From assembly GCA_030834125.1 (NCBI GenBank), contig JAURFW010000010.1, positions 1 to 64,000 of the forward strand: 64,000 bases of DNA. Reading direction: 5' to 3'. Source of the stretch: Bacteroidota bacterium. GTDB taxonomy: Bacteria > Bacteroidota > Bacteroidia > NS11-12g > UBA955. Both the position numbers and the translations under genes were made by a program. Below, in pieces: positions 1 to 64,000 of this stretch; within the stretch, counting starts at the first letter, position 1; every line of letters starts with the position of its first letter. The notes beneath the pieces were generated by a model, which had not been told where the DNA came from, ran no database searches, and worked only from the letters and a program-made list of their open reading frames with translations.

Positions 1-793
1 ATGATCTATTCCTAGAGAATTGTGAGTAACAAGTTACCAATAAATCTCCCAAATATGCCGCTTCTTTAACGTCTCTATTTTCTTGATGAATGTCATGAAG
101 AAAATGTCGCATTTCACGAATTGCAGCTGAAACATATACTGCTAGAAAATTATCACCATATCCTAATCCGTGTGCAATACCCGCACCAATTGCATAAATG
201 TTTTTTAATACACTCGCATATTCGGCACCAATTAGGTCCTTAGTTTGAGAGACCTTAATAAATTTGCAATTTATTAATTCGGCAATTTTTGAAGTTTGAT
301 CTTCGTTTAATGAACTTACAGTTAGGTAGCTTAGTTTTTCCCAAGCAACTTCTTCAGCATGACAAGGACCAGAAATCAGAACTATTTTCTCCATTGAGAT
401 ACTGTGTTCTTGATTCAAATAGCCTGCGACTACTGATTTAGTCTTAGGCTCAATACCTTTTATTGCTGTGATGTATGTTTTTTCTTTAGGTAATTTAGTG
501 GTACCTATTGATTGGTGTAAAAAAGCAGATGGAACAGCAAATAATATTATCTCAGCAGCATCAATGGCCTCCTGCATATTTGTATGAACTTTAAAATGTT
601 GTGGGTGAAGTTCTACCGATGAAAGATATTTTGGATTATGGTGATGTTCGGAGATGTATTCTGCAGTTTCAGAATCTCGCATCCACCAATGAATGTATAC
701 TTCAGGGTGTTCAGTTAAGATTTTAACTAAGGCTGTCGCCCAACTTCCATTGCCAATTACGGCTACTTGTTTTCTATTATCTGGGGTAGACAA
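1..793 (-). CDS. gpsA: Glycerol-3-phosphate dehydrogenase (NAD(P)+), C-terminus cut by window edge
   Basis: Makes sn-glycerol 3-phosphate from dihydroxyacetone phosphate for phospholipid synthesis, in the cytoplasm. The N-terminus reads QVAVIGNGSWATAL, the dinucleotide-binding GxGxxA motif. Further on are AIKGIE, LISGPCHAEE and GAEYASVLKNIYAIGAGI, which contains the catalytic-lysine region, and then GDLLVTCYSQFSRNR just before the window ends. About 264 of some 330 residues are present. No ATG lies before the Rossmann motif, and an in-frame TAA sits 6 bases upstream, so the start must be the TTG at 793. That TAA is also the stop of bcp, in the same frame, so the two genes are almost certainly co-transcribed and translationally close. 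Confidence 0.93.
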   Translation of the reverse strand, partial: MSTPDNRKQVAVIGNGSWATALVKILTEHPEVYIHWWMRDSETAEYISEHHHNPKYLSSVELHPQHFKVHTNMQEAIDAAEIILFAVPSAFLHQSIGTTKLPKEKTYITAIKGIEPKTKSVVAGYLNQEHSISMEKIVLISGPCHAEEVAWEKLSYLTVSSLNEDQTSKIAELINCKFIKVSQTKDLIGAEYASVLKNIYAIGAGIAHGLGYGDNFLAVYVSAAIREMRHFLHDIHQENRDVKEAAYLGDLLVTCYSQFSRNRS

Positions 794-799
794 GATTTT

Positions 800-1249
800 T
801 TATTTAAGGATTTGACTACTGTGTTCTTTAGTGTTAACCTTGGCGATAATTTCTTCAATATTGCCATTACCATCAATAATGAAGGTTGTGCGGGCAATAC
901 CCATGTATTTTCTACCATACATGTTCTTCTCAACCCAAACGCCATAGGCTTCTGCAATACTGTGATCTACATCTGCTAATAAATCAAATGGTAATTCATA
1001 TTTATCAATGAATTTTTGATGCTTTGCTTCATTATCTGGGCTTACTCCAAGAATTTCAAACCCTTGATTTAACAATTCTTTGTAGTTGTCTCTTAAGTTA
1101 CACGCTTCTGCAGTGCAACCAGGAGTGTCGTCTTTTGGATAGAAATATAAAACTAACTTTTTACCGCTGTAATCAGCTAAAGATTTGGTTTCTCCTTTTT
1201 GATTAGGAGCTGAAAAATTTGGTGCTTTGGTTCCTATTTCTAAATTCAT
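800..1249 (-). CDS. bcp: Thioredoxin-dependent peroxiredoxin, BCP/PrxQ family
   Basis: A 149-residue cytoplasmic peroxidase that reduces hydrogen peroxide and organic hydroperoxides and is recycled by thioredoxin. The motif DDTPGCTAEACNLRD gives the peroxidatic Cys45 and the resolving Cys50 five residues later, the spacing of the atypical 2-Cys PrxQ group. GVWVEKNMYGRKYMGIARTTFIID is the family's C-terminal active-site frame. The length is normal. It lies between the DPP IV-type peptidase (23-base gap) and gpsA (6-base gap), all on the minus strand. Its reductant system is encoded nearby on the chromosome (trxB at 7.9 kb, trxA at 60.6 kb). Confidence 0.96.
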   Translation of the reverse strand: MNLEIGTKAPNFSAPNQKGETKSLADYSGKKLVLYFYPKDDTPGCTAEACNLRDNYKELLNQGFEILGVSPDNEAKHQKFIDKYELPFDLLADVDHSIAEAYGVWVEKNMYGRKYMGIARTTFIIDGNGNIEEIIAKVNTKEHSSQILK

Positions 1250-1272
1250 AATATGTAAACAACAATTAAACC

Positions 1273-3471
1273 TTAAAGGTTTGATTTTATATATCTAGTT
1301 AAACGATCAAACAAATGTAATCTGGCATTTAAATCTGAAATACCATGCGCTCGATTGGGATAAATTTCACTGTCGAAACGAATTCTTTTTGAAATCATGG
1401 AATTGATCATTTCAACACCGTTTTGAAAATGAACATTATCGTCTGCGGTGCCATGAACAATCAAATAATTCCCCTGAATGCCTTCAACAAAATTTAATGG
1501 CGAATTATCTTCATAACCTCTTGGATTTTCTTTTGGTGTACGCAAATATCTTTCAGTATAAATATTATCGTAGAATTTCCAATGAGTAACTGGTGCTACA
1601 GCAATCGCTGTTTTAAAAATTTCCGGACTTTTTGAGATACATAAACTACTCATATAACCTCCAAAACTCCATCCCCAGATTCCAATACGTGACTCATCAA
1701 TATGTTCTAATTTACCAAAGAATTGAGCTGCTTTTGTTTGATCTTGATGCTCTAATTTACCCAAATTTAAATAAGTGGATTTTTTGAATTTAGCTCCTTT
1801 ATTTCCTGTGCCTCTATTGTCTACACAAGCAATTATATATCCCTGTGAAGCCAAATGTTGATACCAGGAAAAGTAACTACTTGCCGAATTTCTACAAACG
1901 CTATTTCCTGGTCCTCCGTAAACATACATTAATAAAGGATATTTTTCATTTGGATTAAAATCCTTAGGATACATCATCCAGTAGTTTAATGTGTATTCTA
2001 CATTATTATCATCTACAAGCTTTAATTCAGAGAATTCTACTTTGCCAGGATTCTTCTCTGTTACGTTGTTTATGTACTTTTGGTCAATTTCTTTGCTAAC
2101 CACAGATCCATTATGAATAATATATTTCTCAGCGGTGGGGATGTGCGAAAAATTACTAATAGTAACTTGCATCCATTCGGCATTAGAGGAGATAGATGCA
2201 TTTTGGTTTCCGTCACCCGCATTTTCAATTACCAATTTCTTGTTTTTCCCTTTTAAGGAAATTTCATACAATGCATCGGCAACGGTACTTTTCTCCGTTG
2301 AAGTGTAATATATTTTTTCAGTTTTTAAATTATAACCTAAAACAGAATTAACCTGCCAATCACCCTCTGTTATTTGTTTTAATTTCTTCTTTTTATAATC
2401 GAAGGAAAAAATATGGTTGAAGCCACTTCTTTCGCTTGTAAATAGGAATTCATTACAATCAGGTATTAATTTAAACTCATTATTTACTTCTACATAAGCA
2501 TCGTCTTTTTCTTCAATAATCACTTGAGGATTTTGATTTTCCCAATCCCACAGTAATACTTCCCAGTGATTTTGATGACGGTTTAACCGTTGAATAGATA
2601 ATAAATTATCTGTTTGTAACCATTGTATTCTAGGAAGGTACTGGTCATTCTGTTGACCTAAGTTTGGAATTCTTGTGCTTTGCTCTTTAATACTGTAAAC
2701 ACCTACTGAAACTGTTGAATTATCTTCACCTGCTTTTGGGTATTTCCAAACTTCTTGTTCTGGATAGAGGCCTTTGAATAAATCCATTGAGAATTGTCTC
2801 ACCTTGGATTCGTCGAAAATATAAAAAGCAATATAATTCCCCTCAGCGCTCCATTCATAGCCCTTGCTCATGGAGAATTCTTCTTCATAAACCCAATCTA
2901 CGGCACCATTAATAATTTTATTTTTCTCACCTCTATTGGTAATAGCTGATTCCTTATTTGAAGCCAAATTGTAAATAAAAAGGTTATTATCTCGTACATA
3001 AGATAACCAATCATTATTTGGACTAAGCTCTGGATACATAACTCTACCTGGAATTGACTGATACGTTTTATTCTTGAGATTGTACACTTCAATCTCGCTA
3101 GAATAGCTATGTCTGTAAATAAATTCAGGATTTTTCATCAGTAATAAGTAGTTCCCATCTTTAGAAAATGAATAACTAAATCCTGCATCCATACTATCTC
3201 CAAACCATTTTGAATCAAATAATACAGAAATTGAATCTTCATGTCCTCCTTCAGAGGTCGTTGCAGTTGGATTAATTGAATTGATCCACCAATGATTTTT
3301 TTCTGTGTATTTACTAATCAAATTTTTTCCGTCAGGGCTGTATTTATATCCCTTCGAAAATTTCATGCGTAAATCACGATTTGTATACATTTCATCCCAG
3401 TTGAAATCCTGAGAAAGCGTATTCCCGATTACCCCAATTCCCATTATTAGGAAAGCAATAATTTTATTCAT
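1273..3471 (-). CDS. S9 family dipeptidyl-peptidase IV-type serine peptidase, exported
   Basis: A 732-residue exported exopeptidase that should release X-Pro or X-Ala dipeptides in the periplasm or at the cell surface. Residues 1-20 form a signal peptide. An eight-bladed DPP IV N-terminal propeller follows to about residue 480, then an alpha/beta hydrolase domain. The propeller holds DWVYEEEF with Glu196-198, the Glu pair that binds the substrate amino terminus in DPP IV. The triad is visible as Ser602 (GWSFGGYMS), Asp677 (HGTADDNVHF) and His709 (NRAHGIS). The start abuts the kup stop with no gap, so the two are co-transcribed. Close alternatives are other S9B peptidases such as prolyl tripeptidyl peptidase; the double Glu favours DPP IV. 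Confidence 0.92.
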   Translation of the reverse strand: MNKIIAFLIMGIGVIGNTLSQDFNWDEMYTNRDLRMKFSKGYKYSPDGKNLISKYTEKNHWWINSINPTATTSEGGHEDSISVLFDSKWFGDSMDAGFSYSFSKDGNYLLLMKNPEFIYRHSYSSEIEVYNLKNKTYQSIPGRVMYPELSPNNDWLSYVRDNNLFIYNLASNKESAITNRGEKNKIINGAVDWVYEEEFSMSKGYEWSAEGNYIAFYIFDESKVRQFSMDLFKGLYPEQEVWKYPKAGEDNSTVSVGVYSIKEQSTRIPNLGQQNDQYLPRIQWLQTDNLLSIQRLNRHQNHWEVLLWDWENQNPQVIIEEKDDAYVEVNNEFKLIPDCNEFLFTSERSGFNHIFSFDYKKKKLKQITEGDWQVNSVLGYNLKTEKIYYTSTEKSTVADALYEISLKGKNKKLVIENAGDGNQNASISSNAEWMQVTISNFSHIPTAEKYIIHNGSVVSKEIDQKYINNVTEKNPGKVEFSELKLVDDNNVEYTLNYWMMYPKDFNPNEKYPLLMYVYGGPGNSVCRNSASSYFSWYQHLASQGYIIACVDNRGTGNKGAKFKKSTYLNLGKLEHQDQTKAAQFFGKLEHIDESRIGIWGWSFGGYMSSLCISKSPEIFKTAIAVAPVTHWKFYDNIYTERYLRTPKENPRGYEDNSPLNFVEGIQGNYLIVHGTADDNVHFQNGVEMINSMISKRIRFDSEIYPNRAHGISDLNARLHLFDRLTRYIKSNL

Positions 3472-5451
3472 TTAAGATAGTCTTTTAAGTTTAATATCAG
3501 TTCGTGGAGAGATAACAATCGGTACCAATTCTTTGGTAACAACACTACCGTCTAGCCCGAACCATTTTTCTGGTTTCCCTGCTAATGTTTTTAAATAGCC
3601 ATAGGCATCCATGACAAGTGTATCGAGAATTGGAAGTTCGTTTTCCGCACTCATTTCTTCTTCAACCAATACAAATCTGAAATCCCCAATTTGATGTTGT
3701 TTGGAGAATCCATGATAGTATGGCTCTAGGTCTATTTCTTTGTTTTGAACCATTTCAGAAATTACCTTGCGCAAATACAAGTTTATCTTGGGTTGCATTC
3801 TAAAACCTAACCGGAAACGAACCTTGTAAATGTCGTTTTTCTCAATTACCGATACCTTATACTCAGATGTGTATGGTTCATCGGTAACCTCTACATATAC
3901 AAACCAATAAAAGTCCGCTCGTTTAGGCCGTTTCTGCAATATTGAATAGAATAGGGGAGATTCGGCTTCATCATCAAGTGGAGCTTTACTCAGGTAAATC
4001 AAATGAGTTGCAAACTTCGGAAGAGTTGTGTCTTCACTTAAACTTCTAAGTTGAGTTCTATAATTCGTCAGTTTCTCCGTTGCCACCATTTGCTGTTTAA
4101 TTCTACCACTTCTGAAACTTACATACATTATGGCAATCATAATGGCACCAATAAGCAGAACAACCCAACCACCTTCCATTAATTTTGAAAGATTCGCCGT
4201 TAAAAATGCAATTTCCACCGTGAATAATCCAATCATTATTAATGCAATTATTGGAATTGGCCAGTTTTTTACTCTTAAATAATAAGTTAGGAGTGTGCTG
4301 GTCATCAAAAAACTTAATGATATGGCCAACCCGTATGCAGCTTCCATAGCCACCGATTCTCGGAAAGCAAGTGTAATAGCAATGGTTCCAAAAAGTAATG
4401 CGTTATTAACCGCAGGGATGTAAATCTGACCTTTTATGGTTGACGTGAATTTTACAGTAAATTTTGGTAGAAAATGCAAACGAATTGCTTCGGATGCCAA
4501 GGTGTATGAACCGGTAATCACGGCTTGAGATGCAATTATTGCCGCAAGTGTGGCAATTGAAATACCTGCAGGTAAGAACCATTCGGGCATTATCCCATAA
4601 AAGGTTCTCGTTACCTCTTTTGCAGATGCATCAATTAAATGTTCACCTTGTTTGCTCATCAACCATGCCCCTTGTCCAAAATAATTTAAAACAAGCGATG
4701 TTTTTACAAAACCCCACGAAACTCTTATGTTCTGCTTTCCGCAATGTCCCAAATCACTGTATAAAGCTTCTGCTCCAGTGGTACAAAGGAATACAGCACC
4801 AAGCAGTAAATAGGCATCTGGACTCATGTTAAGAAATCTCCAAACCCAAATAGGATTCAAAGCTTTCAAAACTTCAGGATGATAAATTATCTGTCCTACT
4901 CCTAGAACTGCCAACATGATAAACCATACTGTCATTACTGGTCCAAAGAATTTTCCAACGGAGTTGGTACCCACTCTTTGTAATAAGAAAATAGCGAGAA
5001 GTATGCCTATCACAATTGGAACTGTTTGTATGTCGCTCCAATCTATGCTGTATCCATTTTCGGGATTAATATTTCGCAGTCCTTCTACCGCTGAGGAAAC
5101 GGAAATCGGAGGTGTGATAATACAGTCAGCTAACAACATTGCCCCACCAATCATTGTCCCTACAACCAAATAGGGATAACGTCTTCTTAGTAGAGAATAA
5201 AGGGAAAAAATTCCACCTTCCCCCTTATTGTCGGCTCTTAAAACCATAACCACATATTTTAACGTAGTTTGAATAGTTAGGGTCCAAAAAACTGCAGAAA
5301 TACCGCCTAGAACCAAGGTTTCATTAATTGCCTTAGAACCTACAATAGCATTCATTACATAAAGTGGCGATGTGCCAATATCTCCAAAAATAATTCCCAG
5401 TGTAATTAATACTCCTGCTGGGGTAAATTTATTAATTCTAGTCTCTCCCAT
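3472..5451 (-). CDS. kup: KUP/HAK/KT family potassium uptake permease
   Basis: A 659-residue inner-membrane proton-coupled potassium importer. The start MGETRINKFTPAG leads into LGIIFGDIGTSPLYV (about residues 18-32), the signature of the family. Around twelve hydrophobic segments run to about residue 440, followed by a hydrophilic cytoplasmic C-terminal domain of about 200 residues, as in other Kup proteins. It is the first gene of a minus-strand run (kup, DPP IV-type peptidase, bcp, gpsA). It diverges from the glutamine synthetase gene across 234 bases that hold a large dyad, so potassium uptake and nitrogen assimilation may share a regulator. No TAnnTTTG element is obvious in front of it. 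Confidence 0.95.
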   Translation of the reverse strand: MGETRINKFTPAGVLITLGIIFGDIGTSPLYVMNAIVGSKAINETLVLGGISAVFWTLTIQTTLKYVVMVLRADNKGEGGIFSLYSLLRRRYPYLVVGTMIGGAMLLADCIITPPISVSSAVEGLRNINPENGYSIDWSDIQTVPIVIGILLAIFLLQRVGTNSVGKFFGPVMTVWFIMLAVLGVGQIIYHPEVLKALNPIWVWRFLNMSPDAYLLLGAVFLCTTGAEALYSDLGHCGKQNIRVSWGFVKTSLVLNYFGQGAWLMSKQGEHLIDASAKEVTRTFYGIMPEWFLPAGISIATLAAIIASQAVITGSYTLASEAIRLHFLPKFTVKFTSTIKGQIYIPAVNNALLFGTIAITLAFRESVAMEAAYGLAISLSFLMTSTLLTYYLRVKNWPIPIIALIMIGLFTVEIAFLTANLSKLMEGGWVVLLIGAIMIAIMYVSFRSGRIKQQMVATEKLTNYRTQLRSLSEDTTLPKFATHLIYLSKAPLDDEAESPLFYSILQKRPKRADFYWFVYVEVTDEPYTSEYKVSVIEKNDIYKVRFRLGFRMQPKINLYLRKVISEMVQNKEIDLEPYYHGFSKQHQIGDFRFVLVEEEMSAENELPILDTLVMDAYGYLKTLAGKPEKWFGLDGSVVTKELVPIVISPRTDIKLKRLS

Positions 5452-5557
5452 TTACGAATCGAGAAGCGAATTTAAGAACTACGTTTGTATTTTGGGGATA
5501 AATTTGAAATTTTGATAACGTAATGTTTATTTCTGTTGAAAACTCCTTACCAATCTA

Positions 5558-5605
5558 TCAAAACCCTTGAAAAGTGTCAATTTAACACTTGTTGAAAGGT
5601 TTTGA
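5558..5605. promoter_or_regulatory. Compound dyad/long imperfect hairpin in the kup-glnN divergent region
   Basis: Two nested inverted repeats share one centre. The outer arms are TCAAAACCCTT (5558-5568) and AAAGGTTTTGA (5595-5605), matching at 10 of 11 positions. The inner arms AAGTGT (5572-5577) and ACACTT (5585-5590) match perfectly around a 7-base loop. No gene reads toward it, so a terminator is unlikely. A binding site for one or two dimeric regulators of kup and/or glnN is the simplest reading; this is inference. Confidence 0.5.
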
Positions 5606-5649
5606 ATTAAAAGTAAACGAAAAATTCATGTATAACCATCATGTAGGAG

Positions 5650-5657
5650 TAAATTTG
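5650..5657 (+). promoter_or_regulatory. Putative -7 promoter element (TAAATTTG) for glnN
   Basis: TAAATTTG fits the Bacteroidota -7 consensus TAnnTTTG and lies 28 bases before the glnN ATG. No TTG is present 20 bases upstream, so an activator, perhaps acting at the dyad at 5558-5605, may be needed. Confidence 0.45.
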
Positions 5658-5685
5658 TGAAACAATTACGAATTCACACAACATC

Positions 5686-7854
5686 ATGAGTCATTTACAA
5701 GGAGCATCATCCTCTAAACCACAATCGGAATCTAACATGAACGGAATTTCTTTCTATTATGGCGAGTTGGTTTTTGGTCCAAACGCCCAAAAGGGTTATT
5801 TATCGCAATCTGCAATTGATGAAATTCATAAAGCTGTAAACGAAAGTCACGCCATCCATAGAAATTCAGCAGATGAAATTGCTAATGGAATGAAAGAGTG
5901 GGCTTTAGATCTTGGGGCAACCCATTATACACATTGGTTTCAGCCATTACGTGGTACAACAGCAGAGAAACACGATAGCTTTTTCGAGCCAACTGGGGTG
6001 GATTCAGGAATTGAAAGTTTCAGCGGAAAATCCTTGGCGCAGCAAGAGCCAGATGCAAGTTCTTTCCCAAGTGGAGGTATTAGAAATACATTTGAAGCTC
6101 GCGGATATACAGCGTGGGATCCTAGTTCACCAGCTTTCATTATAGAAAAAGGAGGTGTTAGAACCCTATGCATTCCTACCATTTTTGTTTCGTACACGGG
6201 TGAGGCTTTAGATTACAAGGCACCATTATTAAAGACCTTAGCATTTGTAAGAAAAGCGGCTACTGATATTTGCCAATATTTTGATGAAAATGTTACCGAC
6301 TGTTCCGTTTCATTAGGCGTAGAACAGGAATACTTTTTAGTAAAAGAAGATCTATTCCATCAGCGTCCAGACTTGATGTATGCTGGACGAACTTTAGTAG
6401 GACACTCACCTGCAAAAGGACAACAAATGGAGGATCATTATTTTGGCGCAATTCCAACGAATGTTCAGTCGTTCATGAATGATTTTGAACAACAGGCTCA
6501 TCGTTTGGGAATTCCATTGAGAACCAGACATAATGAAGTTGCTCCCGCACAGTTTGAGTGCGCACCTCAATTTGAGAGCTTAAATCTTGCCGTAGATCAC
6601 AATACCTTATTAATGGATGTTATGCAAGCGGTAGCTCATCAACATGGCTACAGAGTATTGCTACATGAAAAACCTTACAAAGGGATTAATGGAAGCGGTA
6701 AGCACAATAATTGGAGCTTGGTTACGAGTACAGGAGTTAATTTGCTTTCACCAGGAAATTCGCCAAAGCAAAACCTTCAATTTTTAACGTTTTTCATAAA
6801 TGTAATTAAAGCGGTATACGATAATGCTGATTTATTGAGAGCCTCAATCGCCACTGCAGGTAACGATCATCGTTTGGGAGCGAATGAAGCACCTCCGGCA
6901 ATAATGAGCGTATTTATTGGAGATACCCTCGGGAAGATTTTAGAAGATTTCGAGCAAAACATTGATTCGAATTCAGATCACGGACAAAAGTCAATTCATA
7001 TCCCAAATATTCCAGAAATCTTATTAGACAATACAGACCGTAATAGAACTTCTCCATTTGCTTTTACAGGCAATAAGTTTGAGTTCAGAGCTGTAGGAAG
7101 TTCCGACAACTGTGCATCACCAATGGTTGTGCTTAATGCCATTGTTGGTAATCAATTATTGGAATTTAAAAAACAGGTTGATTCCAAATTAGCGGCTAAT
7201 TCAGGTGCTAGTAAGGAAGATATTATAGAAGAAATATTAAGAAATGAATTATCATCATCTAAAAATATATTATTCGGTGGTAATGGATATAGTGATGAAT
7301 GGGTGACTGAGGCATTATCCAGAGGGTTAAATAACATTAAAAATACTCCTGAAGCACTTGCTTCATATTTAGATGCAAAGAGTGTTGAGTTATTTACTAT
7401 GAATAACATTTTCTCTATGAAGGAGCTCGAGGCACGTACAGAGATTAGATATGAAAATTATGTTTTGAGTCTTGAAATTGAGGCAAAAATCTTAAATGAG
7501 ATGGTTCAGAATATGATTATCCCTGCAGGTATACGTTATCAAAGTAAAGTATCTCAAAATATTGCCCAGTTAAAGCAAATTGGTCTGGGAGAAGATACTT
7601 ATTCCTCACAATTAGATTTAGTCAAAGAATTAGGAGCATTAATAAATATGGCTCAGAAACTTAATCGTGAAATGGAAGCGGCAAATGAGAGTGTTATTGA
7701 AATTGAAGGTGCCAAAGAGAGAGCAATTCAATACAACGAACAGGTTCGCCCATATTTTGAACAATTACGTGAAGTTTGTGACGGAATTGAACGTTTGTGT
7801 GATGATACGGAATGGACTCTACCTAAGTATAGAGAGTTACTAAGCGTTCATTAA
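5686..7854 (+). CDS. glnN: Glutamine synthetase type III
   Basis: A 722-residue cytoplasmic enzyme that makes glutamine from glutamate, ammonia and ATP. Its length and sequence are those of GS III (about 720-730 residues), not GS I (about 470). Visible class motifs are GVEQEYFLV (metal-binding Glu), RTRHNEVAPAQFECAPQF, HEKPYKGINGSGKHNNWS (the GS III signature) and LGANEAPPAI. The C-terminal ~150 residues form a helical extension specific to the class. GS III is the usual enzyme of Bacteroidota. The divergent 5' region with its dyad suggests dedicated regulation. The ATG at 5686 follows a TAAATTTG element by 28 bases. No obvious terminator follows the gene. Confidence 0.96.
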   Translation: MSHLQGASSSKPQSESNMNGISFYYGELVFGPNAQKGYLSQSAIDEIHKAVNESHAIHRNSADEIANGMKEWALDLGATHYTHWFQPLRGTTAEKHDSFFEPTGVDSGIESFSGKSLAQQEPDASSFPSGGIRNTFEARGYTAWDPSSPAFIIEKGGVRTLCIPTIFVSYTGEALDYKAPLLKTLAFVRKAATDICQYFDENVTDCSVSLGVEQEYFLVKEDLFHQRPDLMYAGRTLVGHSPAKGQQMEDHYFGAIPTNVQSFMNDFEQQAHRLGIPLRTRHNEVAPAQFECAPQFESLNLAVDHNTLLMDVMQAVAHQHGYRVLLHEKPYKGINGSGKHNNWSLVTSTGVNLLSPGNSPKQNLQFLTFFINVIKAVYDNADLLRASIATAGNDHRLGANEAPPAIMSVFIGDTLGKILEDFEQNIDSNSDHGQKSIHIPNIPEILLDNTDRNRTSPFAFTGNKFEFRAVGSSDNCASPMVVLNAIVGNQLLEFKKQVDSKLAANSGASKEDIIEEILRNELSSSKNILFGGNGYSDEWVTEALSRGLNNIKNTPEALASYLDAKSVELFTMNNIFSMKELEARTEIRYENYVLSLEIEAKILNEMVQNMIIPAGIRYQSKVSQNIAQLKQIGLGEDTYSSQLDLVKELGALINMAQKLNREMEAANESVIEIEGAKERAIQYNEQVRPYFEQLREVCDGIERLCDDTEWTLPKYRELLSVH

Positions 7855-7902
7855 TTTGAGGAATTTGTGAGTATCGTCACTAAGTCAATAGGTTTTTGAA
7901 AT

Positions 7903-7910
7903 TAAATTTG
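7903..7910 (+). promoter_or_regulatory. Putative -7 promoter element (TAAATTTG) for trxB
   Basis: TAAATTTG matches TAnnTTTG and lies 13 bases before the trxB ATG, giving a very short leader. No TTG lies at the expected upstream distance. Confidence 0.45.
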
Positions 7911-7923
7911 CAGAAAAATAGAA

Positions 7924-8871
7924 ATGAGTGAGAATATAGAAAAAATAGAGTGCTTAATTATTGGAAGTGGTCCTGCTGGATATACTGCAGCAATTTATGC
8001 AGCCCGTGCGGATATGAAGCCAGTGGTTTATGAAGGGCTTCAGCCGGGTGGGCAGTTAACCATAACAACTGACGTAGAAAACTATCCAGGATATCCGGAT
8101 GGTATTATGGGCCCTGAAATGATGGAGAATTTCAAAAAACAAGCTGTTCGCTTGGGAGCAGATGTGAGATTTGGATTAATTACTTCTGTAAAATTCAAAG
8201 ATGGTGGTCCACAAAAAGTTATTGTAGATGGTTCACATGAGATTGAAGCTAAATCAGTAATTATCTCAACTGGTGCTTCAGCAAAATGGTTGAATTTGCC
8301 TTCAGAGCAACGCCTAAACGGGAGTGGTGTTAGCGCATGTGCAGTTTGTGATGGTTTCTTTTACAGAAAGCAAGATGTTGCAATTGTAGGTGCGGGAGAT
8401 ACTGCATGTGAAGAGGCAACTTATTTATCTAAAATCTGTAATAAGGTTTACATGTTGGTTAGAAAAGATGAGTTTAGAGCGTCTAAAGCTATGCAGCATA
8501 GAGTACTTAACACTCCAAATATTGAAGTCTTATTTAATACTGAAACTGATGAAATTTTAGGTGATAAAGTAGTAGACGGGGTTAGAGTGTTTAATAATAC
8601 AACTGGTGAAAAGAAAGAACTGGCAATTACCGGATTCTTTGTAGCTATCGGACACACTCCGAATACTGAAATATTCAAACCATTCTTGAACATGGATGAA
8701 CAGGGTTATATTATCACTGAAAAAGGTTCAAGCCGCACAAATATTGAAGGTGTTTTCTGTTCTGGGGATGCTCAAGATAAAATATATAGACAAGCCGTTA
8801 CAGCAGCAGGTTCAGGTTGTATGGCCGCACTAGATGCTGAACGTTGGTTAGCTTCTAAAGAGTCAGTTTAA
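7924..8871 (+). CDS. trxB: Thioredoxin-disulfide reductase
   Basis: A 315-residue FAD enzyme that passes electrons from NADPH to thioredoxin in the cytoplasm. The FAD-binding motif GSGPAGYTAAIYAAR lies near residue 14, the redox pair is Cys139-Ala-Val-Cys142, and the NADPH motif GAGDTACEEA starts near residue 156. FCSGDAQDKIYRQAVTAAGSGCMAALDAERWL near the end is the second FAD contact region, and the length is normal. It is monocistronic: its own TAAATTTG element lies upstream and a strong hairpin with a T-tract follows 21 bases after the stop. Likely partners in the window are trxA (60.6 kb) and, through it, Bcp. Confidence 0.97.
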   Translation: MSENIEKIECLIIGSGPAGYTAAIYAARADMKPVVYEGLQPGGQLTITTDVENYPGYPDGIMGPEMMENFKKQAVRLGADVRFGLITSVKFKDGGPQKVIVDGSHEIEAKSVIISTGASAKWLNLPSEQRLNGSGVSACAVCDGFFYRKQDVAIVGAGDTACEEATYLSKICNKVYMLVRKDEFRASKAMQHRVLNTPNIEVLFNTETDEILGDKVVDGVRVFNNTTGEKKELAITGFFVAIGHTPNTEIFKPFLNMDEQGYIITEKGSSRTNIEGVFCSGDAQDKIYRQAVTAAGSGCMAALDAERWLASKESV

Positions 8872-8885
8872 AATTTTAATTTAAT

Positions 8886-8893
8886 TATATTTG
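8886..8893 (+). promoter_or_regulatory. Putative -7 promoter element (TATATTTG) for the Asp-box propeller gene
   Basis: TATATTTG matches TAnnTTTG and ends 5 bases before the ATG at 8899. Transcription would start at or next to the start codon, that is inside the left arm of the trxB terminator hairpin. No TTG is seen 20 bases upstream. Confidence 0.5.
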
Positions 8894-8928
8894 ACACCAT
8901 GCGAATTATTGCATGGTGTCTTTTTTTT
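8893..8928 (+). terminator. Intrinsic terminator of trxB, overlapping the next gene's start codon
   Basis: A perfect 10-bp stem, GACACCATGC (8893-8902) with GCATGGTGTC (8911-8920), has an 8-base loop and is followed by eight T (8921-8928). It sits 21 bases after the trxB stop. The ATG of the following gene (8899-8901) is inside the left arm. Confidence 0.88.
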
Positions 8929-10449
8929 GTGACTATATCATTAAGTGCACAAGTGAAGAATTATTTTCTTGGGGGATCTGAAATCTCAGGTGAGGAAATC
9001 AGTATCTCACTTAATACAACCGACAGAGATGATATTTGGATGGCGTTTAATAATAGTCGAGTTTTACATTCTTTAAATGGGGGAAAGCAATGGTTGAACA
9101 TAAAACTAAATCCAGTTCAAGGATTTTATGGTGACCCTGTAATTTACAAGAGTAAGCAAGGCGCAATATATCTGGCTCATTTAGCTAAAAATCCAGAGAA
9201 AAAATGGCCAGAACAATTCGACTGCATTGTATTTGAACGCTCAACGAATGGAGTTGAATTTCATTCTAAAGGCATTGGTAAAAATGGAAACAAAATGCAG
9301 GATAAGCCTTGGTTTTCTGTCGATGAGTTTTCTGAAAGTCCATATTATGGGAATATCTATTTAGCATGGACCGAGTTTGATAAATACGGAAGTGATGCAA
9401 ATTCAGATAGTTCTAGAATTCGCTTGGTGAGCAGCAGTGATTTTGGCGCAAATTTCACTGAACCTATTACTATTTCAGATGTATCGGGCGATGCCCAAGA
9501 TGATGATCAAACTGCCGAAGGAGCTGTAATAACTTCGTTGCACGACGGAACGGTATTGTGTGTTTGGTCTCGAGATGATACTCTTTGGTTAGATAGGAGC
9601 ATGGATGGAGGTAAAACATGGGGGAAAGACCAAGCTCTGTGCAGAATGAAAGGTGGTTGGAGTTATTCCGAAATACCAGGTATGTCAAGAGCTAATGGGC
9701 TCCCTTTCATTTGTTTAGATAAAAAAGGACGAGTTTATATTGTTTATGCTACAGAAAACAACAAAGGTGATTGGGATGTATTTTATCTTTATTCCAAAGA
9801 TGGAAAGTCTTTTACTAACCCGATTAAAGTAAATGATGACAATAGTAATGGTGATCAATTTATGCCTTATATGGAGATGGATAAGAACCTGGGATTTCCT
9901 CGTGTAATATGGTACGACACCAGAAATAGCAAAACAGGAAGATTTGCTCATATTTACACATCAGTTTTAAAAAATAAATGTCCTCAACATAATGTGAATT
10001 TAACGCTTGAACCAATTCCCCTTCCTGGAAGAGATGCTTTTATGGGTGATTATATAGGATTCTCTACCGTAAAGAATGAAGGAGGTTTTGCTGGTGTTAC
10101 TTCAATAAATTCTCAATCAAAAACTAATGGGGTTCTTATATTGGAATGGTTTGGTAAAAAGCCCAAAAGAAATCTTTTTCCACCTTCAATAACGATAAAT
10201 TTGAATGGAAATTCAGATTCTGTTTGGGTGGCATTATGTATTCCATTTGAAAGTTCTTGCACATTTGAATTGAAGATGGGAAATAAGACTGTAATGCAGA
10301 AGTATTATGGGCATGCAGACAGAAGTAATTTTGGTAAATATGAGTTGATGGAGGTGGCTATTCCAAAGAAGATTATCCCGGTTGGAGCCTCAACTTTTAT
10401 ATTAAGTAGAAGTAATAAATCAGTTAAACTTAATTTTTGGTCCGACTGA
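8899..10449 (+). CDS. Exported Asp-box (BNR/sialidase-fold) beta-propeller protein
   Basis: A 516-residue protein of unknown substrate. Residues 1-18 form a short signal peptide ending SLSAQ. Five Asp-box-like motifs are visible at about residues 58-65 (SLNGGKQW), 114-120 (STNGVEF), 178-185 (SSDFGANF), 233-240 (SMDGGKTW) and 298-304 (SKDGKSF), so a six-bladed sialidase-type propeller is expected. A C-terminal ~100-residue segment looks beta-rich. I could not place the arginine triad or tyrosine of true sialidases, so no glycosidase activity is assigned. The C-terminus lacks a recognisable T9SS sorting domain. The next Met in frame is at residue 48, after the signal peptide, so the ATG at 8899 is the believable start although it lies inside the trxB terminator. 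Confidence 0.8.
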   Translation: MRIIAWCLFFVTISLSAQVKNYFLGGSEISGEEISISLNTTDRDDIWMAFNNSRVLHSLNGGKQWLNIKLNPVQGFYGDPVIYKSKQGAIYLAHLAKNPEKKWPEQFDCIVFERSTNGVEFHSKGIGKNGNKMQDKPWFSVDEFSESPYYGNIYLAWTEFDKYGSDANSDSSRIRLVSSSDFGANFTEPITISDVSGDAQDDDQTAEGAVITSLHDGTVLCVWSRDDTLWLDRSMDGGKTWGKDQALCRMKGGWSYSEIPGMSRANGLPFICLDKKGRVYIVYATENNKGDWDVFYLYSKDGKSFTNPIKVNDDNSNGDQFMPYMEMDKNLGFPRVIWYDTRNSKTGRFAHIYTSVLKNKCPQHNVNLTLEPIPLPGRDAFMGDYIGFSTVKNEGGFAGVTSINSQSKTNGVLILEWFGKKPKRNLFPPSITINLNGNSDSVWVALCIPFESSCTFELKMGNKTVMQKYYGHADRSNFGKYELMEVAIPKKIIPVGASTFILSRSNKSVKLNFWSD

Positions 10450-10473
10450 ATTAAAACAAAACCTATTTTTTGG

Positions 10474-10504
10474 TTGCAGAATAAGTGACCTTGTCCTATT
10501 TTTG
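10474..10504 (+). promoter_or_regulatory. Promoter of the PpiD/SurA-like foldase gene
   Basis: TTG (10474-10476), a 20-base spacer and TATTTTTG (10497-10504) match the Bacteroidota -33/-7 arrangement. The leader to the ATG at 10532 would be about 20 bases. Confidence 0.65.
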
Positions 10505-10531
10505 TGACCCTTTTGAATTAGACCTAAATAT

Positions 10532-12691
10532 ATGGCAGTTATACAGAAACTTAGAAATTCCGGTTGGGTAGCAGTTGCAATTGTTGTTGCATTAGTGCTT
10601 TTTATCGTTGGTGATTGGCTCACTGGTAGCAATGGCAATACTACTACAGATGAGGACAGAGATGTAATCGCTGAGTTTGCAGGTGAAAAGTTGCATGAAT
10701 CTCAATTAATCGATATTTCAAACCAATTGGTTGGCGTTTACAGAAGCCAAAATCCTGAATTTCAACTCGACGAGAAAACATCAAACCAGATTATATCTGA
10801 ATCATGGCGTGATTTAGTGGAAACGACAATTTGGGATAAAGAGGTTGAAAATTCTGGAATCTACCTATCAGAATTCGATAAAGCTGCGATGTACAGCCCT
10901 GAGCATCCAAACGAAATAGTTTCCAACATGCCTTTATTCCAAACCAATGGAAAGTATGACGTTGCTAAAGTTGAAGAAGCAAGACAAAATGCAAAAGTTA
11001 ATAAAGATTACAAAGCCTTATTAGGTTTCTTTATTGAGAAATTCAATGGTAGTGAGTTGAGAAACCGCTATTCGTTGTATTTCGCAAAATCTCAGGTATT
11101 TACCACTAAAGTTGAGCAGAAATATAACTTCGTAAAAGCTCAACAGAGCATTAATGGTAAAATGGTAGTTACAAAAATCAGTGATATTGCTGATAAAGAT
11201 GTAACTGTCACTGACGATGATTTACAAGCTTATTTGGATGAACATTCATCTCAGTATAAAATTAAGCAGAACAAGCGTTCTGTGAAGTATGTGATTTTTC
11301 CTATTACGGCCTCTACTCAAGATACTGTGGATACCAAAGAACAAGCGGAGCGTTTTGCTTCAAGCATCGGTAAACAAGTTAAACCTGATACAACCGGTGC
11401 AATTGGTTTTGTTCGCAAGTCTGATCTTGAAAAAGTGGAAGACGCAATAGTTAAGGATTCTCTTTGGGGCGCAGCGGTTGGAGATGTAATTGGACCAGTA
11501 TACGATAAAGGTTTCTATTCTGTGTACCAGAAAGTTTTTGAAGCTGAAGATACAACTCCTGTAGTTAAGGTGGCTCATATCTTGATACCTTTCAAAGGCA
11601 GTTTGCCAAATGGAGAAAATATTACTGATACTTTAATGGCAAATGCAAAAGCTAACGAGGTAATGGGTATGATCATGCAGGGTGAGTCATTTGATGAGCT
11701 TGCTCCTAAATACTCAACCGACCAGGGGTCTTCTTCAACTGGAGGATCATACGGATGGGTGAATCCAGCAGCTGAAAATTATGTACCTGAATACAAGGAG
11801 TTTTGTATGACAGCTAAATCTGGTCAAGTAGGTATTGTAAAAACTCAATTTGGTTTCCATGTAATGAAGATGGTGGAAGGACCAGATTTTAAAAAGATAA
11901 AGTTTGTGATACAATCTTATGAGGTATTACCAGGTACGGAAACAATTGAGAAAGTTTCTACTGCAAGTCGCAAATTTAAAAATCAAGTAAATCCTGAGAA
12001 GCCAGAAACGTTTGACGATGCTTTGTCGAAATTGAGTTTAGTGCCCCGTGTGGAAACTGATGTACCAGAAGATAAAACCTATCTAGGTGGTATACAAGAT
12101 ATTTCATCTATGCAGAATATCAAATTCTGGTTGTTCAATGAAGAACGTTTGAATAATGAAGTATCTGAAATTTTCGCTTTTCCAAATATGCACGTAGTTG
12201 TAAAAATAGATAACGTAAAGAACGAAGGTGAAGCTACTATTGATATGGTTAGAAGTGAAATCGAACCAATTGTTCGTAAACTGAAAAAGGGAGCGATTGC
12301 AGCTGAGAAATTGGCAGCTGCTATTAAATCAGAAGCTGATGTTGAATCTGCGGCGAAAGAATTGAAAGCTGATATTGTGAATCTTGATGGTTTCCGTGCT
12401 AATCAAGCCATGGTGCCTCAATTAGGCCGTGAGCCAAAATTAATTGGTGCTGCCTTTGGTGTTGCTCCTGGCGTTGTGACTAAGCCCATTATTGGAGATA
12501 ACAGCGTTGGAATTATTGTAGGTATGAAAGAAGGTGAAAAGGTTGAGGTTTCAGAATCAATATACAATACTCCTGTTGAAACAAATGTTGAGGCTGAGGT
12601 TAACATGATGTTCAATAGAATTCAAGGTGCCATCAGAGGCGCAGGAAATCTTAAGGATTACCGTTATAAATTCCCTTGGTTTAAAGGTTAA
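10532..12691 (+). CDS. Membrane-anchored periplasmic peptidyl-prolyl isomerase (PpiD/SurA-like)
   Basis: A 719-residue foldase anchored by one N-terminal membrane segment (about residues 12-30, after MAVIQKLRNSGW) with the rest in the periplasm. A SurA-N-like helical chaperone region occupies roughly residues 40-230. A parvulin-type rotamase domain spans about 345-450, from VKVAHILIPF to FGFHVMKM, with the central YGWVNPA. A long C-terminal region follows. This is the PpiD arrangement at slightly greater length. It probably helps proteins leaving SecYEG, including outer-membrane and T9SS components. It has its own promoter and a terminator, so it is monocistronic. Confidence 0.88.
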   Translation: MAVIQKLRNSGWVAVAIVVALVLFIVGDWLTGSNGNTTTDEDRDVIAEFAGEKLHESQLIDISNQLVGVYRSQNPEFQLDEKTSNQIISESWRDLVETTIWDKEVENSGIYLSEFDKAAMYSPEHPNEIVSNMPLFQTNGKYDVAKVEEARQNAKVNKDYKALLGFFIEKFNGSELRNRYSLYFAKSQVFTTKVEQKYNFVKAQQSINGKMVVTKISDIADKDVTVTDDDLQAYLDEHSSQYKIKQNKRSVKYVIFPITASTQDTVDTKEQAERFASSIGKQVKPDTTGAIGFVRKSDLEKVEDAIVKDSLWGAAVGDVIGPVYDKGFYSVYQKVFEAEDTTPVVKVAHILIPFKGSLPNGENITDTLMANAKANEVMGMIMQGESFDELAPKYSTDQGSSSTGGSYGWVNPAAENYVPEYKEFCMTAKSGQVGIVKTQFGFHVMKMVEGPDFKKIKFVIQSYEVLPGTETIEKVSTASRKFKNQVNPEKPETFDDALSKLSLVPRVETDVPEDKTYLGGIQDISSMQNIKFWLFNEERLNNEVSEIFAFPNMHVVVKIDNVKNEGEATIDMVRSEIEPIVRKLKKGAIAAEKLAAAIKSEADVESAAKELKADIVNLDGFRANQAMVPQLGREPKLIGAAFGVAPGVVTKPIIGDNSVGIIVGMKEGEKVEVSESIYNTPVETNVEAEVNMMFNRIQGAIRGAGNLKDYRYKFPWFKG

Positions 12692-12718
12692 GTTCAACCA
12701 ATTAAAAAAAAATATACA

Positions 12719-12746
12719 AAAGGCCATCATTTGATGGCCTTTTTTG
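12719..12746 (+). terminator. Intrinsic terminator after the PpiD-like gene
   Basis: AAAGGCCATC (12719-12728) pairs with GATGGCCTTT (12733-12742) around a 4-base loop and runs into a T-tract (12740-12745). It lies 28 bases after the stop codon. Confidence 0.88.
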
Positions 12747-12756
12747 TTGTTCCGTG

Positions 12757-12787
12757 TTGTTAATCTTTTCGGGTAAATGTATTTTTG
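12757..12787 (+). promoter_or_regulatory. Promoter of the SIS-domain sugar-phosphate isomerase gene
   Basis: TTG (12757-12759), a 20-base spacer and TATTTTTG (12780-12787) fit the -33/-7 consensus. The ATG at 12792 follows the element by exactly 4 bases, so the mRNA is predicted to be leaderless. An in-frame ATG at 12777 lies within the promoter and is rejected as a start. Confidence 0.7.
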
Positions 12788-12791
12788 TTTC

Positions 12792-13775
12792 ATGTCTGAA
12801 ATAACCCATGAATTATCTCTTGAGAACTTCCAAGAACAATTCGAATACGTTTTAAGTAACTACACAAAACATAATAAAAGTATATCAAACTACAATAATA
12901 TCGTTATTGGTGGTTTAGGAGGTAGTGGTATTGGTGGAAGAATTGCACGTTCTTTCTTTTGGAACGAAATGCCCGTACCAGTTGAAGTCTATTCAGATTA
13001 TACTTTACCTGGATATGCCAGTAGTAAAACTTTAGCTATTCTATGTTCTTATTCTGGGAATACTGAAGAAACTTTAACCATGTTTGCTCAAGCTCAGAAA
13101 CGTGGGTGTGATATCATATGCATGGCAGCTGGTGGAACATTATTAAATCTTGCTTCTGAAAATAATTACCCAACTTATACAATAGCTACTGGATATCAAC
13201 CTAGAATGACTCTGGGATTCGCACTAGGTAATTTGTTGATGATTTTAGGTGAGTTAATGGGTAAGGATATGTCTTCTGATCTTGCGAGGATCCAAGATTA
13301 TTTCAAGAATCCTCAATCCACCATTGATCAAGCAAAAGCTTTGCATAACTGCTTCAAATCTACTATTGCTCAAAAATTCGTGGTTGTTACGGATATGGCA
13401 TATGAGGCTGTAGCAATTCGCTTCTGTCAACAAATCCAAGAAAATGGAAAAGGAGAAGGGTTTGTTTCTGTTTTACCTGAAGCAAATCACAACATGATTG
13501 AAAGCTACTACGAAAAACACGATACTAACTTCATATTCTTAGATAGTAAAGGAAATGATAGGGTAACAAAGCGTTTCCAATTTGTAAAGGGTGTTCTTGA
13601 AGACCTTGGAAATAAAGTATATGAATATCCTGTAATTGATTCTTCATTGCAGTCTATTTTTGAAGTGATTCACGCACTAGATTGGTTAAGTATTTGGGCT
13701 TCCAATGATAAAAAAGTAAATAACATGGAAGTTGGAATCATCATGAATTTGAAAGGATTTCTTTCCAAAAACTAG
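12792..13775 (+). CDS. Bifunctional phosphoglucose/phosphomannose isomerase, SIS domain
   Basis: A 327-residue cytoplasmic enzyme that interconverts glucose-6-P or mannose-6-P with fructose-6-P. A first SIS fold begins with IVIGGLGGSGIGGRIARSFF and continues with ILCSYSGNTEETL, the sugar-phosphate-binding Ser/Thr loop. A second SIS-like half carries FCQQIQENGKGEG and LPEANHNMIE, where the Glu and His match the catalytic region of the PGI/PMI family. Length is normal (about 330). I start it at MSEITHEL because the upstream ATG at 12777 is inside the promoter. The metallohydrolase gene follows after 1 base, so they form an operon. Confidence 0.9.
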   Translation: MSEITHELSLENFQEQFEYVLSNYTKHNKSISNYNNIVIGGLGGSGIGGRIARSFFWNEMPVPVEVYSDYTLPGYASSKTLAILCSYSGNTEETLTMFAQAQKRGCDIICMAAGGTLLNLASENNYPTYTIATGYQPRMTLGFALGNLLMILGELMGKDMSSDLARIQDYFKNPQSTIDQAKALHNCFKSTIAQKFVVVTDMAYEAVAIRFCQQIQENGKGEGFVSVLPEANHNMIESYYEKHDTNFIFLDSKGNDRVTKRFQFVKGVLEDLGNKVYEYPVIDSSLQSIFEVIHALDWLSIWASNDKKVNNMEVGIIMNLKGFLSKN

Positions 13776-13776
13776 A

Positions 13777-14538
13777 ATGCGTGTAACGTTTTTAGGCACT
13801 GGTACATCTCAAGGAGTTCCACCTATTGGGTGCGATAGTCCGGTATGTTTAAGTGATAATCCTAAAGACAAGCGTTTACGATCAAGTATATTCTTAGAGG
13901 TCAACGGAAAAAAGTTAGTAATTGATACTGGTCCAGATTTCCGTTATCAAATGATAAGGGCGGGTATAAATGATGTGGATGCCATTTTATTTACTCATGA
14001 ACATCGTGATCACACTGCTGGTTTAGATGATATTCGCCCTATTAATTTCAGAAAGAAGAAAAAAATTCCCGTATTTCTTTCGAATAATGTTCTAACATCT
14101 TTCAAACAACAATACAGTTATTTCTTCATGGAAAACCCATATCCGGGTATTCCTGAACTTGATTTTAAAATTATTGCAAATTCATCATTCAATTTTGAGG
14201 GTATAGAAATAATTCCAATTCAAGTGATGCATTATAAGTTACCAGTATTTGGGTTTAGAATTGGAAATTTTGCATATATAACAGATGCTAATTATATATC
14301 AGAGAAAGAAAAAGTTAAACTTAAAGGAGCAGATATCCTGGTTTTAAATGCCTTACGAAGGGAAAGTCATATCTCTCATTTTACACTTGATGAAGCTACA
14401 AAAATTGCCTTAGAGATTGGGGCGAAACAAACTTATTTCACTCATATGAGTCACCAAATAGGGTTGCATGATGAGGTTTGCGATGAGTTACCTAAAGGTA
14501 TTGATCTAGCTTATGACGGACTTAATTTAATTATTTGA
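13777..14538 (+). CDS. MBL-fold metallohydrolase, PhnP-like
   Basis: A 253-residue metallo-beta-lactamase-fold hydrolase, probably a phosphodiesterase. MRVTFLGTGTSQGVPPIGC opens the domain. The metal-binding motif is THEHRDHTAGLDD, with His74, His76, Asp78 and His79. ITDANYI supplies the bridging Asp, and THMSHQIGLHDEV the C-terminal His. Cys19 and Cys24 with the KRLRSS stretch resemble the structural zinc loop of PhnP, which hydrolyses phosphoribosyl 1,2-cyclic phosphate. No phosphonate genes are nearby, so the physiological substrate is open. It starts 1 base after the isomerase stop. Its 3' end overlaps the convergent porZ end by 8 bases. Confidence 0.85.
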   Translation: MRVTFLGTGTSQGVPPIGCDSPVCLSDNPKDKRLRSSIFLEVNGKKLVIDTGPDFRYQMIRAGINDVDAILFTHEHRDHTAGLDDIRPINFRKKKKIPVFLSNNVLTSFKQQYSYFFMENPYPGIPELDFKIIANSSFNFEGIEIIPIQVMHYKLPVFGFRIGNFAYITDANYISEKEKVKLKGADILVLNALRRESHISHFTLDEATKIALEIGAKQTYFTHMSHQIGLHDEVCDELPKGIDLAYDGLNLII

Positions 14539-16759
14539 TATAAATGAATTTTCCCATTGCAGTTTCGCTGCCATCTTGATTAATTCCAAAAACAAAATAA
14601 ACTCCACTGTTCGGTCTGCTACCATCTAGTCTGTAACCGTCCCAAGTAGCCTTGCTTCCATTTGCTTTGCCTTGATAGACAACTTTTCCTTGTAAATCTG
14701 TAATTCTAATCTCTGCATTAAAAGCCAAACCTTCAATAGTTACGAGCCCATCATATTTAGGAGGGACGGGATTGGGATAAATAACAATTTTACCAAATGA
14801 ATTATCTGCTTCTCCAGCATCATTCCTATATGATATGATACCCTTATTAGTGCCTATAAAAATTTCTCCAGTAGAAGTTATTTGTCCTAAACATAGCACT
14901 TGATTACTTAATAATGGACTGTTTTTTGATGTGAAATGACGTATCACACGCTGCCCGTATTCGTCAACACAAAATAATCCATTCTGAGTAGCAAACCATT
15001 TACGATTACCTCCATCAACTATGATATCTTGTATTATTTCTTCACCCATAAGGTATCCAACGATACCATCTTGCTCAATTATATAGCGATCTACCTTTGG
15101 TTGAGTAAACACATCGCCACCAGCAAAAACATTCAAACCTTGCAAATTCCCTAGCCAAACATAATTGTTCTTATCTACAGCAATTGACAGCACTTCATTA
15201 CTATTGAGACCATTTGATTGTGTTAGTATTCTTTGTTTATCATCTGATCGAGAGGTTAACGATTCACCTTCATTGAAAACTAAAACACCTCCAGAGGCAA
15301 TAGTCATCCATTTGTTGTTATTCTGATCGATGGTTAAAGAAGTTAAATTAGAATAAGGAAGATCAAACGAGTACCAATTGCCAGAAATATCTCGCATATG
15401 TAGAGGCTTTTCGGCATTATAATTAATTACCCATAATTGCCCTTTTTCGTCGATATCAATTCCACCAATATGAATAAAACTGGTATCTCCAATGCGTTTT
15501 AAGGTAGAATTTGTATGATTGATATGTTCAATCACGCTGCCATTCAATATTTCTAGGATTCCCCCTGTATGGGTAGCTACAAAATAATGCTGATTCCATT
15601 TTGAGTAGGCAGTAAAAGTAAAGTCGTACAGATTTTGTATTATTGGTACATGAGGATTACTCTTCCATTGATAATCTCGGAATAAATAGAATCCAGAGGT
15701 GTTATAGGCATTACCAAAAGTACTACTTAAACCACCGCCGGAACATATTAGTGTTTCTCCGCCTTTAGACATTCCAAAAACAGACTGGTTATCTGGACCA
15801 TTAGGCATATATGCTATTTCCCCATTAGGATCTTTCTTTATTACTCCTGGTCCCAATCCTGTACAGAACCAATAAACCCCATCGGTAAACTGCGTTGCAT
15901 GCACCACTAAATTAATAGGTTCCGTATTTGATCCATTTGTTGTGATGTTTTCTATACCACCTGGTCTTACAATATGTAAACCATTTGTGTTTGAAAAAAT
16001 TCGTGCAATTGCATTTTTGCTTACATTCAATGGCTGTATGGCTCCATTTTCGTAAGTATAAACAATACTATCTGAAGCAAAGTAGATTTTATCATTATAC
16101 GTACACAGCTGATTTGCTATAAGATTAGGGAAACGTGTAAGCCATTGATTATAATCATTAAGATTTACCAATCTATTCCAAGGAGCAATGCGAAAACCTG
16201 TGGGAGTTGCAACATATACTGAATCGTTTAAAACTTCAGTTGATAGTACAGCTATCGCACTTCCTCCTTCACCTATAGATGTGTAACTATCGCGAATTTC
16301 TTCTTTTAATAAGTCAACTACCAGCAAGCCAAAATTAGTACTAACTAAAGCGTCGTTATTATGAAATGAAACGTCTAAAATACGCTTATCCCCTTGAAGA
16401 AACTTATCTCTAAACCCTGAAATATCCTTTATTTTTTTGTCGTTTACCAATAGTGAAATATGACCATCTAAGTAACCGATAAATAATATTTTTAAACTTG
16501 GATTATATTCTAAACAGGTAATCTCATTTGCATGAAATCCGGCTGAAGAAAGAAGCAATTCCATTTCTCCAGAATTTGATGTCCTCCAAAAACCATTTGT
16601 TGTAGAGGCATATATAAAATTTTCTGTTGATTCGCAGAACTTTGGATTTCTATAAGATAAGTGTGTTCTCCATTTTCCCGTGGGGATTAACGGATTTACC
16701 TGTGCTGTTAGTATACTTAAAAACAATAAGAGACCTAAAAAAAGAATTCCCTTTTTCAT
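14531..16759 (-). CDS. porZ: T9SS attachment-complex protein PorZ, two-propeller with C-terminal sorting domain
   Basis: A 742-residue outer-surface protein of the type IX secretion system. In Porphyromonas PorZ binds anionic LPS and works with PorU, PorV and PorQ to attach cargo. Residues 1-20 are a signal peptide starting MKKGILFLGLLLFL. GKWRTHLSYRNP opens two seven-bladed propellers of the type also found in hybrid two-component sensors (IYASTTNGFWR, KWFATQNGLFCVDEYG). The last ~85 residues are a type A sorting domain with IYPNP, ITDLQGKVVYQG and NSGVYFV. The ATG at 16759 is preferred to an ATG at 16792, which would overlap sprA and put 11 residues before the signal peptide. It starts 1 base after the sprA stop. 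Confidence 0.87.
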   Translation of the reverse strand: MKKGILFLGLLLFLSILTAQVNPLIPTGKWRTHLSYRNPKFCESTENFIYASTTNGFWRTSNSGEMELLLSSAGFHANEITCLEYNPSLKILFIGYLDGHISLLVNDKKIKDISGFRDKFLQGDKRILDVSFHNNDALVSTNFGLLVVDLLKEEIRDSYTSIGEGGSAIAVLSTEVLNDSVYVATPTGFRIAPWNRLVNLNDYNQWLTRFPNLIANQLCTYNDKIYFASDSIVYTYENGAIQPLNVSKNAIARIFSNTNGLHIVRPGGIENITTNGSNTEPINLVVHATQFTDGVYWFCTGLGPGVIKKDPNGEIAYMPNGPDNQSVFGMSKGGETLICSGGGLSSTFGNAYNTSGFYLFRDYQWKSNPHVPIIQNLYDFTFTAYSKWNQHYFVATHTGGILEILNGSVIEHINHTNSTLKRIGDTSFIHIGGIDIDEKGQLWVINYNAEKPLHMRDISGNWYSFDLPYSNLTSLTIDQNNNKWMTIASGGVLVFNEGESLTSRSDDKQRILTQSNGLNSNEVLSIAVDKNNYVWLGNLQGLNVFAGGDVFTQPKVDRYIIEQDGIVGYLMGEEIIQDIIVDGGNRKWFATQNGLFCVDEYGQRVIRHFTSKNSPLLSNQVLCLGQITSTGEIFIGTNKGIISYRNDAGEADNSFGKIVIYPNPVPPKYDGLVTIEGLAFNAEIRITDLQGKVVYQGKANGSKATWDGYRLDGSRPNSGVYFVFGINQDGSETAMGKFIYIK

Positions 16760-16760
16760 T

Positions 16761-19700
16761 TTAGTTGAATGTGTAGCGTAATTCAATACCAAAATCGGTT
16801 AACGAAGTGTAGAATTGGGTATTGATTTTTGGATCCATTATAGTTCGGTTATAACGAAGTGCTAGATTTATTTTCTGATTTACCTGATAAGTGATAGATG
16901 GAGTAATTTTAATATTGGTCATACCCGCAGTATATCTGTTTACATCTACATCTATTTTTCTAATAATTGTAACATTATCACTAATAGACACTGCTAAATC
17001 AAATCTAAAGTCATTTGGAAGATATAAAGTTTTACCTCTTCTTTTTATAGGAAGGTTTAAACCTGTTACTCTGTAACCTGCAGAAATTTGAATATCATTT
17101 TGTCTCATTTCCGTTAGGTTGAAACTTGCGGCAAATAACTTAAGTACACGAGATCTTTTGTATTCAAAACCTAATGTCCAATTATTGGTAGTAGTAATAT
17201 TAACACCTATCAATGGAAAGAATCCTTCACTAATAGATACATCAGCAATTTGATATTTAGGAATTAAATCTTTTCCAATTTCTGGAGTTTCTTTTTCGTC
17301 GTACTTTAAGTTCCTAGTATAATTTCCAACGCTGTAATTTCCTTTATAGGCGTGCTTAATATTGATATTTGTGAATATATCTTTTAGAATAGGAAGTTGT
17401 GAAAGACCATTATAATTAATATTCCAATTTGGCAATGGAATACTCGGGAATGCACCAATTTCGGATCTTCCCACATCTAAACCTGCATATGCAGCATAGA
17501 ATCCGCCAATTATAACATCTTGGGATGCTTTACTGTAACCCAATGGGAACTTAGTATTTGTATCAATAACTGTTCCTGAGAATCTAGGATCTGCCAGTTG
17601 AAGGCGTTGCGCTACTGTATACCTATTATCTACAAAACTTTGAAAAACAGGGTTTGGATAATTCGACTCACCAGATTTAATATCTTTAACAAAGTGTGTA
17701 TTAATAAATAATCCTGTAACCGAGTAGGTCCCGGTTTCCGTTAAACCTTGGTCCATCCATTCAAACCCATCGTATTTGAAAATACTCTGCATACCTCTAG
17801 TTTCACTTCTATTTATATCTAATCTAATTCTAAAGGCCTTAATGGGTTCAATAGTTATGCTACCCGTAATATTTTGAGTGAAGTTATTTTTATAAAAATT
17901 GGATTGTCTTGGATCTTGTTTAAGGGCATTTTCTGCAGCTAAATTGTAACGTAAGTTAGGATCTTGAATACCAAATACGAATGGTAAACCAGGTTGTAAA
18001 TGTTTAAAGTTTTGTCCAAAATAATCGGGAGTATGCGAAAATCCTGGCATCATTGTAGTTTCCTTTCGGGTGTATGTAAGGTTAGCATTTTTAACCATGG
18101 TAATTAAATCGCCGACCATAACCAATAACGGATTTGGTTTTTTACTTACGGGTTTGTCATCTTTTGAATCAGCATCACCATCCTTCCCATCACGCGAAAC
18201 TGATCTTCGGCTTATATTCTTTGGTCTATTGTAATCCTTCAACCATGGTATTTTGGAATATAACTGTGTTAAATTAAACTGGGTAGTAATATTTATATCC
18301 TGACTATTTTGAATCGTGTTACCTAAAGTTGAAAATGCGGGTGGTGCTTGTTGCCACTCATAACTACCTGTATAATTTACGCTTGAGTTAATCCAACGCA
18401 AAATTCCAATTTTAGAGAAGGGTAGAGTATAGGTAACATTTGTATTTTGGTAGAATCTTGTCATCCTTCCAAAGCCCCTAAATTCAGATAAAATTGAGTC
18501 TTGTTTTTCTTTACTATCTATTGCTCCAAAAGGCTCTTGAATTCTAGCCTCTACGTTAGCTGCATAGGTTATGTTTAATGAACGAGCCAAGGGTAGTGAT
18601 AAATTGAAATTTCTATTTAAGGTGAAATTTTTATCATACAATCTAGGGTTAATCTGTACGAAGTTATTATTGTTTCTTGCTTGGTTTTCGCTGTATAATC
18701 GATTCAGTTGAAGTTGAGAAGTGAAAGAGGACGGTATTAAATTAAAGTTGAAATCCTTTAATAGTTGTAGATGTTTATTTCTTATTTTCCTAAACGGTTG
18801 AATGAATTGGGTATTTAAGGAATAGACATAACCTAGTGTTGCTTGTGTTGTATTAATAAAATATTCTTCAATTTGTTGATTACGTCTATATTGACTCTGA
18901 TAACTGTAACTTCCATTAAAATTGGAAATATCCCAGGGGTATTTTTTACCTGAGCCTGTTTTGGCTACTTTAAAGTTATTAATATTAAAGCTAAATAAGG
19001 AATTGTAATCTTCAGCTGCCTTTCTTAATTCATCGCGCACTGCTAGGTTCGTAAGCTGATTCAAGTAAGGTTCTAGTTCAATATCTGGGTTTAATGGATT
19101 GAATTTAGGTTGAATAAAGTTTTCAGACCATCCCAAATATACAGGAATACTTACACCCGCTTTTTGAGGGAAAAATTTACCAAACTCTAAATTAGAGGCA
19201 ATATCGTAGTTGTAATTATTAGAAAGACTTCGATCATTCAATTTTTTATCTACATCTCCAAAACCAATTGTTCTGATAGAACCAGCCATATTAAGTTGAC
19301 CAAAATCTGCAAGCTGGGCTTGTAGGTTTGCTAGTGCTGCCCAACCGCCACCATTGGCAATATCTTTAACGCGAAGTTCATTAGTCCAAACCTCAAAACA
19401 TTGAGGGACATTAGAATTATTTTTAACACCAACCATCATTACTCGAATATTAGATAAATCTGGCAATCCCATTACTGTGATCTTACCTTTTTCAATAGGT
19501 CTTACGTAGGGTGCTGTCATTGGCCAACTCGCATTTTGTCTAGCCAATTTTAGGTCAAATAATTTTTGAAATTCAAGGTCAATAAAATTATCATCAGGCC
19601 ACACCAATTTGTCTGCATTGGAAAGATTTGCGTTTACAAAACCGCGAGTCATTTTCAAGGGAACCTCGTACTCATAATAGTTATTGCTTAAATCTGTTCC

Positions 19701-22700
19701 GAATCGGATGAATACCGACACATCTCCATCTTCAATTGTATTCGGAGTAACTTCTTCTGCGTGCACATAAAGTTGCATTCTTTGATAGTTACGGATATCA
19801 TAAGTCACTGTTTTAAACGCCCCTCGAGCATCTCCAGGTTGTAAATTACATGTAAGTAGTGAAAGTGCTTGTTCGTTCTCAAGAACTGTTCCCAAGCTAG
19901 CCATGTTCTGGACACGTTGTACACCAGGAGGTGTTACGTACGCAACTGGTGAACGCTTGCTGTTTTCTTCTAGATTGACTGTACTTACAACAAATTTTGT
20001 TCCATCGTTAGGGTCAGTTGGAATAACAACTCCAGGATTCTTTAGTGAGTTTGTATATCTCCTCCAGTCTGCACGAACCATATTAATGTATCCGAAACGT
20101 AAAATTGCTTTATCAGTAAAATTAGTAAGTACCATCCTCATGAAACGGATACTTTTGAAGTCAGATATGTTTCCTACACCCTTTTCAAATTCACGGATCG
20201 GAATTTTTAATTGATACCATTTAATATTGGCTTGTTGCCCATTTCTTAAAGTGATAGTATTATTTACAATATCTGAAACGTAATTTTTACCAATTTGTAA
20301 ATCAGCAGCAGAGATTTTTATCTTGTATTGGTAATAATCCTCACTTTGATTCATTGTAAAATCTCGGTTTATATCCTCGAAATCGGGCATAGTAGTAGAG
20401 GATTTTGGCATGTCGGCGTACTGCCCTCCAAACGTAGCTGTAGAGCTATTGCCTTCCATTCCTTGGAAACGAGCGTACCTCTCTATGATATCTGCATCAT
20501 TTTGAGTGTAATCATTCTCCAAATAATGAACAAAATTATCGTTAGAAGGATCTTTTGAGGCCTGTTGATACAGTAAACTATTTTGGCCAAAGTTATTTCT
20601 TAATTTTTCCAAATAACCTGTATCATGAAATGCAATTTCTTGCTTATCATTCATACCATCTAATCCAACATCTTGAAAAGTTCTTGCACTTGGATTATTA
20701 TCAAAAGCAAAATTTATTTGCGGAGTGGTTGCAATTATTCCGAAATCCGTCGTATCCGTTTCATTGCTATTGGCTGTAGTAGGCAATCCATTTTCAAATG
20801 ATTTTCTTCTATCTGGAAGGATATCCTCACTAACATTTCCTAAGTGAAGTAATAAGTCTCCAGTTAGATTAGGATTGTCAATTAATGGATCCATTAACCA
20901 AACTTCAATATAATCAATGTTTGCAGCTTCAAAATCATTTTGGTCTACTCTGCGCATTATACCAGCCCAACTTTTGGTAGGGTCAATAAAAATTCCATCT
21001 GGATTTAATTCAGATGGATTTGTATTGTAATTATATAGACCACGCTGGAATGGATCAAATGCGAGGTCTAGGGTAGGAAGTATGGTTGGAGTTCCTTGAG
21101 GAAAGTTTCTTTCTGGAAATACCTCTCTTTGGTCTACTTGTCTCATGTATGGATTACTTAAAATTTCATCCACTCGATTTTGAATATTTGGAGGCATATC
21201 TGCATCACGATAAAACAACTGATCGATAGTGTAAAAACTTAATCTACCATGTTTATTCATCCAATTACGTTTGTCAATTAAGCCTGTTTCGGGAAAATAA
21301 TTTAGCTGTTTTTGCGGTATTGAACTCACCACCCAACTGTTTACCGCTTTAAAATCATTAGGTAATTCCGCAGCTTCAAAATCTTCTAAATTTGAAACTC
21401 CTCTTTGATCACCTTGAGATTTATGATTATGAGGTATTAACTGAGCAAATTCAGCATAAGCCGTAATATTTGAAACTTCTTTAGTTTCAAGGAAAGGAAG
21501 TTTATCTATTAATTTAGTCAGGAATCTAGACTTTGAAGAATATGCTAAATCAGCCCCAAAAATAGTATTTAGTAAAGGTTCTTCGTTAAAATTTGTCTTA
21601 GTTGTGAGTGGTCTTTCATACATATGAAGGGCCGTGGCTCCGACAATTAGGTTTTTATTGAATTTGTGTTCAATTCTACCTCCTAATAGTGTTTTCTGTT
21701 GGATGTTGAAGAAACTTTGTCCATCGGCAGAGGCACGAATTTCGGCACCTCCTTGAAGTAAGCCTTGGTTAATAATTCTAACCCTTCCCATTGCATAATC
21801 AACCTCATAATCCATGCCTTCTTGAAGTGGTCTTCCATTTGCAGTTACACGGACGGATCCTCTTTGGAGGTTAGTGGTACCAAGAAATAGTTCAGCTCCA
21901 TTTGAACTTTTAAAGCTCCCTGTTAAAAAGAACTTGTTATGTTTAACATCCTGTTTTGCCAAGAATTTTGTTGAATCATAAACGGCTTGATAGCAGTAGT
22001 AATCAGATAAGTCACTTCTTCCATCAAATTGGTCTTTCAAAAAATCCCCAAAGGGTTCAGTTACGGGGAATATAACTCGGGCATTTTTCTTCTGAATAGT
22101 TATACCTTCAATTGCATCAAAAATTCCATCTGGCTTCGCCTCTTGCTGGCGATTTAATTTATCTAAACCAAGAACACGTATCAATGGTTTGCCATTTGCC
22201 AATTTGGGCAAATTAGCTATTCCCACAGGAATGTAGTTGTAATCAGCCCCCGAAGTGTCGTCGGCATAAATTACATTCAATTTAAAATCTTCTAGGGATA
22301 ATGAATAAGTATTCAAAGAATATATATTCTTCATCATCAAATCCCAAATTGGAATACGCGTACGTATTGTATTCCCCTTGAGCATTTTTAGATACAATAA
22401 TTTTTGATCGCCTGGTGGAACATCACGAGAAAACTCTCCAACCTGATATGTTTCTCCATTATATGTGTACTCAAAGGCAACAGCTAGAATCTCGTCGTTA
22501 TTTAACGGTTGGTTTAGGGATATATATCCAAGTTGAGAATTTAATGTATATTCAGTTTCTTTTAACTGACGAGCATAATTTAACAAGTCAAAATCAAGCG
22601 TTTGCTCGAAATCAGGAAAAACTTTGTACACCTCATCAATCGCAGCTCCTGTATTTCGAATAGATGTATTGTTTTGGATATTATTCCAAATAGAGTTTCT

Positions 22701-23861
22701 TGTGTTATCTGATGCTGGATTTGGGTCTGAACCAAGCGATGTTCTATAAGGGTTACTTTCTCCAAGGTCCATGAAACATAAAACATCTCTTGGAGTTTCC
22801 ACATTTGCATTTCTGTTTGTTACCCAAACTTCAACTCGGTTAATAATAACACCCGATGCAACTATGGGTAAATTTTCTAATGATTTATCATAGTTATCTC
22901 TGAAGAAGTGCGATAAAAAGAAGTGTCGATTTTGATCGTATTCATCGGCACTAATTTTAAACTCATTCATTTGGGCGCCACCTCTGAGAACAGTTTCCGT
23001 ACTTTGACCTCGGTTTTGTGAAAACACCGTTTTAATGGTAGTTTTCCCGAATTGCATTGTATTGGCAAATCCAAATAAGTTGTTAGCAGGTTTAATAAGC
23101 TGAGTGGGAAGGTTAAGATTTACATTACCAACTTGAACATCTTTTAAAATCCCATCTGGTTTACCTTTCCAACCTAAATTGGTTTGGTTGTCGAAGTCGA
23201 ATTGTGCCTCTGTATCATAGTTAATTCCCAACTTAACAAATTCACCAATATTTCCGTTTGCTGCAATTTGAAGCTGTTGATCAAATACAGGTACAAAATA
23301 TTTCTGTTGACGTTTACTATAGTTTGGATTTCTATATTCGTTAATAGTTCCACCCAACTTAATCATGGCTGAACCGGTGAGTTGAAAATCAACTCCACCT
23401 GCACCGAAAATTTTGGAAATGGCAGGGTTTGAAAGCTCTGCCTTGATATATTCTGTTATTCCTCCCTTATTAAGAGCTTGAGAATAGTCTGTATTTTGAG
23501 TTTTTGTCCTGTTGTAGAGTGACTTTTCTAATTTTGATATTTTTTGAAAATACTCTGTTACCGATAAGTTTTCACCAGTAGGGTAGGATAATCCTCCTAA
23601 TTCTCTGAATGCCTCGTATCTGTTAGTTTTTGGATTGTACTTCCATTTAGTATTGATAGGGTCTTCCAAATCAACATTACTTGAATTCTCCTTATTCGGA
23701 TCGTTTATTTTACTATTAGAAATTTTGAAAGGTGTTTTTGTCGAATCTACCTGAGAAATTCCAACATTAAATTTCAAACACAATATTATTGAAAAAACCC
23801 ATTTTAAGCATGATAATCTTTGACTGTAATTAAGTGAAAAAAATTCGCTGTGTTTTGACAT
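16761..23861 (-). CDS. sprA: T9SS outer-membrane translocon SprA (Sov)
   Basis: A 2366-residue outer-membrane protein, the size expected for the SprA/Sov 36-strand beta-barrel that conducts T9SS cargo to the surface. A hydrophobic export signal lies at about residues 19-37 (CLKWVFSIILCLKF, ending GISQ). The rest is rich in alternating aromatic/polar strands and large plug and cap regions, and it ends on FGIELRYTFN, an outer-membrane barrel C-terminus with terminal aromatic. I start at the ATG at 23861; a TTG five codons upstream is possible but weaker. It lies between ruvA and porZ in the gldAFG run. The ruvA-sprA neighbourhood is known from other Bacteroidota. Confidence 0.95.
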   Translation of the reverse strand: MSKHSEFFSLNYSQRLSCLKWVFSIILCLKFNVGISQVDSTKTPFKISNSKINDPNKENSSNVDLEDPINTKWKYNPKTNRYEAFRELGGLSYPTGENLSVTEYFQKISKLEKSLYNRTKTQNTDYSQALNKGGITEYIKAELSNPAISKIFGAGGVDFQLTGSAMIKLGGTINEYRNPNYSKRQQKYFVPVFDQQLQIAANGNIGEFVKLGINYDTEAQFDFDNQTNLGWKGKPDGILKDVQVGNVNLNLPTQLIKPANNLFGFANTMQFGKTTIKTVFSQNRGQSTETVLRGGAQMNEFKISADEYDQNRHFFLSHFFRDNYDKSLENLPIVASGVIINRVEVWVTNRNANVETPRDVLCFMDLGESNPYRTSLGSDPNPASDNTRNSIWNNIQNNTSIRNTGAAIDEVYKVFPDFEQTLDFDLLNYARQLKETEYTLNSQLGYISLNQPLNNDEILAVAFEYTYNGETYQVGEFSRDVPPGDQKLLYLKMLKGNTIRTRIPIWDLMMKNIYSLNTYSLSLEDFKLNVIYADDTSGADYNYIPVGIANLPKLANGKPLIRVLGLDKLNRQQEAKPDGIFDAIEGITIQKKNARVIFPVTEPFGDFLKDQFDGRSDLSDYYCYQAVYDSTKFLAKQDVKHNKFFLTGSFKSSNGAELFLGTTNLQRGSVRVTANGRPLQEGMDYEVDYAMGRVRIINQGLLQGGAEIRASADGQSFFNIQQKTLLGGRIEHKFNKNLIVGATALHMYERPLTTKTNFNEEPLLNTIFGADLAYSSKSRFLTKLIDKLPFLETKEVSNITAYAEFAQLIPHNHKSQGDQRGVSNLEDFEAAELPNDFKAVNSWVVSSIPQKQLNYFPETGLIDKRNWMNKHGRLSFYTIDQLFYRDADMPPNIQNRVDEILSNPYMRQVDQREVFPERNFPQGTPTILPTLDLAFDPFQRGLYNYNTNPSELNPDGIFIDPTKSWAGIMRRVDQNDFEAANIDYIEVWLMDPLIDNPNLTGDLLLHLGNVSEDILPDRRKSFENGLPTTANSNETDTTDFGIIATTPQINFAFDNNPSARTFQDVGLDGMNDKQEIAFHDTGYLEKLRNNFGQNSLLYQQASKDPSNDNFVHYLENDYTQNDADIIERYARFQGMEGNSSTATFGGQYADMPKSSTTMPDFEDINRDFTMNQSEDYYQYKIKISAADLQIGKNYVSDIVNNTITLRNGQQANIKWYQLKIPIREFEKGVGNISDFKSIRFMRMVLTNFTDKAILRFGYINMVRADWRRYTNSLKNPGVVIPTDPNDGTKFVVSTVNLEENSKRSPVAYVTPPGVQRVQNMASLGTVLENEQALSLLTCNLQPGDARGAFKTVTYDIRNYQRMQLYVHAEEVTPNTIEDGDVSVFIRFGTDLSNNYYEYEVPLKMTRGFVNANLSNADKLVWPDDNFIDLEFQKLFDLKLARQNASWPMTAPYVRPIEKGKITVMGLPDLSNIRVMMVGVKNNSNVPQCFEVWTNELRVKDIANGGGWAALANLQAQLADFGQLNMAGSIRTIGFGDVDKKLNDRSLSNNYNYDIASNLEFGKFFPQKAGVSIPVYLGWSENFIQPKFNPLNPDIELEPYLNQLTNLAVRDELRKAAEDYNSLFSFNINNFKVAKTGSGKKYPWDISNFNGSYSYQSQYRRNQQIEEYFINTTQATLGYVYSLNTQFIQPFRKIRNKHLQLLKDFNFNLIPSSFTSQLQLNRLYSENQARNNNNFVQINPRLYDKNFTLNRNFNLSLPLARSLNITYAANVEARIQEPFGAIDSKEKQDSILSEFRGFGRMTRFYQNTNVTYTLPFSKIGILRWINSSVNYTGSYEWQQAPPAFSTLGNTIQNSQDINITTQFNLTQLYSKIPWLKDYNRPKNISRRSVSRDGKDGDADSKDDKPVSKKPNPLLVMVGDLITMVKNANLTYTRKETTMMPGFSHTPDYFGQNFKHLQPGLPFVFGIQDPNLRYNLAAENALKQDPRQSNFYKNNFTQNITGSITIEPIKAFRIRLDINRSETRGMQSIFKYDGFEWMDQGLTETGTYSVTGLFINTHFVKDIKSGESNYPNPVFQSFVDNRYTVAQRLQLADPRFSGTVIDTNTKFPLGYSKASQDVIIGGFYAAYAGLDVGRSEIGAFPSIPLPNWNINYNGLSQLPILKDIFTNINIKHAYKGNYSVGNYTRNLKYDEKETPEIGKDLIPKYQIADVSISEGFFPLIGVNITTTNNWTLGFEYKRSRVLKLFAASFNLTEMRQNDIQISAGYRVTGLNLPIKRRGKTLYLPNDFRFDLAVSISDNVTIIRKIDVDVNRYTAGMTNIKITPSITYQVNQKINLALRYNRTIMDPKINTQFYTSLTDFGIELRYTFN

Positions 23862-23911
23862 TTGTCCTTGCTCCAAACCGTTATATACTTGAATCTTTCA
23901 AACTTTGCAAG

Positions 23912-24514
23912 TTACAATATTTTTAGGGAATTCTTTATTAATTCCTCAACTGTAGCAACGCCTCCTAATTCTTTACTGATTTTTATTATAGCTTTCTCGG
24001 CAGCTGCTTTAGGATATCCTAAAACCGTTAGTGCTGTTAAAGCTTCAGTTACATTGTCTGTAGCACCTTTGCTTAGATTTGAAGAGAGTGTTCCCCCAAC
24101 ACTATTTAATTTAGATTTCAATTCTAGAATAATACGTTGAGCTGTTTTTTCTCCAATTCCTTTAACACTCTTAATTAGCCCAACATTGCCATTGATTATT
24201 GCAGATGTCAAACTATTTGGGTCAAGACTGGAGAGCATTATAATAGCCGTATTATAACCAACGCCACTTATGGAAACTAGCATTTTAAACATATGCCTCT
24301 CATCAGGATCAGCAAAACCAAATAACAAAGTACTAACAGGGTTTTGGTTTTCCACCTTAAATACTTGTTCTACAAATAGTCTTACTTGCTTGTTTTGCTT
24401 GATTGCTTCAAACGTATTCAAGCTTATTTGTGCAATGTATCCTATCCCATTATTCTCAATAATTACATGAGTGGGACTTAATGTTTCTATGTTGCCTTCT
24501 ATGAATTCAAACAT
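23912..24514 (-). CDS. ruvA: Holliday junction DNA helicase subunit RuvA
   Basis: A 200-residue DNA-binding protein that forms tetramers on Holliday junctions and recruits the RuvB motor. The N-terminal OB fold starts MFEFIEGNIETLSPTHVIIE. Helix-hairpin-helix motifs follow in LVSISGVGYNTAIIML and IKSVKGIGEKTAQRIILELK. A flexible linker leads to the C-terminal RuvB-binding domain (ALTVLGYPKAAAEKAI). Length is typical. It lies 6 bases after gldG and is followed by sprA, so a DNA-repair gene is embedded in a gliding/secretion transcript. Confidence 0.96.
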   Translation of the reverse strand: MFEFIEGNIETLSPTHVIIENNGIGYIAQISLNTFEAIKQNKQVRLFVEQVFKVENQNPVSTLLFGFADPDERHMFKMLVSISGVGYNTAIIMLSSLDPNSLTSAIINGNVGLIKSVKGIGEKTAQRIILELKSKLNSVGGTLSSNLSKGATDNVTEALTALTVLGYPKAAAEKAIIKISKELGGVATVEELIKNSLKIL

Positions 24515-24520
24515 AATTGA

Positions 24521-26275
24521 TTAAGTATAACGCTTGTTTCTAATAAAATAGTTTATAAATCCAAAAATTAACATGATTCCTATTGGAGCCAGGATTGAAT
24601 ACCACTGCCAATAAGATTTTTCAACACGTGATTTCTCAGGATCTAAAAGCCTAAGTTTTCTTTCTTTTGCTCTGATTTCGATAAGTCCTTTTCCTTCTAA
24701 CAAATAATCAATGCAATTCAACATGAATTTTTTATTTGAAAAAGTTAATCCTGAAATTTTATCATACCCAGTTGGGAATGGAGCCCCTCTTGATCCACTT
24801 GGATTTCTTACAATATCGCCATCTGCAATTATTATCATTTGACCTGTTCCAGAGTCAAGATGGTTTATATCGCCATATTTTTTCATGAATCTGAACTTAC
24901 TTCTAAATTGGCCTTCTATTAAAACGCCAGAAAGTTGTTCACCTTGACGCAAAGATTGCCTGTATTCAGGCTCTTTCATATTCATATATACGGTTTCTAA
25001 ATCTACTGGTGCGGGAGTAGTAATAACCTTAGTATACGGAGATGAAACCAACAGAGGATACATATTAAGTGTTGGTCTTACTTTTGGATCTAAGGTTGCG
25101 GGGAATTGAGACCATACCGTACCCATGTTTTTAGTAATGATATGAGAAAAACTTGACTCTTGGAATAATGGGAAATACGGAAAATCAATGAGTTCCATTC
25201 TACCAGCTGCTGGGATTGGAATTCTGTTGCATTTTTGATCCATAAGAAGTGAGTTTTTAATTCCAACACCGTAATGGAAGAGTGATGCCGTAATGTTCTC
25301 TAAACCATAATTTTGTGCTAGCACTTGTTTGTAATTTCTGAAGCTATCTATTTCTATTCTAACAGGGTCAATCAGCCAAATTACCTTTCCTCCCTGCATA
25401 ATAAATTGATCTATTAAATAGAGTTCCTGTTCGGTGTAATCAGAAATAGGTTTAACCACCATTAATAGATCGTTTGAGTTTAAACGCCTATGTAATCCAT
25501 TAATAAATATTGTCTCAGCATGTACTTTATCTGCCATAATTTGCTTTGCCCAAGGCAATGCAGAATTAGGGTCCCTGAAATTCATATTAAGTGCTGATAT
25601 ATCGTAATACTTTTGTAATTCTTGCGCTAAACTTTCAAAACCTTCATAGATCATTTCCCCATTGCCGTCGGCAACAACAACACGTTTTTTTTGTTCTGTA
25701 GTTACAAGTCTGAGTGCATTGGCTACTTCATATTCGATATTGTCAATTGCACGAGATATGTTTTCTTCTGGATCTAATCCTACATCATAATCAAAGAAGT
25801 TAACCGATACAGTTTGGTTTTTATAAAATAATTGTGCACCTGGCAAAAGATATTTGATTCTCGTTTCATCAGGGTTTTCTTTATCTACATCACGAACTGG
25901 ATTTATACCTTTATTAGCATAACTCTCTAATATTTCCTCCATCTCCTTGTCGCCAACATTTGTAAACGGATTTATTATTTCTAACTCAATTTTACCTTTA
26001 CTTGCTTCACGAAATTCTAAAATTAAATCCCGGATTTCCATTTTTAGGCGTTTGAAACGCGGTGACATTTCTCCTTCCAAGTATAAACGGAAATAAAGTT
26101 TTTCCTGCAGTTTACCGACTAGAGAAATACTAGTCTTACTGAGTGTGTAACGTTTTTCCGCAGTTAAATCGAGTCGTTTGTAATAAAAGTTACCCAGAAT
26201 ATTAGCAACAACAACAGTAATAATCAGTGCACCAAAGTTTAAATAGGATTGGAGTTTTCTATTAGTTTGTTTCAT
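24521..26275 (-). CDS. gldG: Gliding-associated ABC transporter component GldG
   Basis: A 584-residue inner-membrane protein of the GldA-GldF-GldG ABC system. One membrane segment lies near the N-terminus (LNFGALIITVVVANILGNFYY) and one at the C-terminus (about residues 555-575, ILAPIGIMLIFGFINYFI), with a large periplasmic domain of the ABC-type uncharacterised transport superfamily between them (VVVADGNGEM, VIWLIDPV). The ATG at 26275 overlaps the gldF TAA as TAATG, which favours coupling; an ATG two codons upstream (26281) is also possible. GldAFG is needed for gliding in Flavobacterium johnsoniae; its substrate is unknown. Confidence 0.9.
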   Translation of the reverse strand: MKQTNRKLQSYLNFGALIITVVVANILGNFYYKRLDLTAEKRYTLSKTSISLVGKLQEKLYFRLYLEGEMSPRFKRLKMEIRDLILEFREASKGKIELEIINPFTNVGDKEMEEILESYANKGINPVRDVDKENPDETRIKYLLPGAQLFYKNQTVSVNFFDYDVGLDPEENISRAIDNIEYEVANALRLVTTEQKKRVVVADGNGEMIYEGFESLAQELQKYYDISALNMNFRDPNSALPWAKQIMADKVHAETIFINGLHRRLNSNDLLMVVKPISDYTEQELYLIDQFIMQGGKVIWLIDPVRIEIDSFRNYKQVLAQNYGLENITASLFHYGVGIKNSLLMDQKCNRIPIPAAGRMELIDFPYFPLFQESSFSHIITKNMGTVWSQFPATLDPKVRPTLNMYPLLVSSPYTKVITTPAPVDLETVYMNMKEPEYRQSLRQGEQLSGVLIEGQFRSKFRFMKKYGDINHLDSGTGQMIIIADGDIVRNPSGSRGAPFPTGYDKISGLTFSNKKFMLNCIDYLLEGKGLIEIRAKERKLRLLDPEKSRVEKSYWQWYSILAPIGIMLIFGFINYFIRNKRYT

Positions 26276-27003
26276 TACCATTTTCTACTTTCAAAAACTA
26301 ACTGAGTAAATCCTAAAAAGATTGAACTAAAGCCTAAGAAGAAAATCACGTCTCTAGTATCAATTACGCCACGACTGATAGAATCAAAATGATATTCTAA
26401 TCCAAACCAAGATAAACTTTTGCCGATTTGATCGAGCCAATTAATATCACCTAACATACTTAAAATGGAATAAAAGAAGAATGATAATACCATGGAAGTT
26501 ATTAAAGCTACAATTTGGTTATCTGTTATTGCACTGCTAAATAGACCAATGCTCGCATAACAAGCGGCGAGTAAAATTAATCCAAGATAGCTTCCCGCAG
26601 CAGATCCAAGATCTATATTTCCTAAAGGTTGAGCTAGATTATAAACGGCATAGACATAAAAAAGAGTGGGTATAAGTGTAAGTGCTATTAGTGTGACGGA
26701 TGCTAAAAATTTACTTAAAATAATAGACCTATCGGTTAACGGTTTTGTCGTAATAATTTCTAAGGTCCCTAATCTTTTTTCTTCTGAGATGCTCCTCATA
26801 GTGATGGCCGATACAAGGAAGATTAATATAAATGGCGAAATATCAAACATTACTTGAAGGCTTGCTACTCCCAAATCAAATAAATTATTACCATCTACAA
26901 ACCACAGAAACAGACCTGTCATTATCAAGTATACTCCCATTACAATGTATGCAATGAGGGAACCAAGAAAGCTTCGAATTTCCTTTTTATAAAGTGTCCA
27001 CAT
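26275..27003 (-). CDS. gldF: Gliding-associated ABC transporter permease GldF
   Basis: A 242-residue ABC-2 type permease with six predicted membrane segments. It opens with MWTLYKKEIRSFLGSLIAYIVMG, and the segment TMRSISEEKRLGTLEIITTKPLTDR is the amphipathic coupling-helix region typical of this permease type. Length matches GldF. Its start overlaps the gldA end by 17 bases and its stop overlaps the gldG start, so the three subunits are made from one coupled mRNA. Confidence 0.92.
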   Translation of the reverse strand: MWTLYKKEIRSFLGSLIAYIVMGVYLIMTGLFLWFVDGNNLFDLGVASLQVMFDISPFILIFLVSAITMRSISEEKRLGTLEIITTKPLTDRSIILSKFLASVTLIALTLIPTLFYVYAVYNLAQPLGNIDLGSAAGSYLGLILLAACYASIGLFSSAITDNQIVALITSMVLSFFFYSILSMLGDINWLDQIGKSLSWFGLEYHFDSISRGVIDTRDVIFFLGFSSIFLGFTQLVFESRKW

Positions 27004-27703
27004 GATTTGTTGCTTTTCTAAAGATTTGTTCTAAGTTAGAATTATCATTCCTCAATTCCTCCATTGATTGATCCATTGCAATGTTACCTTTGTTAATAAT
27101 AATTACTCTGTCGCACATTGCTTCAACTTCCTGCATTATGTGAGTGCTTAGGAGTACCGTTTTGTCTGAACCTAATGACTTGATGACGTTTCGTATTTCA
27201 ACTACTTGAATAGGGTCTAAACCACTCGTGGGTTCGTCAAGGATCAATACTTTTGGATCATGAATTAATGATTGTGCGAGTCCAACTCGTTGCCTGTATC
27301 CTTTGGATAGTTGACCAATTTTCTTATGTCTTTCCCTTTGTAATTGAGTAGTTTCAATAACTTTTTCTACAGCTTCTTTTTTTTGTTTTACTTCTGAAAT
27401 ACCTGCCATGAATGTTAAATATTCTGTAACATACATATCAAGATATAAAGGATTATTTTCAGGTAAATAACCTACGATTTTTCTTACTTCTAAACTATTT
27501 TCCATAATATCAATTCCACAAATTGATCCCGAACCTGTAGTTGGGGGGATATAGCCTGTTAACATCTTCATAGTGGTAGATTTTCCGGCTCCATTTGGTC
27601 CCAAAAAGCCTACTACCTTACCTGAAGGTATATTAAATGTAATAGAATTTACGGCGGTTTGTTTTCCGTAAATCTTAGTTAAATTATTGACGTTTATACT
27701 CAC
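26987..27703 (-). CDS. gldA: Gliding-associated ABC transporter ATPase GldA
   Basis: A 238-residue cytoplasmic ABC ATPase that drives GldF/GldG. Walker A is GPNGAGKST (about residues 35-43), the signature is LSKGYRQRVGLAQ, Walker B is VLILDEPTSGLDP, and the switch His is in LSTHIMQEVE. I start at the GTG at 27703, giving MSINVNNLTKIYG, the usual N-terminus of the family. A TTG at 27715 in frame lies within the TATTTTTG promoter element and would add four residues, so it is rejected. It heads the run gldA-gldF-gldG-ruvA-sprA-porZ. Confidence 0.92.
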   Translation of the reverse strand: MSINVNNLTKIYGKQTAVNSITFNIPSGKVVGFLGPNGAGKSTTMKMLTGYIPPTTGSGSICGIDIMENSLEVRKIVGYLPENNPLYLDMYVTEYLTFMAGISEVKQKKEAVEKVIETTQLQRERHKKIGQLSKGYRQRVGLAQSLIHDPKVLILDEPTSGLDPIQVVEIRNVIKSLGSDKTVLLSTHIMQEVEAMCDRVIIINKGNIAMDQSMEELRNDNSNLEQIFRKATNHVDTL

Positions 27704-27712
27704 AACGAATCG

Positions 27713-27720
27713 CAAAAATA
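27713..27720 (-). promoter_or_regulatory. Putative -7 element (TATTTTTG) of the gldA-porZ operon
   Basis: Reading on the minus strand from 27720 to 27713, TATTTTTG matches TAnnTTTG and ends 9 bases before the GTG start of gldA. A TTG at 27741-27739 lies 18 bases upstream, slightly closer than the 20 seen elsewhere. This is the only candidate promoter I see for the 13 kb gliding/T9SS run. Confidence 0.55.
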
Positions 27721-27799
27721 CCTATTAATAATGAAGAACAAGTACTTCAAATGATAAACGATTGAATGCGAAAACTATTTTAGACGATAATAATTATTT

Positions 27800-28549
27800 T
27801 TAGCGTCTACGTCTGCGTCTCCTTACAGTTTTACTACGAGGGATATCAAATAGTTCTTTATTTACAATCAATGAATATGACTTCAATTCCCCAGTTTTAA
27901 AATCAATTAAAAATTCAGGGTTAAATGGTCGACCTAAAAATCGCGTTTCAAGATGTAAGTGTGGTCCTGTGCTTCTACCAGTATTTCCGCCTAGACCAAT
28001 AAGTTGCCCTGCGTTAATTAATTCTCCAACCTTTACATTCCGTTGTTCAAGATGAGCATATAAGGTTTCTATTCCAGAGTAATGGCGAACCACGACACAG
28101 TTTCCATAACCTCTGTGGTACATACTTACACGTACTACACCATCAAATAATACATGAATTGAGTCACCTAGATTCAATTTAATATCAATACCCGAGTGAA
28201 CCCTTCGTCTGCGCCAACCAAAGGTTGAATTTATTCTTCCTTCTAGTGGAGGTGAATAGCCACAATCAATGTTCAGAATAGAAATTGGTAAATTGGAGCT
28301 TAAGGTGGTTAGATCGAATTTGAATGGATCAATTCTTAAAGAGTCCCAATTGTAGTAAAAATCAAAATCTGGGAAACATCCAGGAATAAATTGTGTTGTG
28401 TCTAAAGTTATTAAAGTTTCAATCGAATCCTCTTCAACTATATCGGAAGTATCATCTTCAATCAACTCAAATGAATCCGCCTCAATTTGAGCCAATGTTG
28501 GATTACAAAATATAATTCCGATAAACAATATAATGATGTATCTATACAA
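27800..28549 (-). CDS. M23-family peptidoglycan endopeptidase, exported
   Basis: A 249-residue exported zinc peptidase expected to cut peptide bridges in peptidoglycan. Residues 1-20 form a signal peptide, and residues 21-100 an acidic linker. The LytM-type domain follows with ligands His118 and Asp122 (HSGID) and His199 (HLHLE), and catalytic His166 (YAHLE) and His197. All key residues are present, so it should be active. The C-terminus ends in a run of six Arg. The only usable start is a TTG at 28549, inside the end of ribF (8-base overlap), which implies translational coupling. Confidence 0.9.
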   Translation of the reverse strand: MYRYIIILFIGIIFCNPTLAQIEADSFELIEDDTSDIVEEDSIETLITLDTTQFIPGCFPDFDFYYNWDSLRIDPFKFDLTTLSSNLPISILNIDCGYSPPLEGRINSTFGWRRRRVHSGIDIKLNLGDSIHVLFDGVVRVSMYHRGYGNCVVVRHYSGIETLYAHLEQRNVKVGELINAGQLIGLGGNTGRSTGPHLHLETRFLGRPFNPEFLIDFKTGELKSYSLIVNKELFDIPRSKTVRRRRRRR

Positions 28550-29471
28550 GAACTTCTAGAACTTTTTGTTTATCTGTTTTTAATTGTTCCTTGAGTTGAT
28601 CCAATGAACCAAACTTGATTTCTTCTCTTAAGAAACCCGTAAGTTCAATTTGAATGGTTTGATCATATAAATCAATATTTACTCCAATTAAATGGCTTTC
28701 AATAGTTAGGTTTGAGCCTTCGACTGTAGGTCGATATCCAATATTAATCATACTCGGATATGAATGCCCATTTACACTGGTATACCCAAAATAGGCACCT
28801 GTTTTTGGGATTAATTTATCTTTCTCTGTAACCGAAATATTCGCCGTTGGGAATCCTAACTTTCTTCCATTTTTATTCCCATGTATCACCTTTCCCGTTA
28901 TTGGGTAGTGGTAGCCCAACAGATCATTAGCCTTGTCTATATCACCGATTTTCAGATATTTACGAATTTGTGTTGAGGAAATAGCAATTTCATCGATTTC
29001 TTTAGCCTCAATTTCCGCTACTTGGAATTGATGATTTAATGATAATTTAAGTAATTCTTTGAATCCCCCAGCACGATTTTTACCAAATCTGTGGTCATAT
29101 CCAACAAGAATAAATTTAGTATTAAGTTTATCAACAAGGATTTGCGTAACAAATTGTTCTGGCGATAATTGTGAGATTTCCATTGTAAACTCTAGAACTA
29201 ATACAAAATTAACACCAATATTAAGTATATGATTAGCTTTTTCCTCAATACTATTAATCAATTCAATTTTATCTGTATGTGTTTTTACAACACTGCGCGG
29301 GTGAGGATGAAAAGTTAAGAGTACACTGGGTAGGTCTAAGGACTTTGCTTTATTTACTAAAGATTGTAATACCTTTTGATGTCCTTTATGAACCCCATCA
29401 AATGTTCCTTGTGAAAGAACACAAGCGTCTATGTTTGGAAGTTGGTCGAAACCAAAATAAAGGCCACTCAT
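28542..29471 (-). CDS. ribF: Bifunctional riboflavin kinase/FAD synthetase
   Basis: A 309-residue cytoplasmic enzyme that converts riboflavin to FMN and then FAD. The N-terminal nucleotidyltransferase domain carries SQGTFDGVHKGHQKVL (about residues 20-35), with VGYDHRFGKNRAGG and ISSTQIRKYL further on. The C-terminal flavokinase domain starts near ITGKVIHGNKNGRKLGFPTANI, with SMINIGYRPTVEG after it. The length is typical. It diverges from porQ: the two start codons are 38 bases apart and their promoters overlap. The M23 peptidase gene overlaps its 3' end. Confidence 0.96.
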   Translation of the reverse strand: MSGLYFGFDQLPNIDACVLSQGTFDGVHKGHQKVLQSLVNKAKSLDLPSVLLTFHPHPRSVVKTHTDKIELINSIEEKANHILNIGVNFVLVLEFTMEISQLSPEQFVTQILVDKLNTKFILVGYDHRFGKNRAGGFKELLKLSLNHQFQVAEIEAKEIDEIAISSTQIRKYLKIGDIDKANDLLGYHYPITGKVIHGNKNGRKLGFPTANISVTEKDKLIPKTGAYFGYTSVNGHSYPSMINIGYRPTVEGSNLTIESHLIGVNIDLYDQTIQIELTGFLREEIKFGSLDQLKEQLKTDKQKVLEVLV

Positions 29472-29478
29472 TCAGGTG

Positions 29479-29509
29479 CAAAGTTCGGAATAAACCATAT
29501 TTTTGCAAA
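29479..29509 (-). promoter_or_regulatory. Promoter of ribF, overlapping the porQ promoter
   Basis: On the minus strand, TTTG (29509-29506), a 19-base spacer and GAACTTTG (29486-29479) resemble the -33/-7 pair. The -7 lacks the leading TA, but the same GAnCTTTG form stands before two other genes here. It ends 7 bases before the ribF ATG. Confidence 0.45.
29498..29505 (+). promoter_or_regulatory. Putative -7 element (TATTTTTG) of porQ
   Basis: TATTTTTG ends exactly 4 bases before the GTG start of porQ at 29510, so a leaderless mRNA is predicted. It lies between the -33 and -7 of the divergent ribF promoter, so the two polymerases would compete. Confidence 0.55.
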
Positions 29510-30541
29510 GTGACCCGTCGGAAATACTTATTGTTTTTTCTAATATCATTATCACTTCGTGGATATTCGCAGAGTGGTGGATCCGGAATATTCCAAATTT
29601 TACAGGTTCCAGCGCACTCACGGCCAATGGTTTGGGGTAATTCATTATTGGCATTACCAGAAAGTCAAAGCGATGTATTGTATACGGTCAATAATCCTGG
29701 TTTGTTGAATTCTAAAATTACTGGCCAATATGCAGCAACATATGGATCTGTTTTACCTGGAATAAAACTTGGCGCTGCTGGGTATTCAATGTCAAAAGGG
29801 AAGCATAATTTCTCGATTACCGGAGTTTATATAGATTACGGTACTATGGAACGTTTAGATGCAGGTGGAAATTATGAGGGTCAGATGATTGCAAATGAAA
29901 TGGCTTTTAGAATAGGTCATTCATTTAATTGGAAGGGATTGCAAATTGGCTCACAATTAGGATACACTTATGCGGTTCTTGGTCCATATGTGTCGAATGG
30001 GGCATTTATAAATGTTGGGTTTCAGTATTCTAAAACAGATACTGGAATTCAGATAGGAGGAGTAATAAAGAATTTAGGATATCAGGTAGCAGAATTTAAA
30101 AATGCCGAAAGAGAGTCTCTGCCATTTGAAATTCAGCTTGGAGCTTCTTATAAACCTTTACATATGCCATTTAGGTTTCACGTAGCACTGCATTCATTAC
30201 AAAGATGGGACTTGACATATGATCAATATTTAGAATCTAATCAAGTAGATTTAAATGGGAATACAAAGTATAACCCGTCAGCTACTTTTATAGAAAAAGC
30301 ATTTCGACATGTTAATTTCGGAGGTGAATTAATACTCGGTAAACACATGAGTGTATTATTGGGATATAATTACCAAAGAAGAAAAGAAATGGCACCTAGC
30401 ATTAAGCCGGGGTTATCAGGAATGGGTTGGGGTATTCGAATGAAATTGTGGAGATATCATCTTACATACAGTAGCGTTGCATATTTTCCGGGTCAGAATT
30501 CAAATACATTAAGTTTATCTTTAATACCACAATTCTTTTAA
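29510..30541 (+). CDS. porQ: T9SS attachment-complex outer-membrane protein PorQ
   Basis: A 343-residue outer-membrane beta-barrel of the type IX secretion system; in P. gingivalis it joins PorU, PorV and PorZ in the complex that cleaves and attaches cargo. The start GTG at 29510 gives MTRRKYLLFFLISLSLRGYS, a clean signal peptide; an in-frame ATG at 29279 would lie inside ribF and upstream of the promoter. FQILQVPAHSRPMVWGNSLLALPE is the recognisable N-terminal region of PorQ, and the rest alternates strand by strand to LSLSLIPQFF with terminal Phe. Its TAA overlaps the cmk ATG (TAATG). Confidence 0.88.
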   Translation: MTRRKYLLFFLISLSLRGYSQSGGSGIFQILQVPAHSRPMVWGNSLLALPESQSDVLYTVNNPGLLNSKITGQYAATYGSVLPGIKLGAAGYSMSKGKHNFSITGVYIDYGTMERLDAGGNYEGQMIANEMAFRIGHSFNWKGLQIGSQLGYTYAVLGPYVSNGAFINVGFQYSKTDTGIQIGGVIKNLGYQVAEFKNAERESLPFEIQLGASYKPLHMPFRFHVALHSLQRWDLTYDQYLESNQVDLNGNTKYNPSATFIEKAFRHVNFGGELILGKHMSVLLGYNYQRRKEMAPSIKPGLSGMGWGIRMKLWRYHLTYSSVAYFPGQNSNTLSLSLIPQFF

Positions 30542-31230
30542 TGAATCAGAAAAAAATAAATATTGCAATTGACGGTTACAGCAGTTGCGGCAAAGGAACA
30601 CTAGCAAAACAACTCGCTAAATTTCTTGGATATAAATTTATCGATTCTGGATCTATGTATAGAGCAGTAACACTTTACTGTATCAAAAAAGAAATTGATC
30701 TTAGAGATGAAAATTTAGTTTCGATTGCATTAAAGAATATGACGATTGGCTTTGAGTTTAATACTCAAACGGAACGTTTCGAGGTAACGCTTAATGGTAA
30801 AAATGTAGAGTCAGAAATTCGAGAAATGAAGGTAGCTTCTAGAGTAAGTGAAATTGCTGCCCAATCGGAGGTTCGTAAATATTTAGTTTCAATGCAGCAA
30901 AAAATAGGTAAGGATAAAGGGGTAGTAATGGATGGTCGTGATATTGGAACAGTTGTTTTTCCAGGGGCTGAGTTGAAAATCTTCATGACCGCAAGTGTTG
31001 AAGTGCGTTCAGAAAGACGTTTCAATGAATTAATAAGCGATGGGAAAGAAGTTACCCTATCTGAAGTAATGGCTAACTTAATAGATAGAGATAGAATTGA
31101 TTCAAACAGAGATGATAGTCCACTGAGAATGACAGAGGATTATAAAGTTCTTGACAACACCAAATTGAGTAGATCGGAGCAACTAGAAATTGCAAAAAGT
31201 TGGGCGTTACACTATATCAACCAAAACTAA
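30541..31230 (+). CDS. cmk: (d)CMP kinase
   Basis: A 229-residue cytoplasmic kinase that phosphorylates CMP and dCMP with ATP. The P-loop is DGYSSCGKGT (residues 11-20), with a Cys where many homologues have Ala. FIDSGSMYRAVTLY is the CMP-binding start of the NMP-binding region, and MDGRDIGTVVFPGAELKIFMTAS the following core. RDRIDSNRDDSPL is the lid. It is coupled to porQ by a TAATG overlap; porQ next to cmk is a common order in Bacteroidota. Confidence 0.96.
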   Translation: MNQKKINIAIDGYSSCGKGTLAKQLAKFLGYKFIDSGSMYRAVTLYCIKKEIDLRDENLVSIALKNMTIGFEFNTQTERFEVTLNGKNVESEIREMKVASRVSEIAAQSEVRKYLVSMQQKIGKDKGVVMDGRDIGTVVFPGAELKIFMTASVEVRSERRFNELISDGKEVTLSEVMANLIDRDRIDSNRDDSPLRMTEDYKVLDNTKLSRSEQLEIAKSWALHYINQN

Positions 31231-31235
31231 ATGCC

Positions 31236-31243
31236 TAATTTTG
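31236..31243 (+). promoter_or_regulatory. Putative -7 element (TAATTTTG) of tpiA
   Basis: TAATTTTG matches TAnnTTTG and ends 7 bases before the tpiA ATG. No TTG is found 20 bases upstream. Confidence 0.45.
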
Positions 31244-31250
31244 TAAAGTA

Positions 31251-32015
31251 ATGAGAAAAAAAATTGTTGCAGGTAATTGGAAAATGAATAATGACTTAAT
31301 TGAGAGTCAATCATTAATAACGGAGGTTAGAGGAATTATACGTGACGAACTTAGATTAGACAATGTAGATGTAATACTGTTTCCGACATACTTTGCATTG
31401 CCATCGTGTATTCGCTTACTAGAGGGAACTGGCGTTTATTCTGGCGCGCAAAATTGCCATCAAGAAAAGTCAGGAGCATTTACTGGTGAGGTTTCTGCAT
31501 CAATGGTTAAAGCTTTAGGAGCATCTCATGTAATAATAGGGCACAGTGAAAGGAGACAATATTTCGGAGAGAATAATATAATTTGTAACGCAAAAATAAA
31601 GGCTGGGCTGGAGCAAGAACTAACAATTTTATATTGTATTGGTGAAACGTTAGAAGAGAGAGAATCAAATACTCATTTAGATATTTTGAAATCACAACTT
31701 ATTGAAGGATTGAATGAGATTAATGCACAACAATTAAATAACTTGGTGATTGCTTATGAACCAGTTTGGGCAATTGGAACTGGTAAGACGGCAAGCGCAC
31801 AACAAGCTCAAGAGATACATGCTTTTTTGCGTAAGGAAATAACCACAAAATATGGTGAGGCAGTTGCTCAAAGGTTGCGCATTTTATATGGTGGAAGTGT
31901 TAAACCAGATAATGCTAAAGAATTGTTTTCTCAAGTCGATATTGATGGCGGTCTAATTGGTGGTGCTAGTTTGAAAGCTCGGGATTTTGCCGAAATCGTA
32001 AGAGCGGCTCAGTAA
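31251..32015 (+). CDS. tpiA: Triosephosphate isomerase
   Basis: A 254-residue glycolytic enzyme that interconverts dihydroxyacetone phosphate and glyceraldehyde 3-phosphate. The active-site residues are all visible: Asn9 and Lys11 (GNWKMN), His98 (IIGHSERR), Glu170 (YEPVWAIGTGKTAS), and the phosphate-binding LYGGSVKPDN and GGLIGGASL loops. Length is normal. It lies 20 bases after cmk with its own candidate -7 element. The unknown giant exported gene follows 88 bases downstream. Confidence 0.97.
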   Translation: MRKKIVAGNWKMNNDLIESQSLITEVRGIIRDELRLDNVDVILFPTYFALPSCIRLLEGTGVYSGAQNCHQEKSGAFTGEVSASMVKALGASHVIIGHSERRQYFGENNIICNAKIKAGLEQELTILYCIGETLEERESNTHLDILKSQLIEGLNEINAQQLNNLVIAYEPVWAIGTGKTASAQQAQEIHAFLRKEITTKYGEAVAQRLRILYGGSVKPDNAKELFSQVDIDGGLIGGASLKARDFAEIVRAAQ

Positions 32016-32075
32016 TTAAAACTTAACTTTTTTTATTTTTATCGGTAATTCAATGAATTACCCACTTCTCCGTTT

Positions 32076-32083
32076 TACATTTG
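32076..32083 (+). promoter_or_regulatory. Putative -7 element (TACATTTG) of the giant exported-protein gene
   Basis: TACATTTG fits TAnnTTTG. It lies downstream of an in-frame ATG at 32053 and 20 bases before the TTG at 32104, so it supports the later start. Confidence 0.4.
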
Positions 32084-32103
32084 AGTATTCTATTCAAATT
32101 AAA

Positions 32104-35100
32104 TTGAAGAAGTTTATTTTATTATTCGGATTAATTAGTTTTCAAACATTGTTATTAGGACAGTGGTTTAGTGGATTTAGTAATGATCCAAAAAAATTCA
32201 TTGTACAATTAGAGAATCGATACAAAGGGCTTTCTGCTGAGGCAGTTGCAGATTTTACAGAATTTAAAAACAATTGGAATACTGGTTTATTCTCCCCAGA
32301 CCAACAGCGTTATCTTATTGAAATTTCGCAAAAAATGCGTGAGAATGATTATGCGATGGATCCAATTTTTAGATTATTCTACAGAGATTACACTAAAAGT
32401 TTAACGTATGAGGGGAATAAAGATTTAGTTAACCAATGGCGTGAAATTGCGAATCAAATGGTAGGTGGAAATCCTGTGAGGTTTCAAGAATTTCTTGAGT
32501 TTACTGATTTATTACTATACAATCATGCTCTTTTTTCAAATAGTTTAAAACGATGGGAATTTGATAGTACTGCGGAATTTAAATTAGGTATGCAAGGTGG
32601 TCGGTTTTATGCTGATTTTTCAAATATTATTCTTTCAGGAAAAGCCCAATACGATACTGTAATTCTGGAAACTAAGGGAAGGTATTATGCACATGAGAAA
32701 ATTTGGGATGGTGAATTTGGAAAGGTGTTTTTGCGAAATACAGACCCTAAGGATTCAGCATTTGTAACTTTTGACGAATTCCAACTTAAACTACAATCCC
32801 ATCAAATTATTGTTGATTCAGCATTTCTTCATTATCCAAGATTTGCTGAAAAACCGATTTCTGGTAGTTTCCATGATAAATTGGTAGATTATCTTGATTC
32901 TTTAACCCCATTAACCCAGCCTAAATTTCCAAGGTTTAACTCATTTGATAATAATATTCCTTTAAACAATATACTCGGCCCTAATTCTAAATGTGTGGGT
33001 GGACTTGGTTTTAAAGGGTTAGTTTTTAATACTTCAACGGTAGATAGTAAGGAGTCAATTGCCACAATACCATACGATGGAAAGGATAAAGTGGTTATCA
33101 AGAATCGAGGTTTTGTTATATACAAGGGTCTAGTTAATGGAGAGAAATGTGCATTTCAAGTAGAATTAGACTCAGGGAAATATTTAAAGCATCCCTCAGT
33201 TAATTTGTCATTTAATTATGAGAAAAATACACTCTTTATAAATAAAGGTGATGATGGCTTGATGAGAGGTGTATTTAGGGATGAATATCATAATATGGAC
33301 ATCGATGTTCAATCTGTTCGTTGGAAATTGGATGAGCCTTTTATGGATTTTGATAACCTAAATGATGAAAAGCCTGCATTTTTTACGTCTAAATCCTATT
33401 TTAGAAAGCAATTATATGATGATGTCCGTGGTGTTTTAGCAAGTAATCCAATTGATCTGGTATATACTTATTATACCCGTATCCCTAATGACGAATTACT
33501 AAATAATTTATATCGACAGCTTCAGGGACTTTCTGAAAAAACCCCTGTAGACCGATCAAAATACGATCCGATAGCTGAAGCTTATTCTAAGCGTAAATCA
33601 GAACTGGAACGAATTTATATAACGGAAGGCCGCAAGGAATTTACAATAGAGGAGCTTTGTGAATATTACAAGTGCCAACCAAGGTATCTAGAACATATGT
33701 TCATTGATTTGCACGACGATGGATATGTTGAATTTGATTTTAAAAATGGCAAAGTTAAGGTATTGGATAAGCTAACAGCCCATTACTTTATGTCCAGAAA
33801 ATTCCGTGATTATGACGTTATTAAATTAGGTTCCATTATAAGTGCAAAACCCAATGGGACATTGAATTTAAAATCAAATGAACTTCAATTAGAAGGGGTT
33901 GCACCTTTCCACTTCTCAGATTCTCAAAATGTCTATGTAGTGCCATTCGATCAGAAAGTACTTGTAACAAACGATCGCGGACTTCATTTTGGTGGTAGAG
34001 TGAGAGCGGGAAGATTCGATTTCTTTGGAAAGAATTTCAATTTTGATTACAGTAAATTCCAGATTGAATTTGAGGTGATTGATTCGATGAAGATGTATTT
34101 TCCTGAAGAAAAAACTGGTCGTCTGGTACCGATAAAATCGGTATTTAGAAATATTGGTGGAACTTTATTTATTGATAAGCCCAATAACAAATCTGGAAAT
34201 AAGCATTACCCGGAATATCCAATATTCACATCCAACAGAGGGGGAGACATTTTATATGATAAACCGAGTATACACGGAGGGCAATATATTGCCGATAGGT
34301 TTAAGTTTACTGTAGATCCATTTACAATTGATTCTTTAGATGATTTCACCATTGATGGTTTGACATTTGATGGTACTTTTTACTCGGCAGATATTTTTCC
34401 TGTTTTTAGGCATTATGTATATATACAACCAGATTACTCACTCGGTTTTGTGAAACCAACTCCAGCTGGAGGTTTGCCAATGTATAAAGGTAAAGGAAAT
34501 GGAGATATGACTTTGAATTTAAGTGAGGTAGGATTTTATGGGGAAACAGGTAAAATCGATTATGAAACCAGTGAAACCCGATTTACTCGGATCCTTATGT
34601 TGCCAGAGAAAACCTTAGGACCTGTAAATTCATATGATTTAAAAGCCAATTCCAAATATGCGAAAGTATTAGTGAATGATGCACGTTTAGATTGGATTCC
34701 GTATAATGATAAATTTAAGATTACAACACAAAAATACCCAATGGCAACCTTTGTGGATCAACTTAGTTTTAGAGGAACGACAACTCAATCTCCTTCAAAA
34801 ATTATAGGCGATGGTGAGTTAAGTTGGGACTTAGCAAAGTTTAGAAGTAAAGAAATGTTACTTAAGCCTAGAAAGGCCACTGCTAGTAAGAGTAGTTTAG
34901 ATATCTATACATTAGATACAAGTAAAATGGCATTTTCAACAGATAATATTACTGCTGATTTAGATTTTAAAACTCGAATAGGAAAGTTCAATACGAATGA
35001 TGTAGGTCAACTAACTTACTTCCCATTTAATAGTTATCAAACTAATTTGAGCAATTACGTTTGGAAAATGAATGACAAAACAATTGCGGCTACAATTGGA

Positions 35101-36639
35101 TCAAGTATGGGAGGTATTACTCCGGATTGGATGAGTATAAATAACGAACAGGATAGTCTAAATTTCATTGGTAAAAAGGGTTTATATGATATGAAGGATT
35201 ACACCTTAAAAGTATCAGAAATACCTTACATTGATATTGCAGACTCCCGATTATATACTAAAGATGGAATTGCAATGATTCGTGAAAACGCTAACATGGA
35301 TACTCTCAAATCTTGTAAATGGATAGCAAATCGCAATGATTCATTTCATACAATTACCGAGTCGGTGGTAAAAGTGTTAGGGAAATACCAAGTTTGGAGT
35401 CAAGGTAAGGTAAACTATGTAACTAGAACAGGCAAGAAACAAGAAGTATTCTTAGATGCTATTGGTGTTGATATGGATCATCATTTAGCGGGAGAAGGTA
35501 AGATTGATGAAAGGCAGGGGTTTACACTAGATACAAAAATTGGTTACCGCGGAGAAGTTTCTTTAACATCTGTAAAACGCGGATTGGACTTCCAAGGATA
35601 TGTTATTGCTAATCATACTTTTGGAGAAAAAGTTGATTCTAAGTGGGCAAGATTTAACCAAGAAGTAAATCCTCAAGATGTTATTATAGAGATGAAACCT
35701 CCAAAAGCAGTAAATGGTCAAAACCTTTTTGTTGGATTAGCAGCTGCCAATGATTCATCTCACGTATATGCAGTGCTTTTTGGAGGTAAACGTCGTTTAA
35801 GTGATAACGAAATTACCTATGATACCGGTGTTTTCTATTGGGATGCTGACAAAAACAGTTTTTTTGCTGGGGATGTTGAAAGATTGCGAAATGGGAAGGC
35901 CTATGGTAATTTTATTCAATTTAATGAATCCAATCATGAGATACATGCAGAGGGTGAAATGGAGTTTGGCGTAGTATCAAAAAATGTAGACTTCCGAACT
36001 GCTGGGACTGCCGATTTGAAAAAAGGAGATTCAGCATTCCAATTTCAATTAGCCATGTTGTTAAACTTTCCATTACATGATAATTTTAAAAAGAGAATGG
36101 TAGAAATGTTTCTTGGTGAAGAAGAAGGTAATGAAACAGTAAATACATTATTCAATATTAACGCTTTGAGTTGCATGATCAAAGATGATAAAACAAGAGA
36201 GAAACTTGTAGGTGGGCTAGAAACTACCAATAGGATTAAATCAGGAGGTAGTTTGCTTGGATCTAAAGACGAGCGTGATGTGAATTTTATTATTTCTGGT
36301 GTAGATCTGAAGTGGGATTATAAGGCAAGAGGAATGTATGGAGAAAGTGGATCACAGTTAATTTCAATGTGTGGTACACCTATAAATAAAAGTATCACGA
36401 CCACCATGTATCTAGAAGCAAGAAGGGGATCGCAAAGGATGCACTTTTATATCAGCGATGGGTCAAATATGGTTTATTTCTATGTAACGCCCTACAATGT
36501 ATCTATTTTTACCAATGATCCGGAGCTTACGAAAATTATGTCTGAAACAAACAACAAAGTAAAAGTAGATAATTGGAGTGTTTCATTAAGTTCAGAAAGA
36601 AGACTTGAACAATTCTTAAGAAAAGTAGGACTTGATTAG
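32104..36639 (+). CDS. Large exported beta-rich protein of unknown function with a winged-helix-like insert
   Basis: I do not recognise this 1511-residue protein. From the TTG at 32104 it begins MKKFILLFGLISFQTLLLGQ, a clean signal peptide; an in-frame ATG at 32053 would add 17 residues and precede the candidate promoter. Residues ~20-130 are helical (YKGLSAEAVADF, NWNTGLFSPDQQ). Residues ~505-555 resemble a winged helix: helices around FTIEELCEYY and RYLEHMFIDLHDDGYVEF, then a hairpin. Most of the rest is repeated short strands with Gly turns, like the OstA/AsmA-type beta-groove proteins (FRSKEMLLKPRK, NESNHEIHAEGEMEFGVVS). The C-terminus is soluble-looking and lacks a sorting domain or terminal aromatic. 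A periplasmic or outer-membrane-associated scaffold or lipid-handling role is only a guess. Confidence 0.75.
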   Translation: MKKFILLFGLISFQTLLLGQWFSGFSNDPKKFIVQLENRYKGLSAEAVADFTEFKNNWNTGLFSPDQQRYLIEISQKMRENDYAMDPIFRLFYRDYTKSLTYEGNKDLVNQWREIANQMVGGNPVRFQEFLEFTDLLLYNHALFSNSLKRWEFDSTAEFKLGMQGGRFYADFSNIILSGKAQYDTVILETKGRYYAHEKIWDGEFGKVFLRNTDPKDSAFVTFDEFQLKLQSHQIIVDSAFLHYPRFAEKPISGSFHDKLVDYLDSLTPLTQPKFPRFNSFDNNIPLNNILGPNSKCVGGLGFKGLVFNTSTVDSKESIATIPYDGKDKVVIKNRGFVIYKGLVNGEKCAFQVELDSGKYLKHPSVNLSFNYEKNTLFINKGDDGLMRGVFRDEYHNMDIDVQSVRWKLDEPFMDFDNLNDEKPAFFTSKSYFRKQLYDDVRGVLASNPIDLVYTYYTRIPNDELLNNLYRQLQGLSEKTPVDRSKYDPIAEAYSKRKSELERIYITEGRKEFTIEELCEYYKCQPRYLEHMFIDLHDDGYVEFDFKNGKVKVLDKLTAHYFMSRKFRDYDVIKLGSIISAKPNGTLNLKSNELQLEGVAPFHFSDSQNVYVVPFDQKVLVTNDRGLHFGGRVRAGRFDFFGKNFNFDYSKFQIEFEVIDSMKMYFPEEKTGRLVPIKSVFRNIGGTLFIDKPNNKSGNKHYPEYPIFTSNRGGDILYDKPSIHGGQYIADRFKFTVDPFTIDSLDDFTIDGLTFDGTFYSADIFPVFRHYVYIQPDYSLGFVKPTPAGGLPMYKGKGNGDMTLNLSEVGFYGETGKIDYETSETRFTRILMLPEKTLGPVNSYDLKANSKYAKVLVNDARLDWIPYNDKFKITTQKYPMATFVDQLSFRGTTTQSPSKIIGDGELSWDLAKFRSKEMLLKPRKATASKSSLDIYTLDTSKMAFSTDNITADLDFKTRIGKFNTNDVGQLTYFPFNSYQTNLSNYVWKMNDKTIAATIGSSMGGITPDWMSINNEQDSLNFIGKKGLYDMKDYTLKVSEIPYIDIADSRLYTKDGIAMIRENANMDTLKSCKWIANRNDSFHTITESVVKVLGKYQVWSQGKVNYVTRTGKKQEVFLDAIGVDMDHHLAGEGKIDERQGFTLDTKIGYRGEVSLTSVKRGLDFQGYVIANHTFGEKVDSKWARFNQEVNPQDVIIEMKPPKAVNGQNLFVGLAAANDSSHVYAVLFGGKRRLSDNEITYDTGVFYWDADKNSFFAGDVERLRNGKAYGNFIQFNESNHEIHAEGEMEFGVVSKNVDFRTAGTADLKKGDSAFQFQLAMLLNFPLHDNFKKRMVEMFLGEEEGNETVNTLFNINALSCMIKDDKTREKLVGGLETTNRIKSGGSLLGSKDERDVNFIISGVDLKWDYKARGMYGESGSQLISMCGTPINKSITTTMYLEARRGSQRMHFYISDGSNMVYFYVTPYNVSIFTNDPELTKIMSETNNKVKVDNWSVSLSSERRLEQFLRKVGLD

Positions 36640-37364
36640 GAATATTTAATATCCACTAAATAAAGACCATGAGCGGGAACGGAAATACCCGCTTCATTTC
36701 TAGAGTTTGAATCTATTATTTTTTGAAATTCATAAACTGTGAGTTTACCCGTACCAACTTCTAAACAAGTACCCACAATAGCACGAACCATATTTCTCAG
36801 GAATCGATTTGCTGTAATTTGGAATTGAATATTAGAATCGGATTTGATCCATTTTGCCTGAGTTACTGTGCATTTGTAATTTTTATTGGGTGGTTCACCT
36901 TTGCAAAATGAACCAAATTCCATTGTCCCTATGAGTAATTTACAAGCTTCATTCATTTTAACAATATCTAATTCCTGGGGAATTAACCAACTATAATTCA
37001 CAAGAAATGCATCTTTTTGTTGATGTATTTTATAGTGATAAGTGCGGGAAATTGCATTAAATCTAGAATGGAAATCTTCAGGCGCCCTATCAATGGAGTG
37101 TATCGCAATTTCTGCAGCTAAGATTTTATTTAATTTGTAAACTAAATCTGATGAATTAATAGATATTTCTGTGTCAAAATGGGCGCAGTAGTTTTTAGCA
37201 TGAACTCCAGTATCGGTCCTGCCGCAACCTACTAAATCAATTTTAGTTTGTAACAGGGTGTTCAAGGCTAATTCAATTTCACCTTGAATGGTTTTTGCGT
37301 TTGGCTGTTTTTGCCATCCACAGAACGGAGAGCCATTATAGCTTAGTATTACTTTATATTTCAA
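36636..37364 (-). CDS. truA: tRNA pseudouridine(38-40) synthase
   Basis: A 242-residue enzyme that makes pseudouridine at positions 38-40 of the tRNA anticodon stem-loop. LSYNGSPFCGWQKQPNAKTIQGEIE opens the fold, and the catalytic aspartate is Asp51 in GCGRTDTGVHA. Later motifs are FHSRFNAISRTYHYKI and ITANRFLRNMVRAIVG. The length is normal. It starts 3 bases after the thiolase stop and is probably co-transcribed. Its stop overlaps the stop of the convergent giant gene by 3 bases. Confidence 0.95.
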   Translation of the reverse strand: MKYKVILSYNGSPFCGWQKQPNAKTIQGEIELALNTLLQTKIDLVGCGRTDTGVHAKNYCAHFDTEISINSSDLVYKLNKILAAEIAIHSIDRAPEDFHSRFNAISRTYHYKIHQQKDAFLVNYSWLIPQELDIVKMNEACKLLIGTMEFGSFCKGEPPNKNYKCTVTQAKWIKSDSNIQFQITANRFLRNMVRAIVGTCLEVGTGKLTVYEFQKIIDSNSRNEAGISVPAHGLYLVDIKYS

Positions 37365-37367
37365 GGT

Positions 37368-38567
37368 TTAGCACCTTTCATAAATTATCGCAGAACCTTG
37401 TCCTACACCAATACACATGGTTGCAAGACCATATCTAAAATTATCATTTTTTGACATTTGATGTAATAATGTTGCACTAATCCTAGTGCCACTTGCACCT
37501 AATGGATGTCCAATAGCGATACTTCCGCCGTTTAGGTTTACCTTGTTCAAATCAACCTCTAATTCCTTTACACATGCAAGTACTTGAGCAGCAAAGGCCT
37601 CATTTAGTTCCAAAATATCTAAGTCACTTATTGATAAACCTGCTCTCTTTAGTGCAATTCGTGTAGCAGGCACTGGACCAATTCCCATATATGCTGGGTC
37701 AACTCCTGCAACCCCTATTGATACAATTCTTGCTATTGGTGTTAAGTTGTATTCCTTTAGTGCCGTTTCGCTAACCACAATACAAGCTGCCGCACCATCA
37801 TTAATTCCCGATGAATTGCCGGCAGTTACTGTCCCACCATTTTTAAATGCTGGTTTTAAGGTAGATAATACATTAACATTACTTAATCGAGGATGTTCAT
37901 CAATTTTAAATTCAATTGGTTCCTTTTTGCGTTGAGGAATGAAAACTGGTGTTATTTCATTTTCAAATGCGCCCTGCTCTTGTGCATTTTTCCATTTCAA
38001 TTGAGATTGATATGCAAATTCGTCTTGGTCACCTCTAGATATCTGATATTTTTCAGCAACATTTTCAGCGGTTTCTCCCATTGAAAAAGGATGATGCAAA
38101 GTGCTTAATGCTGGATTGGTAAATCGCCAGCCAATAGTTGTGTCGTGTATTTCAGGAACTCTCGAATAGGCAGTCTCTGCTTTTGGCATAACAAATGGCG
38201 CTCTAGTCATTGATTCTGTTCCCCCAGCAATTAAGATATCTGCTTGTCCACTTTTGATAGCCATAAATGCATTTTGAATGGATTGTAAACCAGAAGCACA
38301 TAGTCTATTTACAGTATACCCCGGAATATGCATAGGCAATTTAGCAAGTAGAGTTGCCATACGCGCTACATTTCTATTGTCTTCACCGGCTTGATTAGCG
38401 GCCCCTAAAATTACTTCATCAATTTTATCTGTAGGCAAATTTGGGTTGCGCTCAATTAAAGAAGTGATTACACGTGCAGCTAAATCATCAGGACGCGTGG
38501 ATGCTAAAGTACCTCCAAATTTACCAACTGCTGTTCTTGTGATATCAACAATATATACTTCTTTCAT
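37368..38567 (-). CDS. Acetyl-CoA C-acyltransferase (thiolase)
   Basis: A 399-residue cytoplasmic thiolase that condenses or cleaves acyl-CoA with CoA. The nucleophile is Cys90 (VNRLCASGLQS), the second acid/base Cys is Cys385 (TMCIGVGQG), and His354 lies in IAIGHPLGASGTR. ILIAGGTESMTRAP is the loop domain region. Length fits tetrameric biosynthetic and beta-ketoadipate thiolases. Whether it serves acetoacetyl-CoA formation, beta-oxidation or another pathway cannot be told, because no partner acyl-CoA genes are near. A GACCTTTG sequence ends exactly 4 bases before the ATG and may be its -7 element. Confidence 0.92.
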   Translation of the reverse strand: MKEVYIVDITRTAVGKFGGTLASTRPDDLAARVITSLIERNPNLPTDKIDEVILGAANQAGEDNRNVARMATLLAKLPMHIPGYTVNRLCASGLQSIQNAFMAIKSGQADILIAGGTESMTRAPFVMPKAETAYSRVPEIHDTTIGWRFTNPALSTLHHPFSMGETAENVAEKYQISRGDQDEFAYQSQLKWKNAQEQGAFENEITPVFIPQRKKEPIEFKIDEHPRLSNVNVLSTLKPAFKNGGTVTAGNSSGINDGAAACIVVSETALKEYNLTPIARIVSIGVAGVDPAYMGIGPVPATRIALKRAGLSISDLDILELNEAFAAQVLACVKELEVDLNKVNLNGGSIAIGHPLGASGTRISATLLHQMSKNDNFRYGLATMCIGVGQGSAIIYERC

Positions 38568-38614
38568 TACACAAAGGTCGCAAAATACAACTATAGCAAA
38601 AAAAGAAATTTATT

Positions 38615-38622
38615 TACATTTG
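38615..38622 (+). promoter_or_regulatory. Putative -7 element (TACATTTG) of the small membrane-anchored gene
   Basis: TACATTTG matches TAnnTTTG and ends exactly 4 bases before the GTG start at 38627. A leaderless mRNA is predicted. Confidence 0.5.
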
Positions 38623-38626
38623 CCCT

Positions 38627-39139
38627 GTGGGAAGAGTTGTAAAGACATTAGTGTTATTGATGCTTTCTGTTTTATTGATGATTATTCCATTATTTGAGGG
38701 TATAGGCGTTAATATGCAACGTCACTACATGAAAAAACAATTACGTGAGAATAAACTATCTAGCTTGACACTTGATACACTAATGATATCTAAACAACTT
38801 CAAGTTGAGCTGAAGATAAAAAAAGCTGGTGATGAGTTTGATTTTTTGAATAATAGATATGATTTAGTGACAATAACGGAATTGGATAATGGAAAAGTTC
38901 AACTGATTGCAGTTCAAGATAAATTTGAGAAAGAATTACTCATTGCATTATCTAAGCAAATGGAAAACCCAAATTCTGATGATTCTAAAATTAGTATCCT
39001 CAATTGTAAGTGGTACTATGAAGAGTCTGCTAAATTATATATAGGTTTTAAAGGAAATTCAACAGTTTGGTGTAACCCGTGGGAATATATTTCAATTGGT
39101 TTTTATCATTCGATATTCAGGCCTCCAATTTTTGGTTGA
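38627..39139 (+). CDS. Small membrane-anchored protein of unknown function
   Basis: A 170-residue protein I do not recognise. The GTG start at 38627 gives MGRVVKTLVLLMLSVLLMIIPLFEGIG, one strong hydrophobic segment at about residues 5-24 that could be a membrane anchor or signal peptide without a clear cleavage site. The remainder is soluble with mixed helix and strand (LRENKLSSLTLDTLMISKQ, ISILNCKWYYEESAKLYIGF). Cys residues at about 126 and 148 are isolated. It lies 54 bases before a TonB-dependent receptor on the same strand, so a shared role in uptake is possible but unproven. The exact 4-base distance from a TAnnTTTG element supports this start. Confidence 0.65.
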   Translation: MGRVVKTLVLLMLSVLLMIIPLFEGIGVNMQRHYMKKQLRENKLSSLTLDTLMISKQLQVELKIKKAGDEFDFLNNRYDLVTITELDNGKVQLIAVQDKFEKELLIALSKQMENPNSDDSKISILNCKWYYEESAKLYIGFKGNSTVWCNPWEYISIGFYHSIFRPPIFG

Positions 39140-39193
39140 TTAATAAAAGTTATTTGGTTTTATGCCAATAGTTTCTTTTTACAATCAGTCAAA

Positions 39194-41461
39194 ATGAAAA
39201 AAATAATTATAGTTCTTTTGGGACTGTGCATTGGAATGGTGCATGCCCAGCAAAACGGCGATAATGATACCACAGATATAGAATCCCTCGATCAATTATT
39301 AATATCTGCTGATCGTTATCAAACCACAAGAAATAAATCGGTTCAAGAAATTGAAGTAATAAGTTCAAAAAAAATGTACCAACTTCAAGGGGCAACTCTT
39401 GCTGAAACTCTTGTTAATACAGGTAAAGTATTCGTGCAAAAAAGTCAAATGGGAGGCGGGAGTCCTGTTTTGAGAGGATTTGAAGCGAGTAGAGTATTAA
39501 TAGTTGTAGATGGAATAAGATTGAATAATTCTACTTTTAGAGCAGGACATCTACAAGATATAATTACCGTTGATCAATTCGGATTGGATCGAATGGAGGT
39601 GAACTTCGGATCAGGATCCACTTTATTTGGCTCAGATGCATTAGGTGGTGTTCTATATCTCAAGACAAGAGAGCCACAATTTTCTAAAGAGTTAAAACTT
39701 CTGACACAAGCAAATTTACGCTATCAGACTGCGAGTAATTCCATTATTGGTAATGCATCATTGGAAATTCAATCTGAAAAAAATGCTATTCTATTTAATG
39801 TCACACATTCAAAATATGGAGATTTGAGAATGGGCTCTAATTCCTATGTTGAATCCAATGATAGTTTTGGACTTCAACCCTATTATGTCAGCAATAACTC
39901 TAATAATGGATTACTCTTTGATACTATCCTTAAAAACGATGATCCTTTTTTACAGCCAAATTCAGGATACACTCAAACAGATTGGATGCTTAAATACAAA
40001 AGGAATTGGAAGGGAATACACACGGTTAACCTTCAAGGGTCGCTTAATCAGGGTGTTCCTAGATTTGATAGATTGCAATATCTGCCCCCATTTCCAACTG
40101 GACCCACTATAGATCCGCGACAAGCGTTCAGGTATGGAACCTGGAATTATTCACCTCAAAATCGTTGGTTTGGAAGTTATACTTACGAATCACAAGATAT
40201 CCATCAACAAAGATTACGTATGGCTTATCAACAATTTGATGTAGCACGTGTAACTCGACCATTCAATATGGAAATTGAAAGGACGCAAAAAGATAGAGTT
40301 GGGGTTTACACTTTAATGTATGATAGAGTAGATGAGTTGCTTGGATTTAACCTAAGTTCAGGTTTGGAATATAACTTTAACAAAGTTGAAAGTGTGGGAT
40401 CCCAAAGGGAAATAACAATTTTGAATGCTCCAACTGAATTAGCAAAATCTAGATATGCAGATTCAACTGCAAAAACAGCGTCTTATGCTATATATTCTCA
40501 TTGGAATCGAGGTTTTGGGAAAACTCATTTATCATTTGGAGGGCGATTAAATTATTATACTTTAGATGCCAAATTTAGAGAATCAAATCCATGGAATTTA
40601 CCATTCTCAGATATTCAATTTCACCACCTTGCACCAACTTTTAATGTTGGGGTAGTGCAAGAACTATTCAAAGGGTTTCTGATAAAATCATCAATTAATC
40701 AAGCCTTCAGGAATCCCAATATCGACGATATGACTAAAGTGTTTGAATCCATACGCGGTGAAAAAGTATTTGTACCAACTACCGATTTAAAACCTGAGGT
40801 GAGTTTAACTTATGATTTGAATTTTAATTGGAAAGTCAGTGAGCATGTATATGTTGAGTTTGGTGGATATTATTCAAAAGTCAACGATTTGATGTCGGAA
40901 GTCTATGGTACGATTGCAGGTGAAGATAGTATGGAGTGGGATGGATTATTAACACCAATATACCAAATAAAAAATGTAGGAGATGGAAGCATTTATGGGT
41001 TTTTTGCAACAATTCAATGGAATGTTTGGAAGAAGTTGTTCTTATCGGCATCTACTACTTATACAAAAGGAAATGTGTCGTACAAAACTTTCTCGACTCA
41101 GCAAGAAAAGGTGATTTTACCCATGGATCACATTCCCCCTATGTATGGACAATTAAGTTTAAAGTGGAAATCAGACCCATATTGGTTGGAGACTCAATAT
41201 TTGTTTAATGGTGAAAAGAAACGGGAAGATTACTCACCAAGTGGGGAGGATAACCTAAATCAGTCGCCGGGGTACTATAACCTACAGTTAGGAAATCCAG
41301 CTTGGGGTATTCTAAATTTAAGAGGCGGACTCAGACTTTTTAAAGGATTAAGTCTTCAAATTTCGGCTGAAAATTTACTCGATTTACGATACAGATACTT
41401 TGCTAGTGGCATAAGCGCATCGGGTAGGAACATTTCAATTAATTTGAATTATAAGTTTTAA
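39194..41461 (+). CDS. TonB-dependent outer-membrane receptor
   Basis: A 755-residue outer-membrane active transporter. The signal peptide is residues 1-18 (MKKIIIVLLGLCIGMVHA). A plug domain covers about 48-160, with the sequences SQMGGGSPVLRGFEASRVLI, VDGIRLNNSTFRAGH and FGSDALGGVLYLKT. A 22-strand barrel follows and ends ASGRNISINLNYKF with terminal Phe. There is no N-terminal carboxypeptidase-like domain and no SusD partner, so it is not a SusC-type glycan system. The plug most resembles haem, haemoglobin and other metal receptors, but no haem-binding residues can be assigned, so the substrate is left open. Confidence 0.9.
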   Translation: MKKIIIVLLGLCIGMVHAQQNGDNDTTDIESLDQLLISADRYQTTRNKSVQEIEVISSKKMYQLQGATLAETLVNTGKVFVQKSQMGGGSPVLRGFEASRVLIVVDGIRLNNSTFRAGHLQDIITVDQFGLDRMEVNFGSGSTLFGSDALGGVLYLKTREPQFSKELKLLTQANLRYQTASNSIIGNASLEIQSEKNAILFNVTHSKYGDLRMGSNSYVESNDSFGLQPYYVSNNSNNGLLFDTILKNDDPFLQPNSGYTQTDWMLKYKRNWKGIHTVNLQGSLNQGVPRFDRLQYLPPFPTGPTIDPRQAFRYGTWNYSPQNRWFGSYTYESQDIHQQRLRMAYQQFDVARVTRPFNMEIERTQKDRVGVYTLMYDRVDELLGFNLSSGLEYNFNKVESVGSQREITILNAPTELAKSRYADSTAKTASYAIYSHWNRGFGKTHLSFGGRLNYYTLDAKFRESNPWNLPFSDIQFHHLAPTFNVGVVQELFKGFLIKSSINQAFRNPNIDDMTKVFESIRGEKVFVPTTDLKPEVSLTYDLNFNWKVSEHVYVEFGGYYSKVNDLMSEVYGTIAGEDSMEWDGLLTPIYQIKNVGDGSIYGFFATIQWNVWKKLFLSASTTYTKGNVSYKTFSTQQEKVILPMDHIPPMYGQLSLKWKSDPYWLETQYLFNGEKKREDYSPSGEDNLNQSPGYYNLQLGNPAWGILNLRGGLRLFKGLSLQISAENLLDLRYRYFASGISASGRNISINLNYKF

Positions 41462-41572
41462 GATCAAACATTAATACGATTATACAATTATTTATTATTA
41501 ACCTGTCAAGTGCCCTAGTTTTAGAATTTAAATTAAAATTCAAGCATAATCATGAATCGAAAATAAAAATGA

Positions 41573-41580
41573 TAATTTTG
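41573..41580 (+). promoter_or_regulatory. Putative -7 element (TAATTTTG) of yebC
   Basis: TAATTTTG ends exactly 4 bases before the yebC ATG at 41585, a start fixed independently by family homology. A leaderless mRNA is predicted. Confidence 0.55.
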
Positions 41581-41584
41581 CATC

Positions 41585-42301
41585 ATGGGAAGAATGTTTG
41601 AGAAGCGCAAGCACAAGATGTTTGCTCGCTTTGACCGCATGGCAAAGCAGTTTACTAAATTAGGTAAGGAAATAGCAATTGCGGTTAAGATGGGCGGGGA
41701 AAATCCTGATTATAATCCTCGTTTGCGTGTGGCAATGCAAAATGCAAAGGCTGTGAACATGCCCAAAGACCGAGTTGATGCGGCAATAAAAAGAGCATTA
41801 AGTAAAACAGAAGGTAATTATGAAGAGGTTAGATATGAGGGATATGCACCGCATGGTGTGGGTATAATTGTTGAAACAGCAACAGATAATCCCACCCGAA
41901 CTGTTGCAAACGTTAGAATGCATTTTAACAAGGGCGGCGGTTCAATAGGTAAAACAGGTTCTCTAGATTTCAACTTTACCAGAAAAGGAGTATTTAAAAT
42001 TGAAAAAGAGAAATTGGGAGTAATGGATATAGATGAATTAGAACTAGAATTAATAGATTCTGGACTTGAGGATTTTGCAATCGATGAAGAACACATTTAT
42101 GTATATACCGAGTTTTCAGATTTTGGTTTAATGCAAAAGGATCTGGAGGAAAAGAAAATTGAAGTGAGTAACGCTGAATTACAATATATCCCCAATTCCT
42201 ACGTAGATCTTACCGAAGATCAGGCCAATGAAGTTCTTGAACTGGTTGAACGTTTAGAAGGTGACGATGACGTACAAAATGTTTATCATAATCTCCAATA
42301 A
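41585..42301 (+). CDS. YebC/PmpR/TACO1-family protein
   Basis: A 238-residue cytoplasmic protein of the YebC family. Members have been described as DNA-binding regulators and, more recently, as factors that help ribosomes through proline-rich stretches. The start MGRMFEKRKHKMFARFDRMAKQFTKLGKEI is the family's conserved N-terminus. NMPKDRVDAAIKRALSK, YEGYAPHGVGIIVE, TDNPTRTVANVR and FNKGGGSIGKTGSLDFNF follow in order. The length is normal. It is monocistronic and converges on the DUF1573 gene with 10 bases between stops. Confidence 0.94.
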   Translation: MGRMFEKRKHKMFARFDRMAKQFTKLGKEIAIAVKMGGENPDYNPRLRVAMQNAKAVNMPKDRVDAAIKRALSKTEGNYEEVRYEGYAPHGVGIIVETATDNPTRTVANVRMHFNKGGGSIGKTGSLDFNFTRKGVFKIEKEKLGVMDIDELELELIDSGLEDFAIDEEHIYVYTEFSDFGLMQKDLEEKKIEVSNAELQYIPNSYVDLTEDQANEVLELVERLEGDDDVQNVYHNLQ

Positions 42302-42311
42302 GTAATATTAT

Positions 42312-43454
42312 TTACTTTGGGCATGTAGCACACTCTATATTGTATTTATTATCAAAGTCTGCTTTTAGCCAAACATAGCTTTCAGGATTTGTTGGATCAT
42401 TACAAACAATCCTTATCCCCATTGACTTTGTTCCATTTTTAGTAACGGTATCGAATAAGGCATCAATAGTCATACTATCTCCAGGCTCTAAAACCATTTT
42501 CGGTATGGTTAACCTTATGCAAGGGCAGTCAGGATTAATTGATTTAAATTCCAAAGGTTTTTTACCTTTATTTTTAAAGATAAACTTAGTTTTCAGAAAT
42601 CCTCCTGGGCGCTGCTTGCCAAAATTATGGATTGCTGGCTCAACAGATAAACGAGGCGCCCTTCGCAATTGACCTTTACTCATTTTAGGAAAATATTGTT
42701 TCCTTGAATAAGAAATACCCACCGAAATATAAGGACTTCCGGGATGGTTAGAAATGAATGGTAATTCAAATCCACCAAAACCATATCCCGGTGCTTCAAT
42801 CCCGTCTAATGTTACGGTAATTTTCACCGACTCACCGGGCTCCATTGATTCCGGATAACCTGTAATGGATACGTAGTTAGGTAAATTAGTAGATTCTAGG
42901 CTCTGAAACTTTGCTGAAAAATCAGAGTTATTTGTAACTCTAAATGATTGAGTCATATTTTGATTATCCCACAGTGTATCGAATTGAATAGCCATACTAC
43001 TAAATACTAGGGATCCTAAATGGGGTATAGAAGCTCCGTTAGTTACTTGTGGAATGGGTTTAATTACTTCACCTTTTATACCTAAAAAGAATACAGGATT
43101 TTGGGGTGAATTTGTGTATACGGTAATACTTTTATCAAACTGCCCCAATCTATTAGTAGTCTCAAATCGTGCTTCTAAATAATTTGTATCACCTGGTTTT
43201 ATTTCTTCAGTACTCCAATATGGTGTAGTACATCCACAACTGGTTTCAACTCTGCTTATTTTTACTGGTACATCTCCTTCATTCCAGTATTTAAATTTGT
43301 ATGTAGCAAATTTTTTCGATTCTTCAATTTTTCCAAAATCGTGAATCTCTATGGGGAAGTTTAATAACCCTCCTTTGGTTGGATTTTGCGCTTGAACATA
43401 TATATAAGGAAGAGAAAGGCACGATATTAATAATAATGAGATTATCTTTTTCAT
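42312..43454 (-). CDS. Exported protein with two DUF1573 domains
   Basis: A 380-residue exported protein with two Ig-like DUF1573 domains, common in Bacteroidota and of unknown function. From the ATG at 43454 it begins MKKIISLLLISCLSLPYIYVQAQ, a normal signal peptide. The first domain has IHDFGKIEESKKFATYKFKYWNEGD and the hallmark TSCGCTTP; the second has IHNFGKQRPGGFLKTKFIF and PDCPCIRL. The Cys motifs may bind metal or form disulfides. The protein ends ECATCPK with two more Cys. An in-frame ATG at 43508 lies exactly 4 bases after a TATATTTG element; if used, the protein gains an 18-residue leader before the signal peptide. Confidence 0.88.
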   Translation of the reverse strand: MKKIISLLLISCLSLPYIYVQAQNPTKGGLLNFPIEIHDFGKIEESKKFATYKFKYWNEGDVPVKISRVETSCGCTTPYWSTEEIKPGDTNYLEARFETTNRLGQFDKSITVYTNSPQNPVFFLGIKGEVIKPIPQVTNGASIPHLGSLVFSSMAIQFDTLWDNQNMTQSFRVTNNSDFSAKFQSLESTNLPNYVSITGYPESMEPGESVKITVTLDGIEAPGYGFGGFELPFISNHPGSPYISVGISYSRKQYFPKMSKGQLRRAPRLSVEPAIHNFGKQRPGGFLKTKFIFKNKGKKPLEFKSINPDCPCIRLTIPKMVLEPGDSMTIDALFDTVTKNGTKSMGIRIVCNDPTNPESYVWLKADFDNKYNIECATCPK

Positions 43455-43512
43455 AGACCGATTCAAGAAAAAGACGTCAATAGAATGAATTGAGTTGCTC
43501 AAAGACATAGTT

Positions 43513-43520
43513 CAAATATA
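43513..43520 (-). promoter_or_regulatory. Putative -7 element (TATATTTG) of the DUF1573 gene
   Basis: Read from 43520 to 43513, TATATTTG matches TAnnTTTG. It ends 4 bases before an in-frame ATG at 43508 and 58 bases before the signal-peptide ATG at 43454. Confidence 0.5.
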
Positions 43521-43584
43521 AGTTGATGAATTATGATATTAAATAAAAGAGTTGAAATTAGTCTCAAGCCCTATAAAAATTGGC

Positions 43585-43620
43585 ATTTTCGAGAAACTTT
43601 GCGAAAATCTAATTTTTTTT
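43585..43620 (+). other. Hairpin followed by T-tract between divergent promoters
   Basis: ATTTTCG (43585-43591) pairs with CGAAAAT (43602-43608) around a 10-base loop, followed after a few bases by eight T (43613-43620). It looks like a weak terminator facing rpsL, although no plus-strand gene ends near it; yebC ends 1.3 kb upstream. It could insulate the ribosomal operon from read-through. Confidence 0.35.
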
Positions 43621-43630
43621 AAACTGGGTG

Positions 43631-43661
43631 TTGTTTATGATGATAAATAACCTTAATTTTG
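43631..43661 (+). promoter_or_regulatory. Promoter of the rpsL (str/S10/spc) operon
   Basis: TTG (43631-43633), a 20-base spacer and TAATTTTG (43654-43661) fit the -33/-7 consensus well. The leader to the rpsL ATG at 43683 is about 15-20 bases. Confidence 0.72.
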
Positions 43662-43682
43662 CCGTCCTTTTTGGGAAGAAAT

Positions 43683-44063
43683 ATGCCTACTATTCAACAA
43701 CTAATAAGAAAAGGACGCCTAGACATTACTACTAAGAGTAAGTCTCCTGCTTTGGATTCATGTCCACAGAGAAGAGGTGTTTGTACTCGTGTGTACACTA
43801 CTACACCAAAGAAACCTAATTCAGCGTTACGTAAGGTTGCGCGTGTGAGATTGACAAACGGAAAAGAAGTGAACGCCTACATTCCGGGTGAGGGACACAA
43901 CCTACAAGAGCACAGTATAGTATTGGTACGTGGAGGAAGGGTTAAGGATCTACCAGGTGTACGTTATCATATCGTACGTGGTGCATTAGACACAGCGGGT
44001 GTTGAAGGTAGAAATCAAAGAAGAAGTAAGTACGGAACAAAAAAGCCAAAAGCTAAAAGCTAA
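43683..44063 (+). CDS. rpsL: 30S ribosomal protein S12
   Basis: A 126-residue decoding-centre protein. [18 protein letters not shown] contains Lys43 and Lys44, the region where streptomycin-resistance changes occur; it looks wild type. [14 protein letters not shown] holds the conserved Asp that is often methylthiolated. The ATG at 43683 is chosen because an in-frame TTG at 43659 lies within the promoter. First gene of the long ribosomal run. Confidence 0.98.
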
Positions 44064-44075
44064 GAATTATAAGCC

Positions 44076-44546
44076 ATGAGAAAAACGCGCGCAAAGAAAC
44101 GCATAACCGAGCCAGATCCAAAGTTTAATGATCCTTTGGTAACTCGCTTTGTAAATGGAATGATGTATGACGGCAAAAAATCATTGTCGTTAAAAATATT
44201 TTATGATGCAATTGATATTGTAGATCGTAAGATTGAAGATCAAGAAGGTATTGAAGTTTGGCGTTTAGCTATGAACAATGTAATGCCAGCTGTTGAAGTT
44301 AAGGCGCGTCGTGTTGGTGGTGCTACTTTCCAGATTCCAATGGAGGTTCCACAAAAAAGAAAAATCGCTGTAGGAATGAAATGGATGATCAATTTTGCTC
44401 GCAAGAGAAATGAGAAGTCTATGGCAGAGCGATTAGCATCTGAAATTATTGCAGCGAGCAAGAACGAAGGTGCTTCAGTAAAGAAAAAAGAAGATACTCA
44501 CAAAATGGCAGAAGCGAACAAAGCGTTTGCTCACTTCCGTGCTTAA
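44076..44546 (+). CDS. rpsG: 30S ribosomal protein S7
   Basis: A 156-residue protein that nucleates the 30S head and binds 16S rRNA at its 3' domain. It begins MRKTRAKKRITEPDPKFNDPLVTRFVNG; AMNNVMPAVEVKARRVGGATFQIPMEV is the highly conserved rRNA-binding core. It is 12 bases downstream of rpsL and 19 bases upstream of fusA, giving the str order rpsL-rpsG-fusA. Confidence 0.98.
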   Translation: MRKTRAKKRITEPDPKFNDPLVTRFVNGMMYDGKKSLSLKIFYDAIDIVDRKIEDQEGIEVWRLAMNNVMPAVEVKARRVGGATFQIPMEVPQKRKIAVGMKWMINFARKRNEKSMAERLASEIIAASKNEGASVKKKEDTHKMAEANKAFAHFRA

Positions 44547-44565
44547 GATTTGAAAAAAGAGATAA

Positions 44566-46665
44566 ATGTCACGCGATTTAAAATATACTAGAAACATTGG
44601 AATTGCTGCCCATATTGATGCGGGTAAAACAACCACTACGGAGCGTATTCTTTTTTATGCTGGTGTGAACCACAAAATAGGTGAGGTACATGACGGTGCC
44701 GCTACTATGGACTGGATGGCACAGGAGCAAGAACGCGGTATTACTATTACCTCGGCTGCTACCACAGTATTTTGGAATTATCGCGATCAGAAATACCATA
44801 TTAATATTATCGATACCCCAGGACACGTTGACTTTACAGTTGAGGTGAATCGTTCGTTACGTGTATTAGATGGTTTGGTGTTCTTGTTCAGTTCGGTTGA
44901 TGGTGTTGAACCCCAATCCGAAACAAATTGGCGTTTAGCAGATAATTACAATGTTCCTAGAATTGGATTTGTAAATAAAATGGACCGTTCAGGTGCTGAT
45001 TTCCTAAATGTAGTTAAGCAGGTTAAAACTATGTTAGGCTCCAATGCAGTTCCTTTACAATTACCAATTGGTTCTGAAGACAAATTCAAAGGTGTAGTTG
45101 ACTTAATCAATTTCCGTGGAATGGTATGGAATGAAGAAGATCATGGTATGACCTACGAGGTAATCGATATTCCTGCGGATATGGTTGAGGAAGCAAAAGA
45201 ATGGCGTGAAAAATTATTAGAAGCAGTTTCTGAATATGATGATTCTATCATGGAGAAATTCTTCGAGGATCCAGAAAGTATTACCGAGCGTGAAATATTA
45301 GAAGCTTTACGTACAGCAACAATTGATTTATCTATTGTTCCTATGATGTGCGGTACTGCATTCAAGAACAAAGGAGTACAGACTATGTTAGACATGGTTA
45401 TGGAATTAATGCCATCTCCTTTAGATGTAGGAGCTGTTAAAGGTACTGATCCTGAAACAGAGGCTCCTATTTCTCGCGAACCAAGTTATAATGCACCTTT
45501 CTCAGCCTTGGCATTTAAAATTGCTACTGATCCTTATGTAGGACGGTTGTGCTTTATTCGTGCGTATTCAGGGAAATTGGATTCAGGTTCTTACGTGTTG
45601 AACATGAGAACAGGAAATAAAGAAAGAATTTCTCGTATCTTCCAAATGCACGCTAACAAGCAAAATCAAATTGAATTCCTAGGTGCTGGAGATATCGGTG
45701 CTGCTGTTGGTTTTAAAGATATTAAAACTGGTGATACTCTTTGTGCAGAAAAATCACCAATTGTACTTGAGTCTATGGTATTCCCTGATCCTGTAATAGG
45801 ATTAGCAATTGAGCCTAAAACTCAGGCTGATACAGACAAATTAGGCATGGCTTTGGCAAAATTGGCTGAAGAGGATCCTACTTTCCGTGTGGCATCAGAT
45901 GAAGAAACTGGTCAAACTATTATTTCAGGAATGGGTGAATTACATCTTGATATTATTGTTGACCGTCTTAAGAGAGAATTTAAAGTTGAGTGTAACCAAG
46001 GCGCCCCACAGGTAAATTATAAGGAAGCAATTACTACAAACACTACACACCGTGAAACTTACAAAAAGCAGACCGGTGGTCGTGGTAAATTTGCTGATAT
46101 CCAGTTTGAAATTGGACCAGCAGATGAGGATTTCCAAGGTGATGGTTTGCAGTTTGTGAACGAGGTTGTTGGTGGATCTATTCCAAGAGAATATATCCCA
46201 TCAGTTGAGAAAGGATTTAAACAAGCTATGCAAAATGGTGTACTAGCTGGTTATACAATTGATCGTATTAAAGTGCGTTTATTTGATGGTTCTTTCCACC
46301 CAGTTGACTCCGATTCATTATCATTTGAGGTAGCAGCTAAACAAGGTTTCCGTGCTTCTGCTCGTAATTGTAACCCAGTATTACTTGAGCCAATTATGAA
46401 GCTTGAAGTAGTTACTCCTGAAGCGAATACTGGAGACGTGATGGGTGACTTGAATCGTAGAAGAGGCCAAATGGAAGGTATAGATGAAAGAGCAGGTGCT
46501 CAGGTAGTTAAAGCAAAAGTTCCGTTGAGCGAAATGTTTGGTTACGTAACTCAGTTGCGTACAATTACATCCGGTCGTGCTTCTAGTACTATGGAATTCA
46601 GTCATTATGCTGAAACACCTAAGAATATTGCTGAAGAAGTATTAAAAAAGGCAAACGGAAAATAA
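44566..46665 (+). CDS. fusA: Elongation factor G
   Basis: A 699-residue GTPase that moves tRNAs and mRNA through the ribosome. G1 is [18 protein letters not shown]2 contains [13 protein letters not shown]3 is [12 protein letters not shown] and G4 is [10 protein letters not shown]. Domains II to V follow at normal length, with RGKFADIQ in domain IV. tuf does not follow; rpsJ comes next after 15 bases, so the str and S10 groups are fused here without EF-Tu. Confidence 0.98.
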
Positions 46666-46680
46666 TTAGAAACAATTAAA

Positions 46681-46989
46681 ATGGTTAGTCAGAAGATAAG
46701 AATTAAGTTAAAGTCTTTCGATCACAATCTGTTAGATAAATCAGCAGAAAAGATCGTTAAGGCGGTACGCACTACAGGGGTCGTTGTAAGCGGTCCGGTG
46801 CCTCTACCAACACGCAAAAAGATTTTTACAGTATTGCGTTCTCCTCACGTTAACAAAAAGGCAAGAGAACAATTTCAATACTGTACTTATCAGCGTTTGA
46901 TCGATATTTTTAATGGTTCAACAAAAACTGTAGACGCCTTAATGAAGATTGAACTTCCTAGTGGTGTTGAGGTTGAAATTAAGTTATAA
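46681..46989 (+). CDS. rpsJ: 30S ribosomal protein S10
   Basis: A 102-residue protein of the 30S head, also the NusB partner in antitermination. [24 protein letters not shown] is the conserved start and [30 protein letters not shown] the rRNA-contacting loop. It opens the S10 group with rplC 8 bases downstream. Confidence 0.98.
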
Positions 46990-46997
46990 GGAAAGTC

Positions 46998-47621
46998 ATG
47001 AACGGTTTAATAGGAAAAAAATTGGGAATGACTAGCATTTTCGATGCTAATGGTAAGCGCGTAGCTTGCACTGTAGTGGAAGCAGGTCCATGTGTGGTGA
47101 CTCAAATTAAAAATGAGGATACGGATGGATACAATGCTGTACAAATAGCTTTCGGTGAAAAGAAAGAAAAACATGCTACTGCTGCTGAGAAAGGTCATTT
47201 CAAAAAAGCAAAAACTAATGCCGCGAGTGCAGTAGTTGAATATAGAGATTGGGATTCTGAAAGTGAAATTACTTTAGGTTCAGTTTTGGATGTTAATTTG
47301 TTTGAAGAAGGTGAATTTGTTGACGTAGTTGGTACTTCAAAAGGTAAAGGTTTCCAAGGTGTTGTAAAGCGTCATGGATTTGCCGGAGTGGGACAAGCAA
47401 CTCACGGTCAACATAACCGTTTGCGTGCGCCAGGTTCAATTGGAGCATGTTCTTTCCCAGCACGTGTATTTAAAGGTACTCGTATGGCAGGTAGAATGGG
47501 TGGTGAAAGAGTAAAAGCTTTCAACTTAGTTGTATTAAAAATTGACACTGAAAATAATCTTTTAGTATTGAAAGGTTCAATTCCAGGTCATAATGGTTCA
47601 ATCGTTTATATCGAGAAATAA
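46998..47621 (+). CDS. rplC: 50S ribosomal protein L3
   Basis: A 207-residue early-assembly protein near the peptidyl transferase centre. It starts [21 protein letters not shown]. The centre carries [17 protein letters not shown] and [16 protein letters not shown], which includes the Gln that is methylated in many bacteria. [15 protein letters not shown] closes the core. rplD follows after 3 bases. Confidence 0.98.
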
Positions 47622-47624
47622 GCC

Positions 47625-48242
47625 ATGAATATTAAAGTATTAGACAAAACAGGAGCTGAAACAGGTAGAACTGTTACCTTATCTAAGGATATCTTTGGTG
47701 TTGAACCAAATGATCATGCAATCTATTTGGATGTAAAGCAATACATGGCGAACAAACGTCAAGGAACTCACAAATCAAAAGATCGTTCTGAGATTTCACG
47801 TTCAACCCGTAAACTTTTCCGTCAGAAAGGTACTGGAGGAGCTCGTCATGGATCATTAAAAGCTGGTATCTATGTTGGTGGTGGACGTATTCATGGTCCT
47901 CGTCCAAGAGATTACAGTTTTAAATTAAATAAAAAGCTTAAGACCGTGGCGCGTAAAAGTGCATTGTCTTATAAAGCTAAAGATAAATCAATAATGGTGG
48001 TTGAAGATTTTGAAATGGCAGCTCCTAAGACTGCTGAATTCAAAAATATCCTGAATGCACTAAATGTTAACGGGAGATCTTTGTTTGTTACTGCAGCAGC
48101 TGATAAAAATATTTATTTATCTGGTCGTAACATACCAAAAAATGAAATTATTCCGGCTGCAGATTTAAACACTTATCAAGTATTAAAGGCTTCAAGTTTG
48201 ATTTTTACTGAAAGTGCTATCAATAAATTACAAGAGAAATAA
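47625..48242 (+). CDS. rplD: 50S ribosomal protein L4
   Basis: A 205-residue protein lining the exit tunnel. The tunnel loop is visible in RSTRKLFRQKGTGGARHGS and GGGRIHGPRPRDYSF. In enteric bacteria L4 represses the S10 operon; no equivalent leader structure was recognised here. It is followed by rplW after 5 bases. Confidence 0.98.
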   Translation: MNIKVLDKTGAETGRTVTLSKDIFGVEPNDHAIYLDVKQYMANKRQGTHKSKDRSEISRSTRKLFRQKGTGGARHGSLKAGIYVGGGRIHGPRPRDYSFKLNKKLKTVARKSALSYKAKDKSIMVVEDFEMAAPKTAEFKNILNALNVNGRSLFVTAAADKNIYLSGRNIPKNEIIPAADLNTYQVLKASSLIFTESAINKLQEK

Positions 48243-48247
48243 TAACG

Positions 48248-48532
48248 ATGATACTTAAAAAGCCATTGGTAACCGAAAAATCTAACCTTGTTATGGACAA
48301 GACCGGAAAGATTGGTTTCATTGTGGATCACAAAGCCACAAAAGATGAAATCAAAGCCGAGGTTGAAAAATTCTATAACGTAGAGGTAGAATCGGTAAAT
48401 ACCATGATTCAGCGGGGGAAAGCACGTCGCAACAGACGTACAGGCCAAATCTCCGGTTATACTGCGAAGTATAAAAAGGCCTTCGTTACATTAAAAGAAG
48501 GGTTTAACATTGATTTTTTTGAAAACGTTTAA
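48248..48532 (+). CDS. rplW: 50S ribosomal protein L23
   Basis: A 94-residue protein at the tunnel exit that docks trigger factor and SRP. ILKKPLVTEKSNLVMDKTGKIGFIVDHKATK is the conserved front and VEVESVNTMIQRGKARRNRRTG the rRNA-binding loop. It lies 5 bases after rplD and 3 before rplB. Confidence 0.98.
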   Translation: MILKKPLVTEKSNLVMDKTGKIGFIVDHKATKDEIKAEVEKFYNVEVESVNTMIQRGKARRNRRTGQISGYTAKYKKAFVTLKEGFNIDFFENV

Positions 48533-48535
48533 AGT

Positions 48536-49372
48536 ATGGCAGTAAGAAGATTAAAACCAATCACACCTGGAACTCGTTTTCGCGTTGCGAACACATTCGA
48601 GGAAATAACTACTGACAAGCCTGAGAAGTCATTGTTAGAGCCGATTAAGAAGTCGGGTGGTAGGAATAACCAAGGTAAAATCACCATGCGTTATATTGGT
48701 GGTGGACACAAGCGTCGTTACAGAATTATTGATTTCAAGCGTGATAACGCAGGAGTTAATGGTGAAGTTAAAACCATCGAGTACGATCCCAATAGAAGCG
48801 CATTTATTTCATTGATAGAATATACCAACGGAGAAAAGAGATATATAATCGCTCCATCTGGTATCAAGGTGGGTCAGACGATCCAACAGGGTTCGGGTTC
48901 ATCTCCTGACCTCGGTAATGCAATGCCAATGTTGGAAATGCCTCTAGGTACATTAATTCACAATATTGAAATGCAACCTGGTCAAGGTGGAAGACTTTGT
49001 CGTAGTGCAGGTTCTTATGCCCAATTAATGGCGAAAGAGGGAAAATATGTAGCTCTTAAATTGCCTTCAGGTGAAAGTAGATTCGTATTAGGTGCATGTA
49101 TGGCAACAGTTGGTTCTGTGAGCAACAGTGAGCATAGTCAAGAAAATAAAGGTAAAGCAGGTAGAAGTCGTTGGTTAGGACGTCGTCCAAGAACTCGTCC
49201 TTCTGCGATGAACCCAGTAGATCACCCAATGGGTGGTGGTGAAGGAAGAAACAAAGGTGGACAGCCTCGTTCTAAGAATCTTATTTATTCTCAAGGACAG
49301 AAGACACGTTCTACTAACAAGCATTCTTCACGTTTAATTATTGAAAGAAGAAAATCCAAGCGTAACAAGTAA
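48536..49372 (+). CDS. rplB: 50S ribosomal protein L2
   Basis: A 278-residue protein essential for subunit association and peptidyl transfer. [16 protein letters not shown] starts it; [22 protein letters not shown] is the conserved RNA-binding portion, and [17 protein letters not shown] contains the highly conserved His of the L2 C-terminal extension. Confidence 0.98.
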
Positions 49373-49387
49373 AAGTAATAGATAACA

Positions 49388-49645
49388 ATGGCAAGATCGA
49401 TTAAAAAAGGACCGTTTGTAGACATCAAGTTGATGAGCAAAGTCGATTCAATGAATGAAGCCAATAAAAAGTCAGTAATTAAAACTTGGTCTAGAAGATC
49501 AATGATTATTCCTGATTTTGTTGGTCATACTTTTGCGGTACACAATGGAAATAAGTTTATTCCTGTTTATGTAACTGAAAATATGGTCGGACATAAATTA
49601 GGTGAGTTTGCACCCACTAGAACATATAAAGGTCACGGTAAATAA
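49388..49645 (+). CDS. rpsS: 30S ribosomal protein S19
   Basis: An 85-residue protein of the 30S head that contacts S13. The sequence [12 protein letters not shown] and the later [18 protein letters not shown] and [12 protein letters not shown] are diagnostic. It sits between rplB (15-base gap) and rplV (8-base gap). Confidence 0.97.
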
Positions 49646-49653
49646 GATTTAAA

Positions 49654-50019
49654 ATGGAAGCAAAAGCAATATTAAGAAATTGTCCTTTATCTCCACGTAA
49701 AATGCGTTTACTAGCAGACCAGGTTCGTGGTCAACGTGTTGAGATGGCGTTGAATATATTACAGTGGAATCAAAAACCTACTTATGCTATTTACTTAAGT
49801 AAATTGGTTAAAAGTGGTATTGCAAACTGGGGAAATGTTAATTCAGATGCTCGTATCGAAGATAGCGAGTTGTATGTAAAATCAATTATGGTCGATGGTG
49901 GTTTCACCATGAAGCGCTTGAGAACAGCTCCTCAAGGTCGCGGTTACAGAATGAGAAAAAGATCTAATCATGTAACCATCGTCATCGATAGTAAAATCAG
50001 TAATTCAGAGGAAGTATAA
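49654..50019 (+). CDS. rplV: 50S ribosomal protein L22
   Basis: A 121-residue protein of the exit tunnel. [27 protein letters not shown] is the conserved N-terminal helix pair, and [26 protein letters not shown] is the tunnel hairpin. A single base separates it from rpsC. Confidence 0.97.
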
Positions 50020-50020
50020 A

Positions 50021-50737
50021 ATGGGACAAAAAGTAAACCCTATAGGATTGCGTTTAGGTATCATTCGTGGTTGGGATTCTAGCTGGTATGGTGGAACTGA
50101 CTACGGTGATAAACTAGTAGAGGACGATAAAATCCGTAAATATTTAAAAGTTAGATTGCCAAAAGGTGGTATTTCTAAAGTGATTATTGAGCGTACGTTA
50201 AAGCGTATAACTTTAAGTATTAACACTGCTCGCCCAGGTATCGTAATTGGTAAAGGTGGTCAGGAAGTTGATGCTATCCGGGAGGAAATCAAGAAAATCA
50301 CAAGTAAAGATGTTCAAATTAACATTAATGAAATTAAGCGTCCTGAATTAGATGCTAAGTTAGTGGGTGAGAACATTGCTCAACAAATTGAAAATCGTTT
50401 CTCTTACAAGAGAGCAATTAAGAATGCTTTGCAAAGTACAATGAAGATGGGTGCTGATGGAATTAAAATTCGTATCGGTGGTCGTTTAAATGGTGCTGAG
50501 ATTGCTCGTTCAGAAATCTACAAAGACGGAAGAACTCCTTTGCATACATTGCGTTCTAATATTGATTATGCTTTAGTTGAAGCTCAAACCGTTTACGGTA
50601 AGATTGGTATTAAAGTTTGGATTTGTCGTGGTGAGATATATGGTAAAGTAGATCTTTCTCCAAGTGGTGAATCTGAAAAGAAGTCTAGTGGAAATAATCG
50701 CGGTGGTAGAAGAGACCGTCGTCGCAGAAATAACTAA
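50021..50737 (+). CDS. rpsC: 30S ribosomal protein S3
   Basis: A 238-residue protein at the mRNA entry channel. [14 protein letters not shown] is diagnostic. The KH domain has the motif [17 protein letters not shown] (about residues 68-84). The C-terminus ends in an Arg/Gly-rich tail, [12 protein letters not shown]. Confidence 0.98.
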
Positions 50738-50747
50738 TTGATAGAAA

Positions 50748-51173
50748 ATGTTAAGTCCAAAAAGAACGAAATATAGAAAGCAGCAAAAAGGCCGGATTAC
50801 AGGCATCGCTGGACGTGGACATAGAATCGAGTTTGGAAGCTTCGGTTTGAAGTGCATGGAACCACACTGGATTACTGCGAGACAAATTGAGGCGGCTCGT
50901 ATTGCTGTTACCCGTTATTTGAAAAGGGAAGGTCAAGTTTGGATTCGTATTTTTCCAGACAAACCGGTAACTAAAAAGCCAGCTGAAGTACGTATGGGTA
51001 AAGGTAAAGGTGCTCCAGAATATTGGGTTGCACGTGTTAAGCCCGGTACTATTATGTTTGAAGTAGGTGGAGTTCCTTTGGAAATTGCCAAAGAGGGAAT
51101 GCGTTTAGCAGCACAAAAACTCCCTGTACAATGTAAATTTACAATTCGTCCCGATTACGTAGAAGAGGATTAA
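50748..51173 (+). CDS. rplP: 50S ribosomal protein L16
   Basis: A 141-residue protein that positions the A-site t[19 protein letters not shown] is the usual start, followed by the region around [29 protein letters not shown] and [13 protein letters not shown]. rpmC follows after 1 base. Confidence 0.98.
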
Positions 51174-51174
51174 T

Positions 51175-51417
51175 ATGAAATACTCAGAAATAAAAGAACT
51201 GCCTAATAAGGAATTGGTAGAGCGTTACAAAGAGGAGCGCACACGTTACCAAAAAATGCAGTTTCAAAATGCAATCTCTCCGATAGATCAGCCACACAAG
51301 ATGGGTGAAACTCGTCGCGACATTGCGCGCTTGTTAACAGAGTTGAATGCGCGACGCAAAGAAGCTCAATACCAAGCATTTTTAAGAAATAACGAAAACG
51401 CAAGTAAAGAAGACTAA
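51175..51417 (+). CDS. rpmC: 50S ribosomal protein L29
   Basis: An 80-residue protein at the tunnel exit, about 17 residues longer than the E. coli protein through a C-terminal tail ([11 protein letters not shown]). [21 protein letters not shown] and the later [15 protein letters not shown] match the family's two-helix fold. Its TAA overlaps the rpsQ ATG (TAATG). Confidence 0.95.
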
Positions 51418-51677
51418 TGGAAACAACAAGAAACGCCAGAAAAGAAATCGTTGGTACGGTTACAAGTTCCAAAATGGATAAAACCATTGTGGTTTCTGTG
51501 GTTCGTAATGTGAAACATCCGAAATACGGAAAGTACTTCAAGAAGACCAAAAAGTTCGCTGCTCACGATGAAAAAAATGAGTGTGGAGAAAACGATATTG
51601 TTAAAATTATGGAGACCCGTCCTATGAGTAAAAACAAAAGATGGAGACTCGTTGAAATAGTTGAAAAAGCCAAATAA
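51417..51677 (+). CDS. rpsQ: 30S ribosomal protein S17
   Basis: An 86-residue OB-fold protein that binds helix 11 of 16S r[22 protein letters not shown] and [21 protein letters not shown] are diagnostic, and [20 protein letters not shown] ends it. It is coupled to rpmC by overlap and lies 2 bases before rplN. Confidence 0.97.
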
Positions 51678-51679
51678 TC

Positions 51680-52048
51680 ATGATACAAACAGAAAGTAGA
51701 TTAAAAGTGGCTGATAACAGCGGAGCAAAAGAAGTTCTTTGTATCCGCGTTTTGGGAGGAACCAAACGTCGTTATGCAAGCGTTGGCGATAAAATCGTTG
51801 TCAGTGTTAAACAAGCAATGCCAGGAGGTAATATCAAAAAAGGGGCTGTTTCTAGAGCCGTAGTTGTACGTGTGAAGAAAGAAGTACGTCGCCCTGATGG
51901 ATCATATATTCGTTTTGATGAAAATAGTTGCGTATTGTTGAATGCTGCTGGCGAACCACGAGGTACTCGTATCTTTGGGCCTGTTGCACGTGAATTACGT
52001 GACAAACAGTTTATGAAAATTGTTTCCTTAGCACCAGAAGTATTATAA
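51680..52048 (+). CDS. rplN: 50S ribosomal protein L14
   Basis: A 122-residue protein at the subunit interface. [27 protein letters not shown] is diagnostic, with [30 protein letters not shown] and [15 protein letters not shown] later. First gene of the spc group; rplX follows after 5 bases. Confidence 0.98.
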
Positions 52049-52053
52049 TAGTG

Positions 52054-52374
52054 ATGTCAAGAAAGAAATTACATATCAAAAAGGGTGACACCGTGACGGT
52101 TTTGTCAGGTGACGATCGCGGAAAAAGTGGTCGAGTGCTTGTAGTTTACCCTGAAAAGAATCGCGCTATCGTGGAAGGTTTAAATATGGTGTCTAAGCAC
52201 AAAAAACCTACTGCTCAAAATACTAGCGGTACAATCGAGAAAATGGAAGCTCCAATACACATCTCTAATTTGATGTTAACTGTGGGTGGAACCAAAACTC
52301 GTGTGGGACGTAAAGAAGATGAAAATGGCAAACTTGTTAGAGTTGCGAAGAAAACCGGAGAAATTATCAAATAA
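52054..52374 (+). CDS. rplX: 50S ribosomal protein L24
   Basis: A 106-residue assembly-initiating protein. [25 protein letters not shown] is the KOW motif, followed by [13 protein letters not shown] use the ATG at 52054; an in-frame GTG one codon upstream is less likely. Confidence 0.96.
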
Positions 52375-52376
52375 CC

Positions 52377-52928
52377 ATGAGCTACACTCCTAGATTAAGA
52401 AAGAAATATTTTGATGCTGTTGTACCAGCAATGCAAGCTAAGTTTAACTACAAAAGCTCAATGCAGGTGCCGAGAATATCTAAAATCGTGTTGAACCAGG
52501 GTATTGGTGCAGCAGTAAATGATAAGAAATTAGTTGATGCAGCTGTAGAAGAAATGACTAAAATTACTGGTCAAAAAGCTGTTCCAACAATGTCAAAAAA
52601 GGCCATCTCTAACTTTAAGTTAAGAGAAAATATGCCGATTGGTTGTAAAGTAACACTTCGCCAAGAAAGAATGTATGAATTCATGGATCGTTTGATTGCA
52701 GTAGCTATGCCTCGTATTCGTGATTTTCAAGGCCTAGAAGTGAAAGGTTTTGACGGACGTGGTAACTGGACTATGGGTATCACAGAACAAATTATTTTCC
52801 CTGAAATCGAAATCGACAAGGTAAATAAAATTTCTGGTATGGACATTACAGTTGTTACTACTGCTGAAAATGACGAAGAAAGTTTAGAGTTGTTACGTTT
52901 GTTGGGATTCCCATTTAAAAAGAATTAA
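52377..52928 (+). CDS. rplE: 50S ribosomal protein L5
   Basis: A 183-residue 5S rRNA-binding protein of the central protuberance. [36 protein letters not shown] and [20 protein letters not shown] are diagnostic, and [17 protein letters not shown] closes it. It starts 2 bases after rplX. Confidence 0.98.
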
Positions 52929-52936
52929 AAAGTAAT

Positions 52937-53206
52937 ATGGCAAAAGAAAGCATCAAGGCAAGACAGCGTAAGCGCGAATACTTAGTAGACCGCTATGCTG
53001 AAAAAAGAGCCCAATTGAAAGCCGAGGGTAAGTATGATGAATTACAGAAACTTCCCCGCAACGCTTCTCCAGTAAGGTTGAGAAATCGTTGTAAAATAAC
53101 GGGTAAACCAAGAGGATATATCCGCGTTTTTGGATTGTGCCGAAATCAATTCCGTCAATTAGCGAGCGATGGTAAAATTCCTGGTGTAACAAAATCAAGC
53201 TGGTAA
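52937..53206 (+). CDS. rpsN: 30S ribosomal protein S14, zinc-free type
   Basis: An 89-residue protein of the 30S head. It has the long form without the CxxC zinc ribbon: [24 protein letters not shown], then [32 protein letters not shown]. The C-terminus [15 protein letters not shown] is diagnostic. It lies 8 bases after rplE. Confidence 0.98.
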
Positions 53207-53217
53207 AATAGATTCAA

Positions 53218-53616
53218 ATGACAGATCCAATAGCAGATTACTTAACCAGATTGCGTAATGCAATGAAAGCTAACCACCGTGTGGTTGAAATTCCTGCAAG
53301 CAATCTAAAGAAGGAAATTACTCGTGTATTATACGAGAAAGGGTACATACTGAAGTACAAGTTCGAAGATACTGATAACAACCAAGGTTTAATAAAAATT
53401 GCCTTGAAATACCATCCTACAACGCGTCAGAGTGCAATCACTAATTTAAAAAGAGTGAGTACGCCTGGTTTGAGAAGATATGCAGGAAATGGTAATGTTC
53501 CTCGAGTATTAAACGGATTAGGTGTAGCAGTATTGACTACCTCAAAGGGTGTAATGACCGATAAAGAAGCACGCCAGCTAGGAATAGGTGGGGAGGTGCT
53601 TTGTTACGTTTATTAA
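53218..53616 (+). CDS. rpsH: 30S ribosomal protein S8
   Basis: A 132-residue primary 16S rRNA-binding protein and, in E. coli, the spc operon repressor. MTDPIADYLTRLRNAMKANH starts it; RVLNGLGVAVLTTSKGVMTDKEARQLGIGGEVLCYVY is the conserved C-terminal half. Confidence 0.98.
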   Translation: MTDPIADYLTRLRNAMKANHRVVEIPASNLKKEITRVLYEKGYILKYKFEDTDNNQGLIKIALKYHPTTRQSAITNLKRVSTPGLRRYAGNGNVPRVLNGLGVAVLTTSKGVMTDKEARQLGIGGEVLCYVY

Positions 53617-53636
53617 TTTAATAAAAGAAGAAAAAT

Positions 53637-54185
53637 ATGTCACGCGTAGGAAAAGCCCCCGTTCAAGTTCCATCAGGAGTGAATGTGACCGTTGCATCAG
53701 GTATTGTGTCAGCGAAAGGGCCAAAAGGAGAACTGACTCAATCGATTCCTGAAAATTTTGAAGTGAAATTGGAAGAGAATGTTTTGTCAGTAAATCGCCC
53801 AAGCGACAGCAAGCAGGATAAGAGCCTTCACGGTTTGTACAGGTCCTTGCTAAACAACATGATTGTTGGTGTCAGCGAGGGTCACAAGGTTACTCAAGAG
53901 CTTGTGGGTGTTGGTTACAAGGTTTCTAATCAAGGTAACCTAGTAGAATTTGTTGTGGGTTACTCTCACAAAATTGTATTCGATATCCCTAAAGAGATTA
54001 CTGTTGAAACCGTAATGCAGAAAGGTCAAAATCCAACTATTATTATGACTAGCTCAGATAAGCAGTTGTTAGGACAAGTTGCTGCGAAGATTCGTTCATT
54101 CCGCAAACCTGAACCATACAAAGGAAAAGGTATCAAGTTTGCCGGTGAAGTTTTACGTAAAAAAGCAGGTAAATCTGCAGGTTAG
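53637..54185 (+). CDS. rplF: 50S ribosomal protein L6
   Basis: A 182-residue protein near the GTPase-associated centre. MSRVGKAPVQVPSGVNVTV starts it. The second repeat has TVMTS-type strand residues and ends FRKPEPYKGKGIKFAGEVLRKKAGKSAG, the conserved rRNA-binding C-terminus. Confidence 0.97.
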   Translation: MSRVGKAPVQVPSGVNVTVASGIVSAKGPKGELTQSIPENFEVKLEENVLSVNRPSDSKQDKSLHGLYRSLLNNMIVGVSEGHKVTQELVGVGYKVSNQGNLVEFVVGYSHKIVFDIPKEITVETVMQKGQNPTIIMTSSDKQLLGQVAAKIRSFRKPEPYKGKGIKFAGEVLRKKAGKSAG

Positions 54186-54197
54186 TAAGATATTATC

Positions 54198-54554
54198 ATG
54201 GCTAAGACTAAAGTTTCAAGAAGAAATAAAATCCGTAACCGTATTAGAGGTACTGTTACAGGAACTGCCCAAAGACCTCGTTTGAGTGTTTTTCGCAGTA
54301 ATAAAGATATCTATGCACAATTAATAGATGATGTAACTGGGGTAACATTGGTTTCTGCATCATCTCGTGAGGCTACTATTGCAGATGTAAAAGATACTAA
54401 AGTTGTAAAAGCAGGTTTAGTTGGAAAAAAGATTGCAGAATTAGCAAAAGGTGCAGGTATCGAGCAAGTTGTTTTTGATCGTGGAGGATATTTATACCAC
54501 GGTCGTGTTAAAAGTTTGGCCGAAAGCGCACGCGAAGGAGGCCTTGTATTCTAA
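54198..54554 (+). CDS. rplR: 50S ribosomal protein L18
   Basis: A 118-residue 5S rRNA-binding protein. [33 protein letters not shown] is the conserved core and [26 protein letters not shown] is the diagnostic end. It lies between rplF (12-base gap) and rpsE (11-base gap). Confidence 0.97.
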
Positions 54555-54565
54555 AGGAGAACAAA

Positions 54566-55087
54566 ATGTCAAGTTTGAGAAATAATCAACGCATCCGTCC
54601 AGGAGATATTACACTAACTGAAAAAGTTGTGGCTATTAACCGTGTAGCGAAAGTTACAAAAGGTGGACGTACATTTAGTTTTACTGCAATAATAGTTGTA
54701 GGAGACGGAAATGGTACTGTCGGTCATGGTCTAGGAAAGTCTAGTGAGGTTATCGAGGCAATTAATAAAGGAATTGAAGATGCAAAGAAAAATTTGATAC
54801 GTGTACCCGTTATTAACGGAACAGTACCGCACGAACAAATTGGTAAATATGGTGGAGGACACGTATTGTTAAAGCCAGCTTCACACGGTACTGGAGTTAT
54901 CGCTGGTGGTGCGATGCGTGCAGTATTGGAAAGTGCTGGTGTAACAGACGTATTGGCAAAATCCAAGGGTTCTTCTAACCCTCACAATGTGGTAAAAGCA
55001 ACTTTCAAAGCATTAACAACTATGAGAGATCCATATGCCATCGCTGAGTTAAGAGGAATTGAGTTGAAACAAGTTTTTAATGGTTAA
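54566..55087 (+). CDS. rpsE: 30S ribosomal protein S5
   Basis: A 173-residue protein at the mRNA entry and decoding region. [29 protein letters not shown] is the double-stranded RNA-binding-like domain, followed by [25 protein letters not shown]. The later [27 protein letters not shown] is also diagnostic. Confidence 0.98.
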
Positions 55088-55092
55088 GAGAA

Positions 55093-55272
55093 ATGGGAAA
55101 AGTTAAAGTAACACTTGTGAAAAGTGGTATCGGTTACCCAAAGAATCAAAAAGCAACATTGAAAGCTTTGGGACTTCGTAAGATGAATGCTAGTCGTGAA
55201 TTAGAATTAAACCCTCAGCTTGAAGGTATGATTCGTACAGTTTCACATTTAATTAAAGTAGAAAACGCGTAA
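55093..55272 (+). CDS. rpmD: 50S ribosomal protein L30
   Basis: A 59-residue protein read directly from the sequence. MGKVKVTLVKSGIGYPKNQK followed by ATLKALGLRKMNASRELEL matches L30. It lies 5 bases after rpsE, and its TAA overlaps the rplO ATG as TAATG. Confidence 0.96.
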   Translation: MGKVKVTLVKSGIGYPKNQKATLKALGLRKMNASRELELNPQLEGMIRTVSHLIKVENA

Positions 55273-55724
55273 TGAACTTAAGTAATTTAAAACCAGCTGC
55301 AGGATCAGTGAAATCTCGTAAGAGGATTGGTCGTGGTCAGGGTTCTGGTCGTGGAGGTACATCCACCAAAGGTCATAAAGGTGCTCAATCAAGAACTGGT
55401 TACTCTCGTAAAATCGGTTTTGAAGGGGGTCAGATGCCATTGCAAAGACGTATACCGAAAGGGGGATTTAAAAATATCAACCGTGTGGAATACGCTGCAA
55501 TCAATCTTGATATACTTCAAGCTATTGCCGATGAGATGAAAATCACTAAGATTGATCGCGATGTTCTTCTTCAAAAGAATATGATTTCTAAATCCGATCG
55601 TTTTAAGGTTTTAGGGCGCGGAGAGTTGAAGTCAAGTATTGAAGTACATGCACACAAATTCAGTGAAACCGCTAAAGCTGCAATTGAAAATGCGGGAGGA
55701 TCTACTCAAGTAATTGCTAAATAA
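55272..55724 (+). CDS. rplO: 50S ribosomal protein L15
   Basis: A 150-residue late-assembly protein. MNLSNLKPAAGSVKSRKRIG, GRGGTSTKGHKGAQSRTGYS and GFEGGQMPLQRRIPKGGF are diagnostic. Coupled to rpmD by overlap; secY follows after 2 bases, the standard order. Confidence 0.98.
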   Translation: MNLSNLKPAAGSVKSRKRIGRGQGSGRGGTSTKGHKGAQSRTGYSRKIGFEGGQMPLQRRIPKGGFKNINRVEYAAINLDILQAIADEMKITKIDRDVLLQKNMISKSDRFKVLGRGELKSSIEVHAHKFSETAKAAIENAGGSTQVIAK

Positions 55725-55726
55725 TT

Positions 55727-57097
55727 ATGAAAAAACTCCTCGAAACCTTCAAACACATATGGGCCATTGAGGAACTGCGTAAGCGTATTACCTATACGCT
55801 AATGTTGTTGGTTATATATCGTCTAGGTTCTTACATTATTCTTCCCGGAATTGATGCCGGAATGCTCGAGGGTCTTCAAAATCAAACTAAAAATAACATT
55901 TTAGGTTTGATCAATACTTTCGCAGGTGGTGCATTTGCACGTGGAGCAATTTTTGCTCTTGGTATTATGCCATACATATCTGCTTCTATTTTTATGCAAT
56001 TGGTTTCTATTGCGATTCCAAGTTTTCAACGTTTGCAGAAAGAAGGAGAAGAAGGTAGAAGAAAAATTAACCAATACACACGTATTCTTACGATAATATT
56101 TACTTCAGTACAAGCATATGCGTACTTGAATAACATTGTAAGTAGCCCAGGTAACCAAGCAGCGTTGTTATTTAATTTCGACCCAAACTTGATGTCTAAA
56201 TCAATGTTCTTTATCACCAATATCTTCTTACTTACTGCGGGTACTATGTTTACCATGTGGATGGGAGAAAGGATTACGGATAGAGGTTTAGGAAATGGTA
56301 TCAGTTTGATAATTATGGTTGGTATTATTGCACGCCTACCAGCAGCTTTAGTAGCAGAATTCTTTTTCCGTGTGAACAAAGGAGGATTAATACTATTCGT
56401 TGTGGAATTATTAATATGGTTCTTCGTAGTTTTATTAGTCATCATGTTAACTCAAGGTACAAGAAAAATTGCTGTGAATTATGCAAAGCGAGTTATGGGT
56501 AATAGACAATATGGTGGAGCACGTCAATTTTTGCCAATTAAGATTTTGGCTGCAGGGGTTATGCCAATCATATTTGCTCAAGCATTATTGTTTTTGCCGG
56601 CGACAATTGGTAGTTTCTATACAGAAGGAAATGCACCTGGATGGTTGATGAGTTTAATGAATCCTTACGGATTTTGGCACAATGCTTTCTTGGTATTTAT
56701 GATTATAATATTCACCTACTTCTACACAGCAATTATTTTTAATCCTGTGCAGATGTCAGAAGAAATGAAAAGAAATAATGGATTCATTCCAGGAGTTAAA
56801 CCAGGTAAACACACAGCAAACTTTATTGATGGAGTAATCTCAAGAATAACTCTCCCTGGTGCAGTGTTTATCTCCTTAGTTGCTGTACTTCCTGTTTTTG
56901 CTGCTAAAGCAGACGTGAATCAGGAGTTTAGTCAATTTTATGGTGGGACAAGTTTATTGATTTTGGTGGGTGTGGTGTTAGATACTCTACAACAGATAGA
57001 GAGTTATTTACTCATGAGAAAGTATGACGGATTCATGAGTGGAGGAGGAAAATTAAAAGGTAGGATGTCAGGAGCCTATTCGCAAGTTGATATTTAA
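55727..57097 (+). CDS. secY: Sec translocon channel SecY
   Basis: A 456-residue inner-membrane protein with ten membrane segments that forms the SecYEG channel. It starts MKKLLETFKHIWAIEELRKRI. The plug region reads LGLINTFAGGAFARGAIFALGIMPYISASI. The cytoplasmic loop NRQYGGARQFLPIKILAAGVMPIIFA is near the ribosome and SecA contact. The conserved end is VLDTLQQIESYLLMRKYDGF. adk and map, which follow secY in many bacteria, are absent; infA comes next, with its own promoter inside the secY 3' end. Confidence 0.98.
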   Translation: MKKLLETFKHIWAIEELRKRITYTLMLLVIYRLGSYIILPGIDAGMLEGLQNQTKNNILGLINTFAGGAFARGAIFALGIMPYISASIFMQLVSIAIPSFQRLQKEGEEGRRKINQYTRILTIIFTSVQAYAYLNNIVSSPGNQAALLFNFDPNLMSKSMFFITNIFLLTAGTMFTMWMGERITDRGLGNGISLIIMVGIIARLPAALVAEFFFRVNKGGLILFVVELLIWFFVVLLVIMLTQGTRKIAVNYAKRVMGNRQYGGARQFLPIKILAAGVMPIIFAQALLFLPATIGSFYTEGNAPGWLMSLMNPYGFWHNAFLVFMIIIFTYFYTAIIFNPVQMSEEMKRNNGFIPGVKPGKHTANFIDGVISRITLPGAVFISLVAVLPVFAAKADVNQEFSQFYGGTSLLILVGVVLDTLQQIESYLLMRKYDGFMSGGGKLKGRMSGAYSQVDI

Positions 57098-57117
57098 AAA
57101 ATAAATTATTAATTTTG
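57087..57117 (+). promoter_or_regulatory. Internal promoter for infA and the alpha operon
   Basis: TTG (57087-57089), a 20-base spacer and TAATTTTG (57110-57117) match the same pattern as the rpsL promoter. The -33 lies in the last codons of secY. The infA ATG follows 13 bases after the -7. Confidence 0.65.
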
Positions 57118-57130
57118 CAACCCTTTTGAT

Positions 57131-57349
57131 ATGTCGAAGCAAGATGCCATAAAACAAGACGGAGTAATTTCAGAGGCTCTTTCAAACGCGATGTTTCGTG
57201 TTAAATTAAAGAATGGCCACGAGATTATTGCCACTATTTCAGGAAAGATGCGAATGCACTATATACGTATCCTCCCTGGAGATAAAGTACAAGTTGAAAT
57301 GTCACCTTACGATTTAACAAGAGGAAGAATTACTTTAAGGTATAAGTAA
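57131..57349 (+). CDS. infA: Translation initiation factor IF-1
   Basis: A 72-residue OB-fold protein that blocks the A site during initiation. [41 protein letters not shown] and [24 protein letters not shown] are diagnostic. It has a probable own promoter and leads infA-rpmJ-rpsM-rpsK-rpsD-rpoA-rplQ. Confidence 0.98.
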
Positions 57350-57357
57350 AAATCGAA

Positions 57358-57474
57358 ATGAAAGTTAGAACATCGGTTAAGAAACGCAGTGAGGACTGCA
57401 AGATTGTACGCCGCAAAGGAAAGGTGTATGTAATCAACAAGAAGAACCCTAAATTTAAGCAAAGACAAGGATAA
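57358..57474 (+). CDS. rpmJ: 50S ribosomal protein L36, zinc-free type
   Basis: A 38-residue protein read directly from the sequence. [20 protein letters not shown] is followed by [18 protein letters not shown]. Only one of the zinc-ribbon residues (Cys14) remains; the other Cys and the His are replaced, so it should not bind zinc. Start and end are fixed by neighbours 8 bases upstream (infA) and 3 bases downstream (rpsM). Confidence 0.96.
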
Positions 57475-57477
57475 ACT

Positions 57478-57855
57478 ATGGCTAGAATAGCAGGTATTGA
57501 TATTCCAAAAAATAAAAGAGGTGTAATAGGTTTAACCTACATCTATGGAATAGGACGTAGCAAAGCAGCTCAAATATTAGATCATTCGGGAATTTCTTTA
57601 GATAAGAAAGTGAGTGATTGGGATGATGATGAGTTAGGAAAAATCAGAGGTTATATTCAAGATAACATTAAAACCGAGGGTGAGTTGCGCTCAGAGGTGC
57701 AGTTGAATATCAAACGTTTGATGGACATCGGTTGCTACCGTGGTCAACGTCATCGTAAAGGGTTGCCAGTTCGTGGTCAGAAAACCCGTACAAATGCACG
57801 TACAAGAAAAGGTAAGAGAAAAACTGTTGCTGGTAAAAAGAAGGCAACCAAATAA
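57478..57855 (+). CDS. rpsM: 30S ribosomal protein S13
   Basis: A 125-residue protein of the 30S head that contacts tRNA and L5. [57 protein letters not shown] and a Lys-rich tail are diagnostic. Confidence 0.98.
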
Positions 57856-57870
57856 TAGCGCTTAATTAAA

Positions 57871-58257
57871 ATGGCTAATTCAAAGAAAGTATCCAAAAGA
57901 AAAGTTAAAGTTGACCCACAGGGGCAGGTTCATATACATGCTACCTTCAACAACATTATTATTTCTATCACTAATATGGAGGGACAAGTTATTTCTTGGT
58001 CTTCTTCAGGAAAGATGGGATTCCGTGGTTCTAAAAAGAATACTCCATACGCGGCACAAGTGGCTGTTGTGGATTGCGGAAAAACTGCATACGATGCAGG
58101 GTTAAGAAAAGTTGATGTTTTTGTTAAAGGTCCTGGGAGTGGTCGCGACAGCGCAATTAGAAATCTTCAAACTGTTGGAATTGAAGTAAATTCAATAATG
58201 GATATTACTCCATTACCACACAATGGTTGTCGTCCTCCTAAGCGTAGAAGAGTTTAA
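57871..58257 (+). CDS. rpsK: 30S ribosomal protein S11
   Basis: A 128-residue protein of the 30S platform. [37 protein letters not shown] starts the core, and [15 protein letters not shown] is the diagnostic C-terminus. Confidence 0.98.
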
Positions 58258-58276
58258 AATTTAAGAATAATATTCA

Positions 58277-58882
58277 ATGGCAAGATATACTGGTCCAAAA
58301 TCCAAAGTTTCTAGAAGATTCCGTGAGGCAATCTTCGGAAGAGATAAAGCTTTAGAGCGTAAAAACTACGGTCCTGGTCAACACGGAAATTCCCGTCGTC
58401 GTCCTAAGCAGTCTGAATACGCTATTCAGTTATCAGAAAAGCAAAAGGCTAAATACATTTATGGTGTTTTAGAAAAGCAATTCCGCAACACGTTTAAAAA
58501 GGCTGCAGCTAAGAAAGGTATCACAGGTGAAAACTTGTTAAAATTTTTAGAATGTCGTCTAGATAATACTGTTTACCGTATGGGTATTGCGCCTACTCGT
58601 AGAAGTGCGCGCCAATTAGTGTCTCATAGACATATCACCGTGAACGGAGAAGTAGTAAATATTCCAAGTTATCAATTGCGTCCTGGTGATTCGGTTGGAG
58701 TGCGTGAGCGTTCAAAAACTTTGGAAGTTGTTTCTTCTGCTGCAAGCGTGAATACTTCACGTTTCAATTGGATCGAGTGGAATGGTTCCCAAATGTCAGG
58801 AACATTTGTAACCTACCCAAATCGTGAAGATATTCCTGAAAATATCAAGGAACAATTAATTGTCGAACTATATAGTAAGTAA
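58277..58882 (+). CDS. rpsD: 30S ribosomal protein S4
   Basis: A 201-residue primary 16S rRNA-binding protein. [21 protein letters not shown], the S4 RNA-binding segment [31 protein letters not shown] and [13 protein letters not shown] are diagnostic. It lies 16 bases before rpoA. Confidence 0.98.
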
Positions 58883-58898
58883 TAAAATAAATTTCAAC

Positions 58899-59891
58899 AT
58901 GGGTGTTATACCATTTCAAAAACCAAATAAGGTTGTAATGACCAAATCAGATGAGGCACAAGGTGTCTTTGAATTTTTTCCATTGGAAAAAGGTTACGGG
59001 GTTACAATCGGTAATGCAATGCGCCGTGTATTGCTATCTTCTTTAGAAGGTCATGCGATTTCAGGTGTAAAAATTCAAGGTGTTGATCATGAATTCAGTA
59101 CCATCAAAGGTGTTGTTGAGGATGTGGTTGAGATTGTCTTGAATTTAAAACAAGTACGTTTCAAAGCAAACTCGGCTTCTGAAGACACTGAGAAACTTTT
59201 CATTTCTATTAAAGGGAAGGATAAGTTCTTGTCAGGGGATATAGGACGTTACACTAATGACTTTTCTATCTTGAATCCAGATCATGTTATCTGTAATATG
59301 GATCCAACTGTAAGTCTTGAGCTTGAATTAATTATCACCAAAGGTAGAGGATACGTGCCTGCAGAGGAGAACAAGCAAAAAGATGCACCTATCGGTATGA
59401 TTGCTGTTGATTCTATTTACACACCCATTAAAAATGTTCGTTACCATACTGAAGACTATCGTGTAGAACAAAAAACTGACTTCGAGAAGCTAATCATGGA
59501 AGTAACTTCTGATGGAAGTATACACCCTGAAGAAGCATTGAAGGAAGCTGCAAAAATTTTAATTGAACACTTCGTATTGTTCAGTGATGAAAATATTATG
59601 CCTGAGACTAAATTATCCAAGATTGTTGAAGAGGTAGATGAGTCATTTTTACAGATGAGAAAAATCTTAAAAACTCCTTTAGCAGATTTAGATCTTTCAG
59701 TTCGTGCATACAATTGTTTGAAGGCAGCTGAAATTAAGTCTCTTGGTGAATTAGTAAACTACCACATCGACGATCTTCTGAAATTTAGAAACTTTGGTAA
59801 AAAGTCACTTTCTGAATTAGAAGAGTTTGTACGCGATCGTGGTTTACATTTTGGAATGGATGTTTCCAAGTATAATTTGAACGACGACTAA
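58899..59891 (+). CDS. rpoA: RNA polymerase alpha subunit
   Basis: A 330-residue subunit that assembles RNA polymerase and contacts activators. The N-terminal domain holds [30 protein letters not shown]. The C-terminal helix-hairpin-helix domain is [23 protein letters not shown] and [18 protein letters not shown] start at [14 protein letters not shown] (ATG 58899); a TTG at 58860 in frame overlaps rpsD and adds an unconserved segment. Confidence 0.98.
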
Positions 59892-59895
59892 GAAA

Positions 59896-60525
59896 ATGAG
59901 ACACGGAAAAAAAATAAATCATCTAGGAAGAACGTCTTCGCACAGAGCTGCGATGCTTTCGAATATGGCATCTTCATTAATTAAGCATAAGAGAATTGTT
60001 ACTACAGTAGCTAAAGCTAAATCTCTTCGTGTTTTTGTAGAGCCATTAATTACTCGTTCAAAAAATCCTTCTACTCATAACTATCGTACAGTTTTTTCAT
60101 ATTTAAAAGATAAGCAAGCGGTTACTGAGTTATTTTCTGTGGTAGGTGAAAAGGTTGCAAATCGTCCAGGTGGATATACTCGAATTCTTAAAACGGGAAA
60201 TCGTGCCGGTGATAATGCTGAAATGGCAATGATCGAATTAGTTGACTTTAATGAATTCTTCGAAGGTTTTAATGCCGACAAGAAGAAGTCGTCTACTCGT
60301 AGGTCACGTCGTGGAGGAAGCAAATCTAAAGCTGCACCAAAGAAAGAGGAAACTGTTGAAGTAGTAACTGAGGAAGTTGTATCTGATGAAGCAACAGTAC
60401 AAGAAGTAGAAGATGTGCCAGTAGAGGAAGTTACTGCTGATGAAGCGCCTGAAACCCCTACTAATGAATCTGCTCCAGAAAATACAGATGATAAAGTTTC
60501 TGCAGAAGAAGAGAAAAAAGACTAA
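59896..60525 (+). CDS. rplQ: 50S ribosomal protein L17 with long basic-acidic tail
   Basis: A 209-residue protein, against about 127 in E. coli. Residues 1-125 are the normal L17 body: [29 protein letters not shown], then [17 protein letters not shown] and [15 protein letters not shown] basic linker follows (about 129-150, [18 protein letters not shown]), then an acidic, Glu/Val/Pro-rich tail to the end, without predicted structure. Longer L17 tails are common in the phylum. Last gene of the ribosomal run, followed by a strong terminator. Confidence 0.97.
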
Positions 60526-60544
60526 ATCATTTTATTATAAATAA

Positions 60545-60574
60545 AAAAAACCCGGTGAGAAGCCGGGTTTTTTT
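60545..60574. terminator. Bidirectional intrinsic terminator between rplQ and trxA
   Basis: AAAAAACCCGG pairs with CCGGGTTTTTT around the loop TGAGAAG; the GC core is 60551-60555 with 60563-60567. A-tract and T-tract flank it on both sides, so it can stop the ribosomal operon and the converging trxA transcript. It lies about 20 bases after the rplQ stop and 1 base from the trxA stop. Confidence 0.93.
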
Positions 60575-60575
60575 G

Positions 60576-60875
60576 TTATTTGTGTTGTTGTAGTAATGAT
60601 AATAAGGTCACTTTATCGCTAACCCCGGAACGTCTCCATATTTGTTTGCCATTTCTGTATAGCATTAATGTAGGTACACCGGTTACGTTCATGGATTGAG
60701 CAACTGCCGGATTTTTATCTACATCAATTTTAATAATTTTCGCAGTATCTCCAACTTCATTTTTTACTTGTTCTAAAATTGGAGATTGTGCTTTACAAGG
60801 GCCACACCATGACGCAGTGAAGTCAACTAGAACTGGCTTATCCCCTGAGATGATTTCTTTAAATGACCTACTCAT
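60576..60875 (-). CDS. Thioredoxin
   Basis: A 99-residue cytoplasmic disulfide reductase. The active site is ASWCGPCKAQ with Cys24 and Cys27. The buried Asp is in VLVDFTASW, and the cis-Pro loop in VTGVPTLMLYRNG. It is slightly shorter than the usual 105-110 residues but complete. It follows the rhodanese gene by 2 bases, so the two form an operon. It is a likely substrate of TrxB and reductant of Bcp. Confidence 0.95.
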   Translation of the reverse strand: MSRSFKEIISGDKPVLVDFTASWCGPCKAQSPILEQVKNEVGDTAKIIKIDVDKNPAVAQSMNVTGVPTLMLYRNGKQIWRRSGVSDKVTLLSLLQQHK

Positions 60876-60877
60876 AA

Positions 60878-61183
60878 TTAAGAATATTTTCTAAGGTTAG
60901 TCCAGCCACCACCGTTGTGCACATTAAAACCAGCTTTTGATAAAATACCTTTAGCACTGCCACTTCTCATTCCTGAAGCACAACAAGTAATTACAGGTTT
61001 TGTTTTATTAATTTTACTAATTTGGCTATTTAGTTTATCTAAAGGAATATTTTTAGATCCCTTAATATACCCTGTTTTATATTCTTTTGGTGTTCTAACA
61101 TCGATGATCTGCGCTCCGTTTGCAATCAATTCACCTAAATCTACCTTTGGCTTACTGCCAAATAATGCTGACAAAATTCCCAT
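60878..61183 (-). CDS. Single-domain rhodanese-like sulfurtransferase
   Basis: A 101-residue rhodanese fold protein. IIDVRTPKEYKTGYIKGSKNIPLDKL is the conserved substrate-independent part. The active-site loop CASGMRS has Cys68 as the persulfide-forming residue, with a neighbouring Cys67. It begins MGILSALFGSKPKVDLGELI, which could be a peripheral membrane or linker segment. Operon with trxA suggests thioredoxin accepts or reduces the persulfide. A GAACTTTG sequence ends exactly 4 bases before its ATG. Confidence 0.92.
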   Translation of the reverse strand: MGILSALFGSKPKVDLGELIANGAQIIDVRTPKEYKTGYIKGSKNIPLDKLNSQISKINKTKPVITCCASGMRSGSAKGILSKAGFNVHNGGGWTNLRKYS

Positions 61184-61187
61184 AATA

Positions 61188-61195
61188 CAAAGTTC
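61188..61195 (-). promoter_or_regulatory. Putative variant -7 element (GAACTTTG) of the rhodanese-trxA operon
   Basis: Read from 61195 to 61188, GAACTTTG keeps TTTG but lacks the leading TA. It ends exactly 4 bases before the ATG, as at several other operon heads here. No upstream TTG fits. Confidence 0.35.
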
Positions 61196-61234
61196 GTATT
61201 GTAAATCAGGTTTAGTTGTGACTTAACTCACAAA

Positions 61235-63391
61235 TTAAATTTCAAGACCTAATTCATTTAAAATACTATCTCCTTCAGATACATATTTTAATATATATAA
61301 TACATACCGGATATCTACACCAATACTTCTAGAATATTTCTCATTCCATGCGTAATCATTTATTGTAGCAGTAAAACTTCTATCAAAGTTTATCCCGATT
61401 AGTTCACCCTGATTATTCAATACAGGGCTACCTGAGTTACCGCCGGTGGTGTCTAAATTATATAATATTCCAACTACAACTTTTCCGGTTTTAGGGTCTT
61501 TGAAAATAGCAGGTACATCTTTTTTTCTAAGTTTGTCGGCAACACTTTTAGGCAGTCTGTAATCGGGTAGGGTATTAGCCTTTTCAAAAACTCCATCCAA
61601 TGAAGTGAATGGGTAATGTACCTCTCCATCATTTGGCTGATAACTTTTTATATAGCCATAGGTTAAACGCAGAGTACTATTGGCATCAGGGATAAACTGA
61701 GATTCTAAATAATCTTCCCTCATATTTATATATTGAGGCATTAAGGCTTTTAATTTTAATTCAGAATCCGACCAATCTGATGCAACTTTCATTCTAATAG
61801 ACTCTAATTCCTTGATTGTAGCCCGATTAATATCCTTGATTTTTAGAAGTTTGGAAGGGTTGGTCCTCATTAATTTCCTCATGTAAGCTGTATCGAAAAA
61901 ACAACTAGAACTGATCTTTTTTAAGCCAGAATCAGAGATTGTTGGAACGCCCGAAATGTTAAATTCACCACTTTCGGCAGCACTTTTATATATGTTATTG
62001 ACGATTTCAATAAATGCCCTTTTTTCTAATTCAGGGTCAATAACGCTATAAACTCTTAGAGCTTGCTTCCCAAAATCCTGAATCAATTCTTGAAATTCAT
62101 CTTTTTTCCCTTCTTTAATTAATTCATCTTTCTTTCTATTATATCCCTCAATTAGGTCTATAAGCTGAATAACATGTGCCTGACGGGTGAAAGTGGTTGA
62201 GTAAAAATAAGTCTTACCAATTTTGGAGCGCTTGTTCCAAATATCATTGATTTGATTAATAACACTTGCCGCATGCTCAGATAAAATTGTTCCTTTTTTA
62301 TAATCTGTAGATAGAGCCAAATCTTGGGATTCACGATTTTGAACAACATTTGTTCTTCGAAGTCCCTGCATCTTACCTCTGTAATTCTTTTCTACATTTT
62401 CCATCCATTGAATAGTAGAAGCAAATTTTAATCGCTTTCCCACTTGATCCTCACTAAGATCTTTCATCCAATCGATGTATTTTTTGAAGAAAGTTTGAAT
62501 AATTGGTAACTGTACCTCTTGTTGAAACTTCAAATAAGCTCCGCTTTCATGTCTAAATGTTCTTCCCGGGTAACCCATTATAAATACAAAATCGCCTTCT
62601 GTAGTCCCTTTTGGGTTTATCTTCAACGTGTTCTTTGGTTTATAGGGGATATTGTCTTCACTGTAAGGTGCTGGTTTACCATCTTTACCCATGTACGCCC
62701 TAACCATACTAAAGTCTCCATTGTGTCTCGGCCATTCCCAATTGTCTGTATCTCCTCCGAATTGCCCCACAGTTAGTGGAGGAGCCATTACTAATCTTAC
62801 ATCTTGAAGGAAAATGTATCTGAATAAGGTATAACTCTTACCAACAAACATTTCAGAAACTTCAATACTTAATTCAGGATTTAATTCCTTCTCCTTTTCA
62901 GTTATGGATTTAATATTATTCTGAATTATACTTGCTCTTTCCTCTGGAGAGGTGTTTTCATCAATCCCTTTTAGAACTTGTGTTGTAACATCTTCATAGC
63001 TCTGTGTGATTTTACAGGGCATTGAAACGGGAAGTTCTGCTGATCTCTCTTTCGCAATAAATCCATTTTCTAAATAATTATGATCTTCTGAACTTAATCG
63101 AGCTACATTACCGTATACGCAGTGATGATTTGTAATAATTAATCCTTCTTCAGAAATAAATGAACCAGTGCAACCTCCAACTTTTACAAGGGCATCTGTT
63201 AATGACGTTTTTCCGGGATTGAAGATTTCTTCCGTTGAAAGCTTTAAACCCGCATTTTTCAGAGCATCCCCATTTAAATAGTTAAGTGGGAACATCCCTT
63301 CCTCTGTTTTATGCGAAGGAAATATTAACAACCCTATCAAAAGCAAAACACCCGTTAAAATTGCAGAAAATAATTGCTTGAATTTAATCAT
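61235..63391 (-). CDS. S46 family dipeptidyl-peptidase, DPP11-like specificity
   Basis: A 718-residue exported serine exopeptidase. A hydrophobic signal lies at residues 8-25 (SAILTGVLLLIGLLIF). Catalytic His90 sits in ITNHHCVYG and Ser653 in GGNSGSPVLNN. GDTDNWEWPRHNGDFSMVR holds the conserved Asn and Asp that bind the substrate amino terminus. Eighteen residues after the Ser, in GINFDRSF, is Arg671. In P. gingivalis DPP11 the equivalent Arg673 gives specificity for Asp/Glu at P1, whereas DPP7 has Gly. A DPP11-type activity is therefore predicted. The end SIGVDIRYVLYILKYV is typical. It has its own -33/-7 promoter. Confidence 0.92.
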   Translation of the reverse strand: MIKFKQLFSAILTGVLLLIGLLIFPSHKTEEGMFPLNYLNGDALKNAGLKLSTEEIFNPGKTSLTDALVKVGGCTGSFISEEGLIITNHHCVYGNVARLSSEDHNYLENGFIAKERSAELPVSMPCKITQSYEDVTTQVLKGIDENTSPEERASIIQNNIKSITEKEKELNPELSIEVSEMFVGKSYTLFRYIFLQDVRLVMAPPLTVGQFGGDTDNWEWPRHNGDFSMVRAYMGKDGKPAPYSEDNIPYKPKNTLKINPKGTTEGDFVFIMGYPGRTFRHESGAYLKFQQEVQLPIIQTFFKKYIDWMKDLSEDQVGKRLKFASTIQWMENVEKNYRGKMQGLRRTNVVQNRESQDLALSTDYKKGTILSEHAASVINQINDIWNKRSKIGKTYFYSTTFTRQAHVIQLIDLIEGYNRKKDELIKEGKKDEFQELIQDFGKQALRVYSVIDPELEKRAFIEIVNNIYKSAAESGEFNISGVPTISDSGLKKISSSCFFDTAYMRKLMRTNPSKLLKIKDINRATIKELESIRMKVASDWSDSELKLKALMPQYINMREDYLESQFIPDANSTLRLTYGYIKSYQPNDGEVHYPFTSLDGVFEKANTLPDYRLPKSVADKLRKKDVPAIFKDPKTGKVVVGILYNLDTTGGNSGSPVLNNQGELIGINFDRSFTATINDYAWNEKYSRSIGVDIRYVLYILKYVSEGDSILNELGLEI

Positions 63392-63398
63392 ATAGTCA

Positions 63399-63429
63399 CA
63401 AATCTACTTCCATAGAATATTTATACCAA
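63399..63429 (-). promoter_or_regulatory. Promoter of the S46 dipeptidyl-peptidase gene
   Basis: On the minus strand, TTG (63429-63427), a 20-base spacer and TAGATTTG (63406-63399) match the -33/-7 pattern. The ATG at 63391 follows by 7 bases. Confidence 0.65.
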
Positions 63430-63439
63430 GTACAAACCC

Positions 63440-63447
63440 TATTTTTG
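63440..63447 (+). promoter_or_regulatory. Putative -7 element (TATTTTTG) of the TerC/Alx-family gene
   Basis: TATTTTTG ends 6 bases before the ATG at 63454. It lies just upstream of the divergent S46 peptidase promoter, with the two start codons 62 bases apart. Confidence 0.45.
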
Positions 63448-63453
63448 TAGTTC

Positions 63454-64000
63454 ATGGACGTTTCCACTTTGGTAACAATTTGCTTCATCGGCGTAATTTT
63501 TTTGTCGATGATACTTGATCTTGGAATTTTTTCTAAAAGTAAATCTACTCATCTCAACTTCGGACAAAGCCTTTTAAGAACAATAATTTGGTTCAGTATT
63601 GGACTTGCAAGCGTTGGTATGATTTATTTATTTATAGGTGATATACATAAAATTACCACAGTAAATGATATTGCAAATTATACTTCACAATATGGAGTAA
63701 AACATACGGCAAATGGCACATTTGATCAACAACTCACAGACCTAAAAATTACTACTACTACTAGTTATTTTACCGGTTTTCTTTTGGAATATGCTTTGAG
63801 TGTTGATAATCTATTTGTAATGCTTTTGATATTTCAATCATTTAAGATAAGTGAAGCTAATGAAAGAAGAATTTTAGTTTGGGGAATTCTAGGCGCAATG
63901 ATTTTAAGATTTCTCTTCGTGATTATTGGTGCCGCGGCAATTTCTCATTTTCATTGGGTTTTGTATGGTTTTGGTGCATTGTTAGTTTATTCTGGTATCA
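63454..64000 (+). CDS. TerC/Alx-family integral membrane protein, C-terminus cut by window edge
   Basis: The first 182 residues of an open frame with no stop before the window ends. Several membrane segments are seen: about residues 5-24 (VTICFIGVIFLSMILDLGIF), 42-60, 108-130 and 145-165. YALSVDNLFVMLLIF is the TerC/Alx hallmark, with the conserved Asp in a membrane helix. RILVWGILGAMILRFLFVIIGAAAI follows as in the family. Members are linked to manganese export, pH response or tellurite resistance; the specific role here is open. A hydrophilic insert (about residues 65-100) separates the second and third segments. Confidence 0.9.
   Translation, partial: MDVSTLVTICFIGVIFLSMILDLGIFSKSKSTHLNFGQSLLRTIIWFSIGLASVGMIYLFIGDIHKITTVNDIANYTSQYGVKHTANGTFDQQLTDLKITTTTSYFTGFLLEYALSVDNLFVMLLIFQSFKISEANERRILVWGILGAMILRFLFVIIGAAAISHFHWVLYGFGALLVYSGI

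Follow-up and report, generated by a model that had tools for sequence, protein, structure and literature searches.

A predicted trxB terminator that overlaps the putative leaderless start of the next gene in a freshwater Bacteroidota genus

In the late genes e (lysozyme), soc, I-TevI and segB of phage T4 the promoter lies in or beside the 5' arm of a hairpin, such that only the longer, early RNAs form the hairpin and the gene's own RNA escapes it; the hairpin conceals the Shine-Dalgarno site and blocks translation only (PMC3014915, PMC2988022). Bacteroidota do without Shine-Dalgarno sites, and the promoters of Flavobacterium johnsoniae carry a -7 box, TAHHTTTG, that lies 4–5 nt from the RNA start (PMC6847099). 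Leaderless mRNAs have been put at 5.5% in F. psychrophilum (PMC9723704), and 5' UTRs of under 10 nt at 3.7% in B. thetaiotaomicron (PMC7366714).

Here we describe the junction between trxB and the gene for an exported, BNR-like propeller protein, within a window of 64,000 nucleotides of one Bacteroidota genome (G000). The junction resembles the T4 late-promoter hairpins in that escape would depend on where the RNA starts and in that the hairpin covers the region of translation start. It differs in that the G000 hairpin carries a T tract and is terminator-like for the upstream gene, in that the downstream RNA is predicted to be leaderless, and in that the right arm codes for part of a signal peptide. 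The leaderless mRNAs of Flavobacteriia and Bacteroidia, a minority in the species studied, likewise have a TAnnTTTG-type promoter that places the RNA start at the start codon, but at the G000 junction the predicted trxB terminator overlaps it as well. As a Bacteroidota intrinsic terminator, finally, the trxB hairpin is typical in its G+C-bearing stem, its T-rich tail and its position 20–29 nt after the stop, but it takes in the next start codon and follows the putative -7 box of the propeller gene. A limited literature search gave, among the titles and abstracts it listed, no direct precedent for terminators overlapping start codons, and no published terminator that the downstream gene's own RNA evades, which is weak evidence of absence. 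The elements of the junction are as follows.

7924–8871, plus strand: trxB, thioredoxin-disulfide reductase, with TAA stop at 8869–8871 (assigned from NCBIfam TIGR01292, 388.6 bits, above the cut-off, and the ORF).
8886–8893, plus strand: TATATTTG, predicted Bacteroidota sigma-A -7 box, ending 5 nt 5' of the ATG, with the RNA start predicted at 8898–8899.
8893–8902, plus strand: GACACCATGC, the left arm of the predicted terminator, which holds the start codon of the propeller gene.
8899–8901, plus strand: ATG of the propeller gene, the sole possible in-frame start, at the same place as the starts of homologues.
8899–10449, plus strand: exported BNR-like propeller gene, 516 aa, with signal peptide MRIIAWCLFFVTISLSAQ.
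8911–8920, plus strand: right arm of the terminator stem, GCATGGTGTC, doubling as signal-peptide code (A-W-C).
8921–8928, plus strand: T8 tract, the predicted 3' end of trxB RNA, also encoding L-F-F of the signal peptide.

The original prediction, made from the letters of the window, had placed a 10-bp stem with eight T residues after trxB, the ATG at 8899 within its left arm and TATATTTG ending at 8893, and each of these elements was found exactly there. The stem extends to 12 pairs if one G-U and one A-U pair are counted, has a folding energy of -18.3 kcal/mol and begins 21 nt past the trxB stop, so that a stem-loop and T-rich tract stand at normal stop-codon distance, as in an intrinsic terminator. 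Similarly, TATATTTG matches the sigma-A promoter pattern of TAHHTTTG 4–5 nt before an RNA start, the start here being one that we infer. A misplaced start codon was rejected, since upstream of 8899 the frame of the propeller gene runs open no further than the trxB stop, no other ATG, GTG or TTG occurs in that frame between the stop and 8899, and homologues start at the same place. A search of positions 8500–9300 against Rfam 15 gave no match at the gathering score, and an E. coli-type promoter scan, a type unsuited to this phylum, gave no plus-strand site near the junction. The N-terminus MRIIAWCLFFVTISLSAQ was judged a signal peptide by eye and is followed by ~500 residues of BNR-like propeller; the 516-aa protein hit Pfam BNR_2 with an E value of 4.4e-6, below the curated cut-off, and matched nothing in NCBIfam. 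A homologue is present in 53 of the 57 genomes searched.

To place the hairpin against its genomic background, we used 1.58 of the 2.30 Mb of G000 (~70%) and 0.40 Mb of genome G006, with genes called by a simple ORF rule. G000 terminators concentrate 10–29 nt after stops, and the modal class among 118 of them, into which the trxB hairpin falls, is formed by the 53 that start 20–29 nt past the stop. Folding energies of -18.3 kcal/mol or lower were seen in 7 of these 118 post-stop terminators, and an all-T (8/8) tail in only one. Every ORF start was also scored for a hairpin with a T tail and with the ATG inside its left arm; among 1171 ORFs in the 1.58 Mb of G000, one other start alone scored equally, at L153:7482, where translation more likely begins at a second ATG further downstream, which has a -7 box to itself (TATTTTTG). 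This genome-wide score, together with the comparison across the genus, led us to reject a chance overlap of terminator and start.

We compared the junction in 14 genomes of the genus, which is a freshwater one. All 14 carry trxB followed by the propeller gene, which starts 18–29 nt past the trxB stop, and in 12 the ATG lies inside the left arm of a T-tailed, terminator-like hairpin. Homologues starting further downstream, which the original prediction had named as evidence that would tell against it, were not encountered: 12 of the 14 genomes share this ATG, and the remaining two start at an ATG in the corresponding position. The 12 hairpins fall into six stem sequence types (arm/arm): AGGGATGAAA/TTTTATCCCT, AGGGATGAAA/TTTTGTCCCT, GGGGATGAAA/TTTTGTCCCC, AGGAATGAAA/TTTTATTCCT, GGGGA(A)TGAG/CTTATCCCC and, in G000, GACACCATGC/GCATGGTGTC, which leaves few independent cases. 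Aligned arm against arm, in a register set by hand that biases toward structure and with the bulged stem of G002 excluded, 98.5% of cells are paired and 6 of 11 pairs have changed on both sides, a count that was matched by none of 500 shuffles; slid registers yielded 1–2 such pairs. The compensated conservation that the original prediction had proposed looking for was thus recovered. Random synonymous recoding of the first codons produced an equal hairpin in 0 to 47 of 4000 trials in 10 of the 12 genomes, the support being weaker in G002 and G012 (262 and 329 of 4000, respectively). On the trxB tree G000 lies within a clade (97/96) of genomes bearing another stem, so the stem of G000 looks to have been replaced, rather than merely inherited, with the layout retained; the propeller tree leaves the placement of G000 open.

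The exceptions are of two kinds. In G001 and G011 the box persists along with a CCCATG/CATGGG pairing, but a T-tailed terminator is absent; G012 keeps a hairpin (weaker, with T5) and has no recognisable -7 box. The first kind lends something to the idea that the inverted repeat serves as an operator for a protein or as a hairpin that blocks translation, the T run being mere Phe/Leu code of the signal peptide, in which T-rich codons are usual: G001 and G011 do pair the start codon without a T tract. We regard this as very improbable, as the arm sequences vary among lineages while the pairing is retained, and the T run follows the right arm immediately or one base later in all 12 hairpin-bearing genomes. 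A protein operator in particular was rejected because the arm sequences are not conserved. A plain terminator crowded by a compact genome is another explanation, in which trxB requires a terminator 20–29 nt past its stop and the next start codon just happens to fall there; either the escape of the gene's own RNA is then a by-product on which no selection acts, or read-through gives the second gene a low level of expression. The clustering of G000 terminators at 10–29 nt after stops is as this explanation would have it, and the hairpin after a G000 tRNA-Leu gene and one G006 terminator likewise overlap a predicted next start. Against it, however the stem differs among lineages, the ATG and the box stay in register with its outer G+C-rich pairs, and at other tight junctions of the leaderless type a terminator is absent or stands upstream of the box; crowding alone is accordingly unlikely in our estimation.

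The promoter was examined in the same genomes. TAHHTTTG or TAHHTTCG ends 4–5 nt before the propeller ATG in 13 of the 14, the box having TTCG instead of TTTG in four, and no other copy of either motif occurs within 400 nt upstream of the ATG in any of the 14, which disfavours a promoter further upstream. Across 1168 ORF starts of G000, TAHHTTTG stands at a spacing of 4 in 40 cases and of 5 in 27 (67 in total), compared with a per-position background of 0.8 well upstream of the starts and of 3.4 at distances of 13–40 nt, and the best of the permuted motifs reached 8 at these spacings. TAHHTTCG also peaks at a spacing of 4 (12, against a background of 0.35–0.8); the two motifs together precede the ATG by 4–5 nt in 82 of the 1168 ORFs, forming a sharp peak. 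We considered an artefact of ORF-start calling and rejected it, since spacing 5, which is immune to in-frame TAA bias, peaks as well, and the first H is A in just 15 of the 40 boxes at spacing 4. The genome-wide peak indicates that leaderless promoters appear to be common in this lineage, and suggests that leaderless mRNAs are a main class within it. TATATTTG is very probably the promoter of a leaderless RNA, as originally predicted, given its position in 13 genomes and the enrichment of that spacing genome-wide.

We then considered how the two transcripts would fold. In the 12 hairpin-bearing genomes the full hairpin has a predicted energy of -10.1 to -19.6 kcal/mol, against -2.4 to -6.9 kcal/mol once the RNA is cut at the ATG; from the putative RNA start, that is, the gene's own transcript is predicted to lose the 5' part of a hairpin that RNA from upstream forms. 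For G000, an RNA from 8899 retains 6 pairs (ATGCGA/TTGCAT; -4.2 kcal/mol) that stop 6 unpaired nt short of the T run. This corrects the original figure of only 4 pairs. The outcome is sensitive to the start site, as an RNA from 8898 has 7 pairs and -7.4 kcal/mol and one from 8897 has -10.0 kcal/mol, and starts 1–2 nt further upstream would keep -10 to -12 kcal/mol of stem. In the proposed mechanism, polymerase arriving from trxB would transcribe both arms, the stem would form and the RNA would end in the T run. Polymerase recruited at the -7 box would instead start the RNA at the ATG or one base before it; this RNA would lack the outer segment of the left arm, which is rich in G+C, therefore no stem would abut the T run, and transcription would continue. 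In read-through RNA the AUG would be locked in the stem, and it is plausible, on this folding model, that hiding the ATG lowers translation.

We therefore think it probable that the hairpin is the intrinsic terminator of trxB and that it overlaps both the leaderless promoter and the opening codons of the propeller gene, so that RNA from this promoter would escape it. The basis for this reading is the sequence, its conservation through matched changes, the promoter spacing and the predicted loss of folding energy, and we infer that RNA ends and starts lie at the predicted positions. These comparisons support the interpretation of a terminator escaped from an own promoter that was first put forward for the window.

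The neighbouring genera bear on how such a junction may have arisen. At nine of their trxB–propeller junctions the two genes lie -1 to 20 nt apart, and a -7 box is absent, as is any start-spanning terminator of note. These tight, terminator-free junctions suggest that trxB and the propeller gene probably descend from an operon, and the splitting of the operon junction into two units seems to be specific to the genus. Such an ancestor also makes room for a different account, in which the hairpin is a translation-controlled attenuator within a trxB operon: a ribosome that starts at the ATG, or arrives from the trxB stop, would melt the left arm and let polymerase pass, so that expression of the second gene would hinge on its own initiation and the -7 box would be unnecessary. 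The AUG, which lies inside the left arm in all but two of the 14 genomes, is compatible with this, as is G012 with its hairpin and no box. However, the stem starts at a distance from the stop that is ordinary for G000 terminators, and attenuation leaves unexplained a box that all but one of the 14 genomes have, at a spacing for which the genome-wide enrichment is strong; we consider it an improbable account. For the terminator with own-RNA escape, a broader formulation that we favour on balance, with somewhat less assurance, is that a conserved insulator of ~40 nt, derived from an operon junction within this genus, combines terminator, leaderless start, start codon and signal-peptide code. Such an insulator would give neighbouring genes separate transcripts with almost zero intergenic DNA. 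If this is true, a terminator can discriminate between transcripts by their start point with no protein factor, compact genomes can insulate adjacent genes without intergenic DNA, and the junction offers a natural system, in multiple versions, for termination versus leaderless initiation in a phylum free of Shine-Dalgarno sites.

Several other arrangements were observed in passing. At L153:7450–7530, L074 and L048 there are compact junctions with a terminator upstream, its T run leading into, or lying just short of, the -7 box that serves the following leaderless-type gene. On the minus strand of L180 (G000), at ~17250–17300, a hairpin with a T-rich tail (TCGACGGTCGAAACATGGCCGTCGA-TTTGTTTTTG) follows the tRNA-Leu gene, and the ATG of a 282-aa ORF sits in its loop and right arm. 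At L093 ~16260–16320 (G006), the right arm of one gene's terminator holds what is predicted to be the ATG of the following gene, which encodes an exported protein (MVRRFFLCVVVLMFFQTICYGQ). In L005 (G011) and L008 (G001), the first ~110 nt of the propeller gene form a very long hairpin, AATTGGGGTGTTTTGGG...CCCAATACGCCCCAATT, with no T tract.
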